DNA from: Anaerotignum propionicum DSM 1682 | GTDB lineage: Bacteria > Bacillota > Clostridia > Lachnospirales > Anaerotignaceae | Assembly: GCF_001561955.1 (NCBI RefSeq) | Contig: NZ_CP014223.1 | Coordinates: 310,001-374,000 of the forward strand | Direction: 5' to 3' | Length of the DNA: 64,000 bases | In this document: positions 1 to 64,000 of the stretch, piece by piece | How the letters are laid out: each line of letters begins with the position of its first letter | Position numbering within the stretch: position 1 is the first letter of the stretch | Position numbers and translations under genes: made by a program | The notes under the pieces: model-generated | Told to the model about the DNA's origin: nothing | What the model saw: the letters and a program-made list of their open reading frames with translations, nothing else | Database searches by the model: none

Positions 1-1
1 A

Positions 2-697
2 CCAGGAACTGACTTACAGTGGTTTGAGTATTGGAGAAGCTTCTGTAAGGATTGGTTATTGAAATTGAATATGGATGCAGAAAGCATCAGACTGCGTGAC
101 CATGAGCAAGAAGAACTTAGTCATTATAGCAACGCAACTACTGATATAGAGTTTAAGTTCCCCTTTGGCTGGGGCGAGCTTTGGGGCATTGCCGACAGAA
201 CCAATTTCGACTTAAGATGCCATCAAGAGGTTAGTGGTCAGGATATGACCTATTACGATCAGGATAAAAATGAAAAATATATCCCTTATTGCATTGAGCC
301 TTCTTTAGGTGCTGACCGTGTTACCTTGGCGTTTTTATGTGAGGCGTATGATGAGGAAGAGGTTAGCGAAGGTGATGTAAGAACAGTATTGCGTTTCCAT
401 CCCGCCCTTGCGCCGGTTAAGGCTGCAGTTTTCCCGCTTTCCAAAAAGCTGAGCGAAAAGGCGACAGAAGTATTTGCTTTGCTTTCCAAAGAGTTTAACT
501 GCGAATTTGATGAATCTGGTTCCATCGGTAAGCGTTACCGCAGACAGGACGAAATTGGTACACCATTCTGCATCACTTATGATTTTGAATCTGAAGAGGA
601 TCAGAGTGTTACTGTGCGTGACAGAGACACTATGGAACAGGTTAGAATGCCCATTGCACAGTTGAGTGCTTATTTGAAAGAAAAAATGGAGTTTTAA
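2..697 (+). CDS. glyQS: Glycyl-tRNA synthetase, class II (3' part only)
   Basis: This is the C-terminal part of the single-chain, alpha2-type glycyl-tRNA synthetase, which charges tRNA-Gly in the cytoplasm. The reading frame is open to the left edge (from base 2, beginning [11 protein letters not shown]), so the real start lies outside the window. A TTG at 59 is in frame but is internal. Family hallmarks are the class II catalytic stretch with [14 protein letters not shown] and [17 protein letters not shown], then [13 protein letters not shown] (motif 3 type), then the anticodon-binding domain starting near [11 protein letters not shown]. The end is intact (KEKMEF, stop at 695-697). No clear terminator follows before the cat gene. 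Identification is secure. Confidence 0.95.
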
Positions 698-752
698 GAT
701 GCAAAGCCTTCCAGAGTATCCTCTTTGAAAGATATGATACGATAACCTTAAA

Positions 753-781
753 TTGAATGAAACCATTCATTAGTATATATA
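753..781 (+). promoter_or_regulatory. Probable promoter for cat
   Basis: A -35-like TTGAAT (753-758) and a -10-like TATATA (776-781) are 17 bases apart. A 6-bp dyad, TGAATG-aaac-CATTCA (754-769), sits on the -35 box and could be an operator. This is inferred from sequence only. Confidence 0.4.
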
Positions 782-795
782 TTTCAGATGTTACA

Positions 796-873
796 ATGGT
801 GAAGAAGGTGGATGAGCATGGTAAACACCAGCAAATAATGCCTCTTAAAATTGATACTATTTTCTAGGAGGCA
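796..873 (+). promoter_or_regulatory. Possible leader ORF and RBS-masking hairpin upstream of cat
   Basis: A 23-codon frame (ATG 796, TAG 865-867, beginning MVKKVDEH) ends inside the cat Shine-Dalgarno sequence AGGAGG (866-871). TGCCTC at 839-844, within the small frame, is exactly complementary to GAGGCA at 868-873, so a hairpin with a 23-nt loop could bury the ribosome binding site. This layout recalls translation attenuation of Gram-positive cat and erm genes. The small frame has no good ribosome binding site of its own, and it could instead be the tail of a lost gene. Confidence 0.35.
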
Positions 874-879
874 AAGACT

Positions 880-1530
880 ATGAAATTTATTGAGATACAA
901 ATGGAACAATGGACAAGAAAAGCTCACTATGAACATTATAAAAACAATATTCCATGCTCCTATAGCATAACGGTAGACATTGATATTACTAATCTGCTGA
1001 TTCGGCTAAAAGAGCGTGGAATGAAATCCTACCCTGCACAAGTCTTTATGATTTCATCGGTGGTGAATCAGTTACCGGAGTTTCGAATGACAATGAATAG
1101 CGACCAGCGTTTGGGATATTGGGAGGTCATCGACCCGATGTATACTGTTTTCGATCCTATCACGGAAACGTTTTCAGCCGTATGGACAAAATATGATAGC
1201 TGTTACAATACATTCTACAGCGCATATTTGCAAGATACGGCACAGTATACATGTGGAGGTCTTTTTCCACAGGAGTATATACCGCCCAATACTTTTAATA
1301 TTTCCAGTGTTCCGTGGCTGGATTTTACTGCGTTTAATATCAATGTTTTTTCAGATGGAAATTATCTTTTGCCTATTTTCACCATTGGAAAATATAAAAA
1401 AGAAAACGGCAAAATCATGATGCCCCTTGCTATCCAATGCCATCATGCGGTTTGCGATGGCTATCATGTTGGCAAATTCGTAGAAACATTGCGGGAAATG
1501 GCAATCAACTGCGATAAGTGGTTGTTGTAG
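880..1530 (+). CDS. cat: Type A chloramphenicol O-acetyltransferase
   Basis: The enzyme transfers acetyl from acetyl-CoA to chloramphenicol and so inactivates the drug in the cytoplasm. The 216 residues match the normal length of the trimeric type A family. The active-site motif QCHHAVCDGYH is present, with the expected catalytic histidine at about residue 189 and the structural aspartate at 193. Other family features are the N-terminal W-x-R-K-x-H-(Y/F) segment and MPLAIQCHH. The start ATG is preceded by AGGAGG at 866-871 with an 8-base gap. The gene stands alone between glyQS and an orphan transcription unit. No transposase or repeat marks it as mobile here, although cat genes often move. 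Activity on chloramphenicol is inferred from the family. Confidence 0.93.
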   Translation: MKFIEIQMEQWTRKAHYEHYKNNIPCSYSITVDIDITNLLIRLKERGMKSYPAQVFMISSVVNQLPEFRMTMNSDQRLGYWEVIDPMYTVFDPITETFSAVWTKYDSCYNTFYSAYLQDTAQYTCGGLFPQEYIPPNTFNISSVPWLDFTAFNINVFSDGNYLLPIFTIGKYKKENGKIMMPLAIQCHHAVCDGYHVGKFVETLREMAINCDKWLL

Positions 1531-1824
1531 ACAAAACTTTTATGATATCTCCGTATGATTGAATGGAGAAAGAGGTAAAGATAGCAATACAGCTTAACAC
1601 TTAAACAATACTCATTTTTAGACTATGTGAAAGCAGGCAGCTGTATTGGAAATATGAAGGGTTCTTATTTTGTCTATTGGTGTTGTGTTTCCATTTTATA
1701 GTTATTTATTTAAACACAGCTAATTCAATAAAAGGACCCCCTTTCTTTTCCTTTTGCCTAACGTATTAACCATAATTTTTTGTCGCTGATAACGATATCG
1801 TACAAAAATGAATGAAATTTTTTG
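1531..1824. other. Intergenic DNA, no gene seen
   Basis: No coding frame stands out. AATACAGC (1586-1593) and GCTGTATT (1640-1647) form a spaced 8-bp inverted repeat that could fold in the cat 3' region. There is no U-tailed terminator next to it. Confidence 0.4.
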
Positions 1825-1853
1825 TTGCACAATGAGTAAAAGTGCTGTATACT
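1825..1853 (+). promoter_or_regulatory. Strong sigma-A-type promoter
   Basis: TTGCAC (1825-1830) and TATACT (1848-1853) are separated by exactly 17 bases, which predicts a start near 1860. There is no coding frame before the terminator about 100 bases downstream. Confidence 0.65.
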
Positions 1854-1859
1854 TAGCAC

Positions 1860-1972
1860 TTGTATATTAAAGAACTTAAGTGATAAGCTCTAAGAGCAAA
1901 AAATTTATTGGGACATAATACGTCCCATGATGCAATATGCTGACCAACTTCCTTGGTCAGCATATTTTTTTT
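1860..1972 (+). ncRNA. Candidate small structured RNA ending in an intrinsic terminator
   Basis: Between the promoter at 1825-1853 and a strong terminator lies about 110 nt with no credible coding frame. It contains a series of hairpins: CACTT/AAGTG (1857-1861 with 1878-1882), GCTC/GAGC (1887-1890 with 1894-1897), TGGGAC/GTCCCA (1909-1914 with 1922-1927), and the terminator stem. I do not recognise it as 6S, SRP, tmRNA, a T-box or any riboswitch. It could be a free-standing sRNA or a terminated leader of ppdK, whose start lies 230 bases further on. Confidence 0.45.
1934..1972 (+). terminator. Intrinsic terminator of the candidate RNA
   Basis: A perfect 14-bp stem (1934-1947 with 1953-1966) with a 5-base loop CTTCC is followed by a run of 8 T (1965-1972). 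Confidence 0.85.
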
Positions 1973-2198
1973 GGCAACATGGAGTAAAAATGGTTATAAA
2001 ATTTAAAAAATTATTGCATAATCACAATGGGATGGTTTTATTTTAGTGCAATAGCGTAGAATGCGTAGCTGCCTTCTCGGAATAGCGTTGTGATTTTTCA
2101 TGGGAAATGATATAATTCTGTTAAGATCAGTTTTTCAAAAAATTCCAGATATAAAATTCCACGTCTGACATCCAGATGGAAAACAGGAGGTAATGTGT

Positions 2199-4841
2199 AT
2201 GAGCAAGAAGTATGTTTACATGTTCAGCGAAGGCAACGCAACCATGAAAAACCTTTTAGGAGGAAAGGGTGCAAACCTCGCAGAAATGACAATGTTAGGT
2301 CTGCCGATTCCCCAAGGCTTTACCATTTCAACAGAAGCCTGCACAGATTATAACGAAGGTGGTAAGAAACTGACTGAAGAAATGATTGCCCAGATTGATG
2401 TGGCATTGAGCAAGCTTGAAGAGATTGCCGGCAAAAAGCTGGGTGATCCTGAAAACCCCCTTCTGGTTTCCGTTCGTTCCGGTGCGAGAGCATCTATGCC
2501 TGGCATGATGGATACGGTTTTGAACCTTGGTTTAAATGATGTATCCGTTGAGAGTTTGGCAAAGAAAACAGGCAATCCCAGATTTGCTTATGATTCTTAC
2601 AGAAGATTTATCATGATGTTTGCAGACGTTGTAATCGGCGTTTCCAAATCTAAGTTTGAAAGAAAGCTGGATGAATATAAAGAAGAAGCAGGCGTGCGTT
2701 ATGATACAGAGCTGACAGCAGAAGACCTGAAAAAGGTTACTGCAATGTTCAAACAGATTTATTTGGATGATCAGGGCAAAGAGTTCCCTCAGAATCCAAA
2801 GGAGCAGTTGCTTGAGGCGGCTATGGCAGTATTCCGCAGCTGGGATAACCCTCGTGCCTTTGTATACAGAAGAATGAATGATATTCCTTATAGCTGGGGA
2901 ACAGCGGTTAACGTACAGATGATGGTATTTGGCAATATGGGTGATACATCCGGTACCGGTGTTGCTTTTACAAGAAATGCCGCAACTGGGGAAAAAGCTA
3001 TGTTGGGTGAATACTTGGTAAATGCCCAGGGCGAGGACGTTGTTGCTGGTGTTCGTACACCCAACCCCATTGCAAAGCTGGCAGAGGATATGCCGGAAGT
3101 TTACAAGCAGTTTATGGAAATTGCAAATAAATTAGAAAATCACTATAAAGATATGCAGGATATGGAGTTTACCGTGGAAGAGGGCAAGCTGTACTTCCTG
3201 CAAACAAGAAATGGCAAGAGAACTGCCAATGCTGCTTTACGTATCGCAGTTGATATGGTAGAGGAAGGCCTCATCACCAAGGAAGAGGCGTTGATGAAGG
3301 TTGATCCTAAGCAGTTGGATCAGATTTTGCATCCTGCTTTTGATCAAAAGGCATTAAAAGCTGCAAAGCCCCTTGGCAAAGGTCTGCCTGCATCCCCCGG
3401 TGCGGCGGCTGGTAAGGTTTGCTTTACTGCAGAAGATGCCAAGAATCAGGCAGAGGGCGGCGACAGAGTCATTCTGGTTCGTTTGGAAACCTCTCCCGAG
3501 GATATTGAAGGTATGGCAGCGGCTCAGGGCATCCTGACAGTACGTGGCGGTATGACCTCTCATGCGGCAGTAGTAGCCCGTGGTATGGGTACTTGCTGTG
3601 TATCCGGCTGTGAAGAAATCAAAATGAATGAAGAAGCAAAGACCTTTTCTTTGGGTGGCAGAACATTCAAGGAGGGTGACTATATTTCTTTGGATGGCTC
3701 CACCGGTAACATTTACGGTGAGGATATCCCTACTGTTGATCCTGAAATCAGTGGAGATTTCTCAAAATTCATGGCTTGGGCTGATGAAAAGAGATCTCTT
3801 AAAGTAAGAACCAATGCAGATACACCCCATGATGCACAAACAGCCATTGATTTTGGTGCAGAAGGCATTGGCTTGACAAGAACAGAGCATATGTTCTTTG
3901 AAGGGGACAGAATTATGAAGTTCAGAAAGATGATTCTTTCTGATAACGTTGAGGAGAGAGTAGCCGCATTAAAGGGCATTGAGCCTTTCCAGAAAGAGGA
4001 CTTTAAGGGTATTTATAAGGCAATGCAGGAAAGACCCGTAACAATCCGTCTGCTGGATCCTCCTCTCCATGAGTTTATGCCTAATACAGAAGAGGAATTT
4101 GCAGTGTTGGCGAAAGAGACAGGTAAAACTGTGGAAGAGCTGAAGGTAAAGGCAAAAGGCCTGCATGAATTAAACCCTATGATGGGTCATAGAGGTTGCC
4201 GTTTGGCAGTAAGCTACCCTGAAATTGCCGAAATGCAGACAAGAGCAATCATTGAAGCTGCAATTGAGGTTTCTGTTGAATTGGGCATCAATATGAAGCC
4301 TGAAATCATGATTCCTTTGATTGGTGAAATTAAGGAACTGAAATATGTGAAAAATATTGTTGTTGAAACTGCAAAGACAGTTATGGATGCAAAGGGCAAA
4401 GAGCTGGATTATCTGGTTGGTACGATGATTGAAATTCCCAGAGCAGCATTAACTGCGGATGAAATTGCCACAGAGGCAGAGTTCTTCTCCTTCGGTACCA
4501 ATGACTTGACACAGATGACCTATGGTTTATCTCGTGATGATGCCGGTAAGATTTTGGCGGATTATATTGATAAAAATATTTACGAATGTGATCCCACTGC
4601 AAGATTGGATAGAACCGGTGTTGGTATGTTGATGAAATGGGCGGTTGAAAAGGCATTGCCTGTTCGCCCTGACATCCATTTGGGAATCTGCGGTGAGCAC
4701 GGTGGTGACCCTTCTTCCGTTGAATTTTGCCACTTGATTGGTCTGGATTATGTATCCTGCTCTCCTTTCCGTGTACCTATCGCAAGATTGGCGGCGGCTC
4801 AGGCGCAGATTAACTATCCCAGAGAAACAAGAAAGCACTAA
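2199..4841 (+). CDS. ppdK: Pyruvate, phosphate dikinase
   Basis: The enzyme interconverts pyruvate + ATP + phosphate and phosphoenolpyruvate + AMP + pyrophosphate. It serves glycolysis or gluconeogenesis in many anaerobic Clostridia. The product is 880 residues: an N-terminal ATP-grasp domain (from NLLGGKGANLAEM), a central swivelling domain, and a C-terminal PEP/pyruvate barrel. The phospho-histidine lies in GGMTSHAAVVARGMG at residue 455, and the catalytic cysteine of GICGEHGGDP is residue 831. Both numbers equal those of the Clostridium symbiosum enzyme when translation starts at 2199. That start is 8 bases from AGGAGG (2185-2190), whereas the in-frame ATG at 2193 is too close. It is monocistronic, with a terminator at 4946-4978. 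Confidence 0.97.
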   Translation: MSKKYVYMFSEGNATMKNLLGGKGANLAEMTMLGLPIPQGFTISTEACTDYNEGGKKLTEEMIAQIDVALSKLEEIAGKKLGDPENPLLVSVRSGARASMPGMMDTVLNLGLNDVSVESLAKKTGNPRFAYDSYRRFIMMFADVVIGVSKSKFERKLDEYKEEAGVRYDTELTAEDLKKVTAMFKQIYLDDQGKEFPQNPKEQLLEAAMAVFRSWDNPRAFVYRRMNDIPYSWGTAVNVQMMVFGNMGDTSGTGVAFTRNAATGEKAMLGEYLVNAQGEDVVAGVRTPNPIAKLAEDMPEVYKQFMEIANKLENHYKDMQDMEFTVEEGKLYFLQTRNGKRTANAALRIAVDMVEEGLITKEEALMKVDPKQLDQILHPAFDQKALKAAKPLGKGLPASPGAAAGKVCFTAEDAKNQAEGGDRVILVRLETSPEDIEGMAAAQGILTVRGGMTSHAAVVARGMGTCCVSGCEEIKMNEEAKTFSLGGRTFKEGDYISLDGSTGNIYGEDIPTVDPEISGDFSKFMAWADEKRSLKVRTNADTPHDAQTAIDFGAEGIGLTRTEHMFFEGDRIMKFRKMILSDNVEERVAALKGIEPFQKEDFKGIYKAMQERPVTIRLLDPPLHEFMPNTEEEFAVLAKETGKTVEELKVKAKGLHELNPMMGHRGCRLAVSYPEIAEMQTRAIIEAAIEVSVELGINMKPEIMIPLIGEIKELKYVKNIVVETAKTVMDAKGKELDYLVGTMIEIPRAALTADEIATEAEFFSFGTNDLTQMTYGLSRDDAGKILADYIDKNIYECDPTARLDRTGVGMLMKWAVEKALPVRPDIHLGICGEHGGDPSSVEFCHLIGLDYVSCSPFRVPIARLAAAQAQINYPRETRKH

Positions 4842-4945
4842 TCATTGGCTGAGATTATATTCTGTGCGCATATCAGCATGCTATCTTAAGATTGGTGCGG
4901 TAGTAGGCGCAGATGGTTTTCTGTGGGAAAATATGTAAAAATGCA

Positions 4946-4978
4946 GGGCAAAAGCGTTGATGGCTTTTGCCCTTTTTT
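4946..4978 (+). terminator. Intrinsic terminator after ppdK
   Basis: GGGCAAAAGC (4946-4955) pairs perfectly with GCTTTTGCCC (4963-4972) and is followed by six T. Confidence 0.85.
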
Positions 4979-5637
4979 ATATTACTTTGAAAAGCATAAT
5001 ATAAAAAGGTGATAAAATCTAATTGAGTGGGTTTGCTGAAATTTATATTATAATTTGACAATTCACGTATCGAAGTTTTTTGTAAGTTGAGGGCAGATGA
5101 TGCCAACAGAAGTATGTATATATGAATTTTAAGAGCTTGAAAAACAACACAAAACATGAATAAAATGCATAAATAGTTTTGTATCAAAAAACCATTTTGT
5201 AACTTTGTAATAAAATACATTTTATTGGTATAATTTGTTGGTAGAAAGATTAAATTTTGTCATTTAATATAAAAATTGGGTGATAAATGTTGATTTTTAC
5301 GAAGGACTTCTCTATAATAAAATATATGAAAATTAAGATGTTATGGTTTAAGTACGAATCCTATACCTAGAAATAATGCTTTTCTCAAAAGGTATAAATT
5401 TGTACTTTTGTATTATTTTTACTTTAATAAATATTGATGTATAAAATTCAATGCTCTAAAGCTCACTTTTGGTTATGCGTAGGCTACAATATAATTTGTT
5501 TTAAGATTGAAAAGTCACATAATAAAAAGATGGGAAAGGCCTAAGTAACAGAATTATGTGAAAAGGATAATGTAAACAGGAAAGATATTTTTGCTTATTA
5601 ATTAGTAAGAAAATGACACAAAGAGAGGTGTGCAACA
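4979..5637. other. Long AT-rich intergenic region upstream of the flagellar operon
   Basis: About 660 bases with no convincing gene on either strand; frames on the minus strand have no ribosome site and AT-driven composition. The most promoter-like site is a perfect TATAAT at 5490-5495 with a weak TTTTGG (5467-5472) 17 bases upstream. I did not find a clear sigma-D (SigD/FliA) flagellar promoter. Confidence 0.4.
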
Positions 5638-6006
5638 TTGTTTAATAATTCAGTATTAATGACACAAAAAATGGCTGATTATTTATGGCAGAAACAGCAG
5701 GTCACATTAAATAACATTGCCAATGTTTCTACTCCGGGTTATAAAGCACAATATGTTACTTTTCAAGATGAATTAAAAAGTAAATTGGATTTTTATAATC
5801 AAGCAGGTGGAAGTAAGAAGAGAGAGGCCATTGAAGGGACTTCCTATCGTGTGCATACAAAGGCGGATGAATCCAGTCGATTGGATGGCAATAATGTGAA
5901 TATGGATGTTGAGCAGGTGGAGCTTGCCAGTTCTTATATTCAATTCCAAATGGCAATCAATGATATTAACAGTGAGTTTAATAGACTTCGCAGCGCGATG
6001 AAGTGA
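5638..6006 (+). CDS. flgB: Flagellar basal-body rod protein FlgB
   Basis: FlgB is a proximal rod subunit of the flagellar basal body and is exported by the flagellar type III system. The 122-residue product carries the rod/hook family N-terminal signature NNIANVSTPGYKAQ (about residues 22-35) and the matching C-terminal helix with VELASSYIQFQMAINDI. A TTG start at 5638 follows GAGAGGTG and lies 12 codons before the signature helix, as expected. It is the first gene of an eight-gene operon; flgC follows after 19 bases with its own AGGAGG site. Confidence 0.93.
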   Translation: MFNNSVLMTQKMADYLWQKQQVTLNNIANVSTPGYKAQYVTFQDELKSKLDFYNQAGGSKKREAIEGTSYRVHTKADESSRLDGNNVNMDVEQVELASSYIQFQMAINDINSEFNRLRSAMK

Positions 6007-6025
6007 AAATTAGGAGGTATTTTAA

Positions 6026-6469
6026 GTGGCTTTCTTAAATGCTATGAATATTAGTGCATCCGGTTTAACAGCCCAAAGGGCAAGGTTGGATGTGATTTCG
6101 GAAAACATCTCAAATGTGAATACAACAAGAACCGAGGGTGGAGAACCCTATCGTAGACGAACGGTTGTGTTCGAGCCAAGGGGCAAAAGTAGCTTTCAAG
6201 AAATTTTCAGCAGGACGTCCCGTGGGGGAGCTTCCAATCAGCGAGGTGTTATTGTGAGTGAAATTAAAGAGGATGAAAGTCCTCTGAAATCTGTTTATGA
6301 CCCAACCCATCCTGACGCAGATGAGAATGGGTATGTTATGATGCCTAATGTTGATCTTTTAAAGGAAACCATTGACGGTATGGAAGCATCAAGAGTATAT
6401 GATGCCAATGTTACCGCATTTAATGCAATAAAAGCAATGGCATCTAAGGGACTTGAGGTTGGTAAGTAA
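6026..6469 (+). CDS. flgC: Flagellar basal-body rod protein FlgC
   Basis: FlgC is a proximal rod subunit that assembles with FlgB. The 147 residues have the typical N-terminal rod motif SASGLTAQRARLDVISENIS with N-V-N-T-T-R, the FlgC-type YRRRTVVFEP, and a C-terminal VTAFNAIKAMASKGLEVGK coiled-coil end. Start is GTG at 6026, 7 bases after AGGAGG (6012-6017). It sits between flgB and fliE, the standard Firmicutes order. Confidence 0.94.
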   Translation: MAFLNAMNISASGLTAQRARLDVISENISNVNTTRTEGGEPYRRRTVVFEPRGKSSFQEIFSRTSRGGASNQRGVIVSEIKEDESPLKSVYDPTHPDADENGYVMMPNVDLLKETIDGMEASRVYDANVTAFNAIKAMASKGLEVGK

Positions 6470-6486
6470 AAAGTGGAGGTTAATTT

Positions 6487-6789
6487 ATGTCTATAACACC
6501 GATTAATAGATTGGAGCCAATGCAATTTTTGGACCAATTAAATGCAGAAAATAAAACAAAGAACACCCAATCTGATTTTAGAAGTATTTTTTCAGAAGCA
6601 GTATCAAATGTGGTTGATAGCGAAACTGATTTGGCGAGGGAACAGTATTTATTTGCCACAGGACAATCTGAGGATACTCATTCTTTGGGAATTGCGTCCA
6701 CCAAAGCACAAATTTCGGTGGATTTATTGGTAACCCTGAGAAATAAAGCGCTGGAATCTTATAATGAACTCATGAGAATTAATCTCTGA
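6487..6789 (+). CDS. fliE: Flagellar hook-basal body complex protein FliE
   Basis: FliE links the MS ring (FliF) to the rod. The protein is 100 residues, normal for the family, with a C-terminal conserved region containing TKAQISVDLLVTLRNKALESYNELMRI that identifies it. ATG at 6487 follows GGAGG at a good distance. It lies between flgC and fliF in the usual place. Confidence 0.92.
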   Translation: MSITPINRLEPMQFLDQLNAENKTKNTQSDFRSIFSEAVSNVVDSETDLAREQYLFATGQSEDTHSLGIASTKAQISVDLLVTLRNKALESYNELMRINL

Positions 6790-6861
6790 TATTTATGGTA
6801 CAGGGGCAGAGAAAATGCTGCCTTGAGGGGAAGAATATAGAATAGTAAGAGGGGTACAGTT

Positions 6862-8457
6862 TTGAATGAAAAAGTGAAAGAATTGCTTGAAAAGGGCAAG
6901 TATTTTTTGGGAAAAATAAACCCCAAAATCAGAAAATGGATACTGATTGGGGGAGTTTTGGTAATACTTTTTTCTGTAGGAATTGCTTTATTTCTAAATA
7001 ATAAGCCTTACGAGACCCTTTTCAGCGGGTTAAACCAGCAGGAAGCCAGCGAAATTATGGAGAAGCTGCAAGGCTTGGGCGTTGATTACAAATATGGAAA
7101 TGATGGCGTAATTTATGTACCGAAAGATCAAGAGGAAAAACTAAAGGCGCAGCTTGTATACGAAGGCTACCCTAAAAGTGGTTTTACATATGATGTATTT
7201 AAAAACAACATTGGGATGACAACCACGGATTTTGAAAAAAACAGCTATCTATTATTTGAACTGCAAAACAGAATGGGCGCCACCATTCGTCTGTTCCAAG
7301 GGGTGAAGGATGCTAAAGTAACCATTGCTTTAGCAGAGGATCAGAAATATGTTTTGAATGAAAATAGTGTGAAAAAAGCACAGGCGTCTGTTGTTGTGAT
7401 TATGAACGATGGTGGTTCTCCCACCAGTGAACAGGTGAAGGGCATTCAAAGATTAGTAGCCAAGAGCATTCCTTCCATGGAAATGGCAGATGTGGTAGTA
7501 TTAGACGGCAACGGCAACGATGTTTCACCAACGGGAGATAGTATTGACGGCGGTGCAAATAAGCTGAAGCTTGAGTTTGAAAAGCACATGGACGATTCCA
7601 TTCGTGCCAAAATACTGAATGTTTTGGCGCCGATTTATGGTTCGGATAATGTAAAGGTTTCCGTAAGAACAACCGTTGATGTTGATAAAAAAATTCAAGA
7701 AATCATTAATCATGCTACACCAACAGAGGGTGCCGAAAAAGGCATTCCCGGCAAAGAATCCACCGGAGTTGAGATGGTGAAGGATGGAACGGCGGCAGGT
7801 GGGGTTCCCGGAACCGATTCCAATGCGGAGGTGCCTACCTATTCACAGGCAAAGGCGGATGGCTCCGAAACCTATTATAAACAGGAAAATAATATTGATT
7901 ATTTAGTAAATCAGCTGAAAGAGCAGGTTCAGATCGACTCTGGGAGTATTAAGGATATCTCTGTATCGATTACCATTAACAGTGAATCTCTGGGGAATAT
8001 CTCCCAAAGAGAGTTAAAAGGATTGATTGGAAATGCAGCAGGTATCGAAAAAGCAAATCAGGATGATAAAATAGCCATTGTTGCTGCACCATTTTTTGGC
8101 AGCAAGGAGGCTCCAGTAACTTCTGATACTTTGGGACGGAATAATTGGATTATTATTGGAGCAATTGCATCAGGTGTATTTTTAATTATTTTGGTTACAA
8201 TTCTTGTAATAATGAGCAGAAGAAGAAAGAAGAAGAAATTGATGGGCGAAGCAGATATGCCCGTCAAGCCCAGCATTTCTCCTGATGCATATTTGAAACA
8301 GATGAAGCAGAAACAACAAGAAGATGCTGAAAATAAAATACTGAATCTGTCCAATGAAAAAGGTTTGGAGCTGAAAAATAAGGTGCGGGAGCTTGCCGGA
8401 GAGAATCCGGAAATTTCGGCTCAGCTTATTAGAAACTGGTTAAAAGGGGGAGAATAA
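6862..8457 (+). CDS. fliF: Flagellar M-ring protein FliF
   Basis: FliF builds the membrane MS ring on which the rod, switch and export apparatus assemble. The 531-residue protein has a first membrane helix at about residues 26-47, a YscJ/FliF periplasmic domain (PYETLFSGLNQQEASEIMEKL onward, with FEKNSYLLFELQNRMGATIR), a variable low-complexity middle, and a second membrane helix at about 428-450 followed by a basic cytoplasmic tail. The extreme C terminus (LAGENPEISAQLIRNWLKGG) is the FliG-binding segment. Translation starts at TTG 6862, 7 bases after GAGGGG. fliG begins 2 bases after its stop. Confidence 0.95.
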   Translation: MNEKVKELLEKGKYFLGKINPKIRKWILIGGVLVILFSVGIALFLNNKPYETLFSGLNQQEASEIMEKLQGLGVDYKYGNDGVIYVPKDQEEKLKAQLVYEGYPKSGFTYDVFKNNIGMTTTDFEKNSYLLFELQNRMGATIRLFQGVKDAKVTIALAEDQKYVLNENSVKKAQASVVVIMNDGGSPTSEQVKGIQRLVAKSIPSMEMADVVVLDGNGNDVSPTGDSIDGGANKLKLEFEKHMDDSIRAKILNVLAPIYGSDNVKVSVRTTVDVDKKIQEIINHATPTEGAEKGIPGKESTGVEMVKDGTAAGGVPGTDSNAEVPTYSQAKADGSETYYKQENNIDYLVNQLKEQVQIDSGSIKDISVSITINSESLGNISQRELKGLIGNAAGIEKANQDDKIAIVAAPFFGSKEAPVTSDTLGRNNWIIIGAIASGVFLIILVTILVIMSRRRKKKKLMGEADMPVKPSISPDAYLKQMKQKQQEDAENKILNLSNEKGLELKNKVRELAGENPEISAQLIRNWLKGGE

Positions 8458-8459
8458 AG

Positions 8460-9470
8460 GTGGCGAAGGATAATGCGATAACGCCGGAACAAAAGGCTGC
8501 TGCTGTAGTTATCTCCCTTGGAGCAGAAAAAGCGGCGCAGGTTTATAAATATTTAACAGAGGACGAAGTACAAAGATTGACCATCGAAGTGGCGAAATTG
8601 GGCTTTTTGCCGGCGGAAACCACGGAAAGTATTTTAGATGAATTTTATAAAAACTGCATGCTTCACAAGGTTGTTACAGAGGGTGGTATTGATTATGCCA
8701 GAAGTGTTTTAGAGAAAGCCTTTGGTGAGGATGTAGCCCATGCTTTATTGGGTAAGGTGGAGAAAACCTTGAAAAGCAAGGTATTCTCTTTCCTAAGTAA
8801 ATATGATGATTTATCTATTTTTTCCATATTGAACAATGAAAGGCCTCAAACCATTGCTTTGGTGCTTTCCTATATGGATTCAGGCAGAGCGGCAAATATT
8901 ATTGCGGGCTTACCTGAGCAAAGAAAAATCAGCGTAGTAGAGGCTATTGCAAAAATGGACAGTGCTGCGCCTGAGGCCATGAAGATTGTAGAGCGGGAGA
9001 TTGAGAAAAAGCTTTCTTCCGTAATGACCACAGACTATACCAAAATTGGTGGTATTGATTATATTGCCGAAGTTATGAATTATGTGGACAGAGGCGATGA
9101 AAAATATATCTTTGATGAGCTTAGCAAGAAAGACGTTGAGCTTGTTGAAGAAATTCGCAAGAAAATGTTTGTATTTGAAGATATCGTTGGCATGGACAAC
9201 CTGTCTATTCAAAGAGTTATTCGTGAGGTTGATCAGAAAGACCTTGTTTATGCACTTAAGGGTGCGCAAGGCGAGGTTGCAAATGTTATGTTTGCAAATA
9301 TGTCTGCTCGTATGACAGAAACCATTAAATCTGAACTTGAGATTACAACCAATGTGCGTGTGAAGGATGTTGAGGATGCACAGCAGAGAATTGTTGCTGT
9401 GGTCAGAAAACTTGAGGATGCAGGTCAGATTGTAATTTCTAAGGGCGGAAAGGATGATATTATTGCATAA
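8460..9470 (+). CDS. fliG: Flagellar motor switch protein FliG
   Basis: FliG forms the C-ring part that contacts the stator and sets rotation direction. The 336 residues cover the N-terminal FliF-binding domain (EQKAAAVVISLGAEKAAQVYKYL), the middle domain (NERPQTIALVLSYMD, the EHPQTIAL-type motif), and the C-terminal torque domain with charged residues near VGMDNLSIQRVIREVDQKDL. GTG start at 8460 overlaps the AAAGG site directly after fliF. The last 17 bases overlap the start of fliH, which implies translational coupling. Confidence 0.95.
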   Translation: MAKDNAITPEQKAAAVVISLGAEKAAQVYKYLTEDEVQRLTIEVAKLGFLPAETTESILDEFYKNCMLHKVVTEGGIDYARSVLEKAFGEDVAHALLGKVEKTLKSKVFSFLSKYDDLSIFSILNNERPQTIALVLSYMDSGRAANIIAGLPEQRKISVVEAIAKMDSAAPEAMKIVEREIEKKLSSVMTTDYTKIGGIDYIAEVMNYVDRGDEKYIFDELSKKDVELVEEIRKKMFVFEDIVGMDNLSIQRVIREVDQKDLVYALKGAQGEVANVMFANMSARMTETIKSELEITTNVRVKDVEDAQQRIVAVVRKLEDAGQIVISKGGKDDIIA

Positions 9471-10332
9471 TGAGAAATCCACAATAAACTCCTTTCAGTT
9501 TGACCAGTTTGGAAATGATTCTAAAGAGGTTGATTCTTCAAACAAAGCAGGGTCTGATATTGTACTACCGAGTTTTGAAAAAGAACTCATAGAGCACACA
9601 ATTGAAGACAATGAAATAAAAGAGGCAGAAATCGAGAACCACGACAAATCTGAAGAGAGCTCTATTCTTTTAAAAGAACTGGAAAAAAGAGAAGCACAGC
9701 TTCTAGAAAAAGAGAAAAGAATCATCGAAGAAGCCAACCAACAGGTGGAGGAAATGATAAAACAAGCCCAACTAGAGGCAGAAAGAATCAAAGAAAATGT
9801 TTTTGAGCAAGCCTCCCAAGAGGGATATCAGGATGGCTACCAAAAGGCATATCAAGAGCATAAAGAAAAAATGGATGAGGAAACAGCAGTTTTTCTTCTT
9901 CAATTAAGAGATTTGATTCAGGCCTTTGAAGAAGAAAAGACGCAGCTTATTTCACAAAATATTGATGAACTAAAGGAGCTGGCAATTTCCATTGCAGAGA
10001 AAGTTATACAGATTAGCTTAAAAACCAGCGGGGAAATCATTAAAAAGATGATTATAACCGCAACGAACAAAATGAAATTGAAAGAATGGGCTAAGATATA
10101 TATTTCTAAAAACGACTCAGCCTTAATTGTAGAGTCAAATGCAGACCTGCTGGATGCCATTTCTCATTTGTCAGAGCATATTAAAATTGTAGTAATGGAG
10201 GACTCTGCCCCTGGAACTTGTATTATTGAGTTGCCGGATCAAATTATTGATGCCAGCGCCAGTACCCAAATTGAGAATATCAGGGCGATTATGAAGAGCG
10301 CCGGAAGGCTCGGAGGGAATGATATTGTTTAA
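9454..10332 (+). CDS. fliH: Flagellar assembly protein FliH
   Basis: FliH is the peripheral stalk-like negative regulator of the export ATPase FliI. The 292-residue product has an acidic N terminus, a long charged coiled coil (about residues 70-145) with the GYQDGYQKAYQEHKEK glycine-repeat type segment, and a C-terminal FliH/YscL domain (ELAISIAEKVIQISLK, SAPGTCIIELPDQIIDAS). Start ATG 9454 lies inside the end of fliG and has GGCGGAAAGG upstream. Its last bases overlap the fliI start. The N terminus is poorly conserved, so the exact start is less certain. Confidence 0.88.
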   Translation: MILLHNEKSTINSFQFDQFGNDSKEVDSSNKAGSDIVLPSFEKELIEHTIEDNEIKEAEIENHDKSEESSILLKELEKREAQLLEKEKRIIEEANQQVEEMIKQAQLEAERIKENVFEQASQEGYQDGYQKAYQEHKEKMDEETAVFLLQLRDLIQAFEEEKTQLISQNIDELKELAISIAEKVIQISLKTSGEIIKKMIITATNKMKLKEWAKIYISKNDSALIVESNADLLDAISHLSEHIKIVVMEDSAPGTCIIELPDQIIDASASTQIENIRAIMKSAGRLGGNDIV

Positions 10333-11626
10333 TGAATTGGTTGATGTCATAAAACGCTCCAATACCATAAGCCATATTGGAAAAATTGAAAATATTGTGG
10401 GTATGGCAATCGAGGCCTCCGGCAGAAAAGCCAGCATCGGCGAAATCAGTATGATTTATAACGAAAGCGAAAAAAGGCAGATTATGGCTGAAACGGTTGG
10501 CTTTCGGGATGATCGTATTTTGTTGATGCCCTATGAAAGCATGAAAGGGGTCTCCGCGGGAACCTTTGTTAAAAATACAAATGAATGCCTAAAAATACCC
10601 GTGGGGGAGTTTTTGCAGGGGCGGATTATTGATGCCCTTGGAAGACCCATGGATGGCTTAGGCGAAATTAAAACAAATCAGTATTTTCCTGTGGACAGCA
10701 TTGTGACGAACCCATTGACCAGACCTCCCATACAGGAAAAAATGGAGTTTGGTGTAAGGGCCATTGATGGGTTGCTTACCATTGGCAAGGGTCAAAGAAT
10801 GGGTATCTTTGCGGGAAGCGGTGTGGGAAAAAGCACCCTTTTGGGAATGCTTGCAAAAAACGTAAAAACGGATATTAATGTGATTGCATTAGTTGGAGAG
10901 CGTGGTAGAGAAGTTCGAGAATTCATTGAAAGAGACTTAGGGGAAGAGGGACTGAAACGTTCTGTATTGGTTGTTGCTACCTCTGACCAGTCCGCCATGC
11001 TTCGCATGAAGTGCCCCATGGTTGCCACTGCAATTGCGGAATACTTCAAAAATCAGGGGAAAGATGTATTGCTTATGATGGATTCCCTTACCAGATTTGC
11101 CATGGCTCAGCGAGAAATAGGCTTGGCCATTGGAGAACCGCCGATTGCAAGGGGATATACCCCTTCTATTTATGCAGAAATGCCCAAGCTTCTTGAGCGA
11201 ACAGGCAATTTTAAGGAAGGTTCCATCACGGGAATTTATACGGTACTGGTGGAAGGGGATGATACCAATGACCCCATTGCCGATACGGTAAGAGGTATTA
11301 TTGACGGGCATATCGTTCTGTCAAGAAAACTGGCGAACGGGAACCATTTCCCTGCCATTGATGTGAATGCAAGCATTTCAAGACTTATGAGTGCTATAGC
11401 GGCTCAAGGTCATTTGGAACTGGCTTCGAAATTAAGAGATATTCTCAGCATTTATGAGAAAAACAGCGACTTAATTTCTATTGGTGCCTATAAGCATGGA
11501 ACAAACCATAAGCTGGATTTTGCGATTTCTAAGATTGATAAAATCAATGCATTTTTAAAACAGGGAGTAAATGAGAAATTTTCGCTAGAGGATACAGTGA
11601 AACAAATGGAAGAAATTTTAAAATAA
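10319..11626 (+). CDS. fliI: Flagellar export ATPase FliI
   Basis: FliI is the F1-beta-like ATPase that unfolds and delivers substrates to the flagellar type III export gate. The 435-residue sequence has the Walker A motif GSGVGKST (Lys171), a Walker B region DVLLMMDSLTRFAMAQREI, and the type III ATPase signature PPIARGYTPSIYAEMPKLLERTG region. ATG 10319 follows GGAGGG and overlaps fliH by 14 bases. fliJ follows after 32 bases, as in other flagellar clusters. Confidence 0.96.
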   Translation: MILFNELVDVIKRSNTISHIGKIENIVGMAIEASGRKASIGEISMIYNESEKRQIMAETVGFRDDRILLMPYESMKGVSAGTFVKNTNECLKIPVGEFLQGRIIDALGRPMDGLGEIKTNQYFPVDSIVTNPLTRPPIQEKMEFGVRAIDGLLTIGKGQRMGIFAGSGVGKSTLLGMLAKNVKTDINVIALVGERGREVREFIERDLGEEGLKRSVLVVATSDQSAMLRMKCPMVATAIAEYFKNQGKDVLLMMDSLTRFAMAQREIGLAIGEPPIARGYTPSIYAEMPKLLERTGNFKEGSITGIYTVLVEGDDTNDPIADTVRGIIDGHIVLSRKLANGNHFPAIDVNASISRLMSAIAAQGHLELASKLRDILSIYEKNSDLISIGAYKHGTNHKLDFAISKIDKINAFLKQGVNEKFSLEDTVKQMEEILK

Positions 11627-11658
11627 ACCTAGGCTGTTTTATGATATGGGGGATTATA

Positions 11659-12090
11659 ATGAAAAAGTTTAGTTTTCAGCTTGAGTCTGTTATGAATTTT
11701 AAAAATCAGCGGCTGGAAAACAAGAAAGCAGAACATGCCAATATCATTGCAATGGTGAATCAACAAAATGTGAAGATAGATTCACTTTTAGGAAAATTTA
11801 AGGGTGTAAATTTTGAGTTTAATCAAAAAAAGATGGCGGGAATTTCTATTATCGAGGCAATGGAGTATTCGGGATTTTTGTACAAGCTTGAGGTGGAAAT
11901 ACAGAGGGAAAAACGCCACCTTGAGGTATTGCAAAAAAGAGAAGAAGAAAAAAGAGCAGAAGTTGTAGAAGTGAAAATTGAGACCTCTACGTTAGAGAAG
12001 CTGAAAGAAAAAAAGCTGGAACAATATAATAAAGAAGTGCAAAAGAGTGAAGAACTATTTATTGAGGAATTTGTGTCAAGAAATTTATAG
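11659..12090 (+). CDS. fliJ: Flagellar export chaperone FliJ
   Basis: FliJ is a small coiled-coil stalk that sits in the FliI hexamer and helps couple the export gate. The 143 residues are nearly all charged helix, beginning KKFSFQLESVMNFKNQRLE, the usual FliJ start (F-x-L-x-x-V-L-x-x-R/K). The chosen ATG at 11659 is preceded by GGGGGAT; an in-frame ATG at 11641 has no such site. It is the last gene of this flagellar operon: a strong terminator begins 9 bases after its stop. fliK, flgD and flgE, which commonly follow, are absent here. Confidence 0.88.
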   Translation: MKKFSFQLESVMNFKNQRLENKKAEHANIIAMVNQQNVKIDSLLGKFKGVNFEFNQKKMAGISIIEAMEYSGFLYKLEVEIQREKRHLEVLQKREEEKRAEVVEVKIETSTLEKLKEKKLEQYNKEVQKSEELFIEEFVSRNL

Positions 12091-12098
12091 AAATAAAG

Positions 12099-12144
12099 AA
12101 TCCCTTTAAAAGATGCGAAAGCTGTTTTTAAGGGGATTTTTTTT
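12099..12144 (+). terminator. Intrinsic terminator closing the flagellar operon
   Basis: AATCCCTTTAAAA (12099-12111) pairs with TTTTAAGGGGATT (12126-12138) through 13 positions with one G-U pair. It is followed by a T-run to 12144. Confidence 0.85.
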
Positions 12145-12362
12145 ATTGAAAGAATATGTTTTTAAGATGGAGGAAGGATGAAAAGATAGGTTTCCAGATA
12201 TTAAACGTGGGGTTTTGTTAATAAACAGGTTTCAAAGAACATAACTTTGTTTGTCCAAGCCTTCAATGTCGTATAAATGGCTGTAGCAGATTACAATGAA
12301 AAACTCAATGCTACTTGGGTGTTCTGCTATGATTCAAATAAATTTTCGTATCAGTGTATTAG
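12145..12362. other. Intergenic stretch after the flagellar operon
   Basis: No gene with a start and a ribosome site is visible on either strand in this part. Together with the decayed frame that follows, it looks like DNA where older genes have been lost. Confidence 0.35.
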
Positions 12363-12620
12363 TTAATACATATTCCTAAGCACAATCGATACAAAGGAAA
12401 ACAGAAAAACTGTAAGGAAAACGATATGGCTTGCTACAGGCTTATCGTTTTTTATTTGCCTTAGCATGTGAGCATATACGGGAAAAACGAAAATAGACAG
12501 AATGATACAAAGTATATGTAGAAACCCAAATGACCAACCTCCTAGTATTATAAATTGACTGTTTTCTACAAGTGTGAGGAGGGTAAAGCTAAGTAAATCC
12601 TCTTTCCTTGAAACCGTAGT
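12363..12620 (-). pseudogene. Remnant of a small membrane protein (no start codon)
   Basis: On the minus strand a stop-free frame of 85 codons ends at TAA (12365-12363) and opens just after an in-frame TAA upstream of 12620. The translation has three hydrophobic stretches (around FIILGGWSFGFLHILCII, SIFVFPVY and HIVFLTVFLFSFVSIVL) broken by a short basic loop HMLRQIKNDK. It contains no ATG, GTG or TTG near its beginning. This fits the 3' fragment of a decayed integral membrane protein. AT-rich DNA can produce such frames by chance, so confidence is modest. I recognise no family. Confidence 0.35.
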
Positions 12621-12782
12621 TTAGTTATAAGTTAAGGAATAAAAAATAGAAATCTTCTTTGAAAATATTTGTCCTAACCTTAACTATTGCTTAAGAGATC
12701 ATTTACCGCTAGATTAGCATGCATCTATAGGTATGTCAATGAGTTTTACATATTTTGTATAAAATGGAGACTGGCTTTGGTG

Positions 12783-12818
12783 AAAAAAAACCCCTAGAAC
12801 TTTGCGTTCTAAGGGGTT
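12783..12818 (-). terminator. Intrinsic terminator of tRNA-fMet
   Basis: On the minus strand ACCCCTTAGAAC pairs with GTTCTAGGGGT and is followed by a run of T directly after the tRNA 3' end. Confidence 0.85.
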
Positions 12819-12822
12819 ATCA

Positions 12823-12896
<74 letters not shown>

Positions 12897-12927
12897 GCAG
12901 AAATAATGTTTTAAAACCATCTCGTTC

Positions 12928-12956
12928 ATTATATGCTTATTGAAAGGGTTTGTCAA
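12928..12956 (-). promoter_or_regulatory. Consensus promoter of tRNA-fMet
   Basis: Reading the minus strand, TTGACA (12956-12951) and TATAAT (12933-12928) are both perfect boxes separated by 17 bases, about 30 bases upstream of the tRNA. Confidence 0.85.
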
Positions 12957-12976
12957 CTAAACATTTCAAACAAATT

Positions 12977-13690
12977 TCACACATAATCTTTATATTTCGA
13001 CTCGAGTGCCATTTTTCTGTCTCTCCAATCAGGCATTAGGTCGTTTAATAAAGCATAAAAATCATTTCCGTGATTTCGGTAGCGAAAATGTATCAGCTCG
13101 TGGAGGATAACTTGTTCAATGCATTCTTCTGGTGCTTTCATTAACTGTAGGTTCAGGCGAATGGTTTTTCCTGTTGTGGTACAGCTACCCCAAAGTGTCT
13201 TCATATTTCTAATTTGGATCACTGGGCGAGAAATGCCATAGGGCTCAACCAAAGGATAAATGCCAGACATAATTTCCTCAAACTTAATTTTCCCTTGTTC
13301 CTTCAGCCAATGCAGATATTCCTCCCACAATGCATTTTCTGTGATATGCTGGGAGGTCATAGAGAGGGTTTCCCCTTGTAACTCTATTTTTGCAGGACCT
13401 TCTGATAATTCCAAACTGTATGCCTTACCAAGATAATAAAGGGTTTTTCCCTCATAAAAACCGATAGGGGGTATACTTTGACGTAGTTTTTCTATTTCCG
13501 CAAGATGTGTAATGATCCAGTCAGATTTTGTTTCCACAAATTCTTTTATAATTGCAAGGGGAACATTTTTTGCAGCAGAAACAACAACCTTTCCATGCTT
13601 GTTTACACGAAGGTTAATATATTTCACTTCCTTGCGAATTAGCTCAAATTCTATTTTTATGCTTCCGTATTGCACTGTGTGTGTAGACAT
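12977..13690 (-). CDS. YgjP-like (DUF45/M48-type) zinc metallopeptidase
   Basis: The 237-residue protein belongs to the YgjP/SprT-like DUF45 family of predicted zinc-dependent metallohydrolases. The zinc site is visible as ILHELIHFRYRNHGNDFY, with HELIH giving two ligands and the downstream HG segment the third. The N terminus (VQYGSIKIEFELIRKEVKYINLRV) and the LWGSCTTTGKTIRLNLQLMKAP block before the metal site are typical of the family. Its substrate is not known from sequence. It is transcribed alone, away from the TRAP operon, and starts at ATG 13690 after AAAGGAGAATTCC. The family call is firm and the function open. Confidence 0.87.
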   Translation of the reverse strand: MSTHTVQYGSIKIEFELIRKEVKYINLRVNKHGKVVVSAAKNVPLAIIKEFVETKSDWIITHLAEIEKLRQSIPPIGFYEGKTLYYLGKAYSLELSEGPAKIELQGETLSMTSQHITENALWEEYLHWLKEQGKIKFEEIMSGIYPLVEPYGISRPVIQIRNMKTLWGSCTTTGKTIRLNLQLMKAPEECIEQVILHELIHFRYRNHGNDFYALLNDLMPDWRDRKMALESKYKDYV

Positions 13691-14113
13691 TGGAATTCTC
13701 CTTTTGTTTAACGATGTTACAATTCTATTTTACACACATAGAATCAGATTGTCTATACCTGGAAATTGACGGCAGATATACGGATTGTTCTTATATATGC
13801 ACCTTTTGATTAAAAAATAATAAAAATTCATTAAATTTATAGAAATAAAGAATAATTTAAACGGAGATGACATTATGGAAAAGTATTGAATTTAAGTATG
13901 ATTAATTAAATTTTGTATGGAAAATTATTGATTATTTTAATAAAATTTCATAGTTTTTTATAAAAAATATTAGAAAAATTAATTGAACTCAAGAAATATA
14001 AACGAAAACTATGAATTTTGCATTGAAGAATACATTCGAATATGATAAAATGTTAATTGTATATAAATGAAAAAATTTGCATAAAGCGAAAAAAAGGATA
14101 AGGAGATGGGTAA
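13691..14113. other. AT-rich divergent intergenic region
   Basis: About 420 bases between the metallopeptidase and the TRAP operon contain no gene. The main signal is the TRAP promoter at 14018-14046. No riboswitch-like fold was recognised. Confidence 0.5.
14018..14046 (+). promoter_or_regulatory. Promoter of the TAXI-TRAP operon
   Basis: TTGCAT (14018-14023) and TATGAT (14041-14046) are 17 bases apart, about 60 bases upstream of the receptor gene. Confidence 0.6.
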
Positions 14114-15115
14114 ATGAAAAAGAGATTGGCAACTTTAACAGCTTTGGCTGTAACTGCGATGATGGCATTCACAGGCTGTGGCGGCGGCAACAATAAGCCT
14201 GCTGAGGAGACTGGTACTGACAAGCCCGCAGGCGGTGCGGTTGAATTGACATTAGGCACCGGTGGCACTACTGGTACCTACTATGCAGTTGGCGGAACAA
14301 TGTCTACGGTATTAAACAATGCCATGGAATACGTTAATCTGAAGGTTGTTTCCACAGGTGCGTCCAAAGCCAATATTTTAGATATTGATGATAAGGTTTC
14401 TGATGTAGCAATCGTTCAGAATGATGTAATGTACTATGCGTACAATGGTACTGACCTTTTTGCGGCAGAAGGAAAATTTGAAACATTTTCCGCAGTTGCA
14501 GGCATTTATGATGAGACTTGTCAAATTATTGCAGGTTCCAATATTACCAACATTGCTGATTTAAAGGGAAAAACAGTAAACGTTGGTGACGCAGGCAGCG
14601 GTGTTGAGTTTAATGCGACACAGATTTTAGCAGCTTACGGTATTGACATTAACAAGGATATCAATAAAGTTAACGGCAGCTTTGGTGATGCCGCAGACTC
14701 CATTAAAGATGGTAAAATTGACGCTGCATTCATTACAGCAGGTGCACCTACTACAGCTGTAGTTGACTTGGCTATTTCTAAGAGCATCAACTTATTAACC
14801 ATTGATGACGAGCATGCAGCAGCATTAATTGAACAATATCCTTTCTATACTAAAACAACGATTCCCGGCGGAACTTATAATGGCGTGAAAGACGATGTTC
14901 AGACATTAAGTGTTCGTGCAACCTTGATTGCTTCAAATGATACATCAGAAGATACCATTTATGAACTGACAAAAGCGCTCTTTGAAAATAAGGATGCACT
15001 GGCAAGCAGCAATGCAAAATTTGCAGAATTGGATCCAGCTTTAGCAGTACAGGGCATTTCCGTTCCATTCCATCCTGGTGCTGAAAAATACTTTAAAGAG
15101 ATTGGTATTAACTAA
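14114..15115 (+). CDS. TAXI-family TRAP transporter solute-binding lipoprotein
   Basis: This is the extracytoplasmic receptor of a TRAP (tripartite ATP-independent) transporter, which captures a small organic acid or amino acid and hands it to the permease. The 333-residue protein begins with a lipoprotein signal ending F-T-G-C, so Cys22 should be lipid-modified and the protein anchored outside the membrane. The TAXI family signature LGTGGTTGTYYAVGGTMS and the later DLKGKTVNVGDAGSGVEFNA block are clear. TAXI receptors are often linked to glutamate/2-oxoglutarate-like substrates, but the ligand here cannot be told. It leads an operon with a DUF1850 protein and a fused permease. Confidence 0.93.
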   Translation: MKKRLATLTALAVTAMMAFTGCGGGNNKPAEETGTDKPAGGAVELTLGTGGTTGTYYAVGGTMSTVLNNAMEYVNLKVVSTGASKANILDIDDKVSDVAIVQNDVMYYAYNGTDLFAAEGKFETFSAVAGIYDETCQIIAGSNITNIADLKGKTVNVGDAGSGVEFNATQILAAYGIDINKDINKVNGSFGDAADSIKDGKIDAAFITAGAPTTAVVDLAISKSINLLTIDDEHAAALIEQYPFYTKTTIPGGTYNGVKDDVQTLSVRATLIASNDTSEDTIYELTKALFENKDALASSNAKFAELDPALAVQGISVPFHPGAEKYFKEIGIN

Positions 15116-15640
15116 TTGTTAAAGGGCTGCAAATTCAGTTTCAAGCAGATTGTTGGTATAGTGGTTGCAATAATAGCTATTATTATTGCAACTGCTATTT
15201 TTCTTGTGAACCATACAGAAGATTGCCTGATATTGCGGAACGGGAGAACAGGCAAAATTCTCGCAAGTTACCCCATGGAAGAAGGCGGGGAATTTTCTGT
15301 GCGATTCAAACATTCTGTGAATAAGTCTCCGGTAGAAGACCGGTATCGGATTGAAAATGGAGGAATTGTTGTATATCAAACGGTATACTATAATTTCGGC
15401 GCAGGGGTACAAACTGAGTTGGAAGAAGGGCAAACATTAACTTACGGAAAAGATGGCTCTATGATTATTTCCGGAATTGATAAGCCCATTGCCGATCTTT
15501 CCTATAATGTTAGCCCTGTGTATGACCACATTTTACTGATAAATGGGGAAGAGGTTAGCCTACGTCAGCTTTGTGGCAAAGAAAGAACTGTTTCTTTTTT
15601 CTATGAAAAAGGAACAGAAAAGCAAAGTGCAGAGAACTGA
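15116..15640 (+). CDS. DUF1850 membrane-anchored protein of the TAXI-TRAP system
   Basis: The 174-residue protein has one N-terminal membrane segment (about residues 11-30, IVGIVVAIIAIIIATAIFLV) followed by an extracytoplasmic domain of DUF1850 type, with FSVRFKHSVNKSPVEDRY as the recognisable core. DUF1850 genes are regularly found between TAXI receptors and TRAP permeases, and the role is unknown but presumably transport-related. The TTG start at 15116 directly follows the receptor stop, so translation is likely coupled. The permease follows after about 100 bases. Confidence 0.85.
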   Translation: MLKGCKFSFKQIVGIVVAIIAIIIATAIFLVNHTEDCLILRNGRTGKILASYPMEEGGEFSVRFKHSVNKSPVEDRYRIENGGIVVYQTVYYNFGAGVQTELEEGQTLTYGKDGSMIISGIDKPIADLSYNVSPVYDHILLINGEEVSLRQLCGKERTVSFFYEKGTEKQSAEN

Positions 15641-15737
15641 TTTATTTATGGAAGTAGGCTGAATTACTTTGACAGCAGACTAAAATAAGCCATTTTGGTG
15701 CTCTGGGCATGCTAGGATAAAAGGAGGAGGTTATAAA

Positions 15738-17693
15738 GTGTTTAAAAAGAAAGAGAAAATATCTTTGGAAGAAATAGCTGCGTTCCACGAAGAAGTAAAA
15801 GGTGCGGACTTGGAAGCTGTTATGAAAAAGTATGATAGAGAAGCGAATACCCGTCATTTTGAGGGGATCCCTAAAATAATTGTTAGATGCATGCTCATTG
15901 GTTTTGCGTTATTTATGGTTTATATGAACCTATTTGTAAATTGGGGTGAACAGATTCGTCGTTGTTTATTTTTGGGAATGGTAATTCTACTGATATTTAC
16001 TATTTTTCCAAGAAAAAAGGGTTCAAAACAAAAGGTGAATTATATTCCTTGGTATGATTGGATATTAGGGATAGCAGGTTCAGGAAGCTTTTTCTACTAT
16101 GTTGTAAATTTCAATGAAATCCTGCAGAAGGCAACAAGAATTGGTCAGCTTGAGGTTATTTTGGGTATCATTGGTATTTTGGTATTGACGGAGGCTTGTC
16201 GCCGTGTAACAGGGATTCCTATTATTCTTGTAGCGACAGGGTTTGTTATTTATGCTTTTTCCAGCGGTCTGCCACTGAGAAGAATTATTTATAATTTGTT
16301 TTATACAACTACGGGCGTTATTGGTGTGCCTATTGGTGTATGCTCCACATTTATTGTGTTATTTATCATTTTTGGTGCATTTTTGGAGGCGACAGGAATA
16401 TCTAATTTCTTCATTCAATGTGCAAATTCTATCGCCGGAGCAAGCTCAGGTGGCCCCGCAAAGGTTGCAGTTATTTCCAGTGCTTTGTGTGGTATGGTTT
16501 CCGGCAGTTCTGTAGGAAATACGGTTACAACAGGTAGCGTTACAATTCCTATGATGAAGAAAACAGGCTATCCCCCCGAATTTGCAGGAGCAGTTGAGGC
16601 AGCAGCATCTACCGGTGGGCAGATTATGCCTCCTATTATGGGGGCAGCAGCGTTTTTGATGGCCGAAATGTGTGGTGTGGAATATGCCAGCATTATACAG
16701 AAGGCTATATTACCTGCTTTCCTATATTTTTCAGGTATTTTCTTGATGGTTCATTTTAAGGCAAAAAAACTGAAATTAATGGGAGTTCCCAAGGATGAAT
16801 TACCGAAGTTTGGTCACTTAGTGAAAAATATCTATTTGCTTCTTCCTTTGCTTATATTGGTATATATGATTATTGATGGGTATACCATGTCCCGCTCTGC
16901 AATTTTTGCAACATTGGTTGCCATTGCAGTTAGTATGTTTAATAAAGAGCATCGCATGACTGTAAACGGCTTTTTCAATGCTTTGGAAAGCGGTGGCAAG
17001 GGTACGTTATCGGTTGCGGCGGCTTGCGGTATGGCGGGCATCATTGCCGGCGTTGTAAGTATGACCGGCTTGGGTCAAATTTTCATTTCGGGAATTGTTT
17101 CGATCGCCGGAAGTAATTTGCTTATCGCACTAATGCTGACTATGGTTTGTTGTATAATTTTGGGTATGGGTGTTCCAACCACGGCAAACTACATTATTAT
17201 GGCTACAACTTGTGCGCCGATTTTAATTACGGGTATGAACATGGATATCATTGCTGCAAATATGTTTGTGTTCTATTTTGGTATTGTTGCAGATATTACA
17301 CCACCAGTTGCTTTAGCGGCATATGCCGGTGCGGCAATTGCCGGTGCAAATCCTATGAAAACGGCTTTTAACGCAACGATGCTTGCCATTGCAGCTTTTA
17401 TCATTCCATATGTGTTTGCATATAACCAAGCTTTATTGTTTATAGATACAACACCTTTACAGGTTGTTCAGGTGGTCATCACTTCCTTTATTGGTATGTT
17501 TGCTATTGCAGCTGGTATGATTGGATATATGTTTAGAGATTTAAAGCTTATTATCCGTGTGCTTTGTATCGGATGTGGATTATTACTGATTCACCCAGGT
17601 GCTTTTACAGATGTTATTGGGATTTCGGCAATTGGTGCTATTGTTGTAATGCAATTGCTTGAAAATAAAAAGAATCTAAAAACTGCGGTTTAA
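15738..17693 (+). CDS. TRAP transporter fused permease subunit
   Basis: The 651-residue polytopic membrane protein is the fused small (DctQ) and large (DctM) permease of a TAXI-type TRAP transporter, which uses a sodium or proton gradient for uptake. The N-terminal part supplies about four helices with the DctQ-like segment. The DctM part contains the conserved GGPAKVAVISSALCGMVSGSS and GVPTTANYIIMATTCAP stretches. It follows the DUF1850 gene with AAGGAGGAGG before GTG 15738. A strong terminator starts 15 bases after the stop, closing a three-gene operon. Confidence 0.94.
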   Translation: MFKKKEKISLEEIAAFHEEVKGADLEAVMKKYDREANTRHFEGIPKIIVRCMLIGFALFMVYMNLFVNWGEQIRRCLFLGMVILLIFTIFPRKKGSKQKVNYIPWYDWILGIAGSGSFFYYVVNFNEILQKATRIGQLEVILGIIGILVLTEACRRVTGIPIILVATGFVIYAFSSGLPLRRIIYNLFYTTTGVIGVPIGVCSTFIVLFIIFGAFLEATGISNFFIQCANSIAGASSGGPAKVAVISSALCGMVSGSSVGNTVTTGSVTIPMMKKTGYPPEFAGAVEAAASTGGQIMPPIMGAAAFLMAEMCGVEYASIIQKAILPAFLYFSGIFLMVHFKAKKLKLMGVPKDELPKFGHLVKNIYLLLPLLILVYMIIDGYTMSRSAIFATLVAIAVSMFNKEHRMTVNGFFNALESGGKGTLSVAAACGMAGIIAGVVSMTGLGQIFISGIVSIAGSNLLIALMLTMVCCIILGMGVPTTANYIIMATTCAPILITGMNMDIIAANMFVFYFGIVADITPPVALAAYAGAAIAGANPMKTAFNATMLAIAAFIIPYVFAYNQALLFIDTTPLQVVQVVITSFIGMFAIAAGMIGYMFRDLKLIIRVLCIGCGLLLIHPGAFTDVIGISAIGAIVVMQLLENKKNLKTAV

Positions 17694-17707
17694 CACATTG
17701 TAACTTT

Positions 17708-17735
17708 AACGGGTGGCTTTTGCCACTCGTTTTTT
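17708..17735 (+). terminator. Intrinsic terminator of the TRAP operon
   Basis: AACGGGTGGC (17708-17717), loop TTTT, and GCCACTCGTT (17722-17731) form a 10-bp stem with one G-U pair, followed by six T. Confidence 0.85.
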
Positions 17736-17949
17736 AGTGTAACTAAACTAGTGGTATTAGCCCTGCAAAAGACCATTTTGTCGAAGGGGATTTGGGAACA
17801 ATAGAAATAAAATGAACTCTCTTTTTTTAAAAGGTATTCTTTAATAAAAATGAGTAATAAGGAAACGGAGGGATCTAAGGTTTTTGAAGCGTCCTTTCGG
17901 TTTGTATGGAAGTAGCGGTTAAAAAATTTATTTTCTTTTCAGATTATTA

Positions 17950-17980
17950 TTGACTTTGACGTTGCGTCAAGCGGTATTCT
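17950..17980 (+). promoter_or_regulatory. MerR-type promoter with operator in a 19-bp spacer
   Basis: TTGACT (17950-17955) and TATTCT (17975-17980) are 19 bases apart, the over-long spacing typical of MerR-activated promoters. The spacer holds the dyad TTGACG-ttg-CGTCAA (17956-17970). The regulator gene itself follows, so autoregulation is likely. Confidence 0.7.
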
Positions 17981-18004
17981 ATTTTTACAAAAGGAGGTGG
18001 TCTT

Positions 18005-18769
18005 ATGGAATACAGCATAAAAGAATTATCGGAAATGGCAGGAGTTAGTGCACGCACCTTGCGATATTATGATGAGATTGGTTTACTTTTGCCTCTGCAT
18101 ACAAATGAGGCGGGATATCGATTTTACGGAGAAAAGGAAGTTGAGTTGTTACAGCAAATTCTTTTCTATAAGGAACGAGGCTTTGGGTTAGAGGAAATTA
18201 AAAGCATTGTTTATGAAAAAGATTTTGATATTCTTTTTGCCCTGCACAGCCATTTAGAGGAATTGGAAAACCAAAAACATAGGTTAGAAGGACTCATCGA
18301 CATTGTGAAAAAGACAATTTCAGCAAAAAAAGGAGAGAGAGAAATGTGTGATAAGGAGCGTTTTGAAATCTGGAAGGAAAAAGTGATACAGGAAAATGAG
18401 GAGAAGTACGGTCAGGAGGTGCGAGAGAAATACGGTGATGTTTCTATGGAAGAAGCTACACAAAAAATGAGAGATATGACAGAAGGGGAATATGGGAAAT
18501 TTAAAACGCTGGAGGAAGAAATCCTTGCAAGATTAAAGGAAGCAGTGACCCAAGGAATAACCCCTGAAAGCAAAGAAGGTAAACAAATTGTACTTTTGCA
18601 TAAAGATTGGCTGGGTATGACTTGGAAAAGCTATTCCAAGGAGAAACATCTAGGTATAGTCAATATGTATGTGATGGATGAGCGCTTCACTGCCTATTAT
18701 GACAAAGAGATTAGAGGTTGTGCTGAATTTTTGAGAAAATCAGCTGTTTACTGGATAGAAAAACTGTAA
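18005..18769 (+). CDS. MerR-family regulator with TipAS drug-binding domain
   Basis: This is a TipA/Mta-type transcriptional activator. Residues 1-75 form the MerR winged helix with the hallmark GVSARTLRYYDEIGLL. A coiled-coil linker follows to about 115, and residues about 120-254 match the TipAS antibiotic-recognition domain (EEATQKMRDMTEGEYGKFKTLEEEI). Such proteins switch on their own promoter when they bind thiopeptides or other hydrophobic drugs. The promoter at 17950-17980 has the 19-bp spacer and operator expected of this class. The start has AAAGGAGGTGG upstream. No obvious target gene is linked, so it may regulate distant genes or act as a drug sponge. Confidence 0.9.
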   Translation: MEYSIKELSEMAGVSARTLRYYDEIGLLLPLHTNEAGYRFYGEKEVELLQQILFYKERGFGLEEIKSIVYEKDFDILFALHSHLEELENQKHRLEGLIDIVKKTISAKKGEREMCDKERFEIWKEKVIQENEEKYGQEVREKYGDVSMEEATQKMRDMTEGEYGKFKTLEEEILARLKEAVTQGITPESKEGKQIVLLHKDWLGMTWKSYSKEKHLGIVNMYVMDERFTAYYDKEIRGCAEFLRKSAVYWIEKL

Positions 18770-18890
18770 CTTTTATTATGCGGGTATTCGTTCAACATGG
18801 AATAAAAAGATTTGGCTAAAAGGTAAAGTTGTAATCACTAGAATATTTTGTCAGTCAACTTCATTATTAAGAAAAATTATGCAAAAGTAT

Positions 18891-18941
18891 TGACAAGAAA
18901 ACTTGGCATGATATAATAAAGTTGACAAGAAAACTTGGCAA
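18891..18941 (+). promoter_or_regulatory. Promoter with twin operators of the XRE module
   Basis: TTGACA (18891-18896) and TATAAT (18913-18918) are 16 bases apart. A 19-base sequence, TTGACAAGAAAACTTGGCA, occurs at 18891-18909 and again at 18923-18941. Each copy contains the dyad CAAG-aaaa-CTTG flanked by TGn and nCA. One copy covers the -35 and spacer and the other covers the expected transcription start, so a repressor bound to both would block initiation. Confidence 0.75.
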
Positions 18942-18962
18942 AAAATATGAGGGTGGTTGACG

Positions 18963-19304
18963 ATGAATAAAGATGAGATTTTAGCAAAAAGTCGAAAAGA
19001 AAACAAAGATGAACGTGACCTATTCATTGGAAAAACAGCAAACGAAAACGCATATGTGGCAGTAACCCTTGTGTTCTCGCTTTTAAGTATTGTGTTGTTT
19101 TTACAAAAGCTGATTTTTGACACAGCATTTGCCGATTATAGGGTTTTTGTGTTGGCACTTTTGATAGGTTCAAGTGGTCAGAGTGTAACAACGTATTATT
19201 ATGACCGCCAGCGAAAATCAATCTTGATTGCGGCTTTTCTGGAAATTATTGGTGCCATCGCTTGTTTGATTTCAATTATAGCTAGTGGCATGGGGTGGAT
19301 CTAA
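18963..19304 (+). CDS. Small membrane protein, DUF6442-like
   Basis: A 113-residue protein with a charged N terminus (NKDEILAKSRKENKDERDLF) followed by three hydrophobic segments (about 29-48, 57-75 and 85-110). This pattern resembles the DUF6442 family, which is usually encoded next to a small XRE regulator in Firmicutes. Its function is unknown. ATG 18963 was preferred to the TTG at 18957 because GAGGGTGG lies at the correct distance. The XRE gene begins at the base after its stop, so the two are translated together. Confidence 0.7.
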   Translation: MNKDEILAKSRKENKDERDLFIGKTANENAYVAVTLVFSLLSIVLFLQKLIFDTAFADYRVFVLALLIGSSGQSVTTYYYDRQRKSILIAAFLEIIGAIACLISIIASGMGWI

Positions 19305-19535
19305 TTGAAAAAGACGAAGGATAGTCAGGACGGAGAATTAATACTCCATAATCGTTTAAAGGAAGCAAGAATGGAGAATAGCCTGTCCCAAGCACAGCTT
19401 GCTGAACTGGTTGGAGTCTCTAGAAATACAATCAGTTCCATTGAAACAGGACAGTTTAATCCCACTGCAAAATTAGCTCTTATTATCTGCATTGCGTTGG
19501 ATAAGAAATTTGAAGAATTATTCTATTTTATTTAA
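19305..19535 (+). CDS. Short XRE-family helix-turn-helix regulator
   Basis: The 76-residue protein is almost only a Cro/CI-type helix-turn-helix: SQAQLAELVGVSRNTISSIETGQFNPTAKL is the HTH, followed by the usual LIICIALDKKFEELF end of the YozG/XRE group. It starts at TTG 19305 immediately after the upstream stop. It most likely binds the twin 19-base operators at 18891-18941 and represses its own two-gene operon. No signal or partner that releases it is visible other than the membrane protein. Confidence 0.88.
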   Translation: MKKTKDSQDGELILHNRLKEARMENSLSQAQLAELVGVSRNTISSIETGQFNPTAKLALIICIALDKKFEELFYFI

Positions 19536-19680
19536 TGGAATTTGAAGTTTTCGATTTATTCAGGTCTTAGCTTTTGAATTGAAAATTTCAAATGGATTGT
19601 TAAAATAGAAAAAAGTATCATTAAATTCCGTGAAGTGCAAGTAATATAAAGCATAAATGAAAAGTTTGAAATTTTTTAAT
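19536..19680. other. Short AT-rich gap, nothing recognised
   Basis: No gene, promoter or repeat that I can support between the XRE gene and the following terminator. Confidence 0.4.
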
Positions 19681-19682
19681 AA

Positions 19683-19738
19683 AAAAGCCCTTTGCATTAA
19701 CGTGAAGAAGAATCTTCAACGGTGCAAGGGGCTTTTTT
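19683..19738. terminator. Bidirectional terminator
   Basis: AAAAGCCCTTTGCA at the left and TGCAAGGGGCTTTT at the right pair with an inner TGAAG/CTTCA stem. A-runs on the left and T-runs on the right mean it can serve both the XRE operon and leftward transcription. Confidence 0.8.
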
Positions 19739-19843
19739 CTTTGAAGAATTATGCAGTTGAAGGTGAGGGAGTAAACAGACCCTTCTTTATTATGTGTAGG
19801 TTATAGGAAAGTTTCATATTTTGAGCAAAGAAATTACGACGAA

Positions 19844-20110
19844 TTAAATATTTTCCTCCCAGTGCCAATTTGATTGGATATGTGCTTTTGCTCTATCAAA
19901 ATCTTTCTTACGGATATAAAAAACATAGTCAATTTCCTGTGTCAGCAAAAGCTCAGGAGAGATGGCAGGATACAACCCTTTGGGTGCATTTGTATCCATT
20001 GCAGACACAGAATATTCAATACCGGCTTGCTCTAAAAATTGGCGCATAAGCCCCTGTTCTTCCAAAGAATGAGCAGAATATATGGCAAGACTGTTAAAAG
20101 ACGTAAACAT
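19844..20110 (-). CDS. Small conserved-looking protein of unknown function
   Basis: An 88-residue soluble protein, beginning MFTSFNSLAIYSAHSLEEQG, with a mixed alpha/beta pattern. The layout (an early strand, a helix with QFLEQAGIEYSV, then IDYVFYIRKKDFDRAKAHI) recalls the small ferredoxin-like DUF2007 or DUF3343 fold, but this is a guess from pattern only. The start has GGAGGTGTTGTA upstream on the minus strand, a genuine ribosome site. ytaF lies upstream, about 105 bases away, on the same strand. Confidence 0.6.
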   Translation of the reverse strand: MFTSFNSLAIYSAHSLEEQGLMRQFLEQAGIEYSVSAMDTNAPKGLYPAISPELLLTQEIDYVFYIRKKDFDRAKAHIQSNWHWEENI

Positions 20111-20216
20111 TACAACACCTCCGTTTTAATCAGTATATCATGATTTGGAGGGGATGAAAACCTTTCGGGTGTATACTTATTCTCAAAACAGAAGCCCTTA
20201 TCAAAGTAAGCACAAA

Positions 20217-20801
20217 TTATATCAGTCGTAGGATTGCGATAAAAATAAGAATACCACCGGATATCGTAGTCCAAAGGTTTTCCCGAATCTTTTCAGTATT
20301 TGTAAGCTTTTTGCCACAGAAAGCTCCAAGGGAGAGGAAAACAACTTGGAAAATAGCAGCAAACACTGGAAGCTTACCGATTTCCATACCGGAAGCTGCC
20401 GCACTGATACCAACACCCAAGGAATCCAGAGAAAGAATAAAACCAAGGAGGAGGGTCTCCTTAGGATCTAAAGTTTGGGATGCATCTTTATCGCAAACAG
20501 AAGGCTGATGAACAGATGCCAAGGGTGATGGCGGTTCTTTCGCCTTCCGAAACCCTTGTAAGCAAAGCCATAGACCGAACAGAAGTAAGAAACAGGGCGC
20601 TAAGGTCTCACCCGTGGCGGAGGGAAGTAACAGTGCAAGCCCGCGTCCTGCCATAATAAATACTTCCATCATCAAAAAAGTTTCTAATGCTAATAAAAAT
20701 TTGGATGCGGCTGGGAATGTGATGCGACGCAATCCATAAGAAATGCCAATGCCCAAAGCATCTATACTTAGAGAAAAGGCAAGGAGCAAACTAAAAAACA
20801 T
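20217..20801 (-). CDS. ytaF: YtaF/MntP-family sporulation-type membrane protein
   Basis: The 194-residue polytopic protein belongs to the YtaF branch of the MntP-like family. Two halves each carry a similar helix motif with acidic residues, SLSIDALGIGISYGLR near residue 10 and LSLDSLGVGISAAASGM near residue 125. These are the paired motifs of MntP/YtaF proteins. Bacillus YtaF is named as a sporulation membrane protein. MntP exports manganese, so a cation role is possible but unproven. The divergent neighbour is a P-type calcium ATPase. The start is preceded by AGGAGGTG. Confidence 0.82.
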   Translation of the reverse strand: MFFSLLLAFSLSIDALGIGISYGLRRITFPAASKFLLALETFLMMEVFIMAGRGLALLLPSATGETLAPCFLLLFGLWLCLQGFRKAKEPPSPLASVHQPSVCDKDASQTLDPKETLLLGFILSLDSLGVGISAAASGMEIGKLPVFAAIFQVVFLSLGAFCGKKLTNTEKIRENLWTTISGGILIFIAILRLI

Positions 20802-20914
20802 AAGGAAACACCTCCTGATTTACATAGTATGCAGGAGGAATTTTTTTGGGCATGACCACATAGATATGAAAAAGAGGACAAACCGATAAAAATACAAAGG
20901 ACGGGTGTGAGCAT

Positions 20915-23572
20915 ATGGATTGGTGGAATAAAGAATCAAAGGAAGTAGGTCAGTCTTTGGGGACATCCTTGGGAAATGGACTTTCCTTAGAGGAGGCGAA
21001 AAAAAGGCTGATGGAGAACGGTAAGAATCTTCTTCATCAGGAGGGAACAAATGCAGGCATTGTCAGAAGGTTTTTTGCCCAGTTTAATGACTTTATGATT
21101 ATGCTGCTGTTGGTGGCAGCGGCTGTTTCCTTTGGAGTATCTTATCTAAATGGGGAAAAGGAATTTATTGACTCCATAATTATTATTGCAATTGTTGTGT
21201 TAAATGCTCTTTTGGGTGTGATTCAAGAGAGCAAAGCACAGAAGGCGTTGGAGGCTTTAAAGAAAATGTCTGCGCCAAAAGCGGTGGTGCTTCGGGGAGG
21301 AATGCGCACGGAAATCCCTGCAGAAGATGTTGTGGTTGGTGATATCATGCTTCTTGAGACAGGTGGATACATATGTGCCGATGGCAGGGTGATTGAAAGC
21401 CGTGGCTTAAAGACGGAGGAAAGTGCCATTACAGGAGAATCCTTAGCGGTGGAAAAAGAGACATGTATTTTTCCAAAGGAAACTGCATTGGGTGATCGTA
21501 AAAATATGGTGCTTTCAGGAAGCTTTGTTTTAGGGGGGAGCGGACGAGCTGTTGCCGTTGCAACAGGTATGGATACAGAAATCGGTAGAATTGCAAACCT
21601 TTTGGCGGAGCAGGAGGATCAGGAAACACCGTTACAGAAAAAACTGGGAGAGACGGGAAAAACCTTAGGCATGGGGGCATTGGTTATTTGTGCAGTTATT
21701 TTTGCCATGGGTTTATTGCGTCAAGAACCTGCATTTAGTATGTTTATGACCTCTGTCAGCTTGGCAGTTGCTGCAATTCCTGAGGGTTTGCCTGCAATCG
21801 TAACCATTGTATTGGCCATTGGAATGCAACGGATGTCTAAGAAGAACACAATCATTCGTCGTTTGCCGGCAGTGGAAACCTTGGGCAGTGCATCAGTCAT
21901 TTGCTCTGACAAGACAGGAACCTTAACCCAGAATAAAATGAAGGTTGTAAAGCTTGCCGACTATGGCAAGAAAAAAGATGATGAGAAAAGGCAATTAATT
22001 CTCACTTTGTTCTCTCTTTGCAACGACTGCCATAGAGAAAAGGAAAAGCTTGTGGGGGAACCCACAGAACGTGCATTGGCCGAGGCGGCGGAAGAAGGCG
22101 GTATCGCCATTGAGGATGTACAGCAAGAAATGCCCAGAGAAGGGGAAATCCCTTTTTCCTCGGAGCGCAAAATGATGACCACACTCCATGCCATGGGGGA
22201 TGGAACTTGGATGACTGTGACCAAAGGGGCGCCGGATATTTTGTTTGAACGCTGTGATAAATGCTTAGATGGTCATAACCAGGTGCATTTTGACAGCAAT
22301 AAAAAAAGCAAAGCTCGCATGCAGAATGGCGAGATGGCGGCGGGTGCCTTAAGGGTGGTTGCTGTGGCATTTCGAGAATGGAAGAAGAAACCGGATTTAT
22401 CAAAGGAGGATAGCATTGAGTGTGACATGGTTTTTGTGGGTATGGCAGGGATGATTGACCCACCTAGACCGGAGGTGGCAGGAGCAGTTCTTCTTTGCAA
22501 AAAGGCAGGAATCCGTCCTGTTATGATTACGGGGGACCATGCTTTAACGGCGCAAGCCATTGCAACTCAGCTGGGCATTTATGAAAAAGGAGATACCTGC
22601 ATCACCGGCCAGGAATTAAGCAAGCTTTCCGATGAGGAATTAGAAAAAGCTGCCGCCCATTGTACAGTTTTCGCTAGGGTTGCGCCAGAGCATAAGGTGC
22701 GCATTGTAAAAGCATACCAAAAGGATGGTAGTGTGGTGGCTATGACTGGAGATGGTGTAAACGATGCACCGGCATTAAAGGCGGCAGATATTGGCTGTGC
22801 CATGGGCAAAAGCGGCACAGAAGTGGCAAAAGGCGCTGCGGATATGATTTTGACTGACGATAATTTTGCCACCATCGTGGAGGCAGTGCGAGAGGGTAGA
22901 GGTATTTACGATAATATTCGTAAAGCCGTACATTTTCTGCTTTCCAGCAATATTGGTGAGATTATTACCATTTTTGCCGCCATGTGCTTTGGCTGGGCAA
23001 CGCCTTTGCTTCCTATACAGTTGCTTTGGGTAAACTTAGTGACAGATTCTCTGCCTGCCATTGCGTTAGGTATGGACCCTGTGGAAGGAGATTGCATGGA
23101 GCGGCCGCCAAGACAGCGGGAAAGTACCTTGTTTGGTGGTGGACTGGGGGGTAAAATTATGGTGGAAGGCATGATGATTGGCATGCTGGCATTATTGGCC
23201 TTTGCCATTGGACATATATACTTTGATGATGAAAAAATGTATGTTACGGGAAGAACCATGGCTTTCGCAGTTCTTTCCATCTCTCAGCTGATTCATGCAT
23301 TTAACATGCGCTCGGAGCATTCTTTGCTTTCTATTCGACCCTTTGAAAACACATGGCTGGTTGGAGCCTTTCTCATTGGCATAGTGCTTCAGGTAGGTGT
23401 CATTATGATACAGCCTTTGGCTACAGTGTTTAAGGTTGCTCCCTTGGGTATTTGGGAATGGCTCATTGTGGCAGGTTTGGCATGTTTGCCTTTGCCTATC
23501 GTGGAACTGGAGAAATGGAAGGACAGGAAATTGGAACGCAGAAGACAGAAAAAGGAATATGTAATATTATAA
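20915..23572 (+). CDS. P-type cation (calcium-type) transporting ATPase
   Basis: The 885-residue protein is a P2A/P2B-type ATPase, most likely exporting Ca2+ across the membrane at the cost of ATP. Seen in order are an N-terminal cation-ATPase domain, the TGES actuator loop (ITGESLAVEK), the ion-site helix AAIPEGLPAIVT, the phosphorylation motif DKTGTLT with Asp332, the KGAPD nucleotide-site motif and TGDGVNDAPAL hinge. The C-terminal helices include the NLVTDSLPAIALGMDP motif. The length is normal. The start ATG 20915 lies downstream of GGACGGGTGTGAG. The gene is divergent from ytaF and is followed by a terminator. Ion specificity is inferred from these motifs. Confidence 0.93.
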   Translation: MDWWNKESKEVGQSLGTSLGNGLSLEEAKKRLMENGKNLLHQEGTNAGIVRRFFAQFNDFMIMLLLVAAAVSFGVSYLNGEKEFIDSIIIIAIVVLNALLGVIQESKAQKALEALKKMSAPKAVVLRGGMRTEIPAEDVVVGDIMLLETGGYICADGRVIESRGLKTEESAITGESLAVEKETCIFPKETALGDRKNMVLSGSFVLGGSGRAVAVATGMDTEIGRIANLLAEQEDQETPLQKKLGETGKTLGMGALVICAVIFAMGLLRQEPAFSMFMTSVSLAVAAIPEGLPAIVTIVLAIGMQRMSKKNTIIRRLPAVETLGSASVICSDKTGTLTQNKMKVVKLADYGKKKDDEKRQLILTLFSLCNDCHREKEKLVGEPTERALAEAAEEGGIAIEDVQQEMPREGEIPFSSERKMMTTLHAMGDGTWMTVTKGAPDILFERCDKCLDGHNQVHFDSNKKSKARMQNGEMAAGALRVVAVAFREWKKKPDLSKEDSIECDMVFVGMAGMIDPPRPEVAGAVLLCKKAGIRPVMITGDHALTAQAIATQLGIYEKGDTCITGQELSKLSDEELEKAAAHCTVFARVAPEHKVRIVKAYQKDGSVVAMTGDGVNDAPALKAADIGCAMGKSGTEVAKGAADMILTDDNFATIVEAVREGRGIYDNIRKAVHFLLSSNIGEIITIFAAMCFGWATPLLPIQLLWVNLVTDSLPAIALGMDPVEGDCMERPPRQRESTLFGGGLGGKIMVEGMMIGMLALLAFAIGHIYFDDEKMYVTGRTMAFAVLSISQLIHAFNMRSEHSLLSIRPFENTWLVGAFLIGIVLQVGVIMIQPLATVFKVAPLGIWEWLIVAGLACLPLPIVELEKWKDRKLERRRQKKEYVIL

Positions 23573-23586
23573 TAATTAATTAAAAA

Positions 23587-23619
23587 AACGGGCTTGGGAG
23601 TGGTTCTCAAGCCTGTTTT
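23587..23619 (+). terminator. Intrinsic terminator after the P-type ATPase
   Basis: AACGGGCTTG-GGAG pairs with CTC-AAGCCTGTT around a TGGTT loop and ends in TTTT. Confidence 0.75.
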
Positions 23620-23750
23620 CGTTAGGTTGTGTTTATAGGCGGAAATGGTTATCATTTATTGTCTTTGTTGTTTCTTATAGATGGATTTGCTATAATATTA
23701 TTAAAACATGCCTTTATTAATGATAGGGCATCACTATTCCGGCGGTACAA

Positions 23751-24896
23751 ATGAAAAAGAAAGAAGGGAAGAAAATGTACAGAACGGTTAATAGTCCCCA
23801 AGGGGCACGCATTCAATTAGATGGGCGAGAAGTGATAAACATGGCTTCAAATAATTATTTAGGCCTTGCCAGCCACCCCCAAGCGATACAGGCGGCAAAG
23901 GATGCCTTAGATCAATATGGAGTGGGGCCCACTGCCAGCCGAAATATTGTGGGAAATTTTCCTGTTCATGATGCCTTGGAAAGGGCCTTGGCAGAGTTCA
24001 AGGATGTAGAGGCAACACTGGTTTTTAACTGCGGTGTTTCGGCAAATACGGGGGTAATCCCCTTTCTGGTAGGCAAAGGAGATGTTATTTACAGCGATGC
24101 ACTGAATCATGGTAGCATCATAGATGGGTGCAGACTTTCTGGTGCCCAAATTAAGGTGTATCAACATAAAGATATGGATTCTCTGGAGAGGATATTAAAA
24201 GAACCTGTAGCAGGAAAAAAGCTGATTGTTACGGATGGTGTATTTAGTATGGATGGGGATTTAGCACCCCTTCCTGAAATTGCTGATTTGGCGGACAGAT
24301 ATGGAGCGATGCTCATGGTAGACGATGCCCATGGTGATGGCGTGATGGGGCCTATGGGAAAAGGAACTGTAGACCATTTTGGATTGCGAAGCCGTGTGTA
24401 TGTGGAAACGGGCTCTTTGTCTAAGGCTTTTGGTTCGGCGGGAGGATTTGTAGCTGGCTCGAGGGAGTTGATTGAGGCTCTGCGCCCTAAGGCGAGAAGC
24501 TTTATTTTCACTGCTTCCCCCATGGCACCTTGTCTTGCGGCGGCAGCCTTAAAGGTAATCGAAATCATTTCTCAGGATGAATCCTATGTGGATAGATTAT
24601 GGGAAAACAGAGAATATTTTGCAAACCGCATAACAAAGTTGGGATTGAATATAGGAACGACGGTGACCCCTGTTATTCCCGTCATTGTGGGGGATGAAGG
24701 GCTGGCGGAGAGAATGAGTCAGGATATATTTGAAAAGGGCGTTTTTGCCCAAGCCATAAAATTTCCTATGGTGCCTAAGGGAGCGGCACGACTGAGATTT
24801 ATCATTTCTGCAGGACATAGCAAAGATGATTTGGATTTGGTGGCTGAGGCCATTGAAGAAAGCGCCAAGGAAAATAGATTGTTATCTCAAAGGTAA
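23751..24896 (+). CDS. Alpha-oxoamine synthase (KBL/BioF-like PLP enzyme)
   Basis: This PLP-dependent enzyme joins an amino acid to an acyl-CoA with loss of CO2. It is closest to glycine C-acetyltransferase (2-amino-3-ketobutyrate CoA ligase) and 8-amino-7-oxononanoate synthase. Visible family marks are ASNNYLGLASHP, VDDAHGDGVMG (PLP-binding aspartate and histidine) and GSLSKAFGSAGGF with the Schiff-base lysine at about residue 225. The 381 residues lack the first helix of many homologues. An internal ATG at 23775 with GAAGGGA upstream is an alternative start. No bio or tdh genes are nearby, so the acyl substrate cannot be assigned. Confidence 0.88.
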   Translation: MKKKEGKKMYRTVNSPQGARIQLDGREVINMASNNYLGLASHPQAIQAAKDALDQYGVGPTASRNIVGNFPVHDALERALAEFKDVEATLVFNCGVSANTGVIPFLVGKGDVIYSDALNHGSIIDGCRLSGAQIKVYQHKDMDSLERILKEPVAGKKLIVTDGVFSMDGDLAPLPEIADLADRYGAMLMVDDAHGDGVMGPMGKGTVDHFGLRSRVYVETGSLSKAFGSAGGFVAGSRELIEALRPKARSFIFTASPMAPCLAAAALKVIEIISQDESYVDRLWENREYFANRITKLGLNIGTTVTPVIPVIVGDEGLAERMSQDIFEKGVFAQAIKFPMVPKGAARLRFIISAGHSKDDLDLVAEAIEESAKENRLLSQR

Positions 24897-25075
24897 AAAA
24901 AGTATCCGTTTTTTGCTGAAATCTTTAATTTTGGAGCTGAAGATGTGGGCAAAAGAATTACTGCAGAGTTGGTTTGGTATGATTTGCAAAGCATATGAAA
25001 ATGCCTAATGTTGCATTAAAAAATAGTTTTTAACTTATGTTAAAAAAAGTGAAGTTTTGGTTTTTCGACACCCGA

Positions 25076-25103
25076 AAAGGATATTCTTTGGATATCCTTT
25101 TTT
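25076..25103 (+). terminator. Intrinsic terminator after the alpha-oxoamine synthase
   Basis: AAAGGATAT (25076-25084) pairs with ATATCCTTT (25092-25100) around a 7-base loop and is followed by T. Confidence 0.75.
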
Positions 25104-25181
25104 ATTTATAAATTTTTACAGGAATTTTCAGTATGTTCCTGTTTTTGTCTGGAAATACTGAGAAAAAAGGAGGCGAAAAAA

Positions 25182-25466
25182 ATGTTAAAGGATGGATTAT
25201 TTGAATTGCTGGAAAAGGCAAGAACAGACAGCGATTTGCGGAAAAAGATATTAGAAACAAGAAACGCAAGGGATCCTGAGTTGGCTCTTTGTGAATTATC
25301 CACGGAATTGGGCTGTGGTGTTACAGTTGGGGAGATTTATCAGCAAGGCGCAAGATATTTATCTGACTTGGAGGATGGTTGTATTGGTGCAACAGAACCC
25401 AGAAAGAAATGGGGAGATACGTATGAACAGTTTTTTGCATCAATAGAAGGAATGGAAAAAAAATAA
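25182..25466 (+). CDS. Nif11-like small acidic protein, function unknown
   Basis: The 94-residue protein has a Nif11-like layout: an N-terminal helix with LFELLEKARTDSDLRKKI, a conserved central ELSTELGCGVTVGEIYQQG segment that resembles the T-x-E-E-L turn of Nif11 peptides, and a C-terminal tail ending KWGDTYEQFFASIEGM. There is no double-glycine cleavage site, no maturase and no exporter nearby, so a peptide-precursor role is not supported. AAAGGAGGCG precedes the start. It is a single-gene unit between two terminators, and it sits just upstream of the PocR-MCP sensor gene. Confidence 0.65.
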   Translation: MLKDGLFELLEKARTDSDLRKKILETRNARDPELALCELSTELGCGVTVGEIYQQGARYLSDLEDGCIGATEPRKKWGDTYEQFFASIEGMEKK

Positions 25467-25478
25467 GAAATACGGTTT

Positions 25479-25521
25479 ACCCCATTTGATTTTGCTTTTT
25501 TGTAATCATATGGGGTTTTTT
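25479..25521 (+). terminator. Intrinsic terminator after the Nif11-like gene
   Basis: ACCCCAT (25479-25485) with ATGGGGT (25510-25516) forms the base of a stem, extended by GATT/AATC inside, followed by six T. Confidence 0.8.
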
Positions 25522-25817
25522 GTATAAAAACTTTGTTTTTTAGCAAAGTTTTAAAGATAAAAAATAATTTTTTGTTATTTATGAATTTTGAAATTATTTT
25601 TGACAACAAATAAACGATTATGTAGCGTTTTTCTGAAAAAAACTGCTGATATCTCTATTTTTATTATAAAAAAAGACATTATTTCTAAAGATGAAGATGT
25701 TGCAAATTGGTGTATTACCACATTGACAGTTAGAAATGGCAGTGATACCATAGAATTGGATAGGTATAAAAATATAAACAGCAATTGTAATTGAATGCAA
25801 TTTTAGGGGGCTTGGGT
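25522..25817. other. AT-rich gap before the PocR-MCP gene
   Basis: About 300 bases. TTGACA occurs at 25599-25604 but has no well-placed -10 box. A 68-codon frame from TTG 25588 lacks a ribosome site and is not supported as a gene. Confidence 0.4.
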
Positions 25818-26852
25818 ATGGTAGAAATGGTAAATGGTATAGTTAGTTTGGACAGGCTTGAAGTAACGGATATTATTAATATTAACATTTTGCAGAATTT
25901 CTTAGACAATTTTGCATTGGGCATGAACTGTGCTGCAGTTGCGGTGGATCGAGAGGGAAGAGAAATTACAACCCCAAGTCACTACCGAGATTTTTGCAGT
26001 AATTACGTACATATGTCTTCCGTTGGTGATTCCAGATGCGCCAAGTGTCATGATGAAATGGGTATGAAGGCGGTAAAACTTGGCAAGCCTTATGTTGGTT
26101 CTTGCCATGCAAACTTAATTGACTTTGCCTGTCCAATTGTAGTCAAAGGACGGCATATCGGTACCGTTTTGGGAGGACAAATTTTAGATAATCCTCCAAA
26201 AGAAGAGGTTATAAAGAAAACAGCCAGAGAACTAAACCTAAGTGAACAGGAACTGTGGTCTGCATCCCATAGAATCGACGTTGTTCCCATGAAAAATATT
26301 CAGGCGGCAGCGGAGGTTTTATATATTGTTGTAAATGCATTGGCAGACAATGGTTACAACAGATTGGAAATTGAGGTTTTGACTAAAGAACTTGCTGTCA
26401 ACTTTATGGAGATATCTAAAACCATTGAAACATTAACCCACTCTGCACAGGAAATGTCAATGAATCAAAATGAGCTTTCCGCTAAAATTACTGAGGTGAG
26501 TGAGGTAACCCGTGAGGTTTCCGATGTTTTGAAGTCAATTGCGAAAATCATTAGCCAGACAAAGCTGTTAGGTTTAAATGCTTCCATTGAGGCGGCTAGA
26601 TTAGGCAATGATGGAAAGACATTTGCTGTGGTTGCAAAGGAAATTCATACCCTTTCCGAAAGCTCCAATGAAACTGTTGTTAAAATTGATGTTTTAAACG
26701 GATTAATTCGAGAGAAAATAAATCACACCATACAAGATGCTGATATGAGCCTGCAAAATTCTGAGCGGCAAAGCACAGATATGATAAATTTAGAAAAAAT
26801 GGTTCAAAGATCTGTAGTGATTGCAAAGAATTTAGAAGGGCTGTTTAAATAA
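25818..26852 (+). CDS. Soluble PocR-domain methyl-accepting chemotaxis-type sensor
   Basis: The 344-residue protein joins an N-terminal PocR ligand-binding domain (about 10-180) to a C-terminal chemoreceptor signalling hairpin. The PocR part shows the cysteine pattern SRCAKCHDEMG, GSCHANLIDFACPIV and the closing VLGGQ motif. The C-terminal part has ISQTKLLGLNASIEAARLGNDG and FAVVAKEIHTLSESS, the conserved CheA/CheW-contact tip. No membrane segment is seen, so it should be a cytoplasmic receptor, perhaps sensing small C3 metabolites or redox state. ATG 25818 follows AGGGGG at 7 bases; the upstream ATG at 25791 has no site. Flagellar genes in the same window make a chemotaxis role sensible. Confidence 0.87.
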   Translation: MVEMVNGIVSLDRLEVTDIININILQNFLDNFALGMNCAAVAVDREGREITTPSHYRDFCSNYVHMSSVGDSRCAKCHDEMGMKAVKLGKPYVGSCHANLIDFACPIVVKGRHIGTVLGGQILDNPPKEEVIKKTARELNLSEQELWSASHRIDVVPMKNIQAAAEVLYIVVNALADNGYNRLEIEVLTKELAVNFMEISKTIETLTHSAQEMSMNQNELSAKITEVSEVTREVSDVLKSIAKIISQTKLLGLNASIEAARLGNDGKTFAVVAKEIHTLSESSNETVVKIDVLNGLIREKINHTIQDADMSLQNSERQSTDMINLEKMVQRSVVIAKNLEGLFK

Positions 26853-26893
26853 TTTTAAGGAATATAAGCTGAAATGATAAGCTGAAAAGGTTC

Positions 26894-26972
26894 ATCCACC
26901 GGGTTTTTCAATATCCGGTGGATTTATCATGTGTAACGCAAACCCCTCACCCATTCGGTGATGGGTGTTTTT
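26894..26972 (+). terminator. Two tandem hairpin terminators after the PocR-MCP gene
   Basis: ATCCACCGG (26894-26902) pairs with CCGGTGGAT (26915-26923), with a poor T tail. A second stem, CACCCAT (26948-26954) with ATGGGTG (26961-26967), is followed by five T. The convergent trmL gene ends just beyond. Confidence 0.65.
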
Positions 26973-26982
26973 GCGCGTTTGT

Positions 26983-27471
26983 TCACCAGCTATGATGGTG
27001 AAGTTGTCCCTGAGTAAGCATTCCTTTAAAACCTTGCTGGCGCAAAGCCTCGTATATAATGATTGCCACAGAGTTTGACAGGTTTAGGCTTCTGGCTACC
27101 TCCAGCATAGGAATACGAATGGTTCCTGCTTCGTGGGCCATAAGAATTTCTTCGGGAATCCCCGCACTTTCCCGTCCAAACATAAAATAGTCATTCTCTT
27201 GAAATTGAACCTCGGTATAGACATGCTTCGCTTTGGTGGTAGCCATCCAGAGGCGGATTCCTTGATTCTTGTCCATGAAGTCTTGAAAATTTTCGTAATA
27301 GCGAATATCAAGAAGATCCCAATAATCCAGACCGGCTCTTTTTAAATATTTATCATCAACAGAGAACCCTAAGGGTTTGATTAAGTGTAAAACAGAATTG
27401 GTTACTGCACAGGTTCTTGCGATGTTTCCTGCATTTTGGGGTATTTCAGGCTCTAATAGTACGATGTGCAT
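26983..27471 (-). CDS. trmL: tRNA (cytidine/uridine-34 2'-O)-methyltransferase
   Basis: TrmL uses S-adenosylmethionine to 2'-O-methylate the wobble base of tRNA-Leu isoacceptors. The 162-residue protein is a stand-alone SPOUT methyltransferase of normal length. Motifs seen are the start VLLEPEIPQNAGNIARTCA, FGRESAGIPEEI, and the trefoil-knot end RIPMLEVARSLNLSNSVAIIIYEALRQ. The minus-strand start has AAAGGAGGTACGC upstream. It is a single gene facing the PocR-MCP gene. Confidence 0.95.
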   Translation of the reverse strand: MHIVLLEPEIPQNAGNIARTCAVTNSVLHLIKPLGFSVDDKYLKRAGLDYWDLLDIRYYENFQDFMDKNQGIRLWMATTKAKHVYTEVQFQENDYFMFGRESAGIPEEILMAHEAGTIRIPMLEVARSLNLSNSVAIIIYEALRQQGFKGMLTQGQLHHHSW

Positions 27472-27571
27472 ACTGCGTACCTCCTTTCACATATGTTTCA
27501 AATTGTAGCATAAAGAAAAACCGAAAACAATAGAAGGTATGACGGAATTTTAGATTTGAGAAATATTTCTA

Positions 27572-27614
27572 TTGACTAATTCCTTCTTGTATATTACTAT
27601 TAAATAAAAATAGT
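27572..27614 (+). promoter_or_regulatory. Promoter and possible operator of the Fur/PerR-type gene
   Basis: TTGACT (27572-27577) and TACTAT (27595-27600) are 17 bases apart. ACTATT (27596-27601) and AATAGT (27609-27614) form a dyad over the -10 box and start site, where an autorepressor would bind. Confidence 0.6.
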
Positions 27615-27635
27615 TATCGCTTAGGGGTTTTGATT

Positions 27636-28061
27636 ATGAAAGAGACTGCACAAATTTTAAGAGAAAAAGGTTTAAAGGTAACGCCTCAGCGTATTGCGGT
27701 TTATAATATGCTGTTAAATTCCACAGAGCATCCTAATGCGGAAACCATCTACAGAGCTTTGGAGCCTACAAATCCTACCATGAGCTTGGCTACGGTTTAC
27801 AAAACCTTAGATTATTTTAAGCAGCTTGGTTTGGTTCAGGAGCTAAATGTTGGAGAGGGTAGCTCTCGTTATGATGCGGTTGTAAAATGCCATCCCCATA
27901 CAGTTTGCATGCAGTGCGGAAAAGTACAAGATTTATTCTTGGATGAATTGACTGAAATTCATAAAAAAGTTAAAGAAGAATTGGATTTCCAGGTGAATTG
28001 TGAGCAGTTAATTCTTTATGGTATATGCGGGGATTGCAGAAAGAATAAGATTGAAGCTTAA
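27636..28061 (+). CDS. Fur-family regulator, PerR-like
   Basis: A 141-residue metal-dependent repressor with an N-terminal winged helix (LREKGLKVTPQRIAVYNMLL, then PTMSLATVYKTLDYFKQLGLV as recognition region) and a C-terminal dimerisation domain. The two CxxC pairs that hold structural zinc are present (CMQCGK and CGDC). The YDAVVKCHPHTVC segment has the histidines used by PerR and Fur. PerR is favoured because of the short length and the lack of iron-uptake genes nearby, but Fur or Zur cannot be excluded. ATG 27636 is preferred over TTG 27630 because TAGGGGT lies at the proper distance. Confidence 0.88.
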   Translation: MKETAQILREKGLKVTPQRIAVYNMLLNSTEHPNAETIYRALEPTNPTMSLATVYKTLDYFKQLGLVQELNVGEGSSRYDAVVKCHPHTVCMQCGKVQDLFLDELTEIHKKVKEELDFQVNCEQLILYGICGDCRKNKIEA

Positions 28062-28139
28062 GGTTCTAAATTGTTCTGAGGGTAGATACCAAAGGCATAG
28101 AATCCAGAAAAAGCCATTCTTTAAGTTTATTCAAATAAG

Positions 28140-28186
28140 GCAGATAACTCCAATGATTGTAAATTTTTGGGGTTTATCTGCTTTTT
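28140..28186 (+). terminator. Intrinsic terminator after the Fur/PerR-like gene
   Basis: GCAGATAACTCC at 28140-28151 pairs with GGGGTTTATCTGC at 28169-28181 with one bulge and is followed by TTTTT. Confidence 0.75.
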
Positions 28187-28296
28187 ATTTTGAAATTAAT
28201 TTTTGCTTGTGTAATTTTTGCAGTTAATTTGACAAAAAATGGATAAATTGATATAGTCAATATGCATATTTTGTTTTTAATACCAAGGAGGTTCTC

Positions 28297-29439
28297 ATGG
28301 AAAAACGATTGATACCTGTTAATATGTATGATATCACAACAATGGAACAATGGTTCACTCAGATGGGGGAGGAAGGCCTGATCTTGAAATCCTTTTCGGG
28401 AAGAAAGGCAGTATTTCAGGATGATTATTGCCAGAAAATTAAATATAAAATAATACCAACTGTGTATGATGAGGATGCACCTCCCCGGGAGATGAAGGAG
28501 CTTTTTGAAGATGAAGGATGGCATTATGTAGCCACATATCAAAAATTGCTTTTCGTTTTTTCAAATGATTCAGAATACCCTAAGCCCATTCCTTTCTCAA
28601 GGGAGGAAGAACGGGCTATTTATGAAGAGCTAAGGAGAAAAAAACAAAGAAGTGTGATTTTTTCAATGTTGGCGTTGCTTTTTTTGATGGGTATGCAGCT
28701 ATTTCTTCTGTATTTGAAGTGGGACGATTATGCTTTGGGAAAGACTTATGATTCGGGGGTTGTTTATATATTGGTATTTCTAACCAATCTCATAGCAGCG
28801 AAGCGAGAATATCGCTCTAATATACTAATAAAAAGAAAATTGGAAAGCTTTGATTTGTCGGAAGAAATAGATTCCCCATTTATGCCTACTACAAAATGGT
28901 TTCGTGTGGAATTTTTACTTACTGGGCTTATGTTTGTTTTTATGTTTGCCCCACTCATTTCGGCGATGCGGGATAACACTGTTGCAATTGCTGAGAAGGA
29001 TATTCCGTTTTCTTATGTTTCCCTAGAGGAGCTGGAAACGGCAGACCCAAACAGAGAATACTATAACGATTTTACATATGTAGATACCAAAACATCGGTT
29101 TTAGTGCCTGTTCAGTATGAACTGGAGCAGGATGGTAACGCCATTTATGAAAGTGATGGGATCCGGGAAAGAGACGAAGTACATTTGAGTTTGTCATATT
29201 ATGAAACCAGATATAGATTTTTAGGAAATCAATTGTTGCAAAGATTGATGGAATATGATGATGTTATCAAAATAGAACAAGAAGGATTAGATCAAGCTTG
29301 GCTTGACGAAAAAAGCGAATACAAAAAAATATTTTTGCTCAAAGACAATCGTATTTTAGTCATTAAATATAGGGGGCATGCCGACATTCCCTCCCATTTA
29401 AAGGACTTTTCCAAGACTCTGCAATCTCCTAGTATATAA
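28297..29439 (+). CDS. DUF2812 membrane protein
   Basis: The 380-residue protein begins with a DUF2812 domain (about 1-110; the typical opening is W-F-x-Q-M-x-x-x-G-L-x-L-K-x-F, here EQWFTQMGEEGLILKSFSG). Four hydrophobic segments follow, at about 117-137, 150-165, 207-228 and weakly in between, then a 140-residue soluble C-terminal tail with HLSLSYYETRYRFLG. DUF2812 genes are usually paired with a PadR-type repressor gene. None is present here, so the regulation is unknown. AAGGAGG precedes the ATG. It is a single gene ended by a terminator pair. Confidence 0.8.
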   Translation: MEKRLIPVNMYDITTMEQWFTQMGEEGLILKSFSGRKAVFQDDYCQKIKYKIIPTVYDEDAPPREMKELFEDEGWHYVATYQKLLFVFSNDSEYPKPIPFSREEERAIYEELRRKKQRSVIFSMLALLFLMGMQLFLLYLKWDDYALGKTYDSGVVYILVFLTNLIAAKREYRSNILIKRKLESFDLSEEIDSPFMPTTKWFRVEFLLTGLMFVFMFAPLISAMRDNTVAIAEKDIPFSYVSLEELETADPNREYYNDFTYVDTKTSVLVPVQYELEQDGNAIYESDGIRERDEVHLSLSYYETRYRFLGNQLLQRLMEYDDVIKIEQEGLDQAWLDEKSEYKKIFLLKDNRILVIKYRGHADIPSHLKDFSKTLQSPSI

Positions 29440-29454
29440 TTCTAACGAATAAAA

Positions 29455-29509
29455 AGGATGGCAACATAGTTGCCATCCTAACGGCAGACTTGATATCTGC
29501 CGTTTTTTT
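29455..29509. terminator. Convergent pair of hairpin terminators
   Basis: Hairpin 1, AGGATGGCAAC/GTTGCCATCCT (29455-29465 with 29469-29479), is followed by T5 on the minus strand. Hairpin 2, AACGGCAGA/TCTGCCGTT (29480-29488 with 29496-29504), is followed by seven T on the plus strand. Each therefore serves one of the two converging genes. Confidence 0.85.
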
Positions 29510-29512
29510 ATG

Positions 29513-30742
29513 TTAAGCTGTGGGGATTGTATCTTTACTTTTGCCATTATGTTGGATTTCTTTCCAGCTTTTTGTTTCTCGGAACAGGCTGATAACCTGT
29601 AATGGGATCCAAGATGCCATAAAGATTGGAAATAATAAAATTGCGGATCGCATTTCCTTTGGAAATACTCTTTTTTCCTGATACAGAGTAAGTATTGTTG
29701 CCATGAGACACATTAAGGTATAATAGAGCAGGAAATAAATTCCCATGGCTTGAATGAAATTGAAAATCCCTTCTTTCCCATCAAAAATTGCGGCTAAAAG
29801 GGTAAGCCCCAATGGTAGTATGGATAGAGCTTGGGCAAATGCTCCCATTAAAAACATAGTGAAATCTGCGGCGTAAACGCCGTTAGGTTTGATGAGGCGT
29901 TGCAGGAGATGCTTGAAATGCAGCTTTCCTACCTGCATGATGCCACTGCACCACCGACGGCGTTGTAACAAGGATACCCGAAAGGATTCGGGTTGTTCAT
30001 CATAGGTAACGGCATCGGGAACCCACCAAACCCGCTCACCCAAGAGGGCGCACTGGGCGGAAAATTCCGCATCTTCAGCGATGGTTGTGGTATTCCATCC
30101 CCCTAGGCTTTCCAAAACATCTTTATGTACTGCGAAGCCTGTACCTACAAGCTTTGCGGAAAGGCCGCAGGCGCCTCTTGCCTTATTGAAAAACAGATGA
30201 AAAAGGTTAAAATAGATATTATAGCAACCGGAAACCCAAGAAGCTTGAGGATTACTTGCCAGCAGACGACCCTTTGCCACCTTTGCTCCCGCATCGAATG
30301 CATCATTTATTTTGAGTAAAAAGTCGGGACTTACAATATTATCTGAATCAAAGACACAAAAAGCATCATATCCCTTTTTTCGTAATTGCATCAAGGCTTG
30401 CTGTAGGGCATCCCCTTTGCACGTTACGGGGAAGGGACAGTGAATGATTTCTGCACCGTAGGCTTTTGCCATGAGCTCAGTATTATCCGTACAATTATTG
30501 GGAATCACAAATACATCAAATAATTCAACGGGATAGTTTTGTTTTTGAATGCTTTCTATGAAGTTTCCAATCACTGCTTCCTCATTTCTAGCCGCAGTAA
30601 GGACTGCAAATCGTCGCAGTTTTTTTGCGGAAGGATACTTGACTTCTTTTTTCAAAGCAAAGCAGGCAATCCCTCCAAAATATATGCTGATTAGTTTCAG
30701 CACTGCACCAAGGGCCAAGGCGACCCAAAATAATTCGTCCAC
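29513..30742 (-). CDS. Membrane glycosyltransferase, family 2
   Basis: The 409-residue protein is a GT-A fold glycosyltransferase of the cellulose/hyaluronan-synthase-like group. After one N-terminal membrane helix come VLTAARNEEAVIGNFIES, VIPNNCTDNT, the metal-binding FDSDN, the acceptor-site IAEDAEFS and the processivity-type QRRRWCSG motif, so the D-D-D-QxxRW set is complete. Three or four membrane helices follow at the C terminus. It should transfer sugars from a nucleotide donor to a surface glycan or lipid; the product is unknown. It is divergent from the two-component system across about 200 bases. Confidence 0.88.
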   Translation of the reverse strand: MDELFWVALALGAVLKLISIYFGGIACFALKKEVKYPSAKKLRRFAVLTAARNEEAVIGNFIESIQKQNYPVELFDVFVIPNNCTDNTELMAKAYGAEIIHCPFPVTCKGDALQQALMQLRKKGYDAFCVFDSDNIVSPDFLLKINDAFDAGAKVAKGRLLASNPQASWVSGCYNIYFNLFHLFFNKARGACGLSAKLVGTGFAVHKDVLESLGGWNTTTIAEDAEFSAQCALLGERVWWVPDAVTYDEQPESFRVSLLQRRRWCSGIMQVGKLHFKHLLQRLIKPNGVYAADFTMFLMGAFAQALSILPLGLTLLAAIFDGKEGIFNFIQAMGIYFLLYYTLMCLMATILTLYQEKRVFPKEMRSAILLFPIFMASWIPLQVISLFRETKSWKEIQHNGKSKDTIPTA

Positions 30743-30817
30743 TTTTATGTACCACCTTTCAGGATTTTCAACTTCTTATTGTCTTATACTAATATAGGGT
30801 ATATATTTTAAGAAGAA

Positions 30818-30839
30818 CTTAATAAAAATCTTAATAAAA
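30818..30839. promoter_or_regulatory. Tandem 10-base direct repeat, possible response-regulator site
   Basis: CTTAATAAAA occurs at 30818-30827 and again at 30830-30839, a 12-base period, between the divergent glycosyltransferase and response-regulator genes. OmpR-type regulators bind such tandem sites. The AT-rich content weakens the case. Confidence 0.3.
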
Positions 30840-30881
30840 GCGAAATATCTAATCTTAAAGGAAAATTAAATGATTTCCTGT

Positions 30882-30909
30882 TTGATTCTTAAGGGCTTTT
30901 TTATACAAT
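30882..30909 (+). promoter_or_regulatory. Promoter of the two-component operon
   Basis: TTGATT (30882-30887) and TACAAT (30904-30909) are 16 bases apart, 30 bases upstream of the response-regulator start. Confidence 0.5.
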
Positions 30910-30938
30910 GAATTTACAGAATGACGGAGGTGTACGGC

Positions 30939-31637
30939 ATGTACAATATTTTAATTTGTGATGATGAAAAAGACATCGTTTCTGCGTTATCCATTTATCT
31001 TTCCACAGAAAATTATAAGATTTTTACTGCTTATACAGGGAAAGAGGCTTTACAAGTGGTACAAAATAACGATATCCATCTGATTCTGATGGACATTATG
31101 ATGCCTCAGATGGATGGTATTTCGGCTACAGCAAAGCTTCGGGAATCTTCCAATATACCCATTATTTTGCTAACTGCAAAAAGTGAGGACAGCGATAAAA
31201 TTCTGGGATTGAATATTGGAGCAGACGATTATATCACAAAGCCGTTTAACCCCATAGAAGTAATGGCAAGGGTGCGTTCTCAGCTAAGGAGATATACTTC
31301 CTTGGGAGGAATGGCAAAAAAAGCGTCCCATTTGGTCATAGGAGGAATCGATTTAGACGATGAATCTAAAACAGTTACCATTGACGGCGAGCCTGTATCC
31401 CTAACCCCCAGTGAATATAATATTTTAAAGCTTCTGATGGAAAACCCCGGACGAGTATTTTCCTCAACACAAATTTATGAGCAAATTTGGAATGAGGATG
31501 CGTATGGCTCCGGCAGTGTTGTTGCGGTGCACATTCGTCATCTGCGAGAAAAAATCGAAATCAATCCCTCGGAACCCCGCTATTTAAAGGTGGTTTGGGG
31601 GCTTGGCTACAAAATTGAAAAGGAGGCTAAAGAATGA
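30939..31637 (+). CDS. OmpR-family response regulator
   Basis: The 232-residue protein has an N-terminal receiver domain with the acidic pair CDDEKD, phospho-acceptor Asp52 in LILMDIMMPQMDG, and the switch Lys in ITKPFNPIEVMARV. The C-terminal winged-helix DNA-binding domain runs from about 130 (SLTPSEYNILKLLMENPGRVFSS) to the end. The start ATG 30939 has CGGAGG 8 bases upstream. The stop overlaps the kinase start by four bases, so the pair is one operon. The genes it controls are unknown; the divergent glycosyltransferase is one candidate. Confidence 0.94.
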   Translation: MYNILICDDEKDIVSALSIYLSTENYKIFTAYTGKEALQVVQNNDIHLILMDIMMPQMDGISATAKLRESSNIPIILLTAKSEDSDKILGLNIGADDYITKPFNPIEVMARVRSQLRRYTSLGGMAKKASHLVIGGIDLDDESKTVTIDGEPVSLTPSEYNILKLLMENPGRVFSSTQIYEQIWNEDAYGSGSVVAVHIRHLREKIEINPSEPRYLKVVWGLGYKIEKEAKE

Positions 31638-33583
31638 CGAAGGTCACCCACAATCTTGGGTTTAAGGTGCTGGCCTTGTTTCTTGTGGTTATTTCAGGGA
31701 TTTTGAGTTTTATCAGTGCAGCCGCAATTTTTGTTGGGGGAGAAAGCGGTTTTTACAGCGGAAACCCGCGTTCCTACTATGACACACCTTGGTGTAAATG
31801 GATAACCAATCAATATGCCGATGAAATCATGGATTTATATCGGTATAATCCAACACAGTTGGAAGAATGGGCGGAAAATAGGAGTTCAAACTTTGGTTTT
31901 GAAATTTATACCCCAAGCGGCGAAAAAATAACCGAAGGAAATATCTCCGGGGAATCTGGATTTAAACAAACCTATAATTTTAACGTTTATGATGAATATA
32001 CCGTCAACGGAGAGTGGATTTCATATGATGAACCTATGGATGCCAAGCTGGAAGCCTATGTGAAAACGCCTATAACGGCTTCAGATAATTATTCGTTAAC
32101 GTACAGGCTTTATGGCTTAACCTATAAATTTCGCATGGGGCTGCTGGCTTTGGGGTTGACAAGCGTATTGACTTTTTTAGCCACCCTGATTTATTTAATG
32201 TGTGCGGCGGGACATAGAGGAAAAACCGATGAAGTTACACCAAACCTTCAGGATCGCATCCCTTTGGAGATTTATTTTGGAACGATTTCTCTGTTGGCGG
32301 CAATGCCTATTATGGGAGCTCACGCTATTTATCCCTTTGATCAATTCAGCGATATTATGCTACTGTTAGGGGCATTGGTTTATCTTTTCGTTTTGGGAAT
32401 AGCGGCGTTAATGACCATTGCCACTCGACTAAAAATGGGAAAATGGTGGAGAAACTCTATTACTTATTGGTTTTTCCATATTGGCTGGAAATTTATTGGT
32501 GCTGTATTTGTTACATTCAAAGATAGCATCTCTGCTTTGCCTATGACATGGAAATATGCGGCGGCGTGGGTTTTTATATCCCTTATTTATTTATCAAATT
32601 CGAATAGTAGTGGAACAGTTTTTATTGTGAACTGCATTATTCTGGTTTTGGTGCTTTCCGTTTCCAATCAGCTGCAAAAGTTAAAAAAAGCAGGGGAACA
32701 GTTGGCCAACGGAAATCTGGATTATAAGGTTGATACTTCTAGGATGTTTCGCGTTTTTCGCAGACACGGCAATAATTTAAACAGCCTATCTAAAGGGGCG
32801 GCAATTGCCATGGAGCAAAAAATCAAAAGCGAACGCTTAAAAACAGAGTTGATAACCAATGTATCCCACGATATCAAAACACCTTTGACGTCCATTATCA
32901 ATTATGTGGATTTATTGAGAAAGGAAAAACTTTCGGGGCAGGCTCAGGAATATTTAGAAGTTCTGGATCGTCAGTCCAGGAGGCTGAAAAAGCTTACAGA
33001 GGATTTGGTGGAGGCTTCAAAAGCATCCACAGGGAATATTTCTGCGCAGTTGTTGCCAACTGACCTTTGTGAATTGGTGCATCAGGCAGTGGCGGAGTAT
33101 GAAGAAAAACTGGAAAAAGCAAATTTAGAGGTGGTCATTACTGCCAAAGAACCTGTTTTCGGTATTGTAGACGGAAATTTGACTTGGCGTGTATTGAGCA
33201 ATCTTTTGAGCAATGCTTGTAAGTATTCTCAAACCGGCACAAGGGTTTATGTGGAAATTTCGAAAAAAGGTAATTTTGCTTTGATTTCTATGAAGAATAC
33301 CTCCAGAGATCAACTGAATGTTGCCCCTGATGAATTAATGGAACGTTTTGTGCGTGGAGACAGCTCCCGTTCCACGGAGGGGAGTGGTTTGGGGTTAAAT
33401 ATTGCCAAAAGTTTGGTGGATCTGCAGAAAGGGAAATTTACCCTTTCCATTGATGGGGATTTATTCAAGGCTTATGTGCAGTGTCCTTTAGCAAAGGCTC
33501 CAGAACAGAAAGGGTCGAAGGAAGAAGAAACTCATGAAGCAGAAGAAAATGCAATAAATCAAACAGCAGAAAAAACAATTTAA
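31634..33583 (+). CDS. Membrane sensor histidine kinase
   Basis: The 649-residue partner kinase has one N-terminal membrane helix, an extracytoplasmic sensor region of about 130 residues (rich in Tyr/Asn/Asp), then about six more membrane helices (roughly 165-345), a HAMP-like linker (GEQLANGNLDYKVDT), and the phosphorylation helix NVSHDIKTPLTSI with His412. The ATPase domain follows with the N box (LLSNACKYSQTG) and the GLGLNIAKSLVDLQ G box. The extra multi-helix block is typical of Lachnospiraceae-type VanS-like kinases that sense cell-envelope stress. An acidic tail of about 40 residues ends the protein. Confidence 0.93.
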   Translation: MTKVTHNLGFKVLALFLVVISGILSFISAAAIFVGGESGFYSGNPRSYYDTPWCKWITNQYADEIMDLYRYNPTQLEEWAENRSSNFGFEIYTPSGEKITEGNISGESGFKQTYNFNVYDEYTVNGEWISYDEPMDAKLEAYVKTPITASDNYSLTYRLYGLTYKFRMGLLALGLTSVLTFLATLIYLMCAAGHRGKTDEVTPNLQDRIPLEIYFGTISLLAAMPIMGAHAIYPFDQFSDIMLLLGALVYLFVLGIAALMTIATRLKMGKWWRNSITYWFFHIGWKFIGAVFVTFKDSISALPMTWKYAAAWVFISLIYLSNSNSSGTVFIVNCIILVLVLSVSNQLQKLKKAGEQLANGNLDYKVDTSRMFRVFRRHGNNLNSLSKGAAIAMEQKIKSERLKTELITNVSHDIKTPLTSIINYVDLLRKEKLSGQAQEYLEVLDRQSRRLKKLTEDLVEASKASTGNISAQLLPTDLCELVHQAVAEYEEKLEKANLEVVITAKEPVFGIVDGNLTWRVLSNLLSNACKYSQTGTRVYVEISKKGNFALISMKNTSRDQLNVAPDELMERFVRGDSSRSTEGSGLGLNIAKSLVDLQKGKFTLSIDGDLFKAYVQCPLAKAPEQKGSKEEETHEAEENAINQTAEKTI

Positions 33584-33600
33584 GACAAAATATAAAAAAG

Positions 33601-33637
33601 AAGCCCTCTTTAAGCATATGTGTAAAGAGGGCTTTTT
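33601..33637 (+). terminator. Intrinsic terminator of the two-component operon
   Basis: AAGCCCTCTTTA (33601-33612) pairs perfectly with TAAAGAGGGCTT (33623-33634) and is followed by T. Confidence 0.85.
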
Positions 33638-33909
33638 CGTGTTTATGGAGTAGAGTTTTAAAAAGTGGGGGACAAAGGTGGGTAAGATATTTGTCTATTG
33701 GAAGATTTAAATTGTGCCACTTGATCTTATGTAAATAACAATTTTAAGTAAGAATTGTTTAAATCTATCAAAAAGCAAATGAAGGCTTCAAAAATCCCTA
33801 CGGAGATTTGAAATTTGGAGGCTGAATAAACAGGCTGTTTTATTCATAGAAAGCAAAGACGTGGAAAAAGGGAAAATTCTAAGAATTCCCCCTTTTTATT
33901 AGGCTATAC
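33638..33909 (-). terminator. Gap between operons, with the nrdDG terminator at 33865-33897
   Basis: No gene is seen in this 270-base gap. Its right end carries an inverted repeat (33865-33897) which on the minus strand reads AAAAAGGGGGAATTC, loop, GAATTTTCCCTTTTT, a terminator for nrdG. A weaker hairpin with TGAATAAA/TTTTATTCA arms lies at 33822-33846. Confidence 0.6.
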
Positions 33910-34413
33910 TTACTGTTCCTTTTTCCAAAGAACGATAGTCTTTGTTTTAAGGGACTTTTTTACGTCTATGATGCGTTGATTTTTACTGCCGCAAAACAAT
34001 AGCTCCAAAGACCGCTGGTTTACTTGGTATGGTCCATCAACGAGTACATCAATTTGCTCCAAAAGTGCAAGGATTTGAGGGTTTCCTTTTTCTAAAATAT
34101 CTTCCCACAAGTAGCCTGTATATGCCCAAACATTCAACCCTAGCTTTTTGGCTCCTTGGGAGATATGATTACAGGCAAGGGGTTGATCTAGAGGCTCGCC
34201 TCCTGAAAGGGTGACGCCGTCTAGCAGGGGGTTTTCGGTTAGGGCGGATAAAATTAGATCTGTATCTCCCACATACCCCCCTTGATAATCATGGGTTTCT
34301 AGATTATGACAACCGGGACAGCAATGGGGGCAGCCTTGGGTAAAGACCGTCAATCGTATTCCCGGACCATCCACAATAGAGTCGTTTACCACACCGCTTA
34401 ATCTGATTTCCAT
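33910..34413 (-). CDS. nrdG: Anaerobic ribonucleotide reductase activase (radical SAM)
   Basis: NrdG is a radical S-adenosylmethionine enzyme that installs the glycyl radical on NrdD under anaerobic conditions. The 167-residue protein has the iron-sulfur motif CX3CX2C at Cys28, Cys32 and Cys35 in GCPHCCPGCHN, and the TLSGGEPLDQP SAM-binding block. It lies 1 base downstream of nrdD on the same strand, the usual arrangement, and should be co-transcribed and translationally coupled. Confidence 0.96.
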   Translation of the reverse strand: MEIRLSGVVNDSIVDGPGIRLTVFTQGCPHCCPGCHNLETHDYQGGYVGDTDLILSALTENPLLDGVTLSGGEPLDQPLACNHISQGAKKLGLNVWAYTGYLWEDILEKGNPQILALLEQIDVLVDGPYQVNQRSLELLFCGSKNQRIIDVKKSLKTKTIVLWKKEQ

Positions 34414-34414
34414 A

Positions 34415-36766
34415 TCATGAATCCTTCTTTGTAGTCATTTTTACGTCAGTAACCAAGGAGTGCTTTACTCTATCAGAAACTTCGGCACGTTTTGCATTGT
34501 TGAAGCGGTCTAAAGTGCCCACCAAATAACCTGTAATGCGGCGAATACGCTGGAACCCAACAGCGCCTTCCTCTTCTTTTCTGCCGCATTTGGGGCAGGT
34601 ATCTCCAATGATACCCGTATAACCACAGAGAGGATCACGGTCAATGGGATGATTGATGGAACCATAACCAATATTTTGAGATTTCATGTAACGAATTACC
34701 TTTTCAAAGGCATCTGTATTTTTGCTGGGGTCACCATCCAATTCCACATAAGTAATGTGCCCTGCATTGGTAAGATCATGATAAGGTGCTTCCAACTGGA
34801 TTTTTTTAAAGGCACTGATAGGATAGTAAACAGGAATGTGGAAGCTGTTTGTGTAATATTCTTTATCCGTAATACCCTCGATAGAACCAAATCTCTCCCG
34901 ATCCATGCGGATAAATCTGCCGGAAAGACCTTCTGCGGGAGTCGCCAGCAGGGAGAAGTTCATGCCTGTTTTTTCTACATATTCATCCAACCGTCTACGC
35001 ATATGGCTGATGATATCAAGTCCTAAATTCTGCGCAATTTCGCTTTCCCCATGGTGCACGCCTATGAGAGCTTTTAAGGTTTCCGCTAAGCCGATAAACC
35101 CTAAGGAGAGGGTTCCATTTTTCAATACCTCACGCACTTCATCATTGGGGTTCAGCTTATCACTGCCAATCCAAACGCCTTCTCCCATAAGGAACGGGTA
35201 ATTATGTACTTTTTTCTTTGCTTGTATTTCAAATCGTTCCAAAAGCTGAGCGGCAACCAAATCAATTTTAGTGTCCAGTTCTTTAAAAAACCAATCAATA
35301 TTTTTATTGGCAAGTAAAGCAATGCGAGGCAGGTTGATGCTGGTGAAGCTTAAATTACCCCTTCCTGGGGTCACCTCTTGGGTGGGGTCATAAGCGTTGC
35401 CCATTACTCTTGTTCTACAGCCCATATAAGAAATTTCTGTTTCGGGATGTCCCTCTTTATAGTATTTCAGGTTAAATGGTGCATCCTGAAAGGAAAAATT
35501 AGGGAATAAACGCTTTGCGCTGACACGGCAGGCAAGCTGAAATAAATCATAATTAGGTTCTCCGGGATTGAAGTTAATGCCTTCTTTTACTCGGAAAATT
35601 TGAATGGGGAAGATGGCAGTTTCCCCGTTACCAAGACCTGCTTCTGTGACCAACAGCATATTTTTCATTACCATACGTGCCTCAGTAGAGGTATCCATGC
35701 CATAATTTACAGAGGAAAACGGCGTCTGGGCACCTGCACGGCTGTGCATGGTATTTAGGTTATGCAACAGGGATTCCATGGCCTGATAGGTGGCTTTATC
35801 TGTTTCTTCCGTACCTTTTCGCGCTGCGAATTCTTTAACTTTATGATAGATTTCAGGTGTAATTCCTGCTTTTAGAAGCAATGCTTCTTCTGCGGCATCA
35901 AATTGCCCATTTTCATCCAATGTGGGATACAGACCTTTCTCTTCCAACTGGACAAAGGCTTCCGATGCTGCTTTACTCAATTTAGGACCGGCTAAAATTT
36001 CCACAAATGATGTAAAGTTAGAGCGGTAACGTTTTTTATAGGTTTTTGCTACGCCAGGAGCAAGACCACGGTCGAAATTGGGAATAGACTGACCGCCATG
36101 CTGATCGTTTTGGTTGGACTGAATGGCAATGCATGCCAAGGAAGCATAGCTGGCAATATCGTTGGGCTCTCTCAAAACGCCGTGCCCAGTGGAGAACCCC
36201 CCCTCAAACAGCTTCACCAAATCAATTTGACAGCAGGTTGTGGTTAGGGTATAAAAGTCCAAATCATGAATATGGATATCTCCGTTTCTATGAGCTTCGG
36301 AATGGGCGGGGTTTAAAACATAGCATTCATAAAAGTGCTTTGCTCCCTCAGAACCATATTTCAGCATAGAACCCATGGCAGTATTTCCGTCAATATTGGC
36401 ATTCTCTCTTTTGATATCGCTATCATTTGCCTCTTTATAAGTAATATCCTCAAAGGTTTTCATTAACCTATCGTTCATATTGCGCACCCGGGTGCGTTCC
36501 GCACGATATAAAATATATGCTTTTGCAGTGAGGGCATAGCCATGTTCAATCAAAATTTTTTCTGCCATATCTTGAATTTGCTCGACGGATGGAGAAGTGA
36601 TGCCGTTTTGTTCAAAAGTATCTGATACCTCTTGAGCAAGAGCCAAGCAAGTGTTAGAGTCTTTTGTACCTACCGAGGCCTGAAAAGATTTTTCTAAGGC
36701 ATTGGCAATTTTGTTAATGTCAAAATAGGCAGTTCTGCCATCACGTTTTTTAATGGTCGTTATCAT
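34415..36766 (-). CDS. nrdD: Anaerobic ribonucleoside-triphosphate reductase
   Basis: NrdD reduces ribonucleoside triphosphates to deoxy forms for DNA synthesis without oxygen. The 783-residue protein starts with an allosteric ATP cone (TTIKKRDGRTAYFDINKIANAL) and continues into the ten-stranded barrel with the active-site cysteines. The C-terminal zinc site (DPLCGYTG, DTCPKCGR) is followed by the glycyl-radical loop RRITGYLVG with Gly746. ATG 36766 is chosen because it begins the ATP cone and has AAGGGG upstream; the frame extends further but without homology. NrdR-box-like sites lie upstream at 36846-36890. Confidence 0.96.
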   Translation of the reverse strand: MITTIKKRDGRTAYFDINKIANALEKSFQASVGTKDSNTCLALAQEVSDTFEQNGITSPSVEQIQDMAEKILIEHGYALTAKAYILYRAERTRVRNMNDRLMKTFEDITYKEANDSDIKRENANIDGNTAMGSMLKYGSEGAKHFYECYVLNPAHSEAHRNGDIHIHDLDFYTLTTTCCQIDLVKLFEGGFSTGHGVLREPNDIASYASLACIAIQSNQNDQHGGQSIPNFDRGLAPGVAKTYKKRYRSNFTSFVEILAGPKLSKAASEAFVQLEEKGLYPTLDENGQFDAAEEALLLKAGITPEIYHKVKEFAARKGTEETDKATYQAMESLLHNLNTMHSRAGAQTPFSSVNYGMDTSTEARMVMKNMLLVTEAGLGNGETAIFPIQIFRVKEGINFNPGEPNYDLFQLACRVSAKRLFPNFSFQDAPFNLKYYKEGHPETEISYMGCRTRVMGNAYDPTQEVTPGRGNLSFTSINLPRIALLANKNIDWFFKELDTKIDLVAAQLLERFEIQAKKKVHNYPFLMGEGVWIGSDKLNPNDEVREVLKNGTLSLGFIGLAETLKALIGVHHGESEIAQNLGLDIISHMRRRLDEYVEKTGMNFSLLATPAEGLSGRFIRMDRERFGSIEGITDKEYYTNSFHIPVYYPISAFKKIQLEAPYHDLTNAGHITYVELDGDPSKNTDAFEKVIRYMKSQNIGYGSINHPIDRDPLCGYTGIIGDTCPKCGRKEEEGAVGFQRIRRITGYLVGTLDRFNNAKRAEVSDRVKHSLVTDVKMTTKKDS

Positions 36767-36845
36767 AAGGAATACCCCTTTCAAAATTCTATTGCATTTA
36801 TTCATATTCCCTGAATTGTTTGAATCCGTTTTTGGATTGCAAAAA

Positions 36846-36890
36846 ACACAATATATAGATTCTATAATAATATTAGTCGTACATATTGTA
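36846..36890 (-). promoter_or_regulatory. NrdR-box-like operator pair upstream of nrdDG
   Basis: A 16-base sequence at 36846-36861 (ACACAATATATAGATT) agrees with the NrdR box consensus at 14 of 16 positions. A weaker palindromic partner, TACATATTGTA, lies at 36880-36890, with its centre about 31.5 bases away. This is three helical turns, the usual spacing of NrdR box pairs. The nrdR gene is only 0.5 kb away. Confidence 0.6.
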
Positions 36891-37000
36891 GACCTTTCTG
36901 AAATCACCGTCAAGGGTTTTTTGAGAAATGAATTTTGGTGAATTTCATGAAGTCGGGGCATAAACTGATATTAAACAGGTGAAATGGGGGGAAAAAATAC

Positions 37001-37267
37001 ATGAAATGGGAACGTTTTTCGTGTCTGCGGGAAAAAGAGGTCATTAATATTTGTGATGGGAAACGATTGGGATTTGTCTGCGATTTAGAATTTGATGCAT
37101 ATAACGGGAAAATCTGTACATTAATTATTCCTGAGGATGCGGGGAAATGGAATTTTTTCTGTAAGGAGCGGGCATATTTCGTACCTTGGCGGTGCATTAA
37201 GCGCATTGGGGATGATATCATTTTGGTAGAGGTGGATGCATGTGAAGTTCTGATTGTTGATGAATGA
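37001..37267 (+). CDS. YlmC/YmxH-family (PRC-barrel) sporulation-type protein
   Basis: The 88-residue protein is a PRC-barrel-like domain of the YlmC/YmxH family, conserved in endospore formers and expressed during sporulation in Bacillus. The motif order R-E-K-E-V-I-N-I-C-D-G-K-R-L-G and then D-x-E-F-D-x-x-x-G-K matches the family, and the C-terminal half has VPWRCIKRIGDDIILVEV. The molecular role is unknown. It has GAAATGGGGGG before the start and precedes nrdR by 73 bases on the same strand. Confidence 0.85.
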   Translation: MKWERFSCLREKEVINICDGKRLGFVCDLEFDAYNGKICTLIIPEDAGKWNFFCKERAYFVPWRCIKRIGDDIILVEVDACEVLIVDE

Positions 37268-37340
37268 AGCCTTGACCCCACGGTATTTCTTGCGTATAAT
37301 TGAAGGAAGTGGCAAGAATCTTGAAAAGGGGGGGACCATT

Positions 37341-37805
37341 TTGAAATGTCCTTTTTGCAGCTATGCAGATACGAAGGTGATTGATTCAAGAGCGCAGGAT
37401 GACAATGCCGTCATTCGTCGCCGCCGTCTTTGTGAAAATTGCGGGAAACGCTTTACTACCTACGAAAGAATTGATATGATCCCCATTACTGTGATAAAAC
37501 GGGATGGCACAAGGGAGATATTTGATAAGACAAAACTAATGGGCGGCATCATGAAATCCTGTAACAAGCGCCCGGTTACGGCAAAACAGATTGAGAATTT
37601 GGTTGATGATGTGGAAAACACTTTGATTGGCAGTGGCGAGAGAGAAGTGGACAGCAAGGTGATTGGTGGTATGGTTATGGATCGCCTGAAGGAATTAGAT
37701 GAAGTGGCCTATGTCCGTTTTGCATCCGTTTATCGTCAATTTAAGGATATTAATACATTTATCGATGAGCTTGAGAAAATGCTTAGTGAAAAGCGTGGAG
37801 AGTAA
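37341..37805 (+). CDS. nrdR: Transcriptional repressor NrdR
   Basis: NrdR senses ATP/dATP with an ATP cone and represses ribonucleotide reductase genes by binding paired NrdR boxes. The 154-residue protein begins with the zinc ribbon CPFC...CENCGKRFTTYERID, followed by an ATP cone (VIKRDGTREIFDKTKLMGGIMKSC). TTG 37341 follows AAGGGGGGGA at the right distance; the longer frame upstream has no homology. The location close to nrdDG is unusual but fits its target. Confidence 0.95.
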   Translation: MKCPFCSYADTKVIDSRAQDDNAVIRRRRLCENCGKRFTTYERIDMIPITVIKRDGTREIFDKTKLMGGIMKSCNKRPVTAKQIENLVDDVENTLIGSGEREVDSKVIGGMVMDRLKELDEVAYVRFASVYRQFKDINTFIDELEKMLSEKRGE

Positions 37806-37835
37806 AGTTTCCCATCAATGATTTGTGCAGTTAAG

Positions 37836-37870
37836 CCCCCTTTGAGTATATGCTCAGAGGGTACTTTTTT
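37836..37870 (+). terminator. Intrinsic terminator after nrdR
   Basis: CCCTTTGAG (37838-37846) pairs with CTCAGAGGG (37853-37861) with one G-U pair, followed by TAC and six T. Confidence 0.65.
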
Positions 37871-37904
37871 GTAATTCTTCTATTTGAATTTTTGGAGGTT
37901 TGTT

Positions 37905-38177
37905 ATGACACAAAGAATAAAGGCTTTGTTTGCATGGACTGCTCAGGGAGAAGAATCAGCGAAGCTGATTGGCGTTAGATATTTAGAAGCAGGTCTTGCA
38001 GTTACATTTCATGGGGAAGCTCAAAAAGACGAGCTGATTTTCCTTGGAGAAAAGAAGGATATGACCCATGTTTTATATTTTATAGACCATGAAAGGCTGC
38101 TTTTGATCAGTCTTGCAGATGAGATGGGCGGCTTTACCGTGGAGGTTTTGGTGGAGGATTTAATACTTCCTTGCTAA
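37905..38177 (+). CDS. Small protein of unknown function
   Basis: A 90-residue soluble protein (start MTQRIKALFAWTAQGEESAK) with alternating strands and an acidic C terminus ending VEVLVEDLILPC. It has GGAGG six bases before ATG 37905, so it looks genuinely translated. I recognise no family. It is the only gene between the nrdR terminator and the Cys/Gly-rich microprotein gene, 135 bases away on the same strand. Confidence 0.6.
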   Translation: MTQRIKALFAWTAQGEESAKLIGVRYLEAGLAVTFHGEAQKDELIFLGEKKDMTHVLYFIDHERLLLISLADEMGGFTVEVLVEDLILPC

Positions 38178-38312
38178 AGCTTGTTTCAAATTTCCCGAAT
38201 TATGAAAGAATAAAAAAGAAAAAAGATTAAATATAGACAGGCAATATTTTACAAAATACCTCATAGGATAAAAATGTAAGCAAAACATATTTACTTAAGG
38301 AGGTATTATAGT

Positions 38313-38537
38313 ATGAGTGGATTTGGTTGTGGTTTTGGCGGCGATAGTTCTTGTTTGTGGATCTTAATTTTGTTGTGCTGCTGTGGTAACGGTTTTGGTG
38401 GTAGTAGTTGTGGCGGCAGCTGTGGCGGCGGCTGTGGCGGCGAGTCCTCTTGGTTATGGATCCTCATTCTTCTTTTCTGCTGTGGCGGCAATAGTTGTGG
38501 CTGTGGAAATCAGATTGGGAACAACTGCGGATGCTAA
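38313..38537 (+). CDS. Cys/Gly-rich microprotein with duplicated hydrophobic core
   Basis: The 74-residue product holds 14 cysteines and about 24 glycines. Two near-copies of one unit are visible: SSCLWILILLCCC at residues 12-24 and SSWLWILILLFCC at 45-57, separated by a glycine-serine-cysteine spacer and followed by another Cys/Gly tail. Each core is hydrophobic enough to insert in a membrane. The layout resembles the short Gly-rich YjcZ-type sporulation membrane proteins but with a duplication and extra cysteines. AAGGAGG precedes the ATG. It could be a spore-coat or membrane microprotein; that is inference. Confidence 0.7.
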   Translation: MSGFGCGFGGDSSCLWILILLCCCGNGFGGSSCGGSCGGGCGGESSWLWILILLFCCGGNSCGCGNQIGNNCGC

Positions 38538-38855
38538 TTTAGTCTGCGAATAAGATCTACAGGAAGTACTGAAACTGAATCAAGATTTTATGATACAGCG
38601 GAGTCATTAGCATGAAAATTGGTATTTAGGAAATATATAATTGCTTTTTGAAACGCAAATAGTTGTTGATTCCGCTGTATTCACGAAAAAGGCTTAATGT
38701 AGTGAGTCTTTTTCACAAGTATGCGGAGAATATCCGCATCCTTTGGCTTTCCCGATTTTTGGGGAAGCCTTTCTTTATTTGCGAACGAAAAGGAAGGCAT
38801 CCCGGCCATCAATCCTTTACAATAGAAATATGAAATCGTGTTTTTGAAAGGGGTT
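38538..38855 (+). other. Hairpin-rich intergenic region after the microprotein gene
   Basis: No gene is seen. Four inverted repeats follow one another: ATACAGCGGAGTCA/TGATTCCGCTGTAT (38593-38606 with 38667-38680), GAAAAAG/CTTTTTC (38684-38713), ATGCGGA/TCCGCAT (38721-38727 with 38733-38739), and GGCTTTCCC/GGGGAAGCC (38745-38753 with 38761-38769) followed by TTTCTTT. The last is terminator-like. Confidence 0.55.
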
Positions 38856-39443
38856 ATGGCTGTGCTGGAGCGAAATTTAAAAAAAGATGAGCGTTGTAAG
38901 AAATTAATTGAAGAGTGTAAATCATATTTTATAGAGCGTGCCTATCAATTGGAAAACCAATTTTATAGTGCTTTTTACGTACAATGTGCAGAGAGTACCG
39001 CTGCTGATGGATATGAGGTCTTTTTGGAGACACCTATGGAACATAATTATTTCAGGGCGAACCTTGCCAAATTGGATGAAACGGCGATGATGCGTTTTTA
39101 TAAGCTTGCCGCCATACATCATACCATTCGTATGGTCAGAAGGCGGAAAAAGGAGATGCTGTGGGAAAATATTAAGGAAGGATTGTTTAAGGTATACGAT
39201 TTGACAGAGAATGAGAAGGAAATGGTTGACATTCTGCAAAGGTGTGCCTTTCTTTATCAGACAGGCTTTCAAGAGCTGTTCATAAAAACAACGGCAAGAT
39301 ATATTTTCGGACACAAGGTTCTTTCTGCATTTTCGTTCGCTTTTATCGGGAACTTCTGGTATAATTCCTATAGTAGTTTTATGGGCTCGTTTGTTGGATA
39401 TGTACCCTTTCGTGTGCGTATGGAGCGAGCCATGGGAGAATAA
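38856..39443 (+). CDS. Protein of unknown function upstream of addA
   Basis: A 196-residue, mostly helical, basic protein (KKDERCKKLIEECKSYFIERAYQLENQF...IHHTIRMVRRRKKEM). It has no signal peptide or clear membrane helix except a hydrophobic patch near FSFAFIGNFWYNSYSSFMGSF. I do not recognise the family. ATG 38856 or GTG 38862 are both possible after AAAGGGG. It ends 19 bases before addA, so the two are probably co-transcribed, where one would usually expect addB. Confidence 0.6.
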   Translation: MAVLERNLKKDERCKKLIEECKSYFIERAYQLENQFYSAFYVQCAESTAADGYEVFLETPMEHNYFRANLAKLDETAMMRFYKLAAIHHTIRMVRRRKKEMLWENIKEGLFKVYDLTENEKEMVDILQRCAFLYQTGFQELFIKTTARYIFGHKVLSAFSFAFIGNFWYNSYSSFMGSFVGYVPFRVRMERAMGE

Positions 39444-39462
39444 TTTTGGAGGATGAAGACCC

Positions 39463-42400
39463 ATGGGGGAAAACAGATGGACGGAGGAGCAATTACAGGC
39501 CATTGAAGCAAGGGGTTGTGACTTATTGGTTTCAGCGGCAGCGGGAAGCGGGAAAACCGCAGTTTTGGTTGAACGTATTATCCGACGGATTACCGTGGAT
39601 CAACCACCGATGGATATTGACCGACTATTGGTAGTAACCTTTACAAAGGCAGCGGCATCGGAGATGAGCCAAAGGATTGGAGGGGCTATAGCAAAAAAGC
39701 TGGAGCAAGAGCCCAAAAATCTGCATTTGCAAAATCAGCTTACTTTACTTGCCCGTGCGGATATTAAAACTATCCATGCCTTCTGTCTGCAAACCATCCG
39801 TGAGTATTATCATCTTTTAGACATTGACCCCGCGGTCAGAACAGGAGACCCTGGGGAAATCAAATTATTACAGCAGGAAGTGCTGGAGGATTATTTTGAG
39901 GAACTTTATGAAAAACAGGATGAAGTTTTTTTTCAGCTGTTAGAAACCTTTGGCGAAGAGACGAAGGATAGCAGGCTAAAGGAGTTACTATTACAGCTTT
40001 ATAATTTTGCCCAAGGGTACCCTGACCCTGTGAAGCTTCTTTTGGAAATGGCAGAACAATTTCATCTTAAGGATGGGGAAACGGTGGATACCTGTAAGTG
40101 GATGCCCATCATTCGGGAAAGCATCAAAGGCGGTGTGGCTTTTGCCAGAGAGCTATTGGAGCGGGCAATGGGTCTTGCGGCTTCAACATCAGGCTTTGAG
40201 GCTTATTTGGAATGCATGGAAAAAGAAGCACAAGGGTTAGAGCAATTAGAAGAAGCTTTGCCATTTGGATACGGCAAGTGGCGTATGGCTTTCTTGCAAA
40301 CGGAATTTCAAAGGCTGCCCGGTTACCGAGGAGAAGAAAAGGAGCTGGCTGAGGATATCAAAAGTTTGCGTAACGAAGCAAAGGACATACGCAGTAAGCT
40401 GGGTGAGACCTATTTTTCCTTTAGCGAAGAAATGCAGGTAGAGCTTCTGGGTGCCTTATATCCTGTGGCGAAGGGTTTGGCGGTGCTGGTGGATGGATTC
40501 TTACAGCGCTTTTTAGATTCAAAAAAAGAGAAGCTCGTGATCGATTTTCATGATTATGAGCATTTTTGCCTGCAAATTTTAGTGGAAAAAGGTAGCACAG
40601 TGGGGCATCTCATTCCTACAGCTGCGGCATTGGAAATACAAAAACGCTATGATGAAATTATGATAGATGAATATCAAGATAGCAATATGGTTCAGGAAAT
40701 GATACTGGCGGCGGTTTCTGGAGAAAGTGGGGGTAAAAACAACCGTTTTATGGTGGGGGATGTGAAACAAAGCATTTATCGGTTTCGATTGGCTATGCCC
40801 CAGCTGTTTAATGAAAAATATCATACATATCCCTTAGAAGAAGGGGGCAAATGCAGAAAGATTATTCTCTCTAAAAACTTTAGAAGCCGAAAAAACATTT
40901 TGGATGGGGCTAATTTCTTGTTTCGCCAGCTTATGTCTAAGGATTTTGGTGATGTGGAATATAATGATGAAGCAGCTTTATATGCAGGAGCTGTTTTTCC
41001 TGATACACAAATTTCTCATGGAGGAGAGAACGAAGTGATTTTGGTGGAGAGCCAAAGTCTTTTGGAAGAGGAAGGCATGGGGGAATTGGATGAGTTAAAC
41101 CGACGCCAATTGGAAGCCATGGCAATTGCCGATAAAATTAAAACAATGATGGCAGAGGGATTTTGTGTTGTGGATAAGGAAAGCGGAGCCTATCGTCCTT
41201 TAGAGTTCAGAGATATTTCCATATTGCTTAGAAGCATGAAAAACTGGGGAAGCATCCTTGACGATGTTTTCGGACAAGCAGGGCTTCCTTATTATGCAGA
41301 AACAGCTGAAGGGTACTATGATGTACCCGAGGTGGATACAGTTTTGAATCTCCTTCGCCTTTTGGATAATCCAAGACAGGATATTCCCCTGATTTCTGTG
41401 CTTCATTCCCCGTTATATGGTCTTTCTGGGGATGAATTGATGCAAATGCGCCTGAATGGTGGAAATGGGTTGTTTTTTGACTGCATACAGGGGTATTTGC
41501 ATCAAGGTGACGATTCTGAATTAAAAGAAAAGCTCCAAGGTTTCATTGGGGATTTAGCAAAATGGCGTGGGCGGGTGAAGGAGTTGACCCTCCATGAGCT
41601 TTTGCATTATCTTTATGAAGAAAGTGGCTACTATGATTACGTGGGAATGACAGCGGGAGGCAGTTTGCGTCAGGCCAATCTTCGGTTGCTGTTGGAAAAA
41701 GCGGAGCAATTTGAGCAGGGAAGTCACAAGGGGCTATTTTTCTTTATCCGTTATGTGGAGGATATGAAAACGGCGGAAGCGGAATCGGCATCGGCAAAGC
41801 TCCAAAGTGAAGGGGAAAACCTGATTCGTGTCATGACCATTCATAAGAGCAAGGGCTTAGAATTCCCTGTTGTTTTTGTGGCGGATTGTGGCAAGCAATT
41901 CAATGAAATGGATGTTAGGGCGGCGGTGCTTACCCATCAGGAGTGGGGGTTTGGCATGGATTATAAGGATTTGCAGCGCAGAGCAGTTTACCGTACCCTT
42001 TCTAAAACAGCATTGGCAGAGGTCATTCGATTAGAGAACCTAGCGGAGGAACTTCGGGTGCTTTATGTTGCCCTAACCAGAGCCAAGGAGAAGCTCATCT
42101 TGACAGGGACGGTGAAGGATTTAGAAAAAGCTGTGAAAAAGTGGGCTGATGGGGCAGAAGGTAAGAAAGACCGCCTTTCTGTATTTCGATTAAGACGAAG
42201 CAAAAGCTATTTGGATTGGATGATGCCTGCCTTGTTGCGTCATCCTGATGCAAAATGGCTGCGTGAACAATTTGGTGTTTCCCATGGAGTGAAGGTATTT
42301 CTGGAGGAGCCTTCTGTATGGTCTTTTCAACGTAAAACCAGAGGGGATATTCTTTTGCAAATGGAGGAGAAAAAAGCGCAGTCAGAAGAACAGGAGAACT

Positions 42401-43134
42401 ATTTTGCCCTCTGGGATACAGAGACGGATTTTAGTGGCAGTCGAGATGAATTATTTTCTTTGCTTCAGTGGCAATATCCTTATCTTAAGGCAACGTCGCT
42501 TCCGTCCAAGCTTTCTATTTCTGAGGTAAAGAGAAGGAACCTGGAGGAGATTACGGGAGAGCCTGTTTTCTCTACTGTAGAGATAAAGCTTCCTCAAGTG
42601 TTAGAGAGGGAGGGTGCTCTGACAGCCACGGAGATAGGTACTGCAATGCATGCAGTGATGGAATATGCTGATTTTCATCAAGAATATGATGCAGAAAGAT
42701 TGGAAAGCTTGTTGGAAGAAATGCTGAAAAAGGGCAGGCTTTCCGAAAAAGAGTTTGGGGCATTAAGAAAGAACGAGTTGCTGGTTTTCTTTACCTCATC
42801 TTTGGCGGAGCGCATCAGAAATTGTGATGGGGTAGCGAAGGAGCGGCCCTTTGCCATGCTTATGGCGGCGAAAGAGCTTTTTTGGGGAACAGAATATGCG
42901 GATGTCGAGGACATGGTGCTGTTAAACGGTATTATTGACTGTTACTTTATGGAGGGGGATAATCTTATTCTTCTGGACTACAAAAGTGACAGAATTTTTG
43001 ATGAGGAAGCCTTGCGCAAGCGCTATGAAATTCAATTGCAGCTGTATCGACGGGCATTGGAGCAGGCTTTGGGAAAACGTGTGACTGAGGTTTATATTTA
43101 TTCCTTTGCCATGGGACGGGGAATTTTGATATAA
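39463..43134 (+). CDS. addA: AddAB helicase-nuclease, subunit AddA
   Basis: AddA is the ATP-driven 3'-5' helicase and nuclease subunit of the RecBCD-like AddAB complex, which processes double-strand breaks for recombination. The 1223 residues include the Walker A loop AAGSGKTAV (Lys31), UvrD-type motifs (FTKAAASEM, MIDEYQDSN, VGDVKQSIYRFR, IHKSKGLEFPVV, LRVLYVALTRAKEKLIL), and the C-terminal RecB-type nuclease with GIIDCYFMEGDNLILLDYKSD and the QLQLYRRAL helix. The start follows GGAGGA. No addB gene is adjacent. It is translated just after an unknown 196-residue protein and before a DMT transporter. Confidence 0.96.
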   Translation: MGENRWTEEQLQAIEARGCDLLVSAAAGSGKTAVLVERIIRRITVDQPPMDIDRLLVVTFTKAAASEMSQRIGGAIAKKLEQEPKNLHLQNQLTLLARADIKTIHAFCLQTIREYYHLLDIDPAVRTGDPGEIKLLQQEVLEDYFEELYEKQDEVFFQLLETFGEETKDSRLKELLLQLYNFAQGYPDPVKLLLEMAEQFHLKDGETVDTCKWMPIIRESIKGGVAFARELLERAMGLAASTSGFEAYLECMEKEAQGLEQLEEALPFGYGKWRMAFLQTEFQRLPGYRGEEKELAEDIKSLRNEAKDIRSKLGETYFSFSEEMQVELLGALYPVAKGLAVLVDGFLQRFLDSKKEKLVIDFHDYEHFCLQILVEKGSTVGHLIPTAAALEIQKRYDEIMIDEYQDSNMVQEMILAAVSGESGGKNNRFMVGDVKQSIYRFRLAMPQLFNEKYHTYPLEEGGKCRKIILSKNFRSRKNILDGANFLFRQLMSKDFGDVEYNDEAALYAGAVFPDTQISHGGENEVILVESQSLLEEEGMGELDELNRRQLEAMAIADKIKTMMAEGFCVVDKESGAYRPLEFRDISILLRSMKNWGSILDDVFGQAGLPYYAETAEGYYDVPEVDTVLNLLRLLDNPRQDIPLISVLHSPLYGLSGDELMQMRLNGGNGLFFDCIQGYLHQGDDSELKEKLQGFIGDLAKWRGRVKELTLHELLHYLYEESGYYDYVGMTAGGSLRQANLRLLLEKAEQFEQGSHKGLFFFIRYVEDMKTAEAESASAKLQSEGENLIRVMTIHKSKGLEFPVVFVADCGKQFNEMDVRAAVLTHQEWGFGMDYKDLQRRAVYRTLSKTALAEVIRLENLAEELRVLYVALTRAKEKLILTGTVKDLEKAVKKWADGAEGKKDRLSVFRLRRSKSYLDWMMPALLRHPDAKWLREQFGVSHGVKVFLEEPSVWSFQRKTRGDILLQMEEKKAQSEEQENYFALWDTETDFSGSRDELFSLLQWQYPYLKATSLPSKLSISEVKRRNLEEITGEPVFSTVEIKLPQVLEREGALTATEIGTAMHAVMEYADFHQEYDAERLESLLEEMLKKGRLSEKEFGALRKNELLVFFTSSLAERIRNCDGVAKERPFAMLMAAKELFWGTEYADVEDMVLLNGIIDCYFMEGDNLILLDYKSDRIFDEEALRKRYEIQLQLYRRALEQALGKRVTEVYIYSFAMGRGILI

Positions 43135-43148
43135 GAAGGGGTTTCATT

Positions 43149-44093
43149 ATGGCTTATGTATGGGTTTTGATTGCTGGTATTTGCTGGGGTTTAATTGGGC
43201 TTTTTACAAAGGCGATTACTCGTTTTGGCTTAATGGAGTTAGAAATTTTATTTATCAAAGGTGTGGTTAGTGTAATATTTTTAACCATAGTTCTTCTGAT
43301 TCGGGATAAAAAGAGTTTTCGACTGAAAAAGAAAGGGGACATCCTGTACTTTGTTGGCACCGGAATTGTCAGTTTTACTTTTTTCAGCTGGTGTTATATG
43401 AAAGCCATTAATCTGACCAGTGTTGGTATTGCGGCAGTGATGTTATATACAGCCCCCACCTTAGTGATGCTGTTGTCCATTGTTTTGTTTCATGAAAAGA
43501 TGACAAGAAGAAAAGCATTGGTTTTGCTCATGACACTATGTGGCTGTGGGATGATTACAGGGCTTTTCAACGGGAAGCTGATGCTGTCCCCGTTGGGACT
43601 TCTAGCAGGCCTTGGCTCTGGAATTGGGTATGCGCTATATAGCATTTTTGGCACCTTTGCATTACGCAGGGGCTATCAATCCTTGACGATTTCCTTTTAT
43701 ACGTTTCTAATGGCCTCTGTATTTATGGGTTTTTGTGTAAATCCCATTCATGTTGTGCAGGAAATTACGGCGGCAGGGCAATGGCCCCTTTCCATTCTGT
43801 TTGCAGTGATGACTACAGTGATACCTTATTTATGTTACACAAAAGGGTTGAGTTGTCTACCTGCAAGCAAGGCATCGGTAACGGCAACCATAGAACCGGT
43901 GGTGGCGGCAGTTCTGGGAATTTTGGTATTTAAAGAAGGTATAACGGTGGCTAAAATGGGGGGCATTTTACTGGTGGTTGGTGCTGTGGTATTGATGAAC
44001 ACTGGAAAAAAGGGGAATTCCATAGAGCTTGAGGAAATAAATCGGCAGGATGAAGAGAAAGAAAAAGAGGATGAACATTCAATCTTATCATAA
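43149..44093 (+). CDS. EamA/DMT-superfamily transporter
   Basis: The 314-residue protein has ten predicted membrane helices arranged as two EamA repeats (starting WVLIAGICWGLIGLFTKAI and LGLLAGLGSGIGYALYSIFG). The second repeat includes the typical SVTATIEPVVAAVLGILVFKE. The family exports or imports metabolites such as amino acids, but the substrate cannot be predicted. A charged C-terminal tail of about 25 residues follows. It begins 14 bases after addA and could be co-transcribed. Confidence 0.88.
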   Translation: MAYVWVLIAGICWGLIGLFTKAITRFGLMELEILFIKGVVSVIFLTIVLLIRDKKSFRLKKKGDILYFVGTGIVSFTFFSWCYMKAINLTSVGIAAVMLYTAPTLVMLLSIVLFHEKMTRRKALVLLMTLCGCGMITGLFNGKLMLSPLGLLAGLGSGIGYALYSIFGTFALRRGYQSLTISFYTFLMASVFMGFCVNPIHVVQEITAAGQWPLSILFAVMTTVIPYLCYTKGLSCLPASKASVTATIEPVVAAVLGILVFKEGITVAKMGGILLVVGAVVLMNTGKKGNSIELEEINRQDEEKEKEDEHSILS

Positions 44094-44218
44094 GGATACA
44101 CTTTGATAAGGTGTGGTGTGGAGGGAATATAAGAGGATTGTACCGCAAGAGGGCTATCCTCCATAACAAAAAAAGGATGGATTAGGCAGTCCTTAGTAAA
44201 ACAGTATTTGGACGAAGT

Positions 44219-44290
44219 ATGGCGTAGCGTAAAAGCTACGCCATTTCTTGTTCGCTTTAGCTTGACAAAACCACCGGCTATGCCGGTGGT
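44219..44290. mobile_element. IS200/IS605-like hairpins (element relic)
   Basis: Two perfect hairpins occur within 72 bases: ATGGCGTAGC/GCTACGCCAT (44219-44228 with 44235-44244) and ACCACCGGC/GCCGGTGGT with loop TAT (44270-44278 with 44282-44290). Compact subterminal hairpins like these are typical of IS200/IS605 ends and derived repeat (REP/PATE-type) elements. No transposase frame is present. They lie directly downstream of a truncated flavodoxin gene, which fits an insertion or imprecise excision. Confidence 0.45.
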
Positions 44291-44306
44291 AGGAAAGGTT
44301 TGTTCT

Positions 44307-44459
44307 TTAGATGTAAGCATGAATCCTCCTTGGTAGAATAAATGTAGGTTGCATAGGCTTGTGGATTGGCTTCGCGGATATCCCTGCTTGTTTAGCGATG
44401 GCATCTGCAATTTTCTTTGTATTACCTGATTTTGAATAATAACGTACTTCAATATTCAT
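44307..44459 (-). pseudogene. Truncated flavodoxin (N-terminal fragment)
   Basis: The minus strand encodes MNIEVRYYSKSGNTKKIADA and more, the FMN-phosphate-binding loop and first helix of a short-chain flavodoxin, with GAGGG upstream of the ATG. After about 35 residues the similarity ends and the frame stops at residue 50 (TAA at 44309-44307). The rest of the flavin-binding domain is missing. The break lies next to two IS200-like hairpins. It is the last gene of the tetR operon and is unlikely to bind flavin. Confidence 0.75.
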
Positions 44460-44481
44460 AAAAAGCCCTCTTTTCAGCTAT

Positions 44482-44850
44482 TTATTTAACTATCAATGGC
44501 GCAAACCTACCAATAATCGACTTTATGACAATGCAGCCAGCAACTACAAGAAGTGCAATTTTGGGGTCACAAAGGATAGGAATTTTCCATTTAAATATTT
44601 GTGTTGCTGTTGTAAGTAATGCGATTGTCCCAAAGATGTAGCCCATGATGGTGAGTGGGTGCGCAGATGCATTGCTGATGAATTTGCCGATTGTTGGCAT
44701 TATCATGCACATTGCAAATCCGATTGTACCCAAAGTAATAACAGCCGATCTCGGCCCATTGATGAATGATATTTGTTTGCCAGATAGTCCTGCATAAGCA
44801 ATCAGGCAGGTAATCAACCACTCTGCTACCAATACCACAATCCCTTTCAT
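44482..44850 (-). CDS. Small polytopic membrane protein of unknown function
   Basis: The 122-residue protein has four hydrophobic helices (about 2-22, 34-52, 65-84 and 96-113). Conserved-looking residues include an NGPRSAVITLGTIGFAMC segment after the first helix and a KIP/DPK loop. I recognise no family. Its start overlaps the end of the tetR gene by 4 bases, so it is translated with the regulator and is likely to be its main target. Confidence 0.7.
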   Translation of the reverse strand: MKGIVVLVAEWLITCLIAYAGLSGKQISFINGPRSAVITLGTIGFAMCMIMPTIGKFISNASAHPLTIMGYIFGTIALLTTATQIFKWKIPILCDPKIALLVVAGCIVIKSIIGRFAPLIVK

Positions 44851-45482
44851 TGTTTATCACTCCTTAAATAGGTTTTATTGAATGTTGTAATATGTTTTTC
44901 TAAAAAAGATAATGCTTCTTCATATTTTTCGGGCTGATTGTCGTATTTGGATAACAACAAATACAAAGGGGAATAAAACTGCAAGGCCATTACCATCGGG
45001 TCAGCTTCAACATAAATCCCAGTGTTTATTAAATCAGTAAACACGCCTGATATATAATCTAAGCCTTTGTCTATTATCAATTCCCTAAAAAACTTGCTTG
45101 CCTCGGAGTTTCTATACTGTTCCATTGTCAACATTCTGCGCAGTTGTGAACCATACTCTGTCTTGAGATAGAATTGGAACATCGTAATGCTGATACCGAA
45201 TAATTCTTCCCTGACATCGCTTTCTTCCGAGAGAATATTGGCCACGCTTTCAGGGGGGATAAAGGTAGAAACTTCCTCTTGATAACGACGATCAATGTCT
45301 TTAAGAAGAGAGTCAAAAATGTCTTTCTTTCCGCTATAATGCCTGTAAAGAGCGCTCTCGCGTATGCCGATTTCTTTTGATATGTCACGGATACCAACCC
45401 CATCATAACCTTTTTCAGAAAACAGTTTTAGTGCAACTGTCACAATAACTTCCTTTGTATCACGTGTTTCGTTTTTTGGCAT
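44847..45482 (-). CDS. TetR/AcrR-family transcriptional regulator
   Basis: A 211-residue repressor with an N-terminal TetR helix-turn-helix (VTVALKLFSEKGYDGVGIRDISKEIGIRESALYRHYSGKKDIFDSL) and a divergent helical ligand domain. ATG 45482 follows GGAGG; an upstream ATG at 45497 is less well placed. A near-perfect 15-bp inverted repeat lies on its promoter (45507-45546), which strongly implies autoregulation. It is co-transcribed with a small membrane protein and a broken flavodoxin gene. Confidence 0.92.
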   Translation of the reverse strand: MPKNETRDTKEVIVTVALKLFSEKGYDGVGIRDISKEIGIRESALYRHYSGKKDIFDSLLKDIDRRYQEEVSTFIPPESVANILSEESDVREELFGISITMFQFYLKTEYGSQLRRMLTMEQYRNSEASKFFRELIIDKGLDYISGVFTDLINTGIYVEADPMVMALQFYSPLYLLLSKYDNQPEKYEEALSFLEKHITTFNKTYLRSDKQ

Positions 45483-45506
45483 AAGAACCTCCATCAATAA
45501 ATGAAA

Positions 45507-45554
45507 TGATCAATTGTTCACCATTACTATAGTGAACAACTGATCACTTGTCAA
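45507..45554 (-). promoter_or_regulatory. TetR operator and promoter
   Basis: On the minus strand TTGACA (45554-45549) and TATAGT (45531-45526) are 17 bases apart. The same stretch holds the dyad TGATCAATTGTTCAC (45507-45521) and GTGAACAACTGATCA (45532-45546), matching at 14 of 15 positions around a 10-base centre. A TetR dimer pair bound here would cover the -10 and spacer. Confidence 0.85.
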
Positions 45555-45747
45555 GAAGGGAAGCAAATTATATTTTACGTTGTTATTTTTAAGCATTCCG
45601 AGTCTCCCCAAATCCGGCGAAGTTAGCTAATTCTTCGTGGGTAACTATGACATGAAGTCTCAGAAATTTGTTCTTTTATTGGTATAATATTTGCCTTTCA
45701 ATTGGTAGATACGTTTAACATGCTCTACTTATTAGAACAGGAAACAA
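45555..45747. other. Intergenic gap, nothing coding
   Basis: The only structure I see is a short dyad CGAAG-ttagctaatt-CTTCG around 45619-45638. No promoter or gene can be supported. Confidence 0.35.
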
Positions 45748-45788
45748 AAAACAAGCGTATCGCTCATTGTGAACGATACGCTTGTTTT
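45748..45788. terminator. Bidirectional terminator between tetR region and M23 gene
   Basis: AAAACAAGCGTATCG (45748-45762) and CGATACGCTTGTTTT (45774-45788) pair perfectly over 15 bp around an 11-base loop, with A and T runs on both sides. Confidence 0.8.
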
Positions 45789-45873
45789 AGACATTTTACT
45801 TGGCAGAAGCCCATAAACAATATAGTTTTCTTATACTGTTTTATGACGGACTACCTTTAGCCATCCTTTTTAA

Positions 45874-46893
45874 TTACTGAAAATCCATGGGATCTTGAAA
45901 AATTCCGTTTAAGATTACTTCATAGTGACAGTGAATTCCAGTGGATTGACCTGTGGCACCAGTTGTTGCAATGGTGTCACCTTTTTTGACTACATCTCCA
46001 GCAGAAACCAAGTTTTCTGTGTTATGGGCATAGCGTGTTACAAAGCCGTTTCCATGATCAATTAATACATAATTTCCATATTCGCTATGGTATTCAGCCT
46101 CAATAACTGTTCCTGCGGCTGTAGCCACGATAGGTAAAATTTTACTGCGGGTGGATAAGTCAAGACCGTAATGCACTCTGCCATCGCTGATGGTAGATAA
46201 TCCCTCAGGATTAAATCCGGTGGAAATAATTCCCTTTGCTACCGGCATACCGCAAGGAATATCACTATAAGCGGATAGGGTCTCTGTAACATTTGTCGCC
46301 ACTTTCGTAAAGGATGTTTCTGTCTCATTCAAGCGAGAGTTGATACGATCCAATTGGACAGCCAAGGCTGTAACTTTATTGAAGGAAGTGGTTACAATAG
46401 GTGTAAAGTCTTGTGTTCCTACAACTTGGGGTTTTTCCTGAACAAGGCAGCTGGCAACGGCGTTGCGAAGTTGTGTTGAAGCGCTGTCGTTTGTGTTGAT
46501 GCTATTCAACTGGTCATTCAAGTTATTTTTCACATTTTCCAATTCATTGATTTTTTGCTCAAGCTCTACGGCTTTATTCTGCAATTTTTCAATATTTTGG
46601 GTATATTCTGTATTTTCGTTCTCCAATGCCCTTGAGTTTTGGGTGAGCTTACGGTTTGTTCGCTCTACCTGCAACAATTGCTGCTCATAGGTCATGAGCT
46701 CATTTTTCGTATTGAAATAGGAGCCTAAGGTAACTGCCGAGCCGCCAACAAACAGGCATGCCACAACACAGAACGCCAAAGCGTGTGTTTTTTTAACATG
46801 AAGTGATTTTTCTTTCCCTTTATGGGCAATATGAAGAGATAAAAAGTGATGCTCTGATTGATTATTTAAAGGTAAATTCTCACGGGATTCCAT
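45874..46893 (-). CDS. M23-family membrane peptidoglycan endopeptidase
   Basis: The 339-residue protein has a short cytoplasmic head, one membrane helix (about 37-59), a long coiled coil (about 65-150, rich in ELEQKINELENVKNNL-type repeats) and a C-terminal LytM/M23 domain. The zinc site is visible as HYGLDLS (H and D) and IHCHYEV (HxH). The DHGNGFVTRYAHNTEN and TGATGQSTGIH segments complete the fold. It probably cleaves peptidoglycan cross-links or activates an amidase at the cell surface. ATG 46893 follows AAAGGAAC. It is transcribed alone from a good promoter. Confidence 0.92.
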   Translation of the reverse strand: MESRENLPLNNQSEHHFLSLHIAHKGKEKSLHVKKTHALAFCVVACLFVGGSAVTLGSYFNTKNELMTYEQQLLQVERTNRKLTQNSRALENENTEYTQNIEKLQNKAVELEQKINELENVKNNLNDQLNSINTNDSASTQLRNAVASCLVQEKPQVVGTQDFTPIVTTSFNKVTALAVQLDRINSRLNETETSFTKVATNVTETLSAYSDIPCGMPVAKGIISTGFNPEGLSTISDGRVHYGLDLSTRSKILPIVATAAGTVIEAEYHSEYGNYVLIDHGNGFVTRYAHNTENLVSAGDVVKKGDTIATTGATGQSTGIHCHYEVILNGIFQDPMDFQ

Positions 46894-46927
46894 CAAATGT
46901 TCCTTTCTATTCAAAAGATATGATAGT

Positions 46928-46956
46928 ATTATAGTGTAAATTTCTGTAATTGTAAA
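46928..46956 (-). promoter_or_regulatory. Promoter of the M23 peptidase gene
   Basis: On the minus strand TTTACA (46956-46951) and TATAAT (46933-46928) are 17 bases apart, 35 bases upstream of the start codon. Confidence 0.7.
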
Positions 46957-47014
46957 TAAAAATTTCATTAAAAGTTCAAAGTTGTTAATAATTAGTTAAT
47001 AATTGTGGATTTCC

Positions 47015-47260
47015 TTTCACTATGTAACAAAATATGGTATGATGTGAAAGGTCGACGGGGCAATTTCACAGTGAATATTTTTGTAATAATCCTGATGAAA
47101 TCAGGTGTTTACAGAAGAATATTTAATTCGGTTTTGATAGGCTTATCCGTTTTCATGAAATAAAGGAAATGCTGTTTTATTCCGTGTGCACATCCAATCA
47201 TATTTTTCGTTGGACGGTGTCAAAAGATTTGGCAATAGCACTGCTATTGCTGTATTTTTT
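47015..47260 (+). promoter_or_regulatory. Extended -10 promoter and hairpin-rich leader
   Basis: TTTCAC (47015-47020) and an extended -10 TGG-TATGAT (47035-47043) predict a start near 47050. TGTGAAA (47043-47049) and TTTCACA (47064-47070) form a dyad around it. The 200 bases that follow contain CCTGAT/ATCAGG, a TCCAA/TTGGA stem, and GCAATAGC-act-GCTATTGC (47232-47250) followed by TGTATTTTTT, which looks like a terminator. No gene is seen before 47348. It could be an sRNA or an attenuated leader. Confidence 0.45.
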
Positions 47261-47355
47261 CTTATCAATAGAAAATGTATGTCTGCATACGATTCATCAG
47301 CGCTTTAAACTGAAACGAGGATATCATCCTTAGTGCGGTGGAAGGGAATGGTTTT

Positions 47356-47616
47356 ATGAATTTGGAGCTAAAAAAAGTAATACGTAACACAGAATTGGGA
47401 CTTTTTTGTCTAAAAGCAGGCAAAGGTGTTATGGTATTCCTTTGGCGACGACTATTTCGAAATAATAAAATTCAAAAAACACAAAAGAAGAAAAATAAAA
47501 TCGAGAAAATTAAGAATCAGAGCCAGGGGAATTTTACTGTTGCAAATAAAGATATTTGCAAGCGGGGAAAAATAGGCTTTAGGGCGTGCAGAATCATAAA
47601 GGATCGATATTTTTAA
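47356..47616 (+). CDS. Small basic protein, doubtful
   Basis: An 86-residue frame with a hydrophobic N-terminal half (LELKKVIRNTELGLFCLKAGKGVMVFLWRRLF) and a very lysine-rich tail. GGAAGGGA lies upstream at a loose distance. I recognise no family, and the lysine-rich AT-heavy composition could be chance. It ends 25 bases before the next gene on the same strand, which supports it weakly as a first operon gene. Confidence 0.4.
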   Translation: MNLELKKVIRNTELGLFCLKAGKGVMVFLWRRLFRNNKIQKTQKKKNKIEKIKNQSQGNFTVANKDICKRGKIGFRACRIIKDRYF

Positions 47617-47641
47617 CAAAAATTTCAAGGAGGCTATTACA

Positions 47642-49675
47642 TTGGATGATCAGAGAAAGGAAGAGCAGGAGTACGAAAGTATTGCTGTGGATAAAGATGT
47701 GAATCAAGTGGAAAACAATGTGGATGAACAGGGCAAGACTGTAGAGAACATGGGGACAGATGGAGGATTTTCAGAGGAATTTGCGGAAAATGTGAGCAAT
47801 TCTGTGGAAACACCAGAGGATTCTGTGAATAACTCTGTGGATACGGATAGAGAAGTTGTGCAGAACTTTGTGGAAAAGGGAGCAGACAAAGATGACACTG
47901 TGGAAGAAACTGTGGATAATGTGGATAACACGGCGTTGGATGTGGAAAATCAAGCAAATTTCAGAAAAAAAGACAATGGTGTTTGGTGGAAGGTCATTTT
48001 AGGCGTTCTTGCCTTTGTAGGGGTAATTGGTTACTGTTGGTTTGCAACAGGAGGTGGCCTTTGGAAAACTGCAGATTTAGCAATTGCGTACTTAAAGGAT
48101 AATGGTTTATATGTTTATGATCTAAAAAATGATCCTTATATGGTGAATGATAGTGTAACCAAAGGTGGTGTCAGCAATTATTATTACTCAGCTTGGGGTG
48201 CAAATGTTTCTGAGGATAATGGTGACATTTACTATATGGCAGGGGTGAATGCGGATAGTATCGGGGATTTATATTATAAAGACATCGAAAATAAAAATGC
48301 CAAGCCCATTCTGATTGGGGAAAAGGTGTATCATTTTATTAGAAGCGCTGATGGCAATGAATGTGCATATCTTGTAAAAAACGGCGATAAAATGGATTTG
48401 TATGTTTTTGCCAATGGACAGAGCCAAAAGATAGACGATGATATCTTACTTCAAAACGGTGCATATGAATTAAGCGATGACGGTTCCTATCTATTGTACA
48501 AAAAGAATATTGGCGAGAAGATAGCTCTTTTCTCTCGCATCATTGGAGAGAAGGAATCTGTAAAATTGGCTGATTCCTCTGTTTTGAGTTTTATATCAAA
48601 GAAAACAAATATTGCTTATTATTTAGGACAGAAAGAAGATTCATATCAGCTTTTTCAGTTTTCTCCGGGAAAACAGCCCCAGCTGATTGCAGAGCAGGTT
48701 ACTTACGCAGAGTTGATGCCTAACAATCAGGATGTTTTGTACTGCGCGATGAGAACGGAAGATGCTTCCTTTAGTCAGTTGATTGAAGATGACATTACAG
48801 ATCTTTCATCCTATGATGAAAAGCGTCAGGCTCAAATTAAAGAGATTAGAGAAAAGATGAATGGCAAAGAAGGTATGGATCCTATTTTTCAGGATTGCTA
48901 TTTGCTAAATGCCGGGGGTAATAAAATCAAATTGGGTGAAACTGTGATTTCTGCTGTATCCCTTCAGGGTAAGGGCAGTTATGTGGGTGGTTTCTATATG
49001 CAAGCACCGGAGCCTGTGAAGCTTTCAAAGGTCACCTCCTTTGATGAAGCAATGTACACCTATTATGCAGCATTGATGTATGGACAAAGAGAAGTATTTA
49101 TTGCAGATAAAACAGGCAAGAATTATCTTTTGCAAGACAAAAAAGCAGTGCCTAATACAATTCAGGTTTCTCCTGATGGGAAAACTGCCGCTTATTTTGT
49201 GCAGGATGAAAACACAGGTGGTAATGTGTTGATGGTGGAAGCCCTTGATGGCAAGAGTGCGCCTGTTCAGGTTCAAAAATCAGTTGAACAAATGACCTTT
49301 TTGGGTGACAGTAACACATTGGTGTATTATTATAATTATAACGGTGGCATGGGCAGTTTAGGCATGTATAAAGATGGAACTCCACAAGACATAGAGAAAA
49401 ATGCTGTTGGAGTATATTTCCCTGAAGACAAGGGAGAGGTATACTATATGGCAAATACCGATACCAAAACAGGCAACAGTGCCTTGATGAAGTTTGACGG
49501 AAAGGGAAAAACAGAAATTGATCGAGATGTTTTTGTGTTCCAATATAAAGAAAACGGTAAATTTGCTTACTTGAAAAACTATGATATTACAACAGGGATA
49601 GGTGATTTGTACTATTATAATGGGAAAACTTCTCGTATGGTAGATTCAGGTGTGACAGCAATTTATATTTACTGA
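47642..49675 (+). CDS. Membrane-anchored propeller-like surface protein, DUF5050-like
   Basis: The 677-residue protein has an acidic, disordered N terminus of about 110 residues (repeats of the V-E/D-N-S-V type), one membrane helix at about 114-136, and a large outside region of beta-rich repeats. Repeats of the form G-x-(I/L)-Y-Y-M-A and L-Y-Y-K-D (for example GDIYYMAGVNAD and GEVYYMANTDT) suggest a beta-propeller of the DUF5050/WD40-like kind. The function is unknown. It starts at TTG 47642 after AAGGAGG, and tsaE follows after 16 bases, so it belongs to the tsaE-tsaB-rimI operon. Confidence 0.7.
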   Translation: MDDQRKEEQEYESIAVDKDVNQVENNVDEQGKTVENMGTDGGFSEEFAENVSNSVETPEDSVNNSVDTDREVVQNFVEKGADKDDTVEETVDNVDNTALDVENQANFRKKDNGVWWKVILGVLAFVGVIGYCWFATGGGLWKTADLAIAYLKDNGLYVYDLKNDPYMVNDSVTKGGVSNYYYSAWGANVSEDNGDIYYMAGVNADSIGDLYYKDIENKNAKPILIGEKVYHFIRSADGNECAYLVKNGDKMDLYVFANGQSQKIDDDILLQNGAYELSDDGSYLLYKKNIGEKIALFSRIIGEKESVKLADSSVLSFISKKTNIAYYLGQKEDSYQLFQFSPGKQPQLIAEQVTYAELMPNNQDVLYCAMRTEDASFSQLIEDDITDLSSYDEKRQAQIKEIREKMNGKEGMDPIFQDCYLLNAGGNKIKLGETVISAVSLQGKGSYVGGFYMQAPEPVKLSKVTSFDEAMYTYYAALMYGQREVFIADKTGKNYLLQDKKAVPNTIQVSPDGKTAAYFVQDENTGGNVLMVEALDGKSAPVQVQKSVEQMTFLGDSNTLVYYYNYNGGMGSLGMYKDGTPQDIEKNAVGVYFPEDKGEVYYMANTDTKTGNSALMKFDGKGKTEIDRDVFVFQYKENGKFAYLKNYDITTGIGDLYYYNGKTSRMVDSGVTAIYIY

Positions 49676-49691
49676 GAATGAGGTAGGATTT

Positions 49692-50129
49692 ATGAAGAAA
49701 CAATGGGAGACCTTTTCTTCCGAAGAAACTGAGGCGATTGGTGAGAAAATGGGGCAGGCTGCTAAGCCTGCCCAGGTATATTCTTTGGATGGGGATTTGG
49801 GTGTAGGGAAAACTGTCTTTACAAAGGGATTTGCCAGAGGACTTGGGATAACAGAGCATGTTACAAGCCCGACTTTTACAATTATTAATGAATACTTGGG
49901 TAGAATTCCCCTATACCATTTTGACGTGTACCGTATTTCCTCTGAGGAGGAAATGGATGATATCGGTTATGAGGATTATTTTTATGGTCATGGGGTTTCT
50001 TTGGTGGAATGGGCTACGCTGATTCCTAACTTAATACCCAAAGATGCCATTCATATCACCATAGAGAAGGATTTTGAAAAAGGTGACGATTATCGACGAA
50101 TTACCGTTTGTCAGGGGGAAGAAGCATGA
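49692..50129 (+). CDS. tsaE: tRNA threonylcarbamoyladenosine biosynthesis ATPase TsaE
   Basis: TsaE is the ATPase that, with TsaB and TsaD, makes N6-threonylcarbamoyladenosine at position 37 of tRNAs reading ANN codons. The 145-residue protein has the P-loop LDGDLGVGKTVFTKGFARGLG and the family motif TSPTFTIINEYLG with YHFDVYRI. It is co-transcribed with tsaB, whose ATG overlaps its stop. Confidence 0.95.
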   Translation: MKKQWETFSSEETEAIGEKMGQAAKPAQVYSLDGDLGVGKTVFTKGFARGLGITEHVTSPTFTIINEYLGRIPLYHFDVYRISSEEEMDDIGYEDYFYGHGVSLVEWATLIPNLIPKDAIHITIEKDFEKGDDYRRITVCQGEEA

Positions 50130-50842
50130 AGATTTTAGCCATTGATACAACAGGGCAAACAGCCAGTGCTGCTATTGTGGAGGAGGACAAGCTGATTGCG
50201 GAGTTTACCTTAAATTATAAATTAACACATAGTCAGACAATTATGCCGATGATTGCTGAAATTTGTGAAAAAACGGAAACAAAGGCAGATGAAGCCGACT
50301 ATATTGCCTGTGCCAGCGGGCCGGGATCTTTTACCGGTCTGCGCATTGGTGCTGCTACAGCAAAAGGGTTGGCCTTAGCCCTTGGGAAGGAGCTCGTTCC
50401 CGTTCCCACATTGGATGCTCTGGCATATAATGTGTTTGAAACAGATAAAATAATTTGTCCGATTATGGATGCTAGACGTAGTCAGGTTTATACAGCTTTT
50501 TACCGTTGGATCAACGGAAAATTAAGCCGTTTGACGGAAATGATGGCAATCAGCATTGATGAAGTAATACAAATGGCAAGGGACTATGAACAAAAGGTTA
50601 TATTTTTAGGAGACGGAGTGCCGGTTCATCAAAAAAATTTATCTCTTTTCCCTGATTTTATTTTTGCTCCTGCTCACTGCTCTTTGCAAAGGGCAGCCTC
50701 TGTGGCATCATTGGCCATGGAACTTGTAAAAGAAGGTGGGGCGGTGGAAGGCAGTACTTTTGATTTAATTTATTTAAGAAAGTCTCAGGCAGAACGAGAG
50801 CGGGAAGAACGCCTGCAAGGAGAGGGGAAACAGAATGATTAA
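50126..50842 (+). CDS. tsaB: tRNA threonylcarbamoyladenosine biosynthesis protein TsaB
   Basis: TsaB is the inactive partner that supports TsaD in t6A synthesis. The 238-residue product starts MKILAIDTTGQTASAAIVEE, carries the GPGSFTGLRIGAATAKGLA loop and ends with LIYLRKSQAEREREER, all family marks. ATG 50126 follows GGGGGAAGAAG and overlaps tsaE by four bases; a longer frame from 50108 lacks support. rimI overlaps its 3' end by 8 bases. Confidence 0.95.
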   Translation: MKILAIDTTGQTASAAIVEEDKLIAEFTLNYKLTHSQTIMPMIAEICEKTETKADEADYIACASGPGSFTGLRIGAATAKGLALALGKELVPVPTLDALAYNVFETDKIICPIMDARRSQVYTAFYRWINGKLSRLTEMMAISIDEVIQMARDYEQKVIFLGDGVPVHQKNLSLFPDFIFAPAHCSLQRAASVASLAMELVKEGGAVEGSTFDLIYLRKSQAEREREERLQGEGKQND

Positions 50843-51314
50843 AGTTGTACCAATGCAGGAGGAGCATATTGACGGAGTTCTGGCGGTAGAGGAAGCTTCT
50901 TTTTCGGTACCTTGGAGCAGAAAGGATTTCGAGCGAGAAATCAAGGAAAACAAAATGGCGATTTATTTCGTTGCCATGGATGGAGATAAGATTGTTGGTT
51001 ACGCAGGCATGTGGCACGTAGTTACAGAAGGGCATATTACCAATGTGGCGGTTTTGCACGAATATCGCAGGCAAGGCATTGGTGAGCTTCTCATGCAAAA
51101 CATGGAACTGGTGGCGAAAGAAAGAGAAATGATTGGAATTACTTTGGAGGTTCGTATCAATAACGAGCCGGCACAGAGATTGTATCATAAATATGGTTTT
51201 CGGCCGGAAGGGATTCGGAAAAATTATTACTCAGATACCCATGAGGATGCCGTAATTATGTGGAAATATTATCCTGTTTTTGAGGGCTATGAGGAACATT
51301 GCAAGAAAGGATAA
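50835..51314 (+). CDS. rimI: Ribosomal protein S18-alanine N-acetyltransferase
   Basis: RimI is a GNAT acetyltransferase that acetylates the N-terminal alanine of ribosomal protein S18. The 159 residues carry the acetyl-CoA binding motif EYRRQGIGELLMQNM and the LEVRINNEPAQRLYHKYGF motif typical of RimI. The start follows AGGAGAGGGG in the tsaB tail, so it is translationally coupled. tsaD, which is often next, is not here. Confidence 0.92.
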   Translation: MIKVVPMQEEHIDGVLAVEEASFSVPWSRKDFEREIKENKMAIYFVAMDGDKIVGYAGMWHVVTEGHITNVAVLHEYRRQGIGELLMQNMELVAKEREMIGITLEVRINNEPAQRLYHKYGFRPEGIRKNYYSDTHEDAVIMWKYYPVFEGYEEHCKKG

Positions 51315-51388
51315 GAAAATGCGGACAGAAGAATGTTTCGAATATTGGGCTGAAATATGTCTGCATTTTTGGAAGGAGGAGAGTAAAG

Positions 51389-53785
51389 ATGGCGCAAGAA
51401 TTAGAGTATACACAGCTGAAAAATGGCTGTTTTCCAGAAGATTTTTCCTTTCGCACAACAGGCGAAATTTCTCCATTGGAAGGAATTATCGGGCAGGAGC
51501 GTGCAGTAAGGGCGTTTGACTTTGGTTTGATGGTGAAAATGAAGGGATATAACATTTATATGTCGGGGCCTTCAGGTACAGGGAAAACCACCTATGCCAA
51601 AGCCAGTACGGAAAAGTTGGCGGCAACTGAGCCTGTCCCCAGAGATTGGTGTTATGTTTATAATTTTCAAAATCCAAGAAATCCTTTGGCTCTTCGGTTT
51701 GAAAAGGGCATGGGGAAGCAATTTAAAGAAGACATGAGCGAACTTGTTCAGCTTCTGAAAACAGAAATACAGAAGGTATTTCGCGCAGAGGAATATGAGA
51801 AGCAAAAAAGCAATTTGATGCGTACTTTTGATGAAAAAAGAAGCAGTTTGATGGAAGATATGAGCAAAATGGCTGCTGAATTTGACTTCCAGATAAAAAC
51901 CACCAACTCCGGCATTTATTTTATGCCTGTTGTAAACGGGAATGCCATTGGTGAAGAGGAATATGATGCTTTAGACGAAGATATTAAAAATGAAATTGAA
52001 AAAAATTCGCAGGTTGTTCAGGAAAAAGCCGGAGCGATCATGCGTGACATAAGAGAGCTGGATAAGGCCTCTAAAAAAGAATTGGAACAGCTTGAATATC
52101 AAGTGGGTATGTTTGCCATTGGACACCATATCAGTGGGATTCAGGAGAAATATCAGGATTGTAAACGGGTAATCGAGTATATCAACGAGGTACGCGAAGA
52201 TGTTTTAGAAAACCTGGGACAGTTTTATGAGGATGAAGAAGACAGTGATGAAGGAATTTCCTCTTTATTGCCCATGCTTGGGAAAAAACCCGCTGAAGAT
52301 GTTACACTGAAATACAAGGTGAACTTAATTGTAGATCATTCCAAGAGCGAAGGTGCTCCTGTGGTGGTATCCTTTAACCCCACCTATTCCAACTTAATGG
52401 GAGAAGTGGAGTATGACAGTGAGTTCGGCAATTTAACCACGGATTTTATGAAAATCAAAGGAGGCTTGCTCCATAAAGCCAACGGGGGATATTTCATTGT
52501 GCAGGCACAGGATATTCTTTCTATGCCCCAAGCTTGGGAGGCACTGCGTCGGGTGATAAAAACCAAGGAAATTAACATGGACAGCAGCAGAGACCAATTG
52601 GGGACTACGGTGGCACCTACATTAAAACCGGAACCCATTCCTGCGGATATTAAGGTAATTATGATTGGCAGCAACTACTACTATGAGCTGTTAAGCGAAT
52701 ATGACGAGGAGTTTGATAAGTTTTTCAAGATTAAGGCTGATTTTGATTATGAGATGCCTAGGAATCGTGAAAATATGTGGAAATTAGCAGGATTCATTAA
52801 ACGATTTGTGGAGCAGGAAAAGACCATGGAGTTTGATGCAAGCGCAGTTTGTGCCATTTTGGAATATTCATCAAGGCTGGTTGAGAGACAAAATAAGTTG
52901 TCTACACGCTTTAATCAGCTTGCGGAAATTCTTTGTGAGGCGGTAACTTGGGCAAAAATGGAGAATGCCCAGGTGGTTACTGCGGCTCATATTAAGAAGA
53001 CGATCTATGAGAAAGAGCAAAGAATGAAGCTTTATGAAGAAAAGCTTGGTGAAATGCTGGATGAACATGTTATCATGATTGATACTGAGGGGCGTGTTAT
53101 TGGGCAGATTAACGGTTTAGCTGTATTGGATATGGGAAGTTATGCTTTTGGCAACCCGAGCCGTATTACAGCAACCACTTATGTGGGAAAATCCGGGCTT
53201 ATTAATATTGAAAAAGAAGCGCGATTGAGTGGTCAGACTCATGACAAAGGGGTTCAAATTATTAACGGATTTTTAGGGCAGACTTATGCACAGGAATTTC
53301 CATTATCTCTTTCTTGTAGAATTTGCTTTGAGCAAAACTATAATGGGATTGATGGGGACAGTGCTTCCAGTACAGAGCTTTACTGCATCCTCTCTTCTCT
53401 TTCCGAGGTACCCATTCGCCAGGATTTGGCGGTTACAGGGTCCGTAAATCAGAAAGGGGAAATTCAGGCCATTGGCGGTGTTACCCACAAAATTGAGGGC
53501 TTTTATGACCTTTGTAAAAAGCGTGGCTTAACAGGAACCCAAGGGGTTATAATTCCTGCATCCAACATTAAGGATTTGGTGTTGAAGGATGAGGTTGTGG
53601 AATCTGTGAAAAACGGTGAATTCCACATTTATCCCATCAGCCAGATTGGAGAAGGCATTGCCCTTTTGATGGGAATGCCGGCAGGAGAGAAGGACGCTGA
53701 GGGAAATTACCCTGAAAACAGCATTCATGGTTTGGTAATGAAGAAATTAAAAAAATTTGATATTTTGGCACGTAAAAAAGTATAA
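51389..53785 (+). CDS. Lon-type (AAA_32) ATP-dependent protease
   Basis: The 798-residue protein is a LonB/LonC-like cytoplasmic ATP-dependent protease. The Walker A motif is MSGPSGTGKTTYAKA near residue 60, a helical insertion of about 200 residues follows, then VDHSKSEGAPVV, and the Lon C-terminal domain. The Ser-Lys dyad is Ser658 in GIDGDSASST and Lys701 in GGVTHKIEGF, 43 residues apart as in Lon. ATG 51389 follows AAGGAGGAG; frame continuation to 51299 is not coding. In Firmicutes such proteins are linked to sporulation and protein quality control. Confidence 0.9.
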   Translation: MAQELEYTQLKNGCFPEDFSFRTTGEISPLEGIIGQERAVRAFDFGLMVKMKGYNIYMSGPSGTGKTTYAKASTEKLAATEPVPRDWCYVYNFQNPRNPLALRFEKGMGKQFKEDMSELVQLLKTEIQKVFRAEEYEKQKSNLMRTFDEKRSSLMEDMSKMAAEFDFQIKTTNSGIYFMPVVNGNAIGEEEYDALDEDIKNEIEKNSQVVQEKAGAIMRDIRELDKASKKELEQLEYQVGMFAIGHHISGIQEKYQDCKRVIEYINEVREDVLENLGQFYEDEEDSDEGISSLLPMLGKKPAEDVTLKYKVNLIVDHSKSEGAPVVVSFNPTYSNLMGEVEYDSEFGNLTTDFMKIKGGLLHKANGGYFIVQAQDILSMPQAWEALRRVIKTKEINMDSSRDQLGTTVAPTLKPEPIPADIKVIMIGSNYYYELLSEYDEEFDKFFKIKADFDYEMPRNRENMWKLAGFIKRFVEQEKTMEFDASAVCAILEYSSRLVERQNKLSTRFNQLAEILCEAVTWAKMENAQVVTAAHIKKTIYEKEQRMKLYEEKLGEMLDEHVIMIDTEGRVIGQINGLAVLDMGSYAFGNPSRITATTYVGKSGLINIEKEARLSGQTHDKGVQIINGFLGQTYAQEFPLSLSCRICFEQNYNGIDGDSASSTELYCILSSLSEVPIRQDLAVTGSVNQKGEIQAIGGVTHKIEGFYDLCKKRGLTGTQGVIIPASNIKDLVLKDEVVESVKNGEFHIYPISQIGEGIALLMGMPAGEKDAEGNYPENSIHGLVMKKLKKFDILARKKV

Positions 53786-53827
53786 TAACTGTTTTTAGCA
53801 TCCATTTAAGATATAGGAGTTTATCAG

Positions 53828-54115
53828 GTGGATTTTTCAAATAAAGAATCTTTTGCCACCCAAAATGTATTTAAAGGCGATCTTTGGGCGAATGGATTTC
53901 TTTTGGCAGTATTTGCATGTTATATTTTATTTAAAATAGAAAATTTTTCTCCCCCCATGGTAGTGGGCCTTTCCATTGCCATTGTAATTTGCTATCTCAT
54001 GGGATTATATAAACATCCCCAAGTGAATCATGCAACGAAAAGCAGTGTCTGGTGGTGGGAATATCCGTTGTTTGTTGTAGGATTGATTCTTGCAGCCACG
54101 GGAGTGCCGATGTAA
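53828..54115 (+). CDS. Small three-helix membrane protein, unknown
   Basis: A 95-residue protein with three hydrophobic helices (about 20-38, 44-60 and 78-95) and a WWW-containing loop (KSSVWWWEYPLF). It starts at GTG 53828, shortly after the protease gene, preceded by GGAGTTTATCAGG. I recognise no family. It may be co-transcribed with the Lon-type gene. Confidence 0.6.
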   Translation: MDFSNKESFATQNVFKGDLWANGFLLAVFACYILFKIENFSPPMVVGLSIAIVICYLMGLYKHPQVNHATKSSVWWWEYPLFVVGLILAATGVPM

Positions 54116-54162
54116 TACTTTTGTGGGGTTTTCTTTATGGGAATGGAGTTTTGTTATTGAAA

Positions 54163-54326
54163 TATAATACTGCCAAAGGTCAGAATATGAAGCCGGAATG
54201 AACGGCTCTGGAAAGTTCTTTATGCCACCTACCATTTCGACCTATTAGAGGTCAGTCTTTTAAACCCAAAAGCCCGTATTGCATTAGACTACAGGGAAAA
54301 CCTTGTAATGCAATCGGGCTTTTTTC
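54163..54326 (+). ncRNA. Candidate structured RNA with alternative pairing and terminator
   Basis: TATAAT (54163-54168) lies at a promoter-like position with no clear -35. The region that follows contains AGGTC (54177-54181), a hairpin AGCCG/CGGCT (54191-54195 with 54203-54207), GACCT (54239-54243) and a second AGGTC (54249-54253), so GACCT can pair with either copy. It ends in AAGCCCGTATTGCATTA/TAATGCAATCGGGCTT (54270-54286 with 54306-54321) followed by T. I do not recognise a riboswitch class. Confidence 0.4.
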
Positions 54327-54566
54327 TTTTTTGTGTGAAACAAGAATGGAAATTATTTGAATTCCATTTGAAGCTTATATCAGTTTTATTCAGACCTTTT
54401 TGTGTTCCTTTAGATATAAGAAGAAAAAGCCCTTCTCTATTTATTAAAATTATATTTCAATTGGGACATTTCCCTTTCAATTGCGACAAAATTTGATATA
54501 CTTAATATGATTAAGTAAATAATGAAGGCATTTGCCTTTTGATGGGATATGCTTTAGGAGGTAACT
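54327..54566 (+). promoter_or_regulatory. Amidase promoter region with 20-base-period direct repeats
   Basis: TTTCAATTGGGACA (54457-54470) and TTTCAATTGCGACA (54477-54490) differ at one base and begin 20 bases apart, two helical turns. TATACT at 54499-54504 follows at -10 distance from the second copy, which overlaps the -35 position. A tandem activator or repressor site is likely. The ribosome site AGGAGG lies just before ATG 54567. Confidence 0.55.
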
Positions 54567-56651
54567 ATGAAAGTTGGGTTTAAGCGGCTGTTTCTTTCAG
54601 CTTTTGCCATAGGGATGATGATGACAAACGTGGCATATGCAAAAAAAATAAATATGAATTTATTTTATGATGGAAAGAATCACCCATATAATGCGTCTGA
54701 AGTTAAAATAAACATTGATGGGAAGGAATTAGTACCTGAGGATATGCCTCCTGTGATTATTGAGGGCAGAACAGTGCTTCCCATGCGTTTAATTGCGAAG
54801 GCGCTGGGGTGTGAGGTTCTTTGGAACGAGGATACAAAGCAGGCCTTTGTAATGAATGATGATTCCACTGTGGCATTCACATTGGGAAGTAAAAAGGGCA
54901 TTAAAAACGGGAAAGAGTTTACAATGGATGTGCCGGCTATGGTTGTAAACGACAGAACCATGCTCCCTGTAAGGGCATTGGCACAGGCTTTGGATTTGAA
55001 TATTACTTGGGATGACCCCAATAGAACAGTAAACATTGGCTCTGACAATACTCCAACTACGCCAACTACGCCAACTACGCCAACAACACCAACTACGCCA
55101 ACAACACCAACCACGCCTACAACGCCAACAACCCAGGCGATCAAAGTTTTTCAAGCTTCTGTACCCACCAGCGCAACAGCCTCACAGGTTTTTACCATTG
55201 AAGCAGATCGGGCAATATACAGCTATGATGAGGTTTATGTGGATGACGGTAGGGTTGTTATCGACATTCAAAATGCAACCAGCAGTCTTTCGGAAAAAAT
55301 TACTGCAACAAACAGCAATATAGTAACGGCGATACGTACGGCTCAGCATGATAGTAATGGTACACCTGTTACTAGAGTTGTTTTTGATTTATCCGGTAAA
55401 AAGAATAAGACAATAACTCAAAGTGCAGATAAGAAAAAAATTATTATTACCTTTGAACAGTCTGTGATTGATGAAATTTCCCTTACCAATCGAGGCGATG
55501 CGGACAAATTGGTGGTAGGTGCCAGTGGCTCTTTAGGTGCGAAAGTATCAACATTATCAAACCCCCAGAGAATTGTGGTGGATATTCCAAATGTTCAATC
55601 CAAAGTGGAAAATGAATTGAGCACCAAAGGTCTATCCTATATTAATGCTGCGAGAACAGGTATGTATGATGCCAATACATTCCGCATTGTTTTAGAGATT
55701 GGGCAATTGACAGACTTTAGCTGGAAAGAGGAAAATGGAGAATTAACCCTTGAAGTGAAAAAATCAACCCTTGAAAATCTCTCTTATGATTCAGCGTCTA
55801 ATATTCTAACGCTAGAGAATATAAAATCTTTAGATGTTGATAGAATTGTAAAAAATGACCGGCACACAGAGGGCTATTATGAGCTGACCTTGCCGGGGAA
55901 TTACGAGAGCGTATATGGATATGGTACATTAAAAATTGGAAATGATGTTATTAACAATATTTTAGTTTCCACTAAGGGTGGTGACACCGTAATACGGTTT
56001 AACCAAAATCGCTACAGTGAATATGTGGTGAAGGAAACAAAGAATGGATATGAGATTGCTGTAAAGAATCCAAAGGAAGTTTATAATAAAGTTGTTCTGC
56101 TGGATGCAGGCCATGGTGGAAACGATCCGGGCACCAGTGGTAACGGCTTGGTGGAAAAGAATCTTGCGTTAGCAGTGGCGCTGAAGGTGCAAAAATATCT
56201 GGAGAGTTCCGATATAAAGGTATATATGACCCGAGACAGCGATACAAGACCTGAAAATAGCCTGAGGGCAAAAACAGCAAATCAAATTGCGGATTTGATG
56301 GTTTCCATTCATATGAATTCGGCAGGAACGAACACGACTGCAAATGGTACGGAAACCCTGTATCAGGTACATAGCAATGACAACGGCAGTAAGTTGACCA
56401 GCTTGAAGGCGGCAGAGATCATGCAGAGCAACTTGATTCAAGCTTTTGGTACCACCAATCGTGGTGTGAAGCGAAGAACAGATTTATTGATTTTAAATGG
56501 TACTTCAGTTCCTGCAATTTTGGTGGAAACCTGCTTCTTATCAAACCCCGGTGACGCTATCAAAATTTCTTCTTCTACAAATCAGGACATTGTTGCAATG
56601 GCCATGGCCAAAGCAATTACTGAAATGATGGATGATTATACAGTTCGGTAA
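54567..56651 (+). CDS. N-acetylmuramoyl-L-alanine amidase with stalk and AMIN domains
   Basis: The 694-residue exported enzyme cleaves the amide bond between MurNAc and L-Ala in peptidoglycan. It has a signal peptide (1-25, cleavage near VAYA), a copper-amine-oxidase-like stalk domain (about 55-155, twice the L-P-(M/V)-R motif), nine PTT repeats (163-189), AMIN-type domains (about 195-500) and a C-terminal Amidase_3 domain. The zinc ligands are seen as DAGHGGNDPG, the glutamate in VEKN, SIHMNS, and the catalytic VETCFLSN. It has an own promoter and terminator. Confidence 0.95.
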   Translation: MKVGFKRLFLSAFAIGMMMTNVAYAKKINMNLFYDGKNHPYNASEVKINIDGKELVPEDMPPVIIEGRTVLPMRLIAKALGCEVLWNEDTKQAFVMNDDSTVAFTLGSKKGIKNGKEFTMDVPAMVVNDRTMLPVRALAQALDLNITWDDPNRTVNIGSDNTPTTPTTPTTPTTPTTPTTPTTPTTPTTQAIKVFQASVPTSATASQVFTIEADRAIYSYDEVYVDDGRVVIDIQNATSSLSEKITATNSNIVTAIRTAQHDSNGTPVTRVVFDLSGKKNKTITQSADKKKIIITFEQSVIDEISLTNRGDADKLVVGASGSLGAKVSTLSNPQRIVVDIPNVQSKVENELSTKGLSYINAARTGMYDANTFRIVLEIGQLTDFSWKEENGELTLEVKKSTLENLSYDSASNILTLENIKSLDVDRIVKNDRHTEGYYELTLPGNYESVYGYGTLKIGNDVINNILVSTKGGDTVIRFNQNRYSEYVVKETKNGYEIAVKNPKEVYNKVVLLDAGHGGNDPGTSGNGLVEKNLALAVALKVQKYLESSDIKVYMTRDSDTRPENSLRAKTANQIADLMVSIHMNSAGTNTTANGTETLYQVHSNDNGSKLTSLKAAEIMQSNLIQAFGTTNRGVKRRTDLLILNGTSVPAILVETCFLSNPGDAIKISSSTNQDIVAMAMAKAITEMMDDYTVR
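55053..55133 (+). repeat. Nine 9-bp repeats coding Pro-Thr-Thr
   Basis: Nine tandem units of CCA-ACN-ACN run in frame with the amidase, with third-base changes in the later copies. They code a flexible Pro-Thr linker between the stalk and AMIN domains. Repeat number could vary by slippage in multiples of three codons. Confidence 0.9.
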
Positions 56652-56662
56652 TAAAGAATAGA

Positions 56663-56703
56663 AAAAGGCATTACAAGTGAGAATTTACTTTGTAATGCCT
56701 TTT
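56663..56703 (+). terminator. Intrinsic terminator of the amidase gene
   Basis: AAAAGGCATTACAA (56663-56676) pairs perfectly with TTGTAATGCCTTTT (56690-56703). Confidence 0.85.
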
Positions 56704-56803
56704 ATATGTTCAGAAAAATATTTTTTTGTGTAGGGCTAAGGTACATAGGATCACATAAAGAAAAGCAAAGCCACGAACTATTTGTATACGGATAGATTAT
56801 ACC

Positions 56804-57256
56804 CTAGGGGTGGATTTTTTTGTTCAGAACTTCTTTGCGTTTCAAAGAGTTTAACATGCTGAACATAATTTTATTAACTACTTTTTCATGCAAAAGTCGC
56901 GTCAGGAAGCCGATGGGAATACAGAGTATCAGCCAAATTATGCTGAATAGCAGACAAACCTGTCCCAGTATATTACAAGGTAGCTTTGAATAGTCCCAGA
57001 TGTGCCATCCCAGCCATCTATTCACCACAATTCCTACGGAGAATTCTATGGCAGTTATAATCAGTGCACCGATACAACAGCATGCCCAATAGGGCAAAGA
57101 AAAGCTGGTGTTGAATAAAATATATAGGCATAAAAATGCCAACCCCCCTGCCAAAAACATTGTCCAATGGGAATAGCCACGGTAAAGCACTTCAATACTA
57201 TAATAACCAAAGGCTCCAATGAAAAAAATCATTGTTCTGCGAATAAAAGTATCCAT
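56804..57256 (-). CDS. Putative membrane protein of the PF06541 (ABC-permease-like) family
   Basis: The 150-residue protein has five hydrophobic helices and the family-typical segment IEFSVGIVVNRWLGWHIWDYS with LPCNILGQVCLLFSIIW. Such proteins are labelled putative ABC transporter permeases, but they stand alone and have no proved role. ATG 57256 was chosen because AAAGGAGG precedes it; the frame extends to 57277. It is convergent with the amidase gene and a single-gene unit. Confidence 0.8.
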   Translation of the reverse strand: MDTFIRRTMIFFIGAFGYYSIEVLYRGYSHWTMFLAGGLAFLCLYILFNTSFSLPYWACCCIGALIITAIEFSVGIVVNRWLGWHIWDYSKLPCNILGQVCLLFSIIWLILCIPIGFLTRLLHEKVVNKIMFSMLNSLKRKEVLNKKIHP

Positions 57257-57547
57257 AGAAAGCCTCCTTTCAATCAATCATAAAAATAGTATGATTATAT
57301 TTTTACAAAATATTTAGAATTATTGATGGTAATTTTTTATTTTAAAACTGATTCAAATGCAGAATTCTATTTTATTACGAAAAAAAATAGAAAGAGAACC
57401 ATGAAATTATGCATTTGTCATTAGGGATAAGGTAAATCTACTGAAATCTGATGTATTTTTGATTAGACATGAGATAGAAAATTTTCTGTTCAAAGATGGA
57501 TAGACAGGATATAATGGAGAATAGATTGCACAAAGGAGGAAAGAAAA
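57257..57547. other. AT-rich gap before rph, no gene seen
   Basis: The only clear signal is AAAGGAGGA just before the rph start. No promoter box could be assigned with confidence. Confidence 0.4.
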
Positions 57548-58279
57548 TTGAGTAGATTTGACAACAGAGAGAATGATGAATTAAGACCAATCAAAATAAC
57601 GAAAAATTTTACCCGATACGCAGAGGGATCTATTTTGATAGAATGGGGCAATACAAAAGTGATTTGTAATGCCACGGTAGAAGAAAGTGTACCTTCTTTT
57701 AAAAAAGGTGGCGGTGAAGGCTGGGTTACGGCGGAATATTCCATGTTGCCTCGTGCTACACAATCAAGGAATAAACGGGATATTCATAAATTGAAAATGA
57801 ATCCAAGGGCAACAGAGATTCAAAGGCTCATTGGCAGATCGCTGAGAGGTGCTGTTGATATGAAGGCTCTGGGAGAAAGAAGTATTACCGTAGATTGTGA
57901 CGTGATTCAGGCAGACGGCGGAACAAGAACAGCTTCCATCACTGGGGGATTTATTGCTCTGGCATTGGCTTGCAAAGGGCTTGTGGAACGGGGACTTCTG
58001 GCAAAAATGCCCCTTACCAGTTATATAACGGCAGTCAGTGTTGGCATCGTGGAGGGACAGAGTGTTTTGGATCTATGCTATGAGGAAGATTCCGCTGCTG
58101 AGGTGGATATGAATATTATTATGAGCAATGCATCAGGCTTTATTGAATTGCAGGGAACGGGAGAAAACGGTACTTTTTCTCAGGAGCAATTGGCAGAGAT
58201 GCTTTGCCTTGGTAAAAAAGGAATTCAGGATTTAATGAAAATACAGAAGGACGCATTGGAAGGCTTGGAATTGCGCTAA
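57548..58279 (+). CDS. rph: Ribonuclease PH
   Basis: RNase PH trims tRNA 3' ends by phosphorolysis. The 243-residue protein has the family motifs [44 protein letters not shown] and the C-terminal [20 protein letters not shown]. It starts at TTG 57548 after AAAGGAGGA and heads an operon with rdgB and a phosphodiesterase gene, the classical Firmicutes order. Confidence 0.96.
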
Positions 58280-58297
58280 GATGGGAGAGAGAAAAGC

Positions 58298-58897
58298 ATG
58301 GAAACAATTATTTTTGCTACAAAAAATAAAGGGAAAATCAAAGAAATCAATGCAATTTTAGCAGATATGAATGTAGAGGTTGTCTCTATGGAAGATGCAG
58401 GCATTACCTTTGATGTCGTTGAGGATGGGACATCATTTGAGGAAAATGCAATGAAAAAAGCTGTACAGATCATGGAGATTGGCAATAAAATAACCTTATC
58501 CGACGATTCCGGTTTGGAAATTGATTATATGGACAAGGCTCCGGGAATTTATTCCGCCAGATTTATGGGAGAGGAAACACCCTATCCACAGAGATTTCAG
58601 GCCATTTTTGAAAAGCTAGAAAATGTTCCCGAGGAAAAGAGAACTGCCAGATTTGTAAGTTGTATAGCGGCAGCATTTCCTGATGGCAGAAGGCTGGTGA
58701 GCTATGATACTGTTGAGGGAATCATTGGCTGGGAGGCCAAGGGTGAGAATGGTTTTGGATATGACCCTATTTTCTTTGTTCCCGAAAAAGGCAAATACAT
58801 GGCAGAGCTTTCTCCTGAAGAAAAGAATGCCATTAGCCATAGAGGAAAAGCTTTGCGTAAAATGAAGGAGATGCTGAAAAAGGAATTGGAGAAATGA
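58298..58897 (+). CDS. rdgB: XTP/dITP pyrophosphatase (RdgB/HAM1)
   Basis: The enzyme hydrolyses non-canonical purine triphosphates such as ITP, dITP and XTP to monophosphates, cleaning the nucleotide pool. The 199-residue product shows TKNKGKIKEI near the start, DDSGLEIDYMDKAPGIYSARF, and GENGFGYDPIFFVPE with the ISHRGKALRKM end, all Ham1 signatures. The ATG follows GGGAGAG. Its last four bases overlap the next start. Confidence 0.96.
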   Translation: METIIFATKNKGKIKEINAILADMNVEVVSMEDAGITFDVVEDGTSFEENAMKKAVQIMEIGNKITLSDDSGLEIDYMDKAPGIYSARFMGEETPYPQRFQAIFEKLENVPEEKRTARFVSCIAAAFPDGRRLVSYDTVEGIIGWEAKGENGFGYDPIFFVPEKGKYMAELSPEEKNAISHRGKALRKMKEMLKKELEK

Positions 58898-59409
58898 AAA
58901 TTTTGGTATTAAGTGATAGTCATGGGCGAATTGAAAATGCAAAGGCAGTGCTGCAAAGACTGGAGCAGCAGGTGGACATGGTTTTCCATTTAGGTGATTA
59001 TGACGAGGATGCCAAAGCGCTTCAATCTATGTTTTCCGGTCTGCCTTTTCATTATGTGAAAGGAAATAATGATTATGGGTGGGATACGCCTTCGCATAAG
59101 CTGGTAACTGCCCAAGGGAAGCGCTTTTTGCTGACCCATGGACATAAAGAGCGGGTACATTTCAATGTGAACACCGTAGCCTATTGGGGAGAAGAACAGG
59201 GGGGGGATGCCGTTATTTTTGGGCATACCCATGTACCTTTCAAAGATGGTGACGGACGTGTGTATTTGTTTAATCCCGGCAGTATTTCTCTGCCAAGGGA
59301 TGGATTTCCGCCCACCTTTGGAATCATTTCCATTGAAAATGAAAGAATAGAGGGCGCTATTATGGAGTTCGACCAAGGGACAATCAGACGGAGAAAACGT
59401 GAGTTATAG
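58894..59409 (+). CDS. YfcE/MJ0936-family metallophosphodiesterase
   Basis: A 171-residue calcineurin-like phosphoesterase with the metal-binding motifs LVLSDSHGR, HLGDYDEDA, KGNNDYG, LTHGHKERV and FGHTHVPF complete. It hydrolyses phosphodiesters in vitro; the physiological substrate is unknown. It overlaps rdgB by four bases and is the last gene of the rph operon. Confidence 0.9.
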   Translation: MKILVLSDSHGRIENAKAVLQRLEQQVDMVFHLGDYDEDAKALQSMFSGLPFHYVKGNNDYGWDTPSHKLVTAQGKRFLLTHGHKERVHFNVNTVAYWGEEQGGDAVIFGHTHVPFKDGDGRVYLFNPGSISLPRDGFPPTFGIISIENERIEGAIMEFDQGTIRRRKREL

Positions 59410-59752
59410 GTGTAATAATTAGAAGAGCATTCCCTTTGTGACCTCAATTTAATATTATAAAAGTGAGTTAGGGCAATTTTGAAACAATATAAATACAAAG
59501 CTGCCGAATCTTAGGAGGTATTATATTATAATCATACCTCCTAGGCTTAAAAAATAGGCAGACTGGGAGTGGTTGTTCTTGTTTTTAAGGATAAAAAGTA
59601 AGTATAAGATGTAGCACCTTTGCCTTAAAACAGAGTGAGGAGAAAGACGCTCTATGTTGTGAAATGAAAAAAGGATTAACTGTGATTTCCCTCTCTGATT
59701 CTTCTATAAAAGAAGGGAAAAGTATAAAAAACTGCATTTTTAAAAAAAAGTG
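59410..59752. other. Intergenic gap with a 12-bp stem hairpin at 59510-59545
   Basis: CTTAGGAGGTAT (59510-59521) pairs with ATACCTCCTAGG (59534-59545) with one G-U pair around a 12-base loop. It lacks a T tail and has no gene after it, so it is neither a usual terminator nor a ribosome site in use. The rest of the gap holds nothing else that I can support before the tRNA promoter. Confidence 0.5.
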
Positions 59753-59781
59753 TTGACGAAGCATGAAAGTTGTGGCATAAT
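59753..59781 (+). promoter_or_regulatory. Promoter of the tRNA cluster
   Basis: TTGACG (59753-59758) and CATAAT (59776-59781) are 17 bases apart, 21 bases upstream of the first tRNA. Confidence 0.7.
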
Positions 59782-59801
59782 AATTTTTGCGTAATCGCTT
59801 T

Positions 59802-59875
<74 letters not shown>

Positions 59876-59881
59876 GATTTT

Positions 59882-59952
59882 GCGGGTGTAGTTCAATGGT
59901 AGAACGTCAGCCTTCCAAGCTGAACACGTGAGTTCGATTCTCATCACCCGCT
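59882..59952 (+). tRNA. tRNA-Gly (TCC), copy 1
   Basis: Acceptor GCGGGTG/CACCCGC, anticodon loop CTTCCAA with TCC (reads GGA), discriminator U as usual for tRNA-Gly. Length 71 nt without CCA. Confidence 0.95.
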
Positions 59953-59963
59953 TTTTTTTGTGT

Positions 59964-60037
<74 letters not shown>

Positions 60038-60043
60038 GATTTT

Positions 60044-60114
60044 GCGGGTGTAGTTCAATGGTAGAACGTCAGCCTTCCAAGCTGAACACGTGAGTTCGAT
60101 TCTCATCACCCGCT
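60044..60114 (+). tRNA. tRNA-Gly (TCC), copy 2
   Basis: Identical to the first tRNA-Gly and part of the same duplicated unit. Confidence 0.95.
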
Positions 60115-60124
60115 TTTTTTGTGG

Positions 60125-60198
<74 letters not shown>

Positions 60199-60247
60199 TG
60201 ACTTGGCTCATATGAGAGCCTTTTTTCATATAAACGGAATTTATTCC

Positions 60248-60276
60248 TTGACAATCTTTCAAGGGAAGTTTAAAAT
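60248..60276 (+). promoter_or_regulatory. Promoter of tRNA-Leu
   Basis: TTGACA (60248-60253) and TAAAAT (60271-60276) are 17 bases apart, 12 bases before the tRNA. Confidence 0.7.
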
Positions 60277-60288
60277 AAACTCTATCAT

Positions 60289-60370
60289 GCGGATGTGGCG
60301 AAATTGGCAGACGCGCTGGATTTAGGTTCCAGTGGGTTACCCCGTGCAGGTTCAAGTCCTGTCATCCGCA
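60289..60370 (+). tRNA. tRNA-Leu (TAG)
   Basis: An 82-nt class II tRNA with a variable arm, acceptor GCGGATG/CATCCGC, anticodon loop TTTAGGT with TAG (reads CUA), discriminator A. CCA is not encoded. Confidence 0.95.
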
Positions 60371-60377
60371 GTAATAT

Positions 60378-60427
60378 AAAGTCATGTTTTGAGATATTTG
60401 TCTCATGCATGACTTTATTGTTTTTTT
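60378..60427 (+). terminator. Intrinsic terminator of tRNA-Leu
   Basis: AAAGTCATG (60378-60386) pairs with CATGACTTT (60408-60416), with an inner TGAGA/TCTCA stem, followed by ATTG and seven T. Confidence 0.8.
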
Positions 60428-60493
60428 ATGATATTATTTTGTAAGGTGCTTTTATGATTCGTTTGGTTTCATAGAAAGAATTAGGGGGTTATT

Positions 60494-60964
60494 ATGTTTC
60501 GAGGTATGAGGAGATTCAAACAGCAATTAACCGAACAAGAATGTGTGGATGTTTTAACCCAAGCACCAAGAGGTGTTTTGGCGGTGCATGGCGAGGATGG
60601 GTATCCGTATGCTTTTCCCATGAACTACATTTATTTGGATGGCAAGATATATTTTCATAGTGCAAAAGCAGGGCACAAGCTGGATGCCCTAGCATCTGAC
60701 AGCAGGGTGTCCTTTTGTGTAATGGACGAAGGATATCGCAAGGATGGAGAATGGGCATTAAATATAAAAAGTGTCATAATATTTGGTCAAATGAAAAAAA
60801 TAGAAACAGCTCAGGAAACAGTGGAAATTGTTCGTCAGATTGGCTTGAAGTATTTTCCCACAGCAGAAAGTGTTGAGGAAGAAATCCATAAGGCGGGGGC
60901 ATACGTGCAAGTTTTAGAACTATCCATTGACCATATGACAGGAAAGCTAGTGAATGAGTCGTAA
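60494..60964 (+). CDS. NimA-like pyridoxamine-5'-phosphate oxidase family flavoprotein
   Basis: The 156-residue protein is an FMN-binding split-barrel of the PNPOx-like/NimA group. Features are the LTEQECVDVLTQAPRGVLAVHGEDGYPYAFPMNYIY start, the KIYFHSAKAGHKLDAL FMN-site motif, and CVMDEGY. Some relatives reduce 5-nitroimidazole drugs; others have unknown roles, and substrate cannot be predicted. The start follows TTAGGGGG. It is a single gene with a terminator at 61031-61064. Confidence 0.85.
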   Translation: MFRGMRRFKQQLTEQECVDVLTQAPRGVLAVHGEDGYPYAFPMNYIYLDGKIYFHSAKAGHKLDALASDSRVSFCVMDEGYRKDGEWALNIKSVIIFGQMKKIETAQETVEIVRQIGLKYFPTAESVEEEIHKAGAYVQVLELSIDHMTGKLVNES

Positions 60965-61030
60965 TAGAAGAAGCTTGTTACAGCTATCTTAAAGATAAGG
61001 GCTTCCATATTGTAACGAGGTTTGCATTAT

Positions 61031-61064
61031 AAGTCAGATTGACCTTAGGGAGATCTGGCTTTTT
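61031..61064 (+). terminator. Intrinsic terminator after the NimA-like gene
   Basis: AAGTCAGAT pairs with ATCTGGCTT with one G-U pair around a central loop, followed by T. Confidence 0.7.
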
Positions 61065-61142
61065 CTTTTCAATGAAATGGGGGTATGCTAATATAATAGC
61101 AATAAAATCTTTTTGATATGAAACCCTAAGGAGGGATTTTTT

Positions 61143-61515
61143 GTGGAGAATAAAGATAGAATGAAATATTTTTATGAGCATATTACCTCTGAACACAGCC
61201 TTGATGAGGTTTGTGACTATGTGTCAGTAGACTGTATCATTCGAGTAGGGGAGAGGTGTATTCCTGTTGGAGTGGATGGGGTGAAACAGCATATGATTGA
61301 AGTAAGAAAAACATATCCTGATTTAAAGATGACAATTTTAAACCAGTATTGGTGAATGGTTGGGGATGAGACCCTCTGGTAAGAGTGTAAGTATTTTCGG
61401 TGTAAATATTGATAAGGTTATAGATGGGAAGATTGTTGAACACGGTGGAGCGGCGAATACATTTGATGCTTTGTTTGAAGCGGGGATCATTCAGCCTGCC
61501 AGAGAAAATCAATAA
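61143..61515 (+). pseudogene. Broken SnoaL-like (ester cyclase) gene, internal deletion with frameshift
   Basis: The first frame (GTG 61143 with AAGGAGGGA upstream) codes a SnoaL-like N-terminal half ending KMTILNQYW and a TGA stop at 61353-61355. The second half of the same fold continues in the next frame from 61351: GEWLGMRPSGKSVSIFGVNI and ENQ at the end, stop at 61513-61515. A block of about 15-20 residues expected between NQY and GEWLG is missing, so a deletion with a frame change has disrupted the gene. Confidence 0.75.
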
Positions 61516-61688
61516 AATATAAAGGATAGTTTATATCTTATTCTATCAGAAGCTTGCTTTTTTCTATTCATGTTTTAGGGCTTTCCTTTTATTTCGAAAA
61601 AAGTCCCAATTAATGTTATTTTTTTTCTCTGCTGTGGCATACTTAATGCATAGATTGCGGAAAAATAAGTGCGTTAAGGAGAAAAAAC

Positions 61689-62312
61689 ATGAGAATACCA
61701 AAACATATTGGCATAATACCGGATGGGAACCGCCGTTGGGCGGTGGAAAATGGACTGGAGAAAAAAGATGGGTATGATAGAGGGCTAAATCCGGGACTTG
61801 AGCTTTACAAGCTCTGTAAAGAGATGGGAGTAAAGGAAATTAGTTATTACGGTTTTACCGTGGATAACACAAAACGTCCCACTGAGCAGAGGCTCTCCTT
61901 CACCAATGCCTGCGTAGATGCAGTGAAGCTTCTTTCCGGAGAAGATGCAGAACTGCTGGTATTAGGGAATGCTGATTCAAAAATGTTTCCTGAGGAGCTT
62001 TTGCCCTACACCAAGCGGCGAACCTTTGGCAAGGGGGGCATGAAGCTGAATTTCTTGGTAAACTATAGTTGGGAGTGGGACACGGGCTTTGCAAAAAACA
62101 ATTTAATGGGGCCTTTACAGTCTCAAGAAGTTTCTCGTGTGGATCTTGTGATTCGATGGGGTGGCAGGAAGCGCCTTTCGGGGTTTTTGCCCTTACAGTC
62201 TGTTTATTCTGATTTTTATTTTATTGATGACTTCTGGCCGGATTTCAAAAAGGAGCATTTGGAAGAAGCCATCGGTTGGTACAGCAAGCAGGAAATTTCT
62301 TTGGGTGGTTGA
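61689..62312 (+). CDS. Short divergent cis-prenyltransferase (UppS family)
   Basis: A 207-residue protein related to undecaprenyl diphosphate synthase, which makes the C55 lipid carrier for cell-wall synthesis. Seen are HIGIIPDGNRRWAVENG (pyrophosphate-site Asp), YYGFTVDNTKRP, and LVIRWGGRKRLSGFLPLQS with conserved Arg, Arg and Ser, plus SDFYFIDDFWPDF. Changes from the usual sequence (DGNRRW in place of DGNGRW, NYSWEWD in place of NYGGRDE) and a length about 40 residues below normal suggest a paralogue with a different chain length or role. The ATG follows AAGGAG. Confidence 0.8.
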   Translation: MRIPKHIGIIPDGNRRWAVENGLEKKDGYDRGLNPGLELYKLCKEMGVKEISYYGFTVDNTKRPTEQRLSFTNACVDAVKLLSGEDAELLVLGNADSKMFPEELLPYTKRRTFGKGGMKLNFLVNYSWEWDTGFAKNNLMGPLQSQEVSRVDLVIRWGGRKRLSGFLPLQSVYSDFYFIDDFWPDFKKEHLEEAIGWYSKQEISLGG

Positions 62313-62344
62313 TAGAGATTACAAATGGAGATACAAGAGAAAAG

Positions 62345-62380
62345 AAAAGGCGGTTCCGCTGAATGGGAACTGCCTTTTTC
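62345..62380 (+). terminator. Intrinsic terminator after the cis-prenyltransferase gene
   Basis: AAAAGGCGGTTCC pairs with GGAACTGCCTTTT with one G-U pair, followed by T. Confidence 0.8.
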
Positions 62381-62434
62381 TTTACATTACTATTTCTTTA
62401 TGCCAAGGTTGTTTGAAAACAGAGAGTTTGTATT

Positions 62435-64000
62435 TTATAAAGATTCAAACTCATCTAATAACTCTTTGAAGAGGGATAGAGCTTTTTGAATGGGCTCTGC
62501 AGTGGATAAGTCCACACCGGCGCCTTTTAGCAAATCAATAGAGTATTCTCTGTCTCCCTTTGAGAGGAAATCCAGATATGCATCAATGGCAGGCTTTCCT
62601 TCGGAGAGAATTTTACGGGAGAGGGCGATGGCCGCACTATAGCCCGTTGCATACTGATATACATAAAAAGCATTATAAAAATGAGGAATTCTTGCCCATT
62701 CAATATCTATTTCATCATCCAATGTGATATTATCTCCGAAATAATTTCTGTTTAACTCGCGATAAATGGTGTTCAGACCTTCCCATGTTAAGGGTTCTCC
62801 TTGCTCCACCATTTGATGGGTGATTTTTTCGAATTCTGCAAACATGGTCTGGCGAAATAAAGTGCCGCGGAATTGCTCTAAGAAATAATTTATAAGATAT
62901 TTCCGCATTTTTTTATCTTCCGTTGCCTGAAGGAGATGCTCCATCAGCAAGGCTTCGTTACAAGTGGAAGCCACTTCGGCAACAAAAATCTTGTGTCCAC
63001 TATAAAGATAAGGCTGTTTTTCCCATGTGAAGTGACTATGCAATGCATGCCCCATTTCATGAGCTAAGGTGAACATACTATTAATGGTGTCATTGTGATT
63101 GAGCAAAACGAAGGGATGGACGCCGTAACTTCCCCAAGAATAAGCACCACCTCGTTTTCCTTTATTTTCGTAAACATCAATCCAACCACTGTTCATACCC
63201 AGTTTCAATGCTTTGATATAATCTTCCCCTAAGACATGAAGGGCTTTTGTAACTGTTTTTTTTGCTTCTTCATAAGGGATTTTTACATCATTTTCAGAAA
63301 CTAAGGGCACGTAAAGGTCATACATATGAAGTTCGTCTACCCCAAGTTCTTTTTTACGAATGTCAATATATCGATGCAAAAGGGGTAAATTTTCATGCAC
63401 TGTTTCAATAAGGGTGTCATATACCGATAGAGGAATATTATCATCGGCAAGAGCCATCTCCATTGAAGAATGATAGTTTCTTGCCTTTGCAAAAAAGACA
63501 TCACTCTTTACAGAAGCACTATAGGTTGCAGCAAGGGTATTTTTCTTATCCAAATATACGCTATACAATCCTTTAAATGCTTCCTCCCTCACTCTGCGGT
63601 TGGGACTTTCCAAAAAGGTAACATAACGCCCCTTTGTCAATTCTATTTCTTTCCCTTCAGCATCTGTAACCATGGGAAAATGGATATCAGCATCGTTGAG
63701 CATGGTGAAGATTGTTTGAGGTGCACCGCCTAATTCTGAGCTTTTTGCCAAAAGGGCTTCTTCTGCAGGGGAAAGAGTATGCTCCTTCTGGCGAAGGAGT
63801 GAGTGAAAATAATGGTCATAGATTTTAAATTCCGAAGAAAGCTCTTTGCGAAAGCTTGCCAGTTTCTCTTCCGGGATTGCAATAATCTCAGGTGAGAGGA
63901 AGGACACTGTGGCAGAATATTGAATTAAGAGCATTTCTGCACGGGAGGACATTCCCTGATAAAAAGCATTGGCGCTTTCCTCATGCAGACGCATATTCGC
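62435..64000 (-). CDS. pepF: Oligoendopeptidase F (3' part, runs off the right edge)
   Basis: PepF is a cytoplasmic M3B zinc metallopeptidase that cleaves short peptides. The window holds at least 521 codons of its C-terminal part; the frame stays open to base 64000 (upstream codons Ala-Asn before the Met at 63994), so the start is outside. The active site TLAHEMGHALHSHFT with HExxH and the downstream glutamate region EVASTCNEALLMEHLL are intact. The end, DEFESL, is near a convergent terminator. Identification is secure. Confidence 0.95.
   Translation of the reverse strand, partial: ANMRLHEESANAFYQGMSSRAEMLLIQYSATVSFLSPEIIAIPEEKLASFRKELSSEFKIYDHYFHSLLRQKEHTLSPAEEALLAKSSELGGAPQTIFTMLNDADIHFPMVTDAEGKEIELTKGRYVTFLESPNRRVREEAFKGLYSVYLDKKNTLAATYSASVKSDVFFAKARNYHSSMEMALADDNIPLSVYDTLIETVHENLPLLHRYIDIRKKELGVDELHMYDLYVPLVSENDVKIPYEEAKKTVTKALHVLGEDYIKALKLGMNSGWIDVYENKGKRGGAYSWGSYGVHPFVLLNHNDTINSMFTLAHEMGHALHSHFTWEKQPYLYSGHKIFVAEVASTCNEALLMEHLLQATEDKKMRKYLINYFLEQFRGTLFRQTMFAEFEKITHQMVEQGEPLTWEGLNTIYRELNRNYFGDNITLDDEIDIEWARIPHFYNAFYVYQYATGYSAAIALSRKILSEGKPAIDAYLDFLSKGDREYSIDLLKGAGVDLSTAEPIQKALSLFKELLDEFESL

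Follow-up and report, generated by a model that had tools for sequence, protein, structure and literature searches.

What does a 74-residue, cysteine-rich open reading frame with two hydrophobic cores contribute to the bacterium that carries it? We addressed this question in the window, that is, the whole 64,000-nucleotide stretch of DNA analysed, which covers positions 310001-374000 of a genome that forms one contig of 3,120,417 bases. The reading frame (P0001) translates as MSGFGCGFGGDSSCLWILILLCCCGNGFGGSSCGGSCGGGCGGESSWLWILILLFCCGGNSCGCGNQIGNNCGC*, comprising 74 aa plus the stop, of which 14 are cysteines, and includes two repeated units, SSCLWILILLCCCG and SSWLWILILLFCCG, of the form SS(C/W)LWILILL(C/F)CC; the translation agrees in all these respects with a preliminary description of the same DNA. 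Twelve of 14 residues are identical between the two units, compared with only 29 of the 42 underlying bases, and the 12 residues common to both use the same codon in six cases and a different codon in the other six. This disparity between protein and DNA points to an old duplication kept by selection, and not to a recent tandem repeat. In composition, the protein is devoid of Lys, Arg, His, Pro and Ala, and for want of Lys and Arg it would escape standard trypsin-based proteomics. Structure prediction using AlphaFold with 14 sequences returned short helices at residues 13-24 and 46-58 with a mean pLDDT of 46, a model too poor for use. The features of the locus are collected in Table 1.

Table 1. 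Features of the microprotein gene, with positions counted from the first base of the window.
Feature	Position	Strand	Basis
Microprotein open reading frame, two hydrophobic cores	38313..38537	+	Translation, purifying selection, family searches
Core 1, residues 14-24, CLWILILLCCC	38352..38384	+	Translation, core statistics, alignment
Core 2, residues 47-57, WLWILILLFCC	38451..38483	+	Translation, core statistics, alignment
Shine-Dalgarno AAGGAGGT, 8 nt 5' of ATG	38297..38304	+	Sequence; kept in most family orthologs
TGTAA just 3' of the -10	38275..38279	+	26/29 Anaerotignaceae, 21/40 others, 1/124 controls
Mother-cell sigma (SigE/SigK) type -10 element CATAGGATA	38262..38270	+	Upstream comparison, CATANNNT pattern
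SigE-type -35-like AATATT, 13 nt 5' of CATA	38243..38248	+	18/29 Anaerotignaceae, 0/124 controls
AGACAGGC, putative SpoIIID-type site	38235..38242	+	28/29 Anaerotignaceae, 2/40 other Lachnospirales, 1/124 controls
Terminator-like hairpins downstream	38721..38769	+	3 found vs 0.6 in shuffles; consensus only

Conservation and anatomy of the family

The frame, for which an untranslated state had been considered, is a real protein under purifying selection: dN/dS lay between 0.03 and 0.28 in 13 of 14 ortholog pairs, which were hand-picked among 18 sequences and in several cases had dS above 1, dS being saturated in the fourteenth. With the window protein as sole query, relatives were detected at E ≤ 0.01 in 46 of 98 related genomes, including all eight of the genus (its own genome counted), and the relatives named fall in Anaerotignum, Tyzzerella, Lachnoclostridium and Eisenbergiella and among unnamed Lachnospiraceae. 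A 25-row profile (A1, E ≤ 0.001) extended this range to 100 of 294 Lachnospirales genomes and 57 of 145 genera of the order, so that the repeated unit, for which a search in sporulating Clostridia had been suggested, proved to be conserved and its occurrence not limited to one strain. Across the class, the same profile matched in 26 of 393 genomes, ten of which belong to Lachnospirales; the other 16 gave E-values from 2.8e-6 to 8.7e-4.

For inspection, we fetched 40 class- and order-level profile matches, mainly the stronger ones. Identical protein sequences were counted once and 76 distinct members were kept, seven of them from outside Lachnospirales; one locus at a contig end (L029) yielded no reading frame by motif. 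Core and cysteine statistics refer to the 69 members within Lachnospirales, with the seven outside matches left out. All 69 display two hydrophobic cores, a count that describes an inspected set and no random draw, the searches and motifs used to find members demanding at least one such core. Including the adjoining cysteines, core length is 11 residues in 103 of 138 cores and 12 in another 24 (127/138 at 11-12), and without cysteines the cores mostly span 7-9 residues. Leu, Ile and Trp make up 93% of core residues and Val or Ala hardly occur (76 members, including the seven from outside the order).

In 65 of 69 members core 1 is followed within three residues by a cysteine, as is core 2 in 68 of 69, and cysteine is the C-terminal residue in 61 of 69. 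The number of cysteines ranges from 3 to 20; at least eight are present in 67 of the 69, and the two remaining members (L090 and L093) have three each. Members are 58-96 aa long.

Beyond the order, two of the seven matches (L097 and L098) are single-core, cysteine-rich relatives of only 36 and 45 aa, whose genes are preceded by AC-N15-17-CATANNNT, a SigK-type arrangement. The other five have two cores, and three of them carry one cysteine only. The existence of single-core relatives with a SigK-type upstream region suggests that the two-core form may have arisen by doubling of a peptide of this kind, which would then represent a possible ancestral form.

Upstream elements and promoter type

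The -10 pattern CATANNNT, whose letters we in part assume to be those recognized by SigE and SigK, was found within 110 nt upstream of 29/29 Anaerotignaceae and 37/40 other Lachnospirales members (66/69 in total), compared with shuffle means of 5.2 and 7.2, respectively (50 shuffles), and with 19 of 124 control genes, all of these counts being descriptive because the promoter patterns were composed after the upstream sequences had been viewed. The 124 control regions come from the loci under study, and orthologous genes are among them. The check for a SigE/SigK promoter that had been proposed for this gene was thus positive. Outside Lachnospirales, the pattern precedes three of the seven matches and is absent from the other four.

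The regions upstream of the Anaerotignaceae genes have a common layout, AGACAGGCAA..CATAGGATA....TGTAA, which occurs once in the own genome, the reversed control pattern giving no occurrence. The putative SpoIIID-type site fits RRACARNY, which we take to be the SpoIIID consensus; the combination AGACAGGC-N14-22-CATANNNT has one further match in the own genome, located within a long coding frame judged by eye to be mreB-like and taken as chance. A sigma-70 scan was uninformative, with three sites against 1.7 expected.

The -35 region divides the family further. The SigK-type arrangement AC-N15-17-CATANNNT precedes 29 of 32 Lachnospiraceae-type members (family f6 and small families) versus 4 of 124 controls, and the SigE-type arrangement AATATT-N11-14-CATANNNT precedes 18 of 29 Anaerotignaceae members (f1), five of eight members of family f12 and none of the 124 controls. 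Since AATATT is missing from 11 of the 29 Anaerotignaceae, where no clear -35 is seen, and the AC-type -35 occurs in none of the Anaerotignaceae, the promoter narrows the sigma factor to a class and no further. Passages of PMC3789822 describe the SigE and SigK -10 elements of Clostridioides difficile as very similar and the -35 as different (ATA vs AC), and the Fig. 4 legend of PMC517825 gives an element spacing of 12 ± 1 for SigE and 15 ± 1 for SigK in Bacillus subtilis. By these definitions (PMC3789822, PMC517825), the window promoter, AATATT-N13-CATAGGATA, has the architecture of the SigE/SigK regulons; judged from sequence, it is SigE-like, and most Lachnospiraceae-type members are SigK-like.

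Separately, the motif CAAGC recurs between the -35 AC and the -10 in several Lachnospiraceae members (upstream of L061-L092, uncounted), where it is perhaps a regulator site.

Co-occurrence with sporulation genes

Using TIGR02836 as the spoIVA model, 215 of the 294 Lachnospirales genomes, drawn with the same settings, were positive. Among carriers of the microprotein gene, spoIVA was present in 98 of 100, compared with 117 of 194 non-carriers (Fisher p 1.1e-14, ancestry ignored), and by genus in 57 of 57 carrier genera compared with 54 of 88 others. In the two carriers without a spoIVA match (G048 and G220), the assembly consists of 360 and 370 contigs, respectively, and congeners of each have both genes. 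The association is weak when the whole class is sampled, with spoIVA in 24 of 26 carriers versus 287 of 393 genomes overall (p 0.013, ancestry ignored); ten of these 26 carriers are Lachnospirales genomes counted again, and the two without spoIVA are G389 and G462. Outside Lachnospirales, the 14 of 16 carriers lie close to the background, 275 of 370 by our own count, and are no evidence by themselves. Many spore-formers lack the microprotein gene, which is therefore not essential to sporulation.

The own genome encodes spoIVA, together with spoIIID and sigE over their cut-offs; an adjoining spoIIGA match lies below its cut-off. A second sigma factor has SigK as its best match and passes the broad NF004471 model, as does the sigE protein, and falls below the stricter TIGR02846. 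By eye, CATAATAATA lies ~50 nt 5' of the spoIVA ATG and fits CATANNNTA, and no exact CATANNNT was seen close 5' of the spoIIID start.

In the same genome, outside the window, sigK is apparently split (G000:C1 ~2236016-2272260; L105:1435-2151, L111:16205). Its frame departs after GISRSY, adjoining an opposite-strand serine recombinase frame (XisF/CcrA-like, below cut-offs), and a matching C-terminus lies ~35.6 kb downstream. This arrangement looks like a skin-type intervening element.

Collectively, the link to sporulation drawn in the preliminary description is supported by the co-occurrence with spoIVA and by the mother-cell-type promoter. The microprotein is very likely a sporulation protein and, to judge from its upstream region, likely expressed in the mother cell, and its relatives constitute a real, widespread and uncurated family of probable sporulation microproteins.

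Proposed role

We lean towards a structural microprotein that the mother cell would make for the outer spore layers, with a putative place in the outer forespore membrane, the coat or the exosporium. The conserved promoter architecture and the co-occurrence with spoIVA suggest that the single gene would be transcribed during sporulation by RNA polymerase carrying a sigma factor of the mother cell, of the SigE type in the window and of the SigK type in Lachnospiraceae. The Shine-Dalgarno sequence is very strong and would be expected to give a high output. The Leu/Ile/Trp cores might then enter the outer membrane of the forespore to a shallow depth or pack together, joined by linkers whose Gly/Asn/Ser/Cys composition suggests flexibility. 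By analogy with cysteine-rich, self-assembling spore proteins, the cysteines behind each core, together with the one at the C-terminus, could finally form disulfides between neighbouring molecules, producing an insoluble layer.

The odds of such a cross-linked structural role, which rests on that analogy, appear evenly balanced. Constant cores beside a variable number of cysteines speak for a primary function that resides in the cores and is reinforced by the cysteines. Cross-linking cannot be universal in any case, as L090 and L093 have three cysteines and three of the matches outside Lachnospirales have one.

Alternative explanations

The alternative that survives best regards the family as a clostridial counterpart of the YjcZ/SpoVM-type sporulation membrane peptides, with the cores serving as anchors on the forespore membrane surface and the cysteines being secondary. 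Shape, size and mother-cell promoter fit this explanation, and so do the core geometry, which is far steadier than the number of cysteines, the single-core relatives outside Lachnospirales with their SigK-type upstream sequences and the listing of B. subtilis yjcZ in the SigK regulon (PMC517825). The family libraries speak against it. TIGR01732, the YjcZ model, gave no match at E ≤ 10 in P0001, in the 25 profile members or in the own genome; in a control, it gave some match in eight of 14 genomes (B. subtilis among the eight) and exceeded its cut-off in one of the 14. YjcZ family membership is accordingly rejected, and what stands of the YjcZ-like resemblance noted earlier is the shape.

Other curated families are equally unmatched: P0001 has no match in Pfam (E ≤ 1) or NCBIfam (E ≤ 10), and the 25 profile members gave only stray ones, with best E-values of 0.0036 in Pfam (PF10939, one member) and 0.13 in NCBIfam. 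The most widely shared stray Pfam match was Pmp3 (11 of 25 members, best E 0.47), and for five divergent relatives the best NCBIfam E-value was 1.6. In addition, a usual membrane-spanning helix has ~20 residues, compared with which the cores of 11-12 residues are short, and the eight or more cysteines of nearly all members (67/69) also tell against it. We therefore regard this explanation as possible but doubtful.

Metal binding by a thiolate cluster, also raised in the preliminary description, draws on the 14 cysteines per 74 residues of the window protein. Across the 69 members, however, cysteine number varies between the extremes given above, cysteine spacing is not fixed and the invariant columns of the family alignment are dominated by the cores, so that this function is not favoured and appears very unlikely.

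The genomic neighbourhood bears on two further possibilities. Between 26 and 52 kb of the window, 22 open reading frames of at least 150 aa were delimited, 21 of which were compared with Pfam, the antisense frame 38922-39503 being left out. They comprise nrdD and an adjoining Fer4_12 protein that is presumably its activase, a two-component system, a glycosyltransferase, nrdR, an AddA-like helicase-nuclease, an EamA permease (43149), an M23 peptidase, TetR, a LonB-like protease, GNAT and TsaD-like proteins, a SpoU methylase, a PocR/MCP protein, a DUF2812 protein and unnamed frames; a smaller ylmC/YmxH gene lies in the same interval. The gene nrdR is a neighbour in 21 of the 29 Anaerotignaceae-type loci (L002-L030, ~3 kb or less each). 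Six window genes were sought in nine other loci (L035-L043) and none was found (0/9), which indicates that the microprotein gene has no single fixed location.

The genes directly flanking it, 37905-38177 and 38862-39443, are conserved in Anaerotignaceae loci and have no significant match in Pfam or NCBIfam.

A small, Cys- and Gly-rich protein might be the precursor of a RiPP or bacteriocin with a Cys-rich core. The absence of a maturase or exporter nearby, remarked on earlier, holds in the RiPP sense among the 21 scanned frames, where neither these nor a dedicated protease were found and the nearest candidates are the EamA permease and the Fer4_12 protein; the mother-cell promoter and the conserved hydrophobic cores also tell against a precursor, which we consider highly improbable. 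A type I toxin-like peptide would likewise be small and hydrophobic, yet Rfam has no match in 37800-38900, the two-core, cysteine-rich layout is unsuited to such a toxin, and the recurrent place beside nrdR and the sporulation-type promoter are a misfit, leaving this identity scarcely credible. That the frame is a spurious one over GGC-rich DNA, whose low complexity leaves other frames partly open as well, can practically be dismissed in view of the dN/dS values, the conserved Shine-Dalgarno and promoter and the spread over 57 of 145 genera.

Overall, the parts of the earlier interpretation that stand are conservation, the sporulation link and the promoter; YjcZ membership and metal binding do not.

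Comparison with known systems

Lachnospiraceae are important gut spore formers. A single-gene family with a sporulation-type promoter and no curated name, carried by 100 of 294 Lachnospirales genomes, is a candidate spore-coating component, and it illustrates how small cysteine-rich proteins slip past family libraries. An open-access literature search found no description of the family, and a limited search found no account of a protein of such design on Lachnospiraceae spores.

YjcZ (TIGR01732, tiny_TM_bacill) resembles the microprotein in being a very small hydrophobic sporulation protein. It is Gly-rich, and its model is a single stretch of 26 positions, whereas the microprotein has two cores of 11-12 residues and many cysteines.

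For the structural role favoured here, the nearest parallels are the Cys-rich proteins of spore formers CsxA, ExsY and CotY (PMC7333573) and CdeC/CdeM (PMC6101409), for which a shared principle, disulfide-locked layers formed by proteins of unrelated sequence, has been proposed. Passages of PMC7333573 describe CsxA, ExsY and CotY as sequence-unrelated proteins that self-assemble into disulfide-linked spore layers, and it is proposed there that the same applies to many Cys-rich proteins in spore formers; a term search of its main text returned no occurrence of Lachnospir-, Anaerotignum or hydrophobic. The high cysteine content of such layer proteins is found here too, at least eight residues being present in 67 of 69 presumed sporulation products. 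The family differs in that no curated family joins it to these proteins and in its length of 58-96 aa, its two short cores and an assembly that is putative.

Chaplins and hydrophobins also combine hydrophobic segments with cysteines. These small surface proteins assemble at interfaces and act on aerial hyphae, whereas the microprotein would belong to the endospore mother cell. A bolder and decidedly less probable version of the favoured role would make the family a large, undescribed group of endospore surfactant-like proteins, whose duplicated Leu/Ile/Trp cores would self-assemble on the surface of the forespore much as chaplins or hydrophobins do, with cysteines then locking the assembly. 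If so, the outer layer of Lachnospirales spores would be hydrophobic or sealed by disulfides, where other spore formers have Cys-rich lattices. Small Cys-rich spore proteins are a known kind, and the duplicated short-core design is new within the libraries and literature searched.
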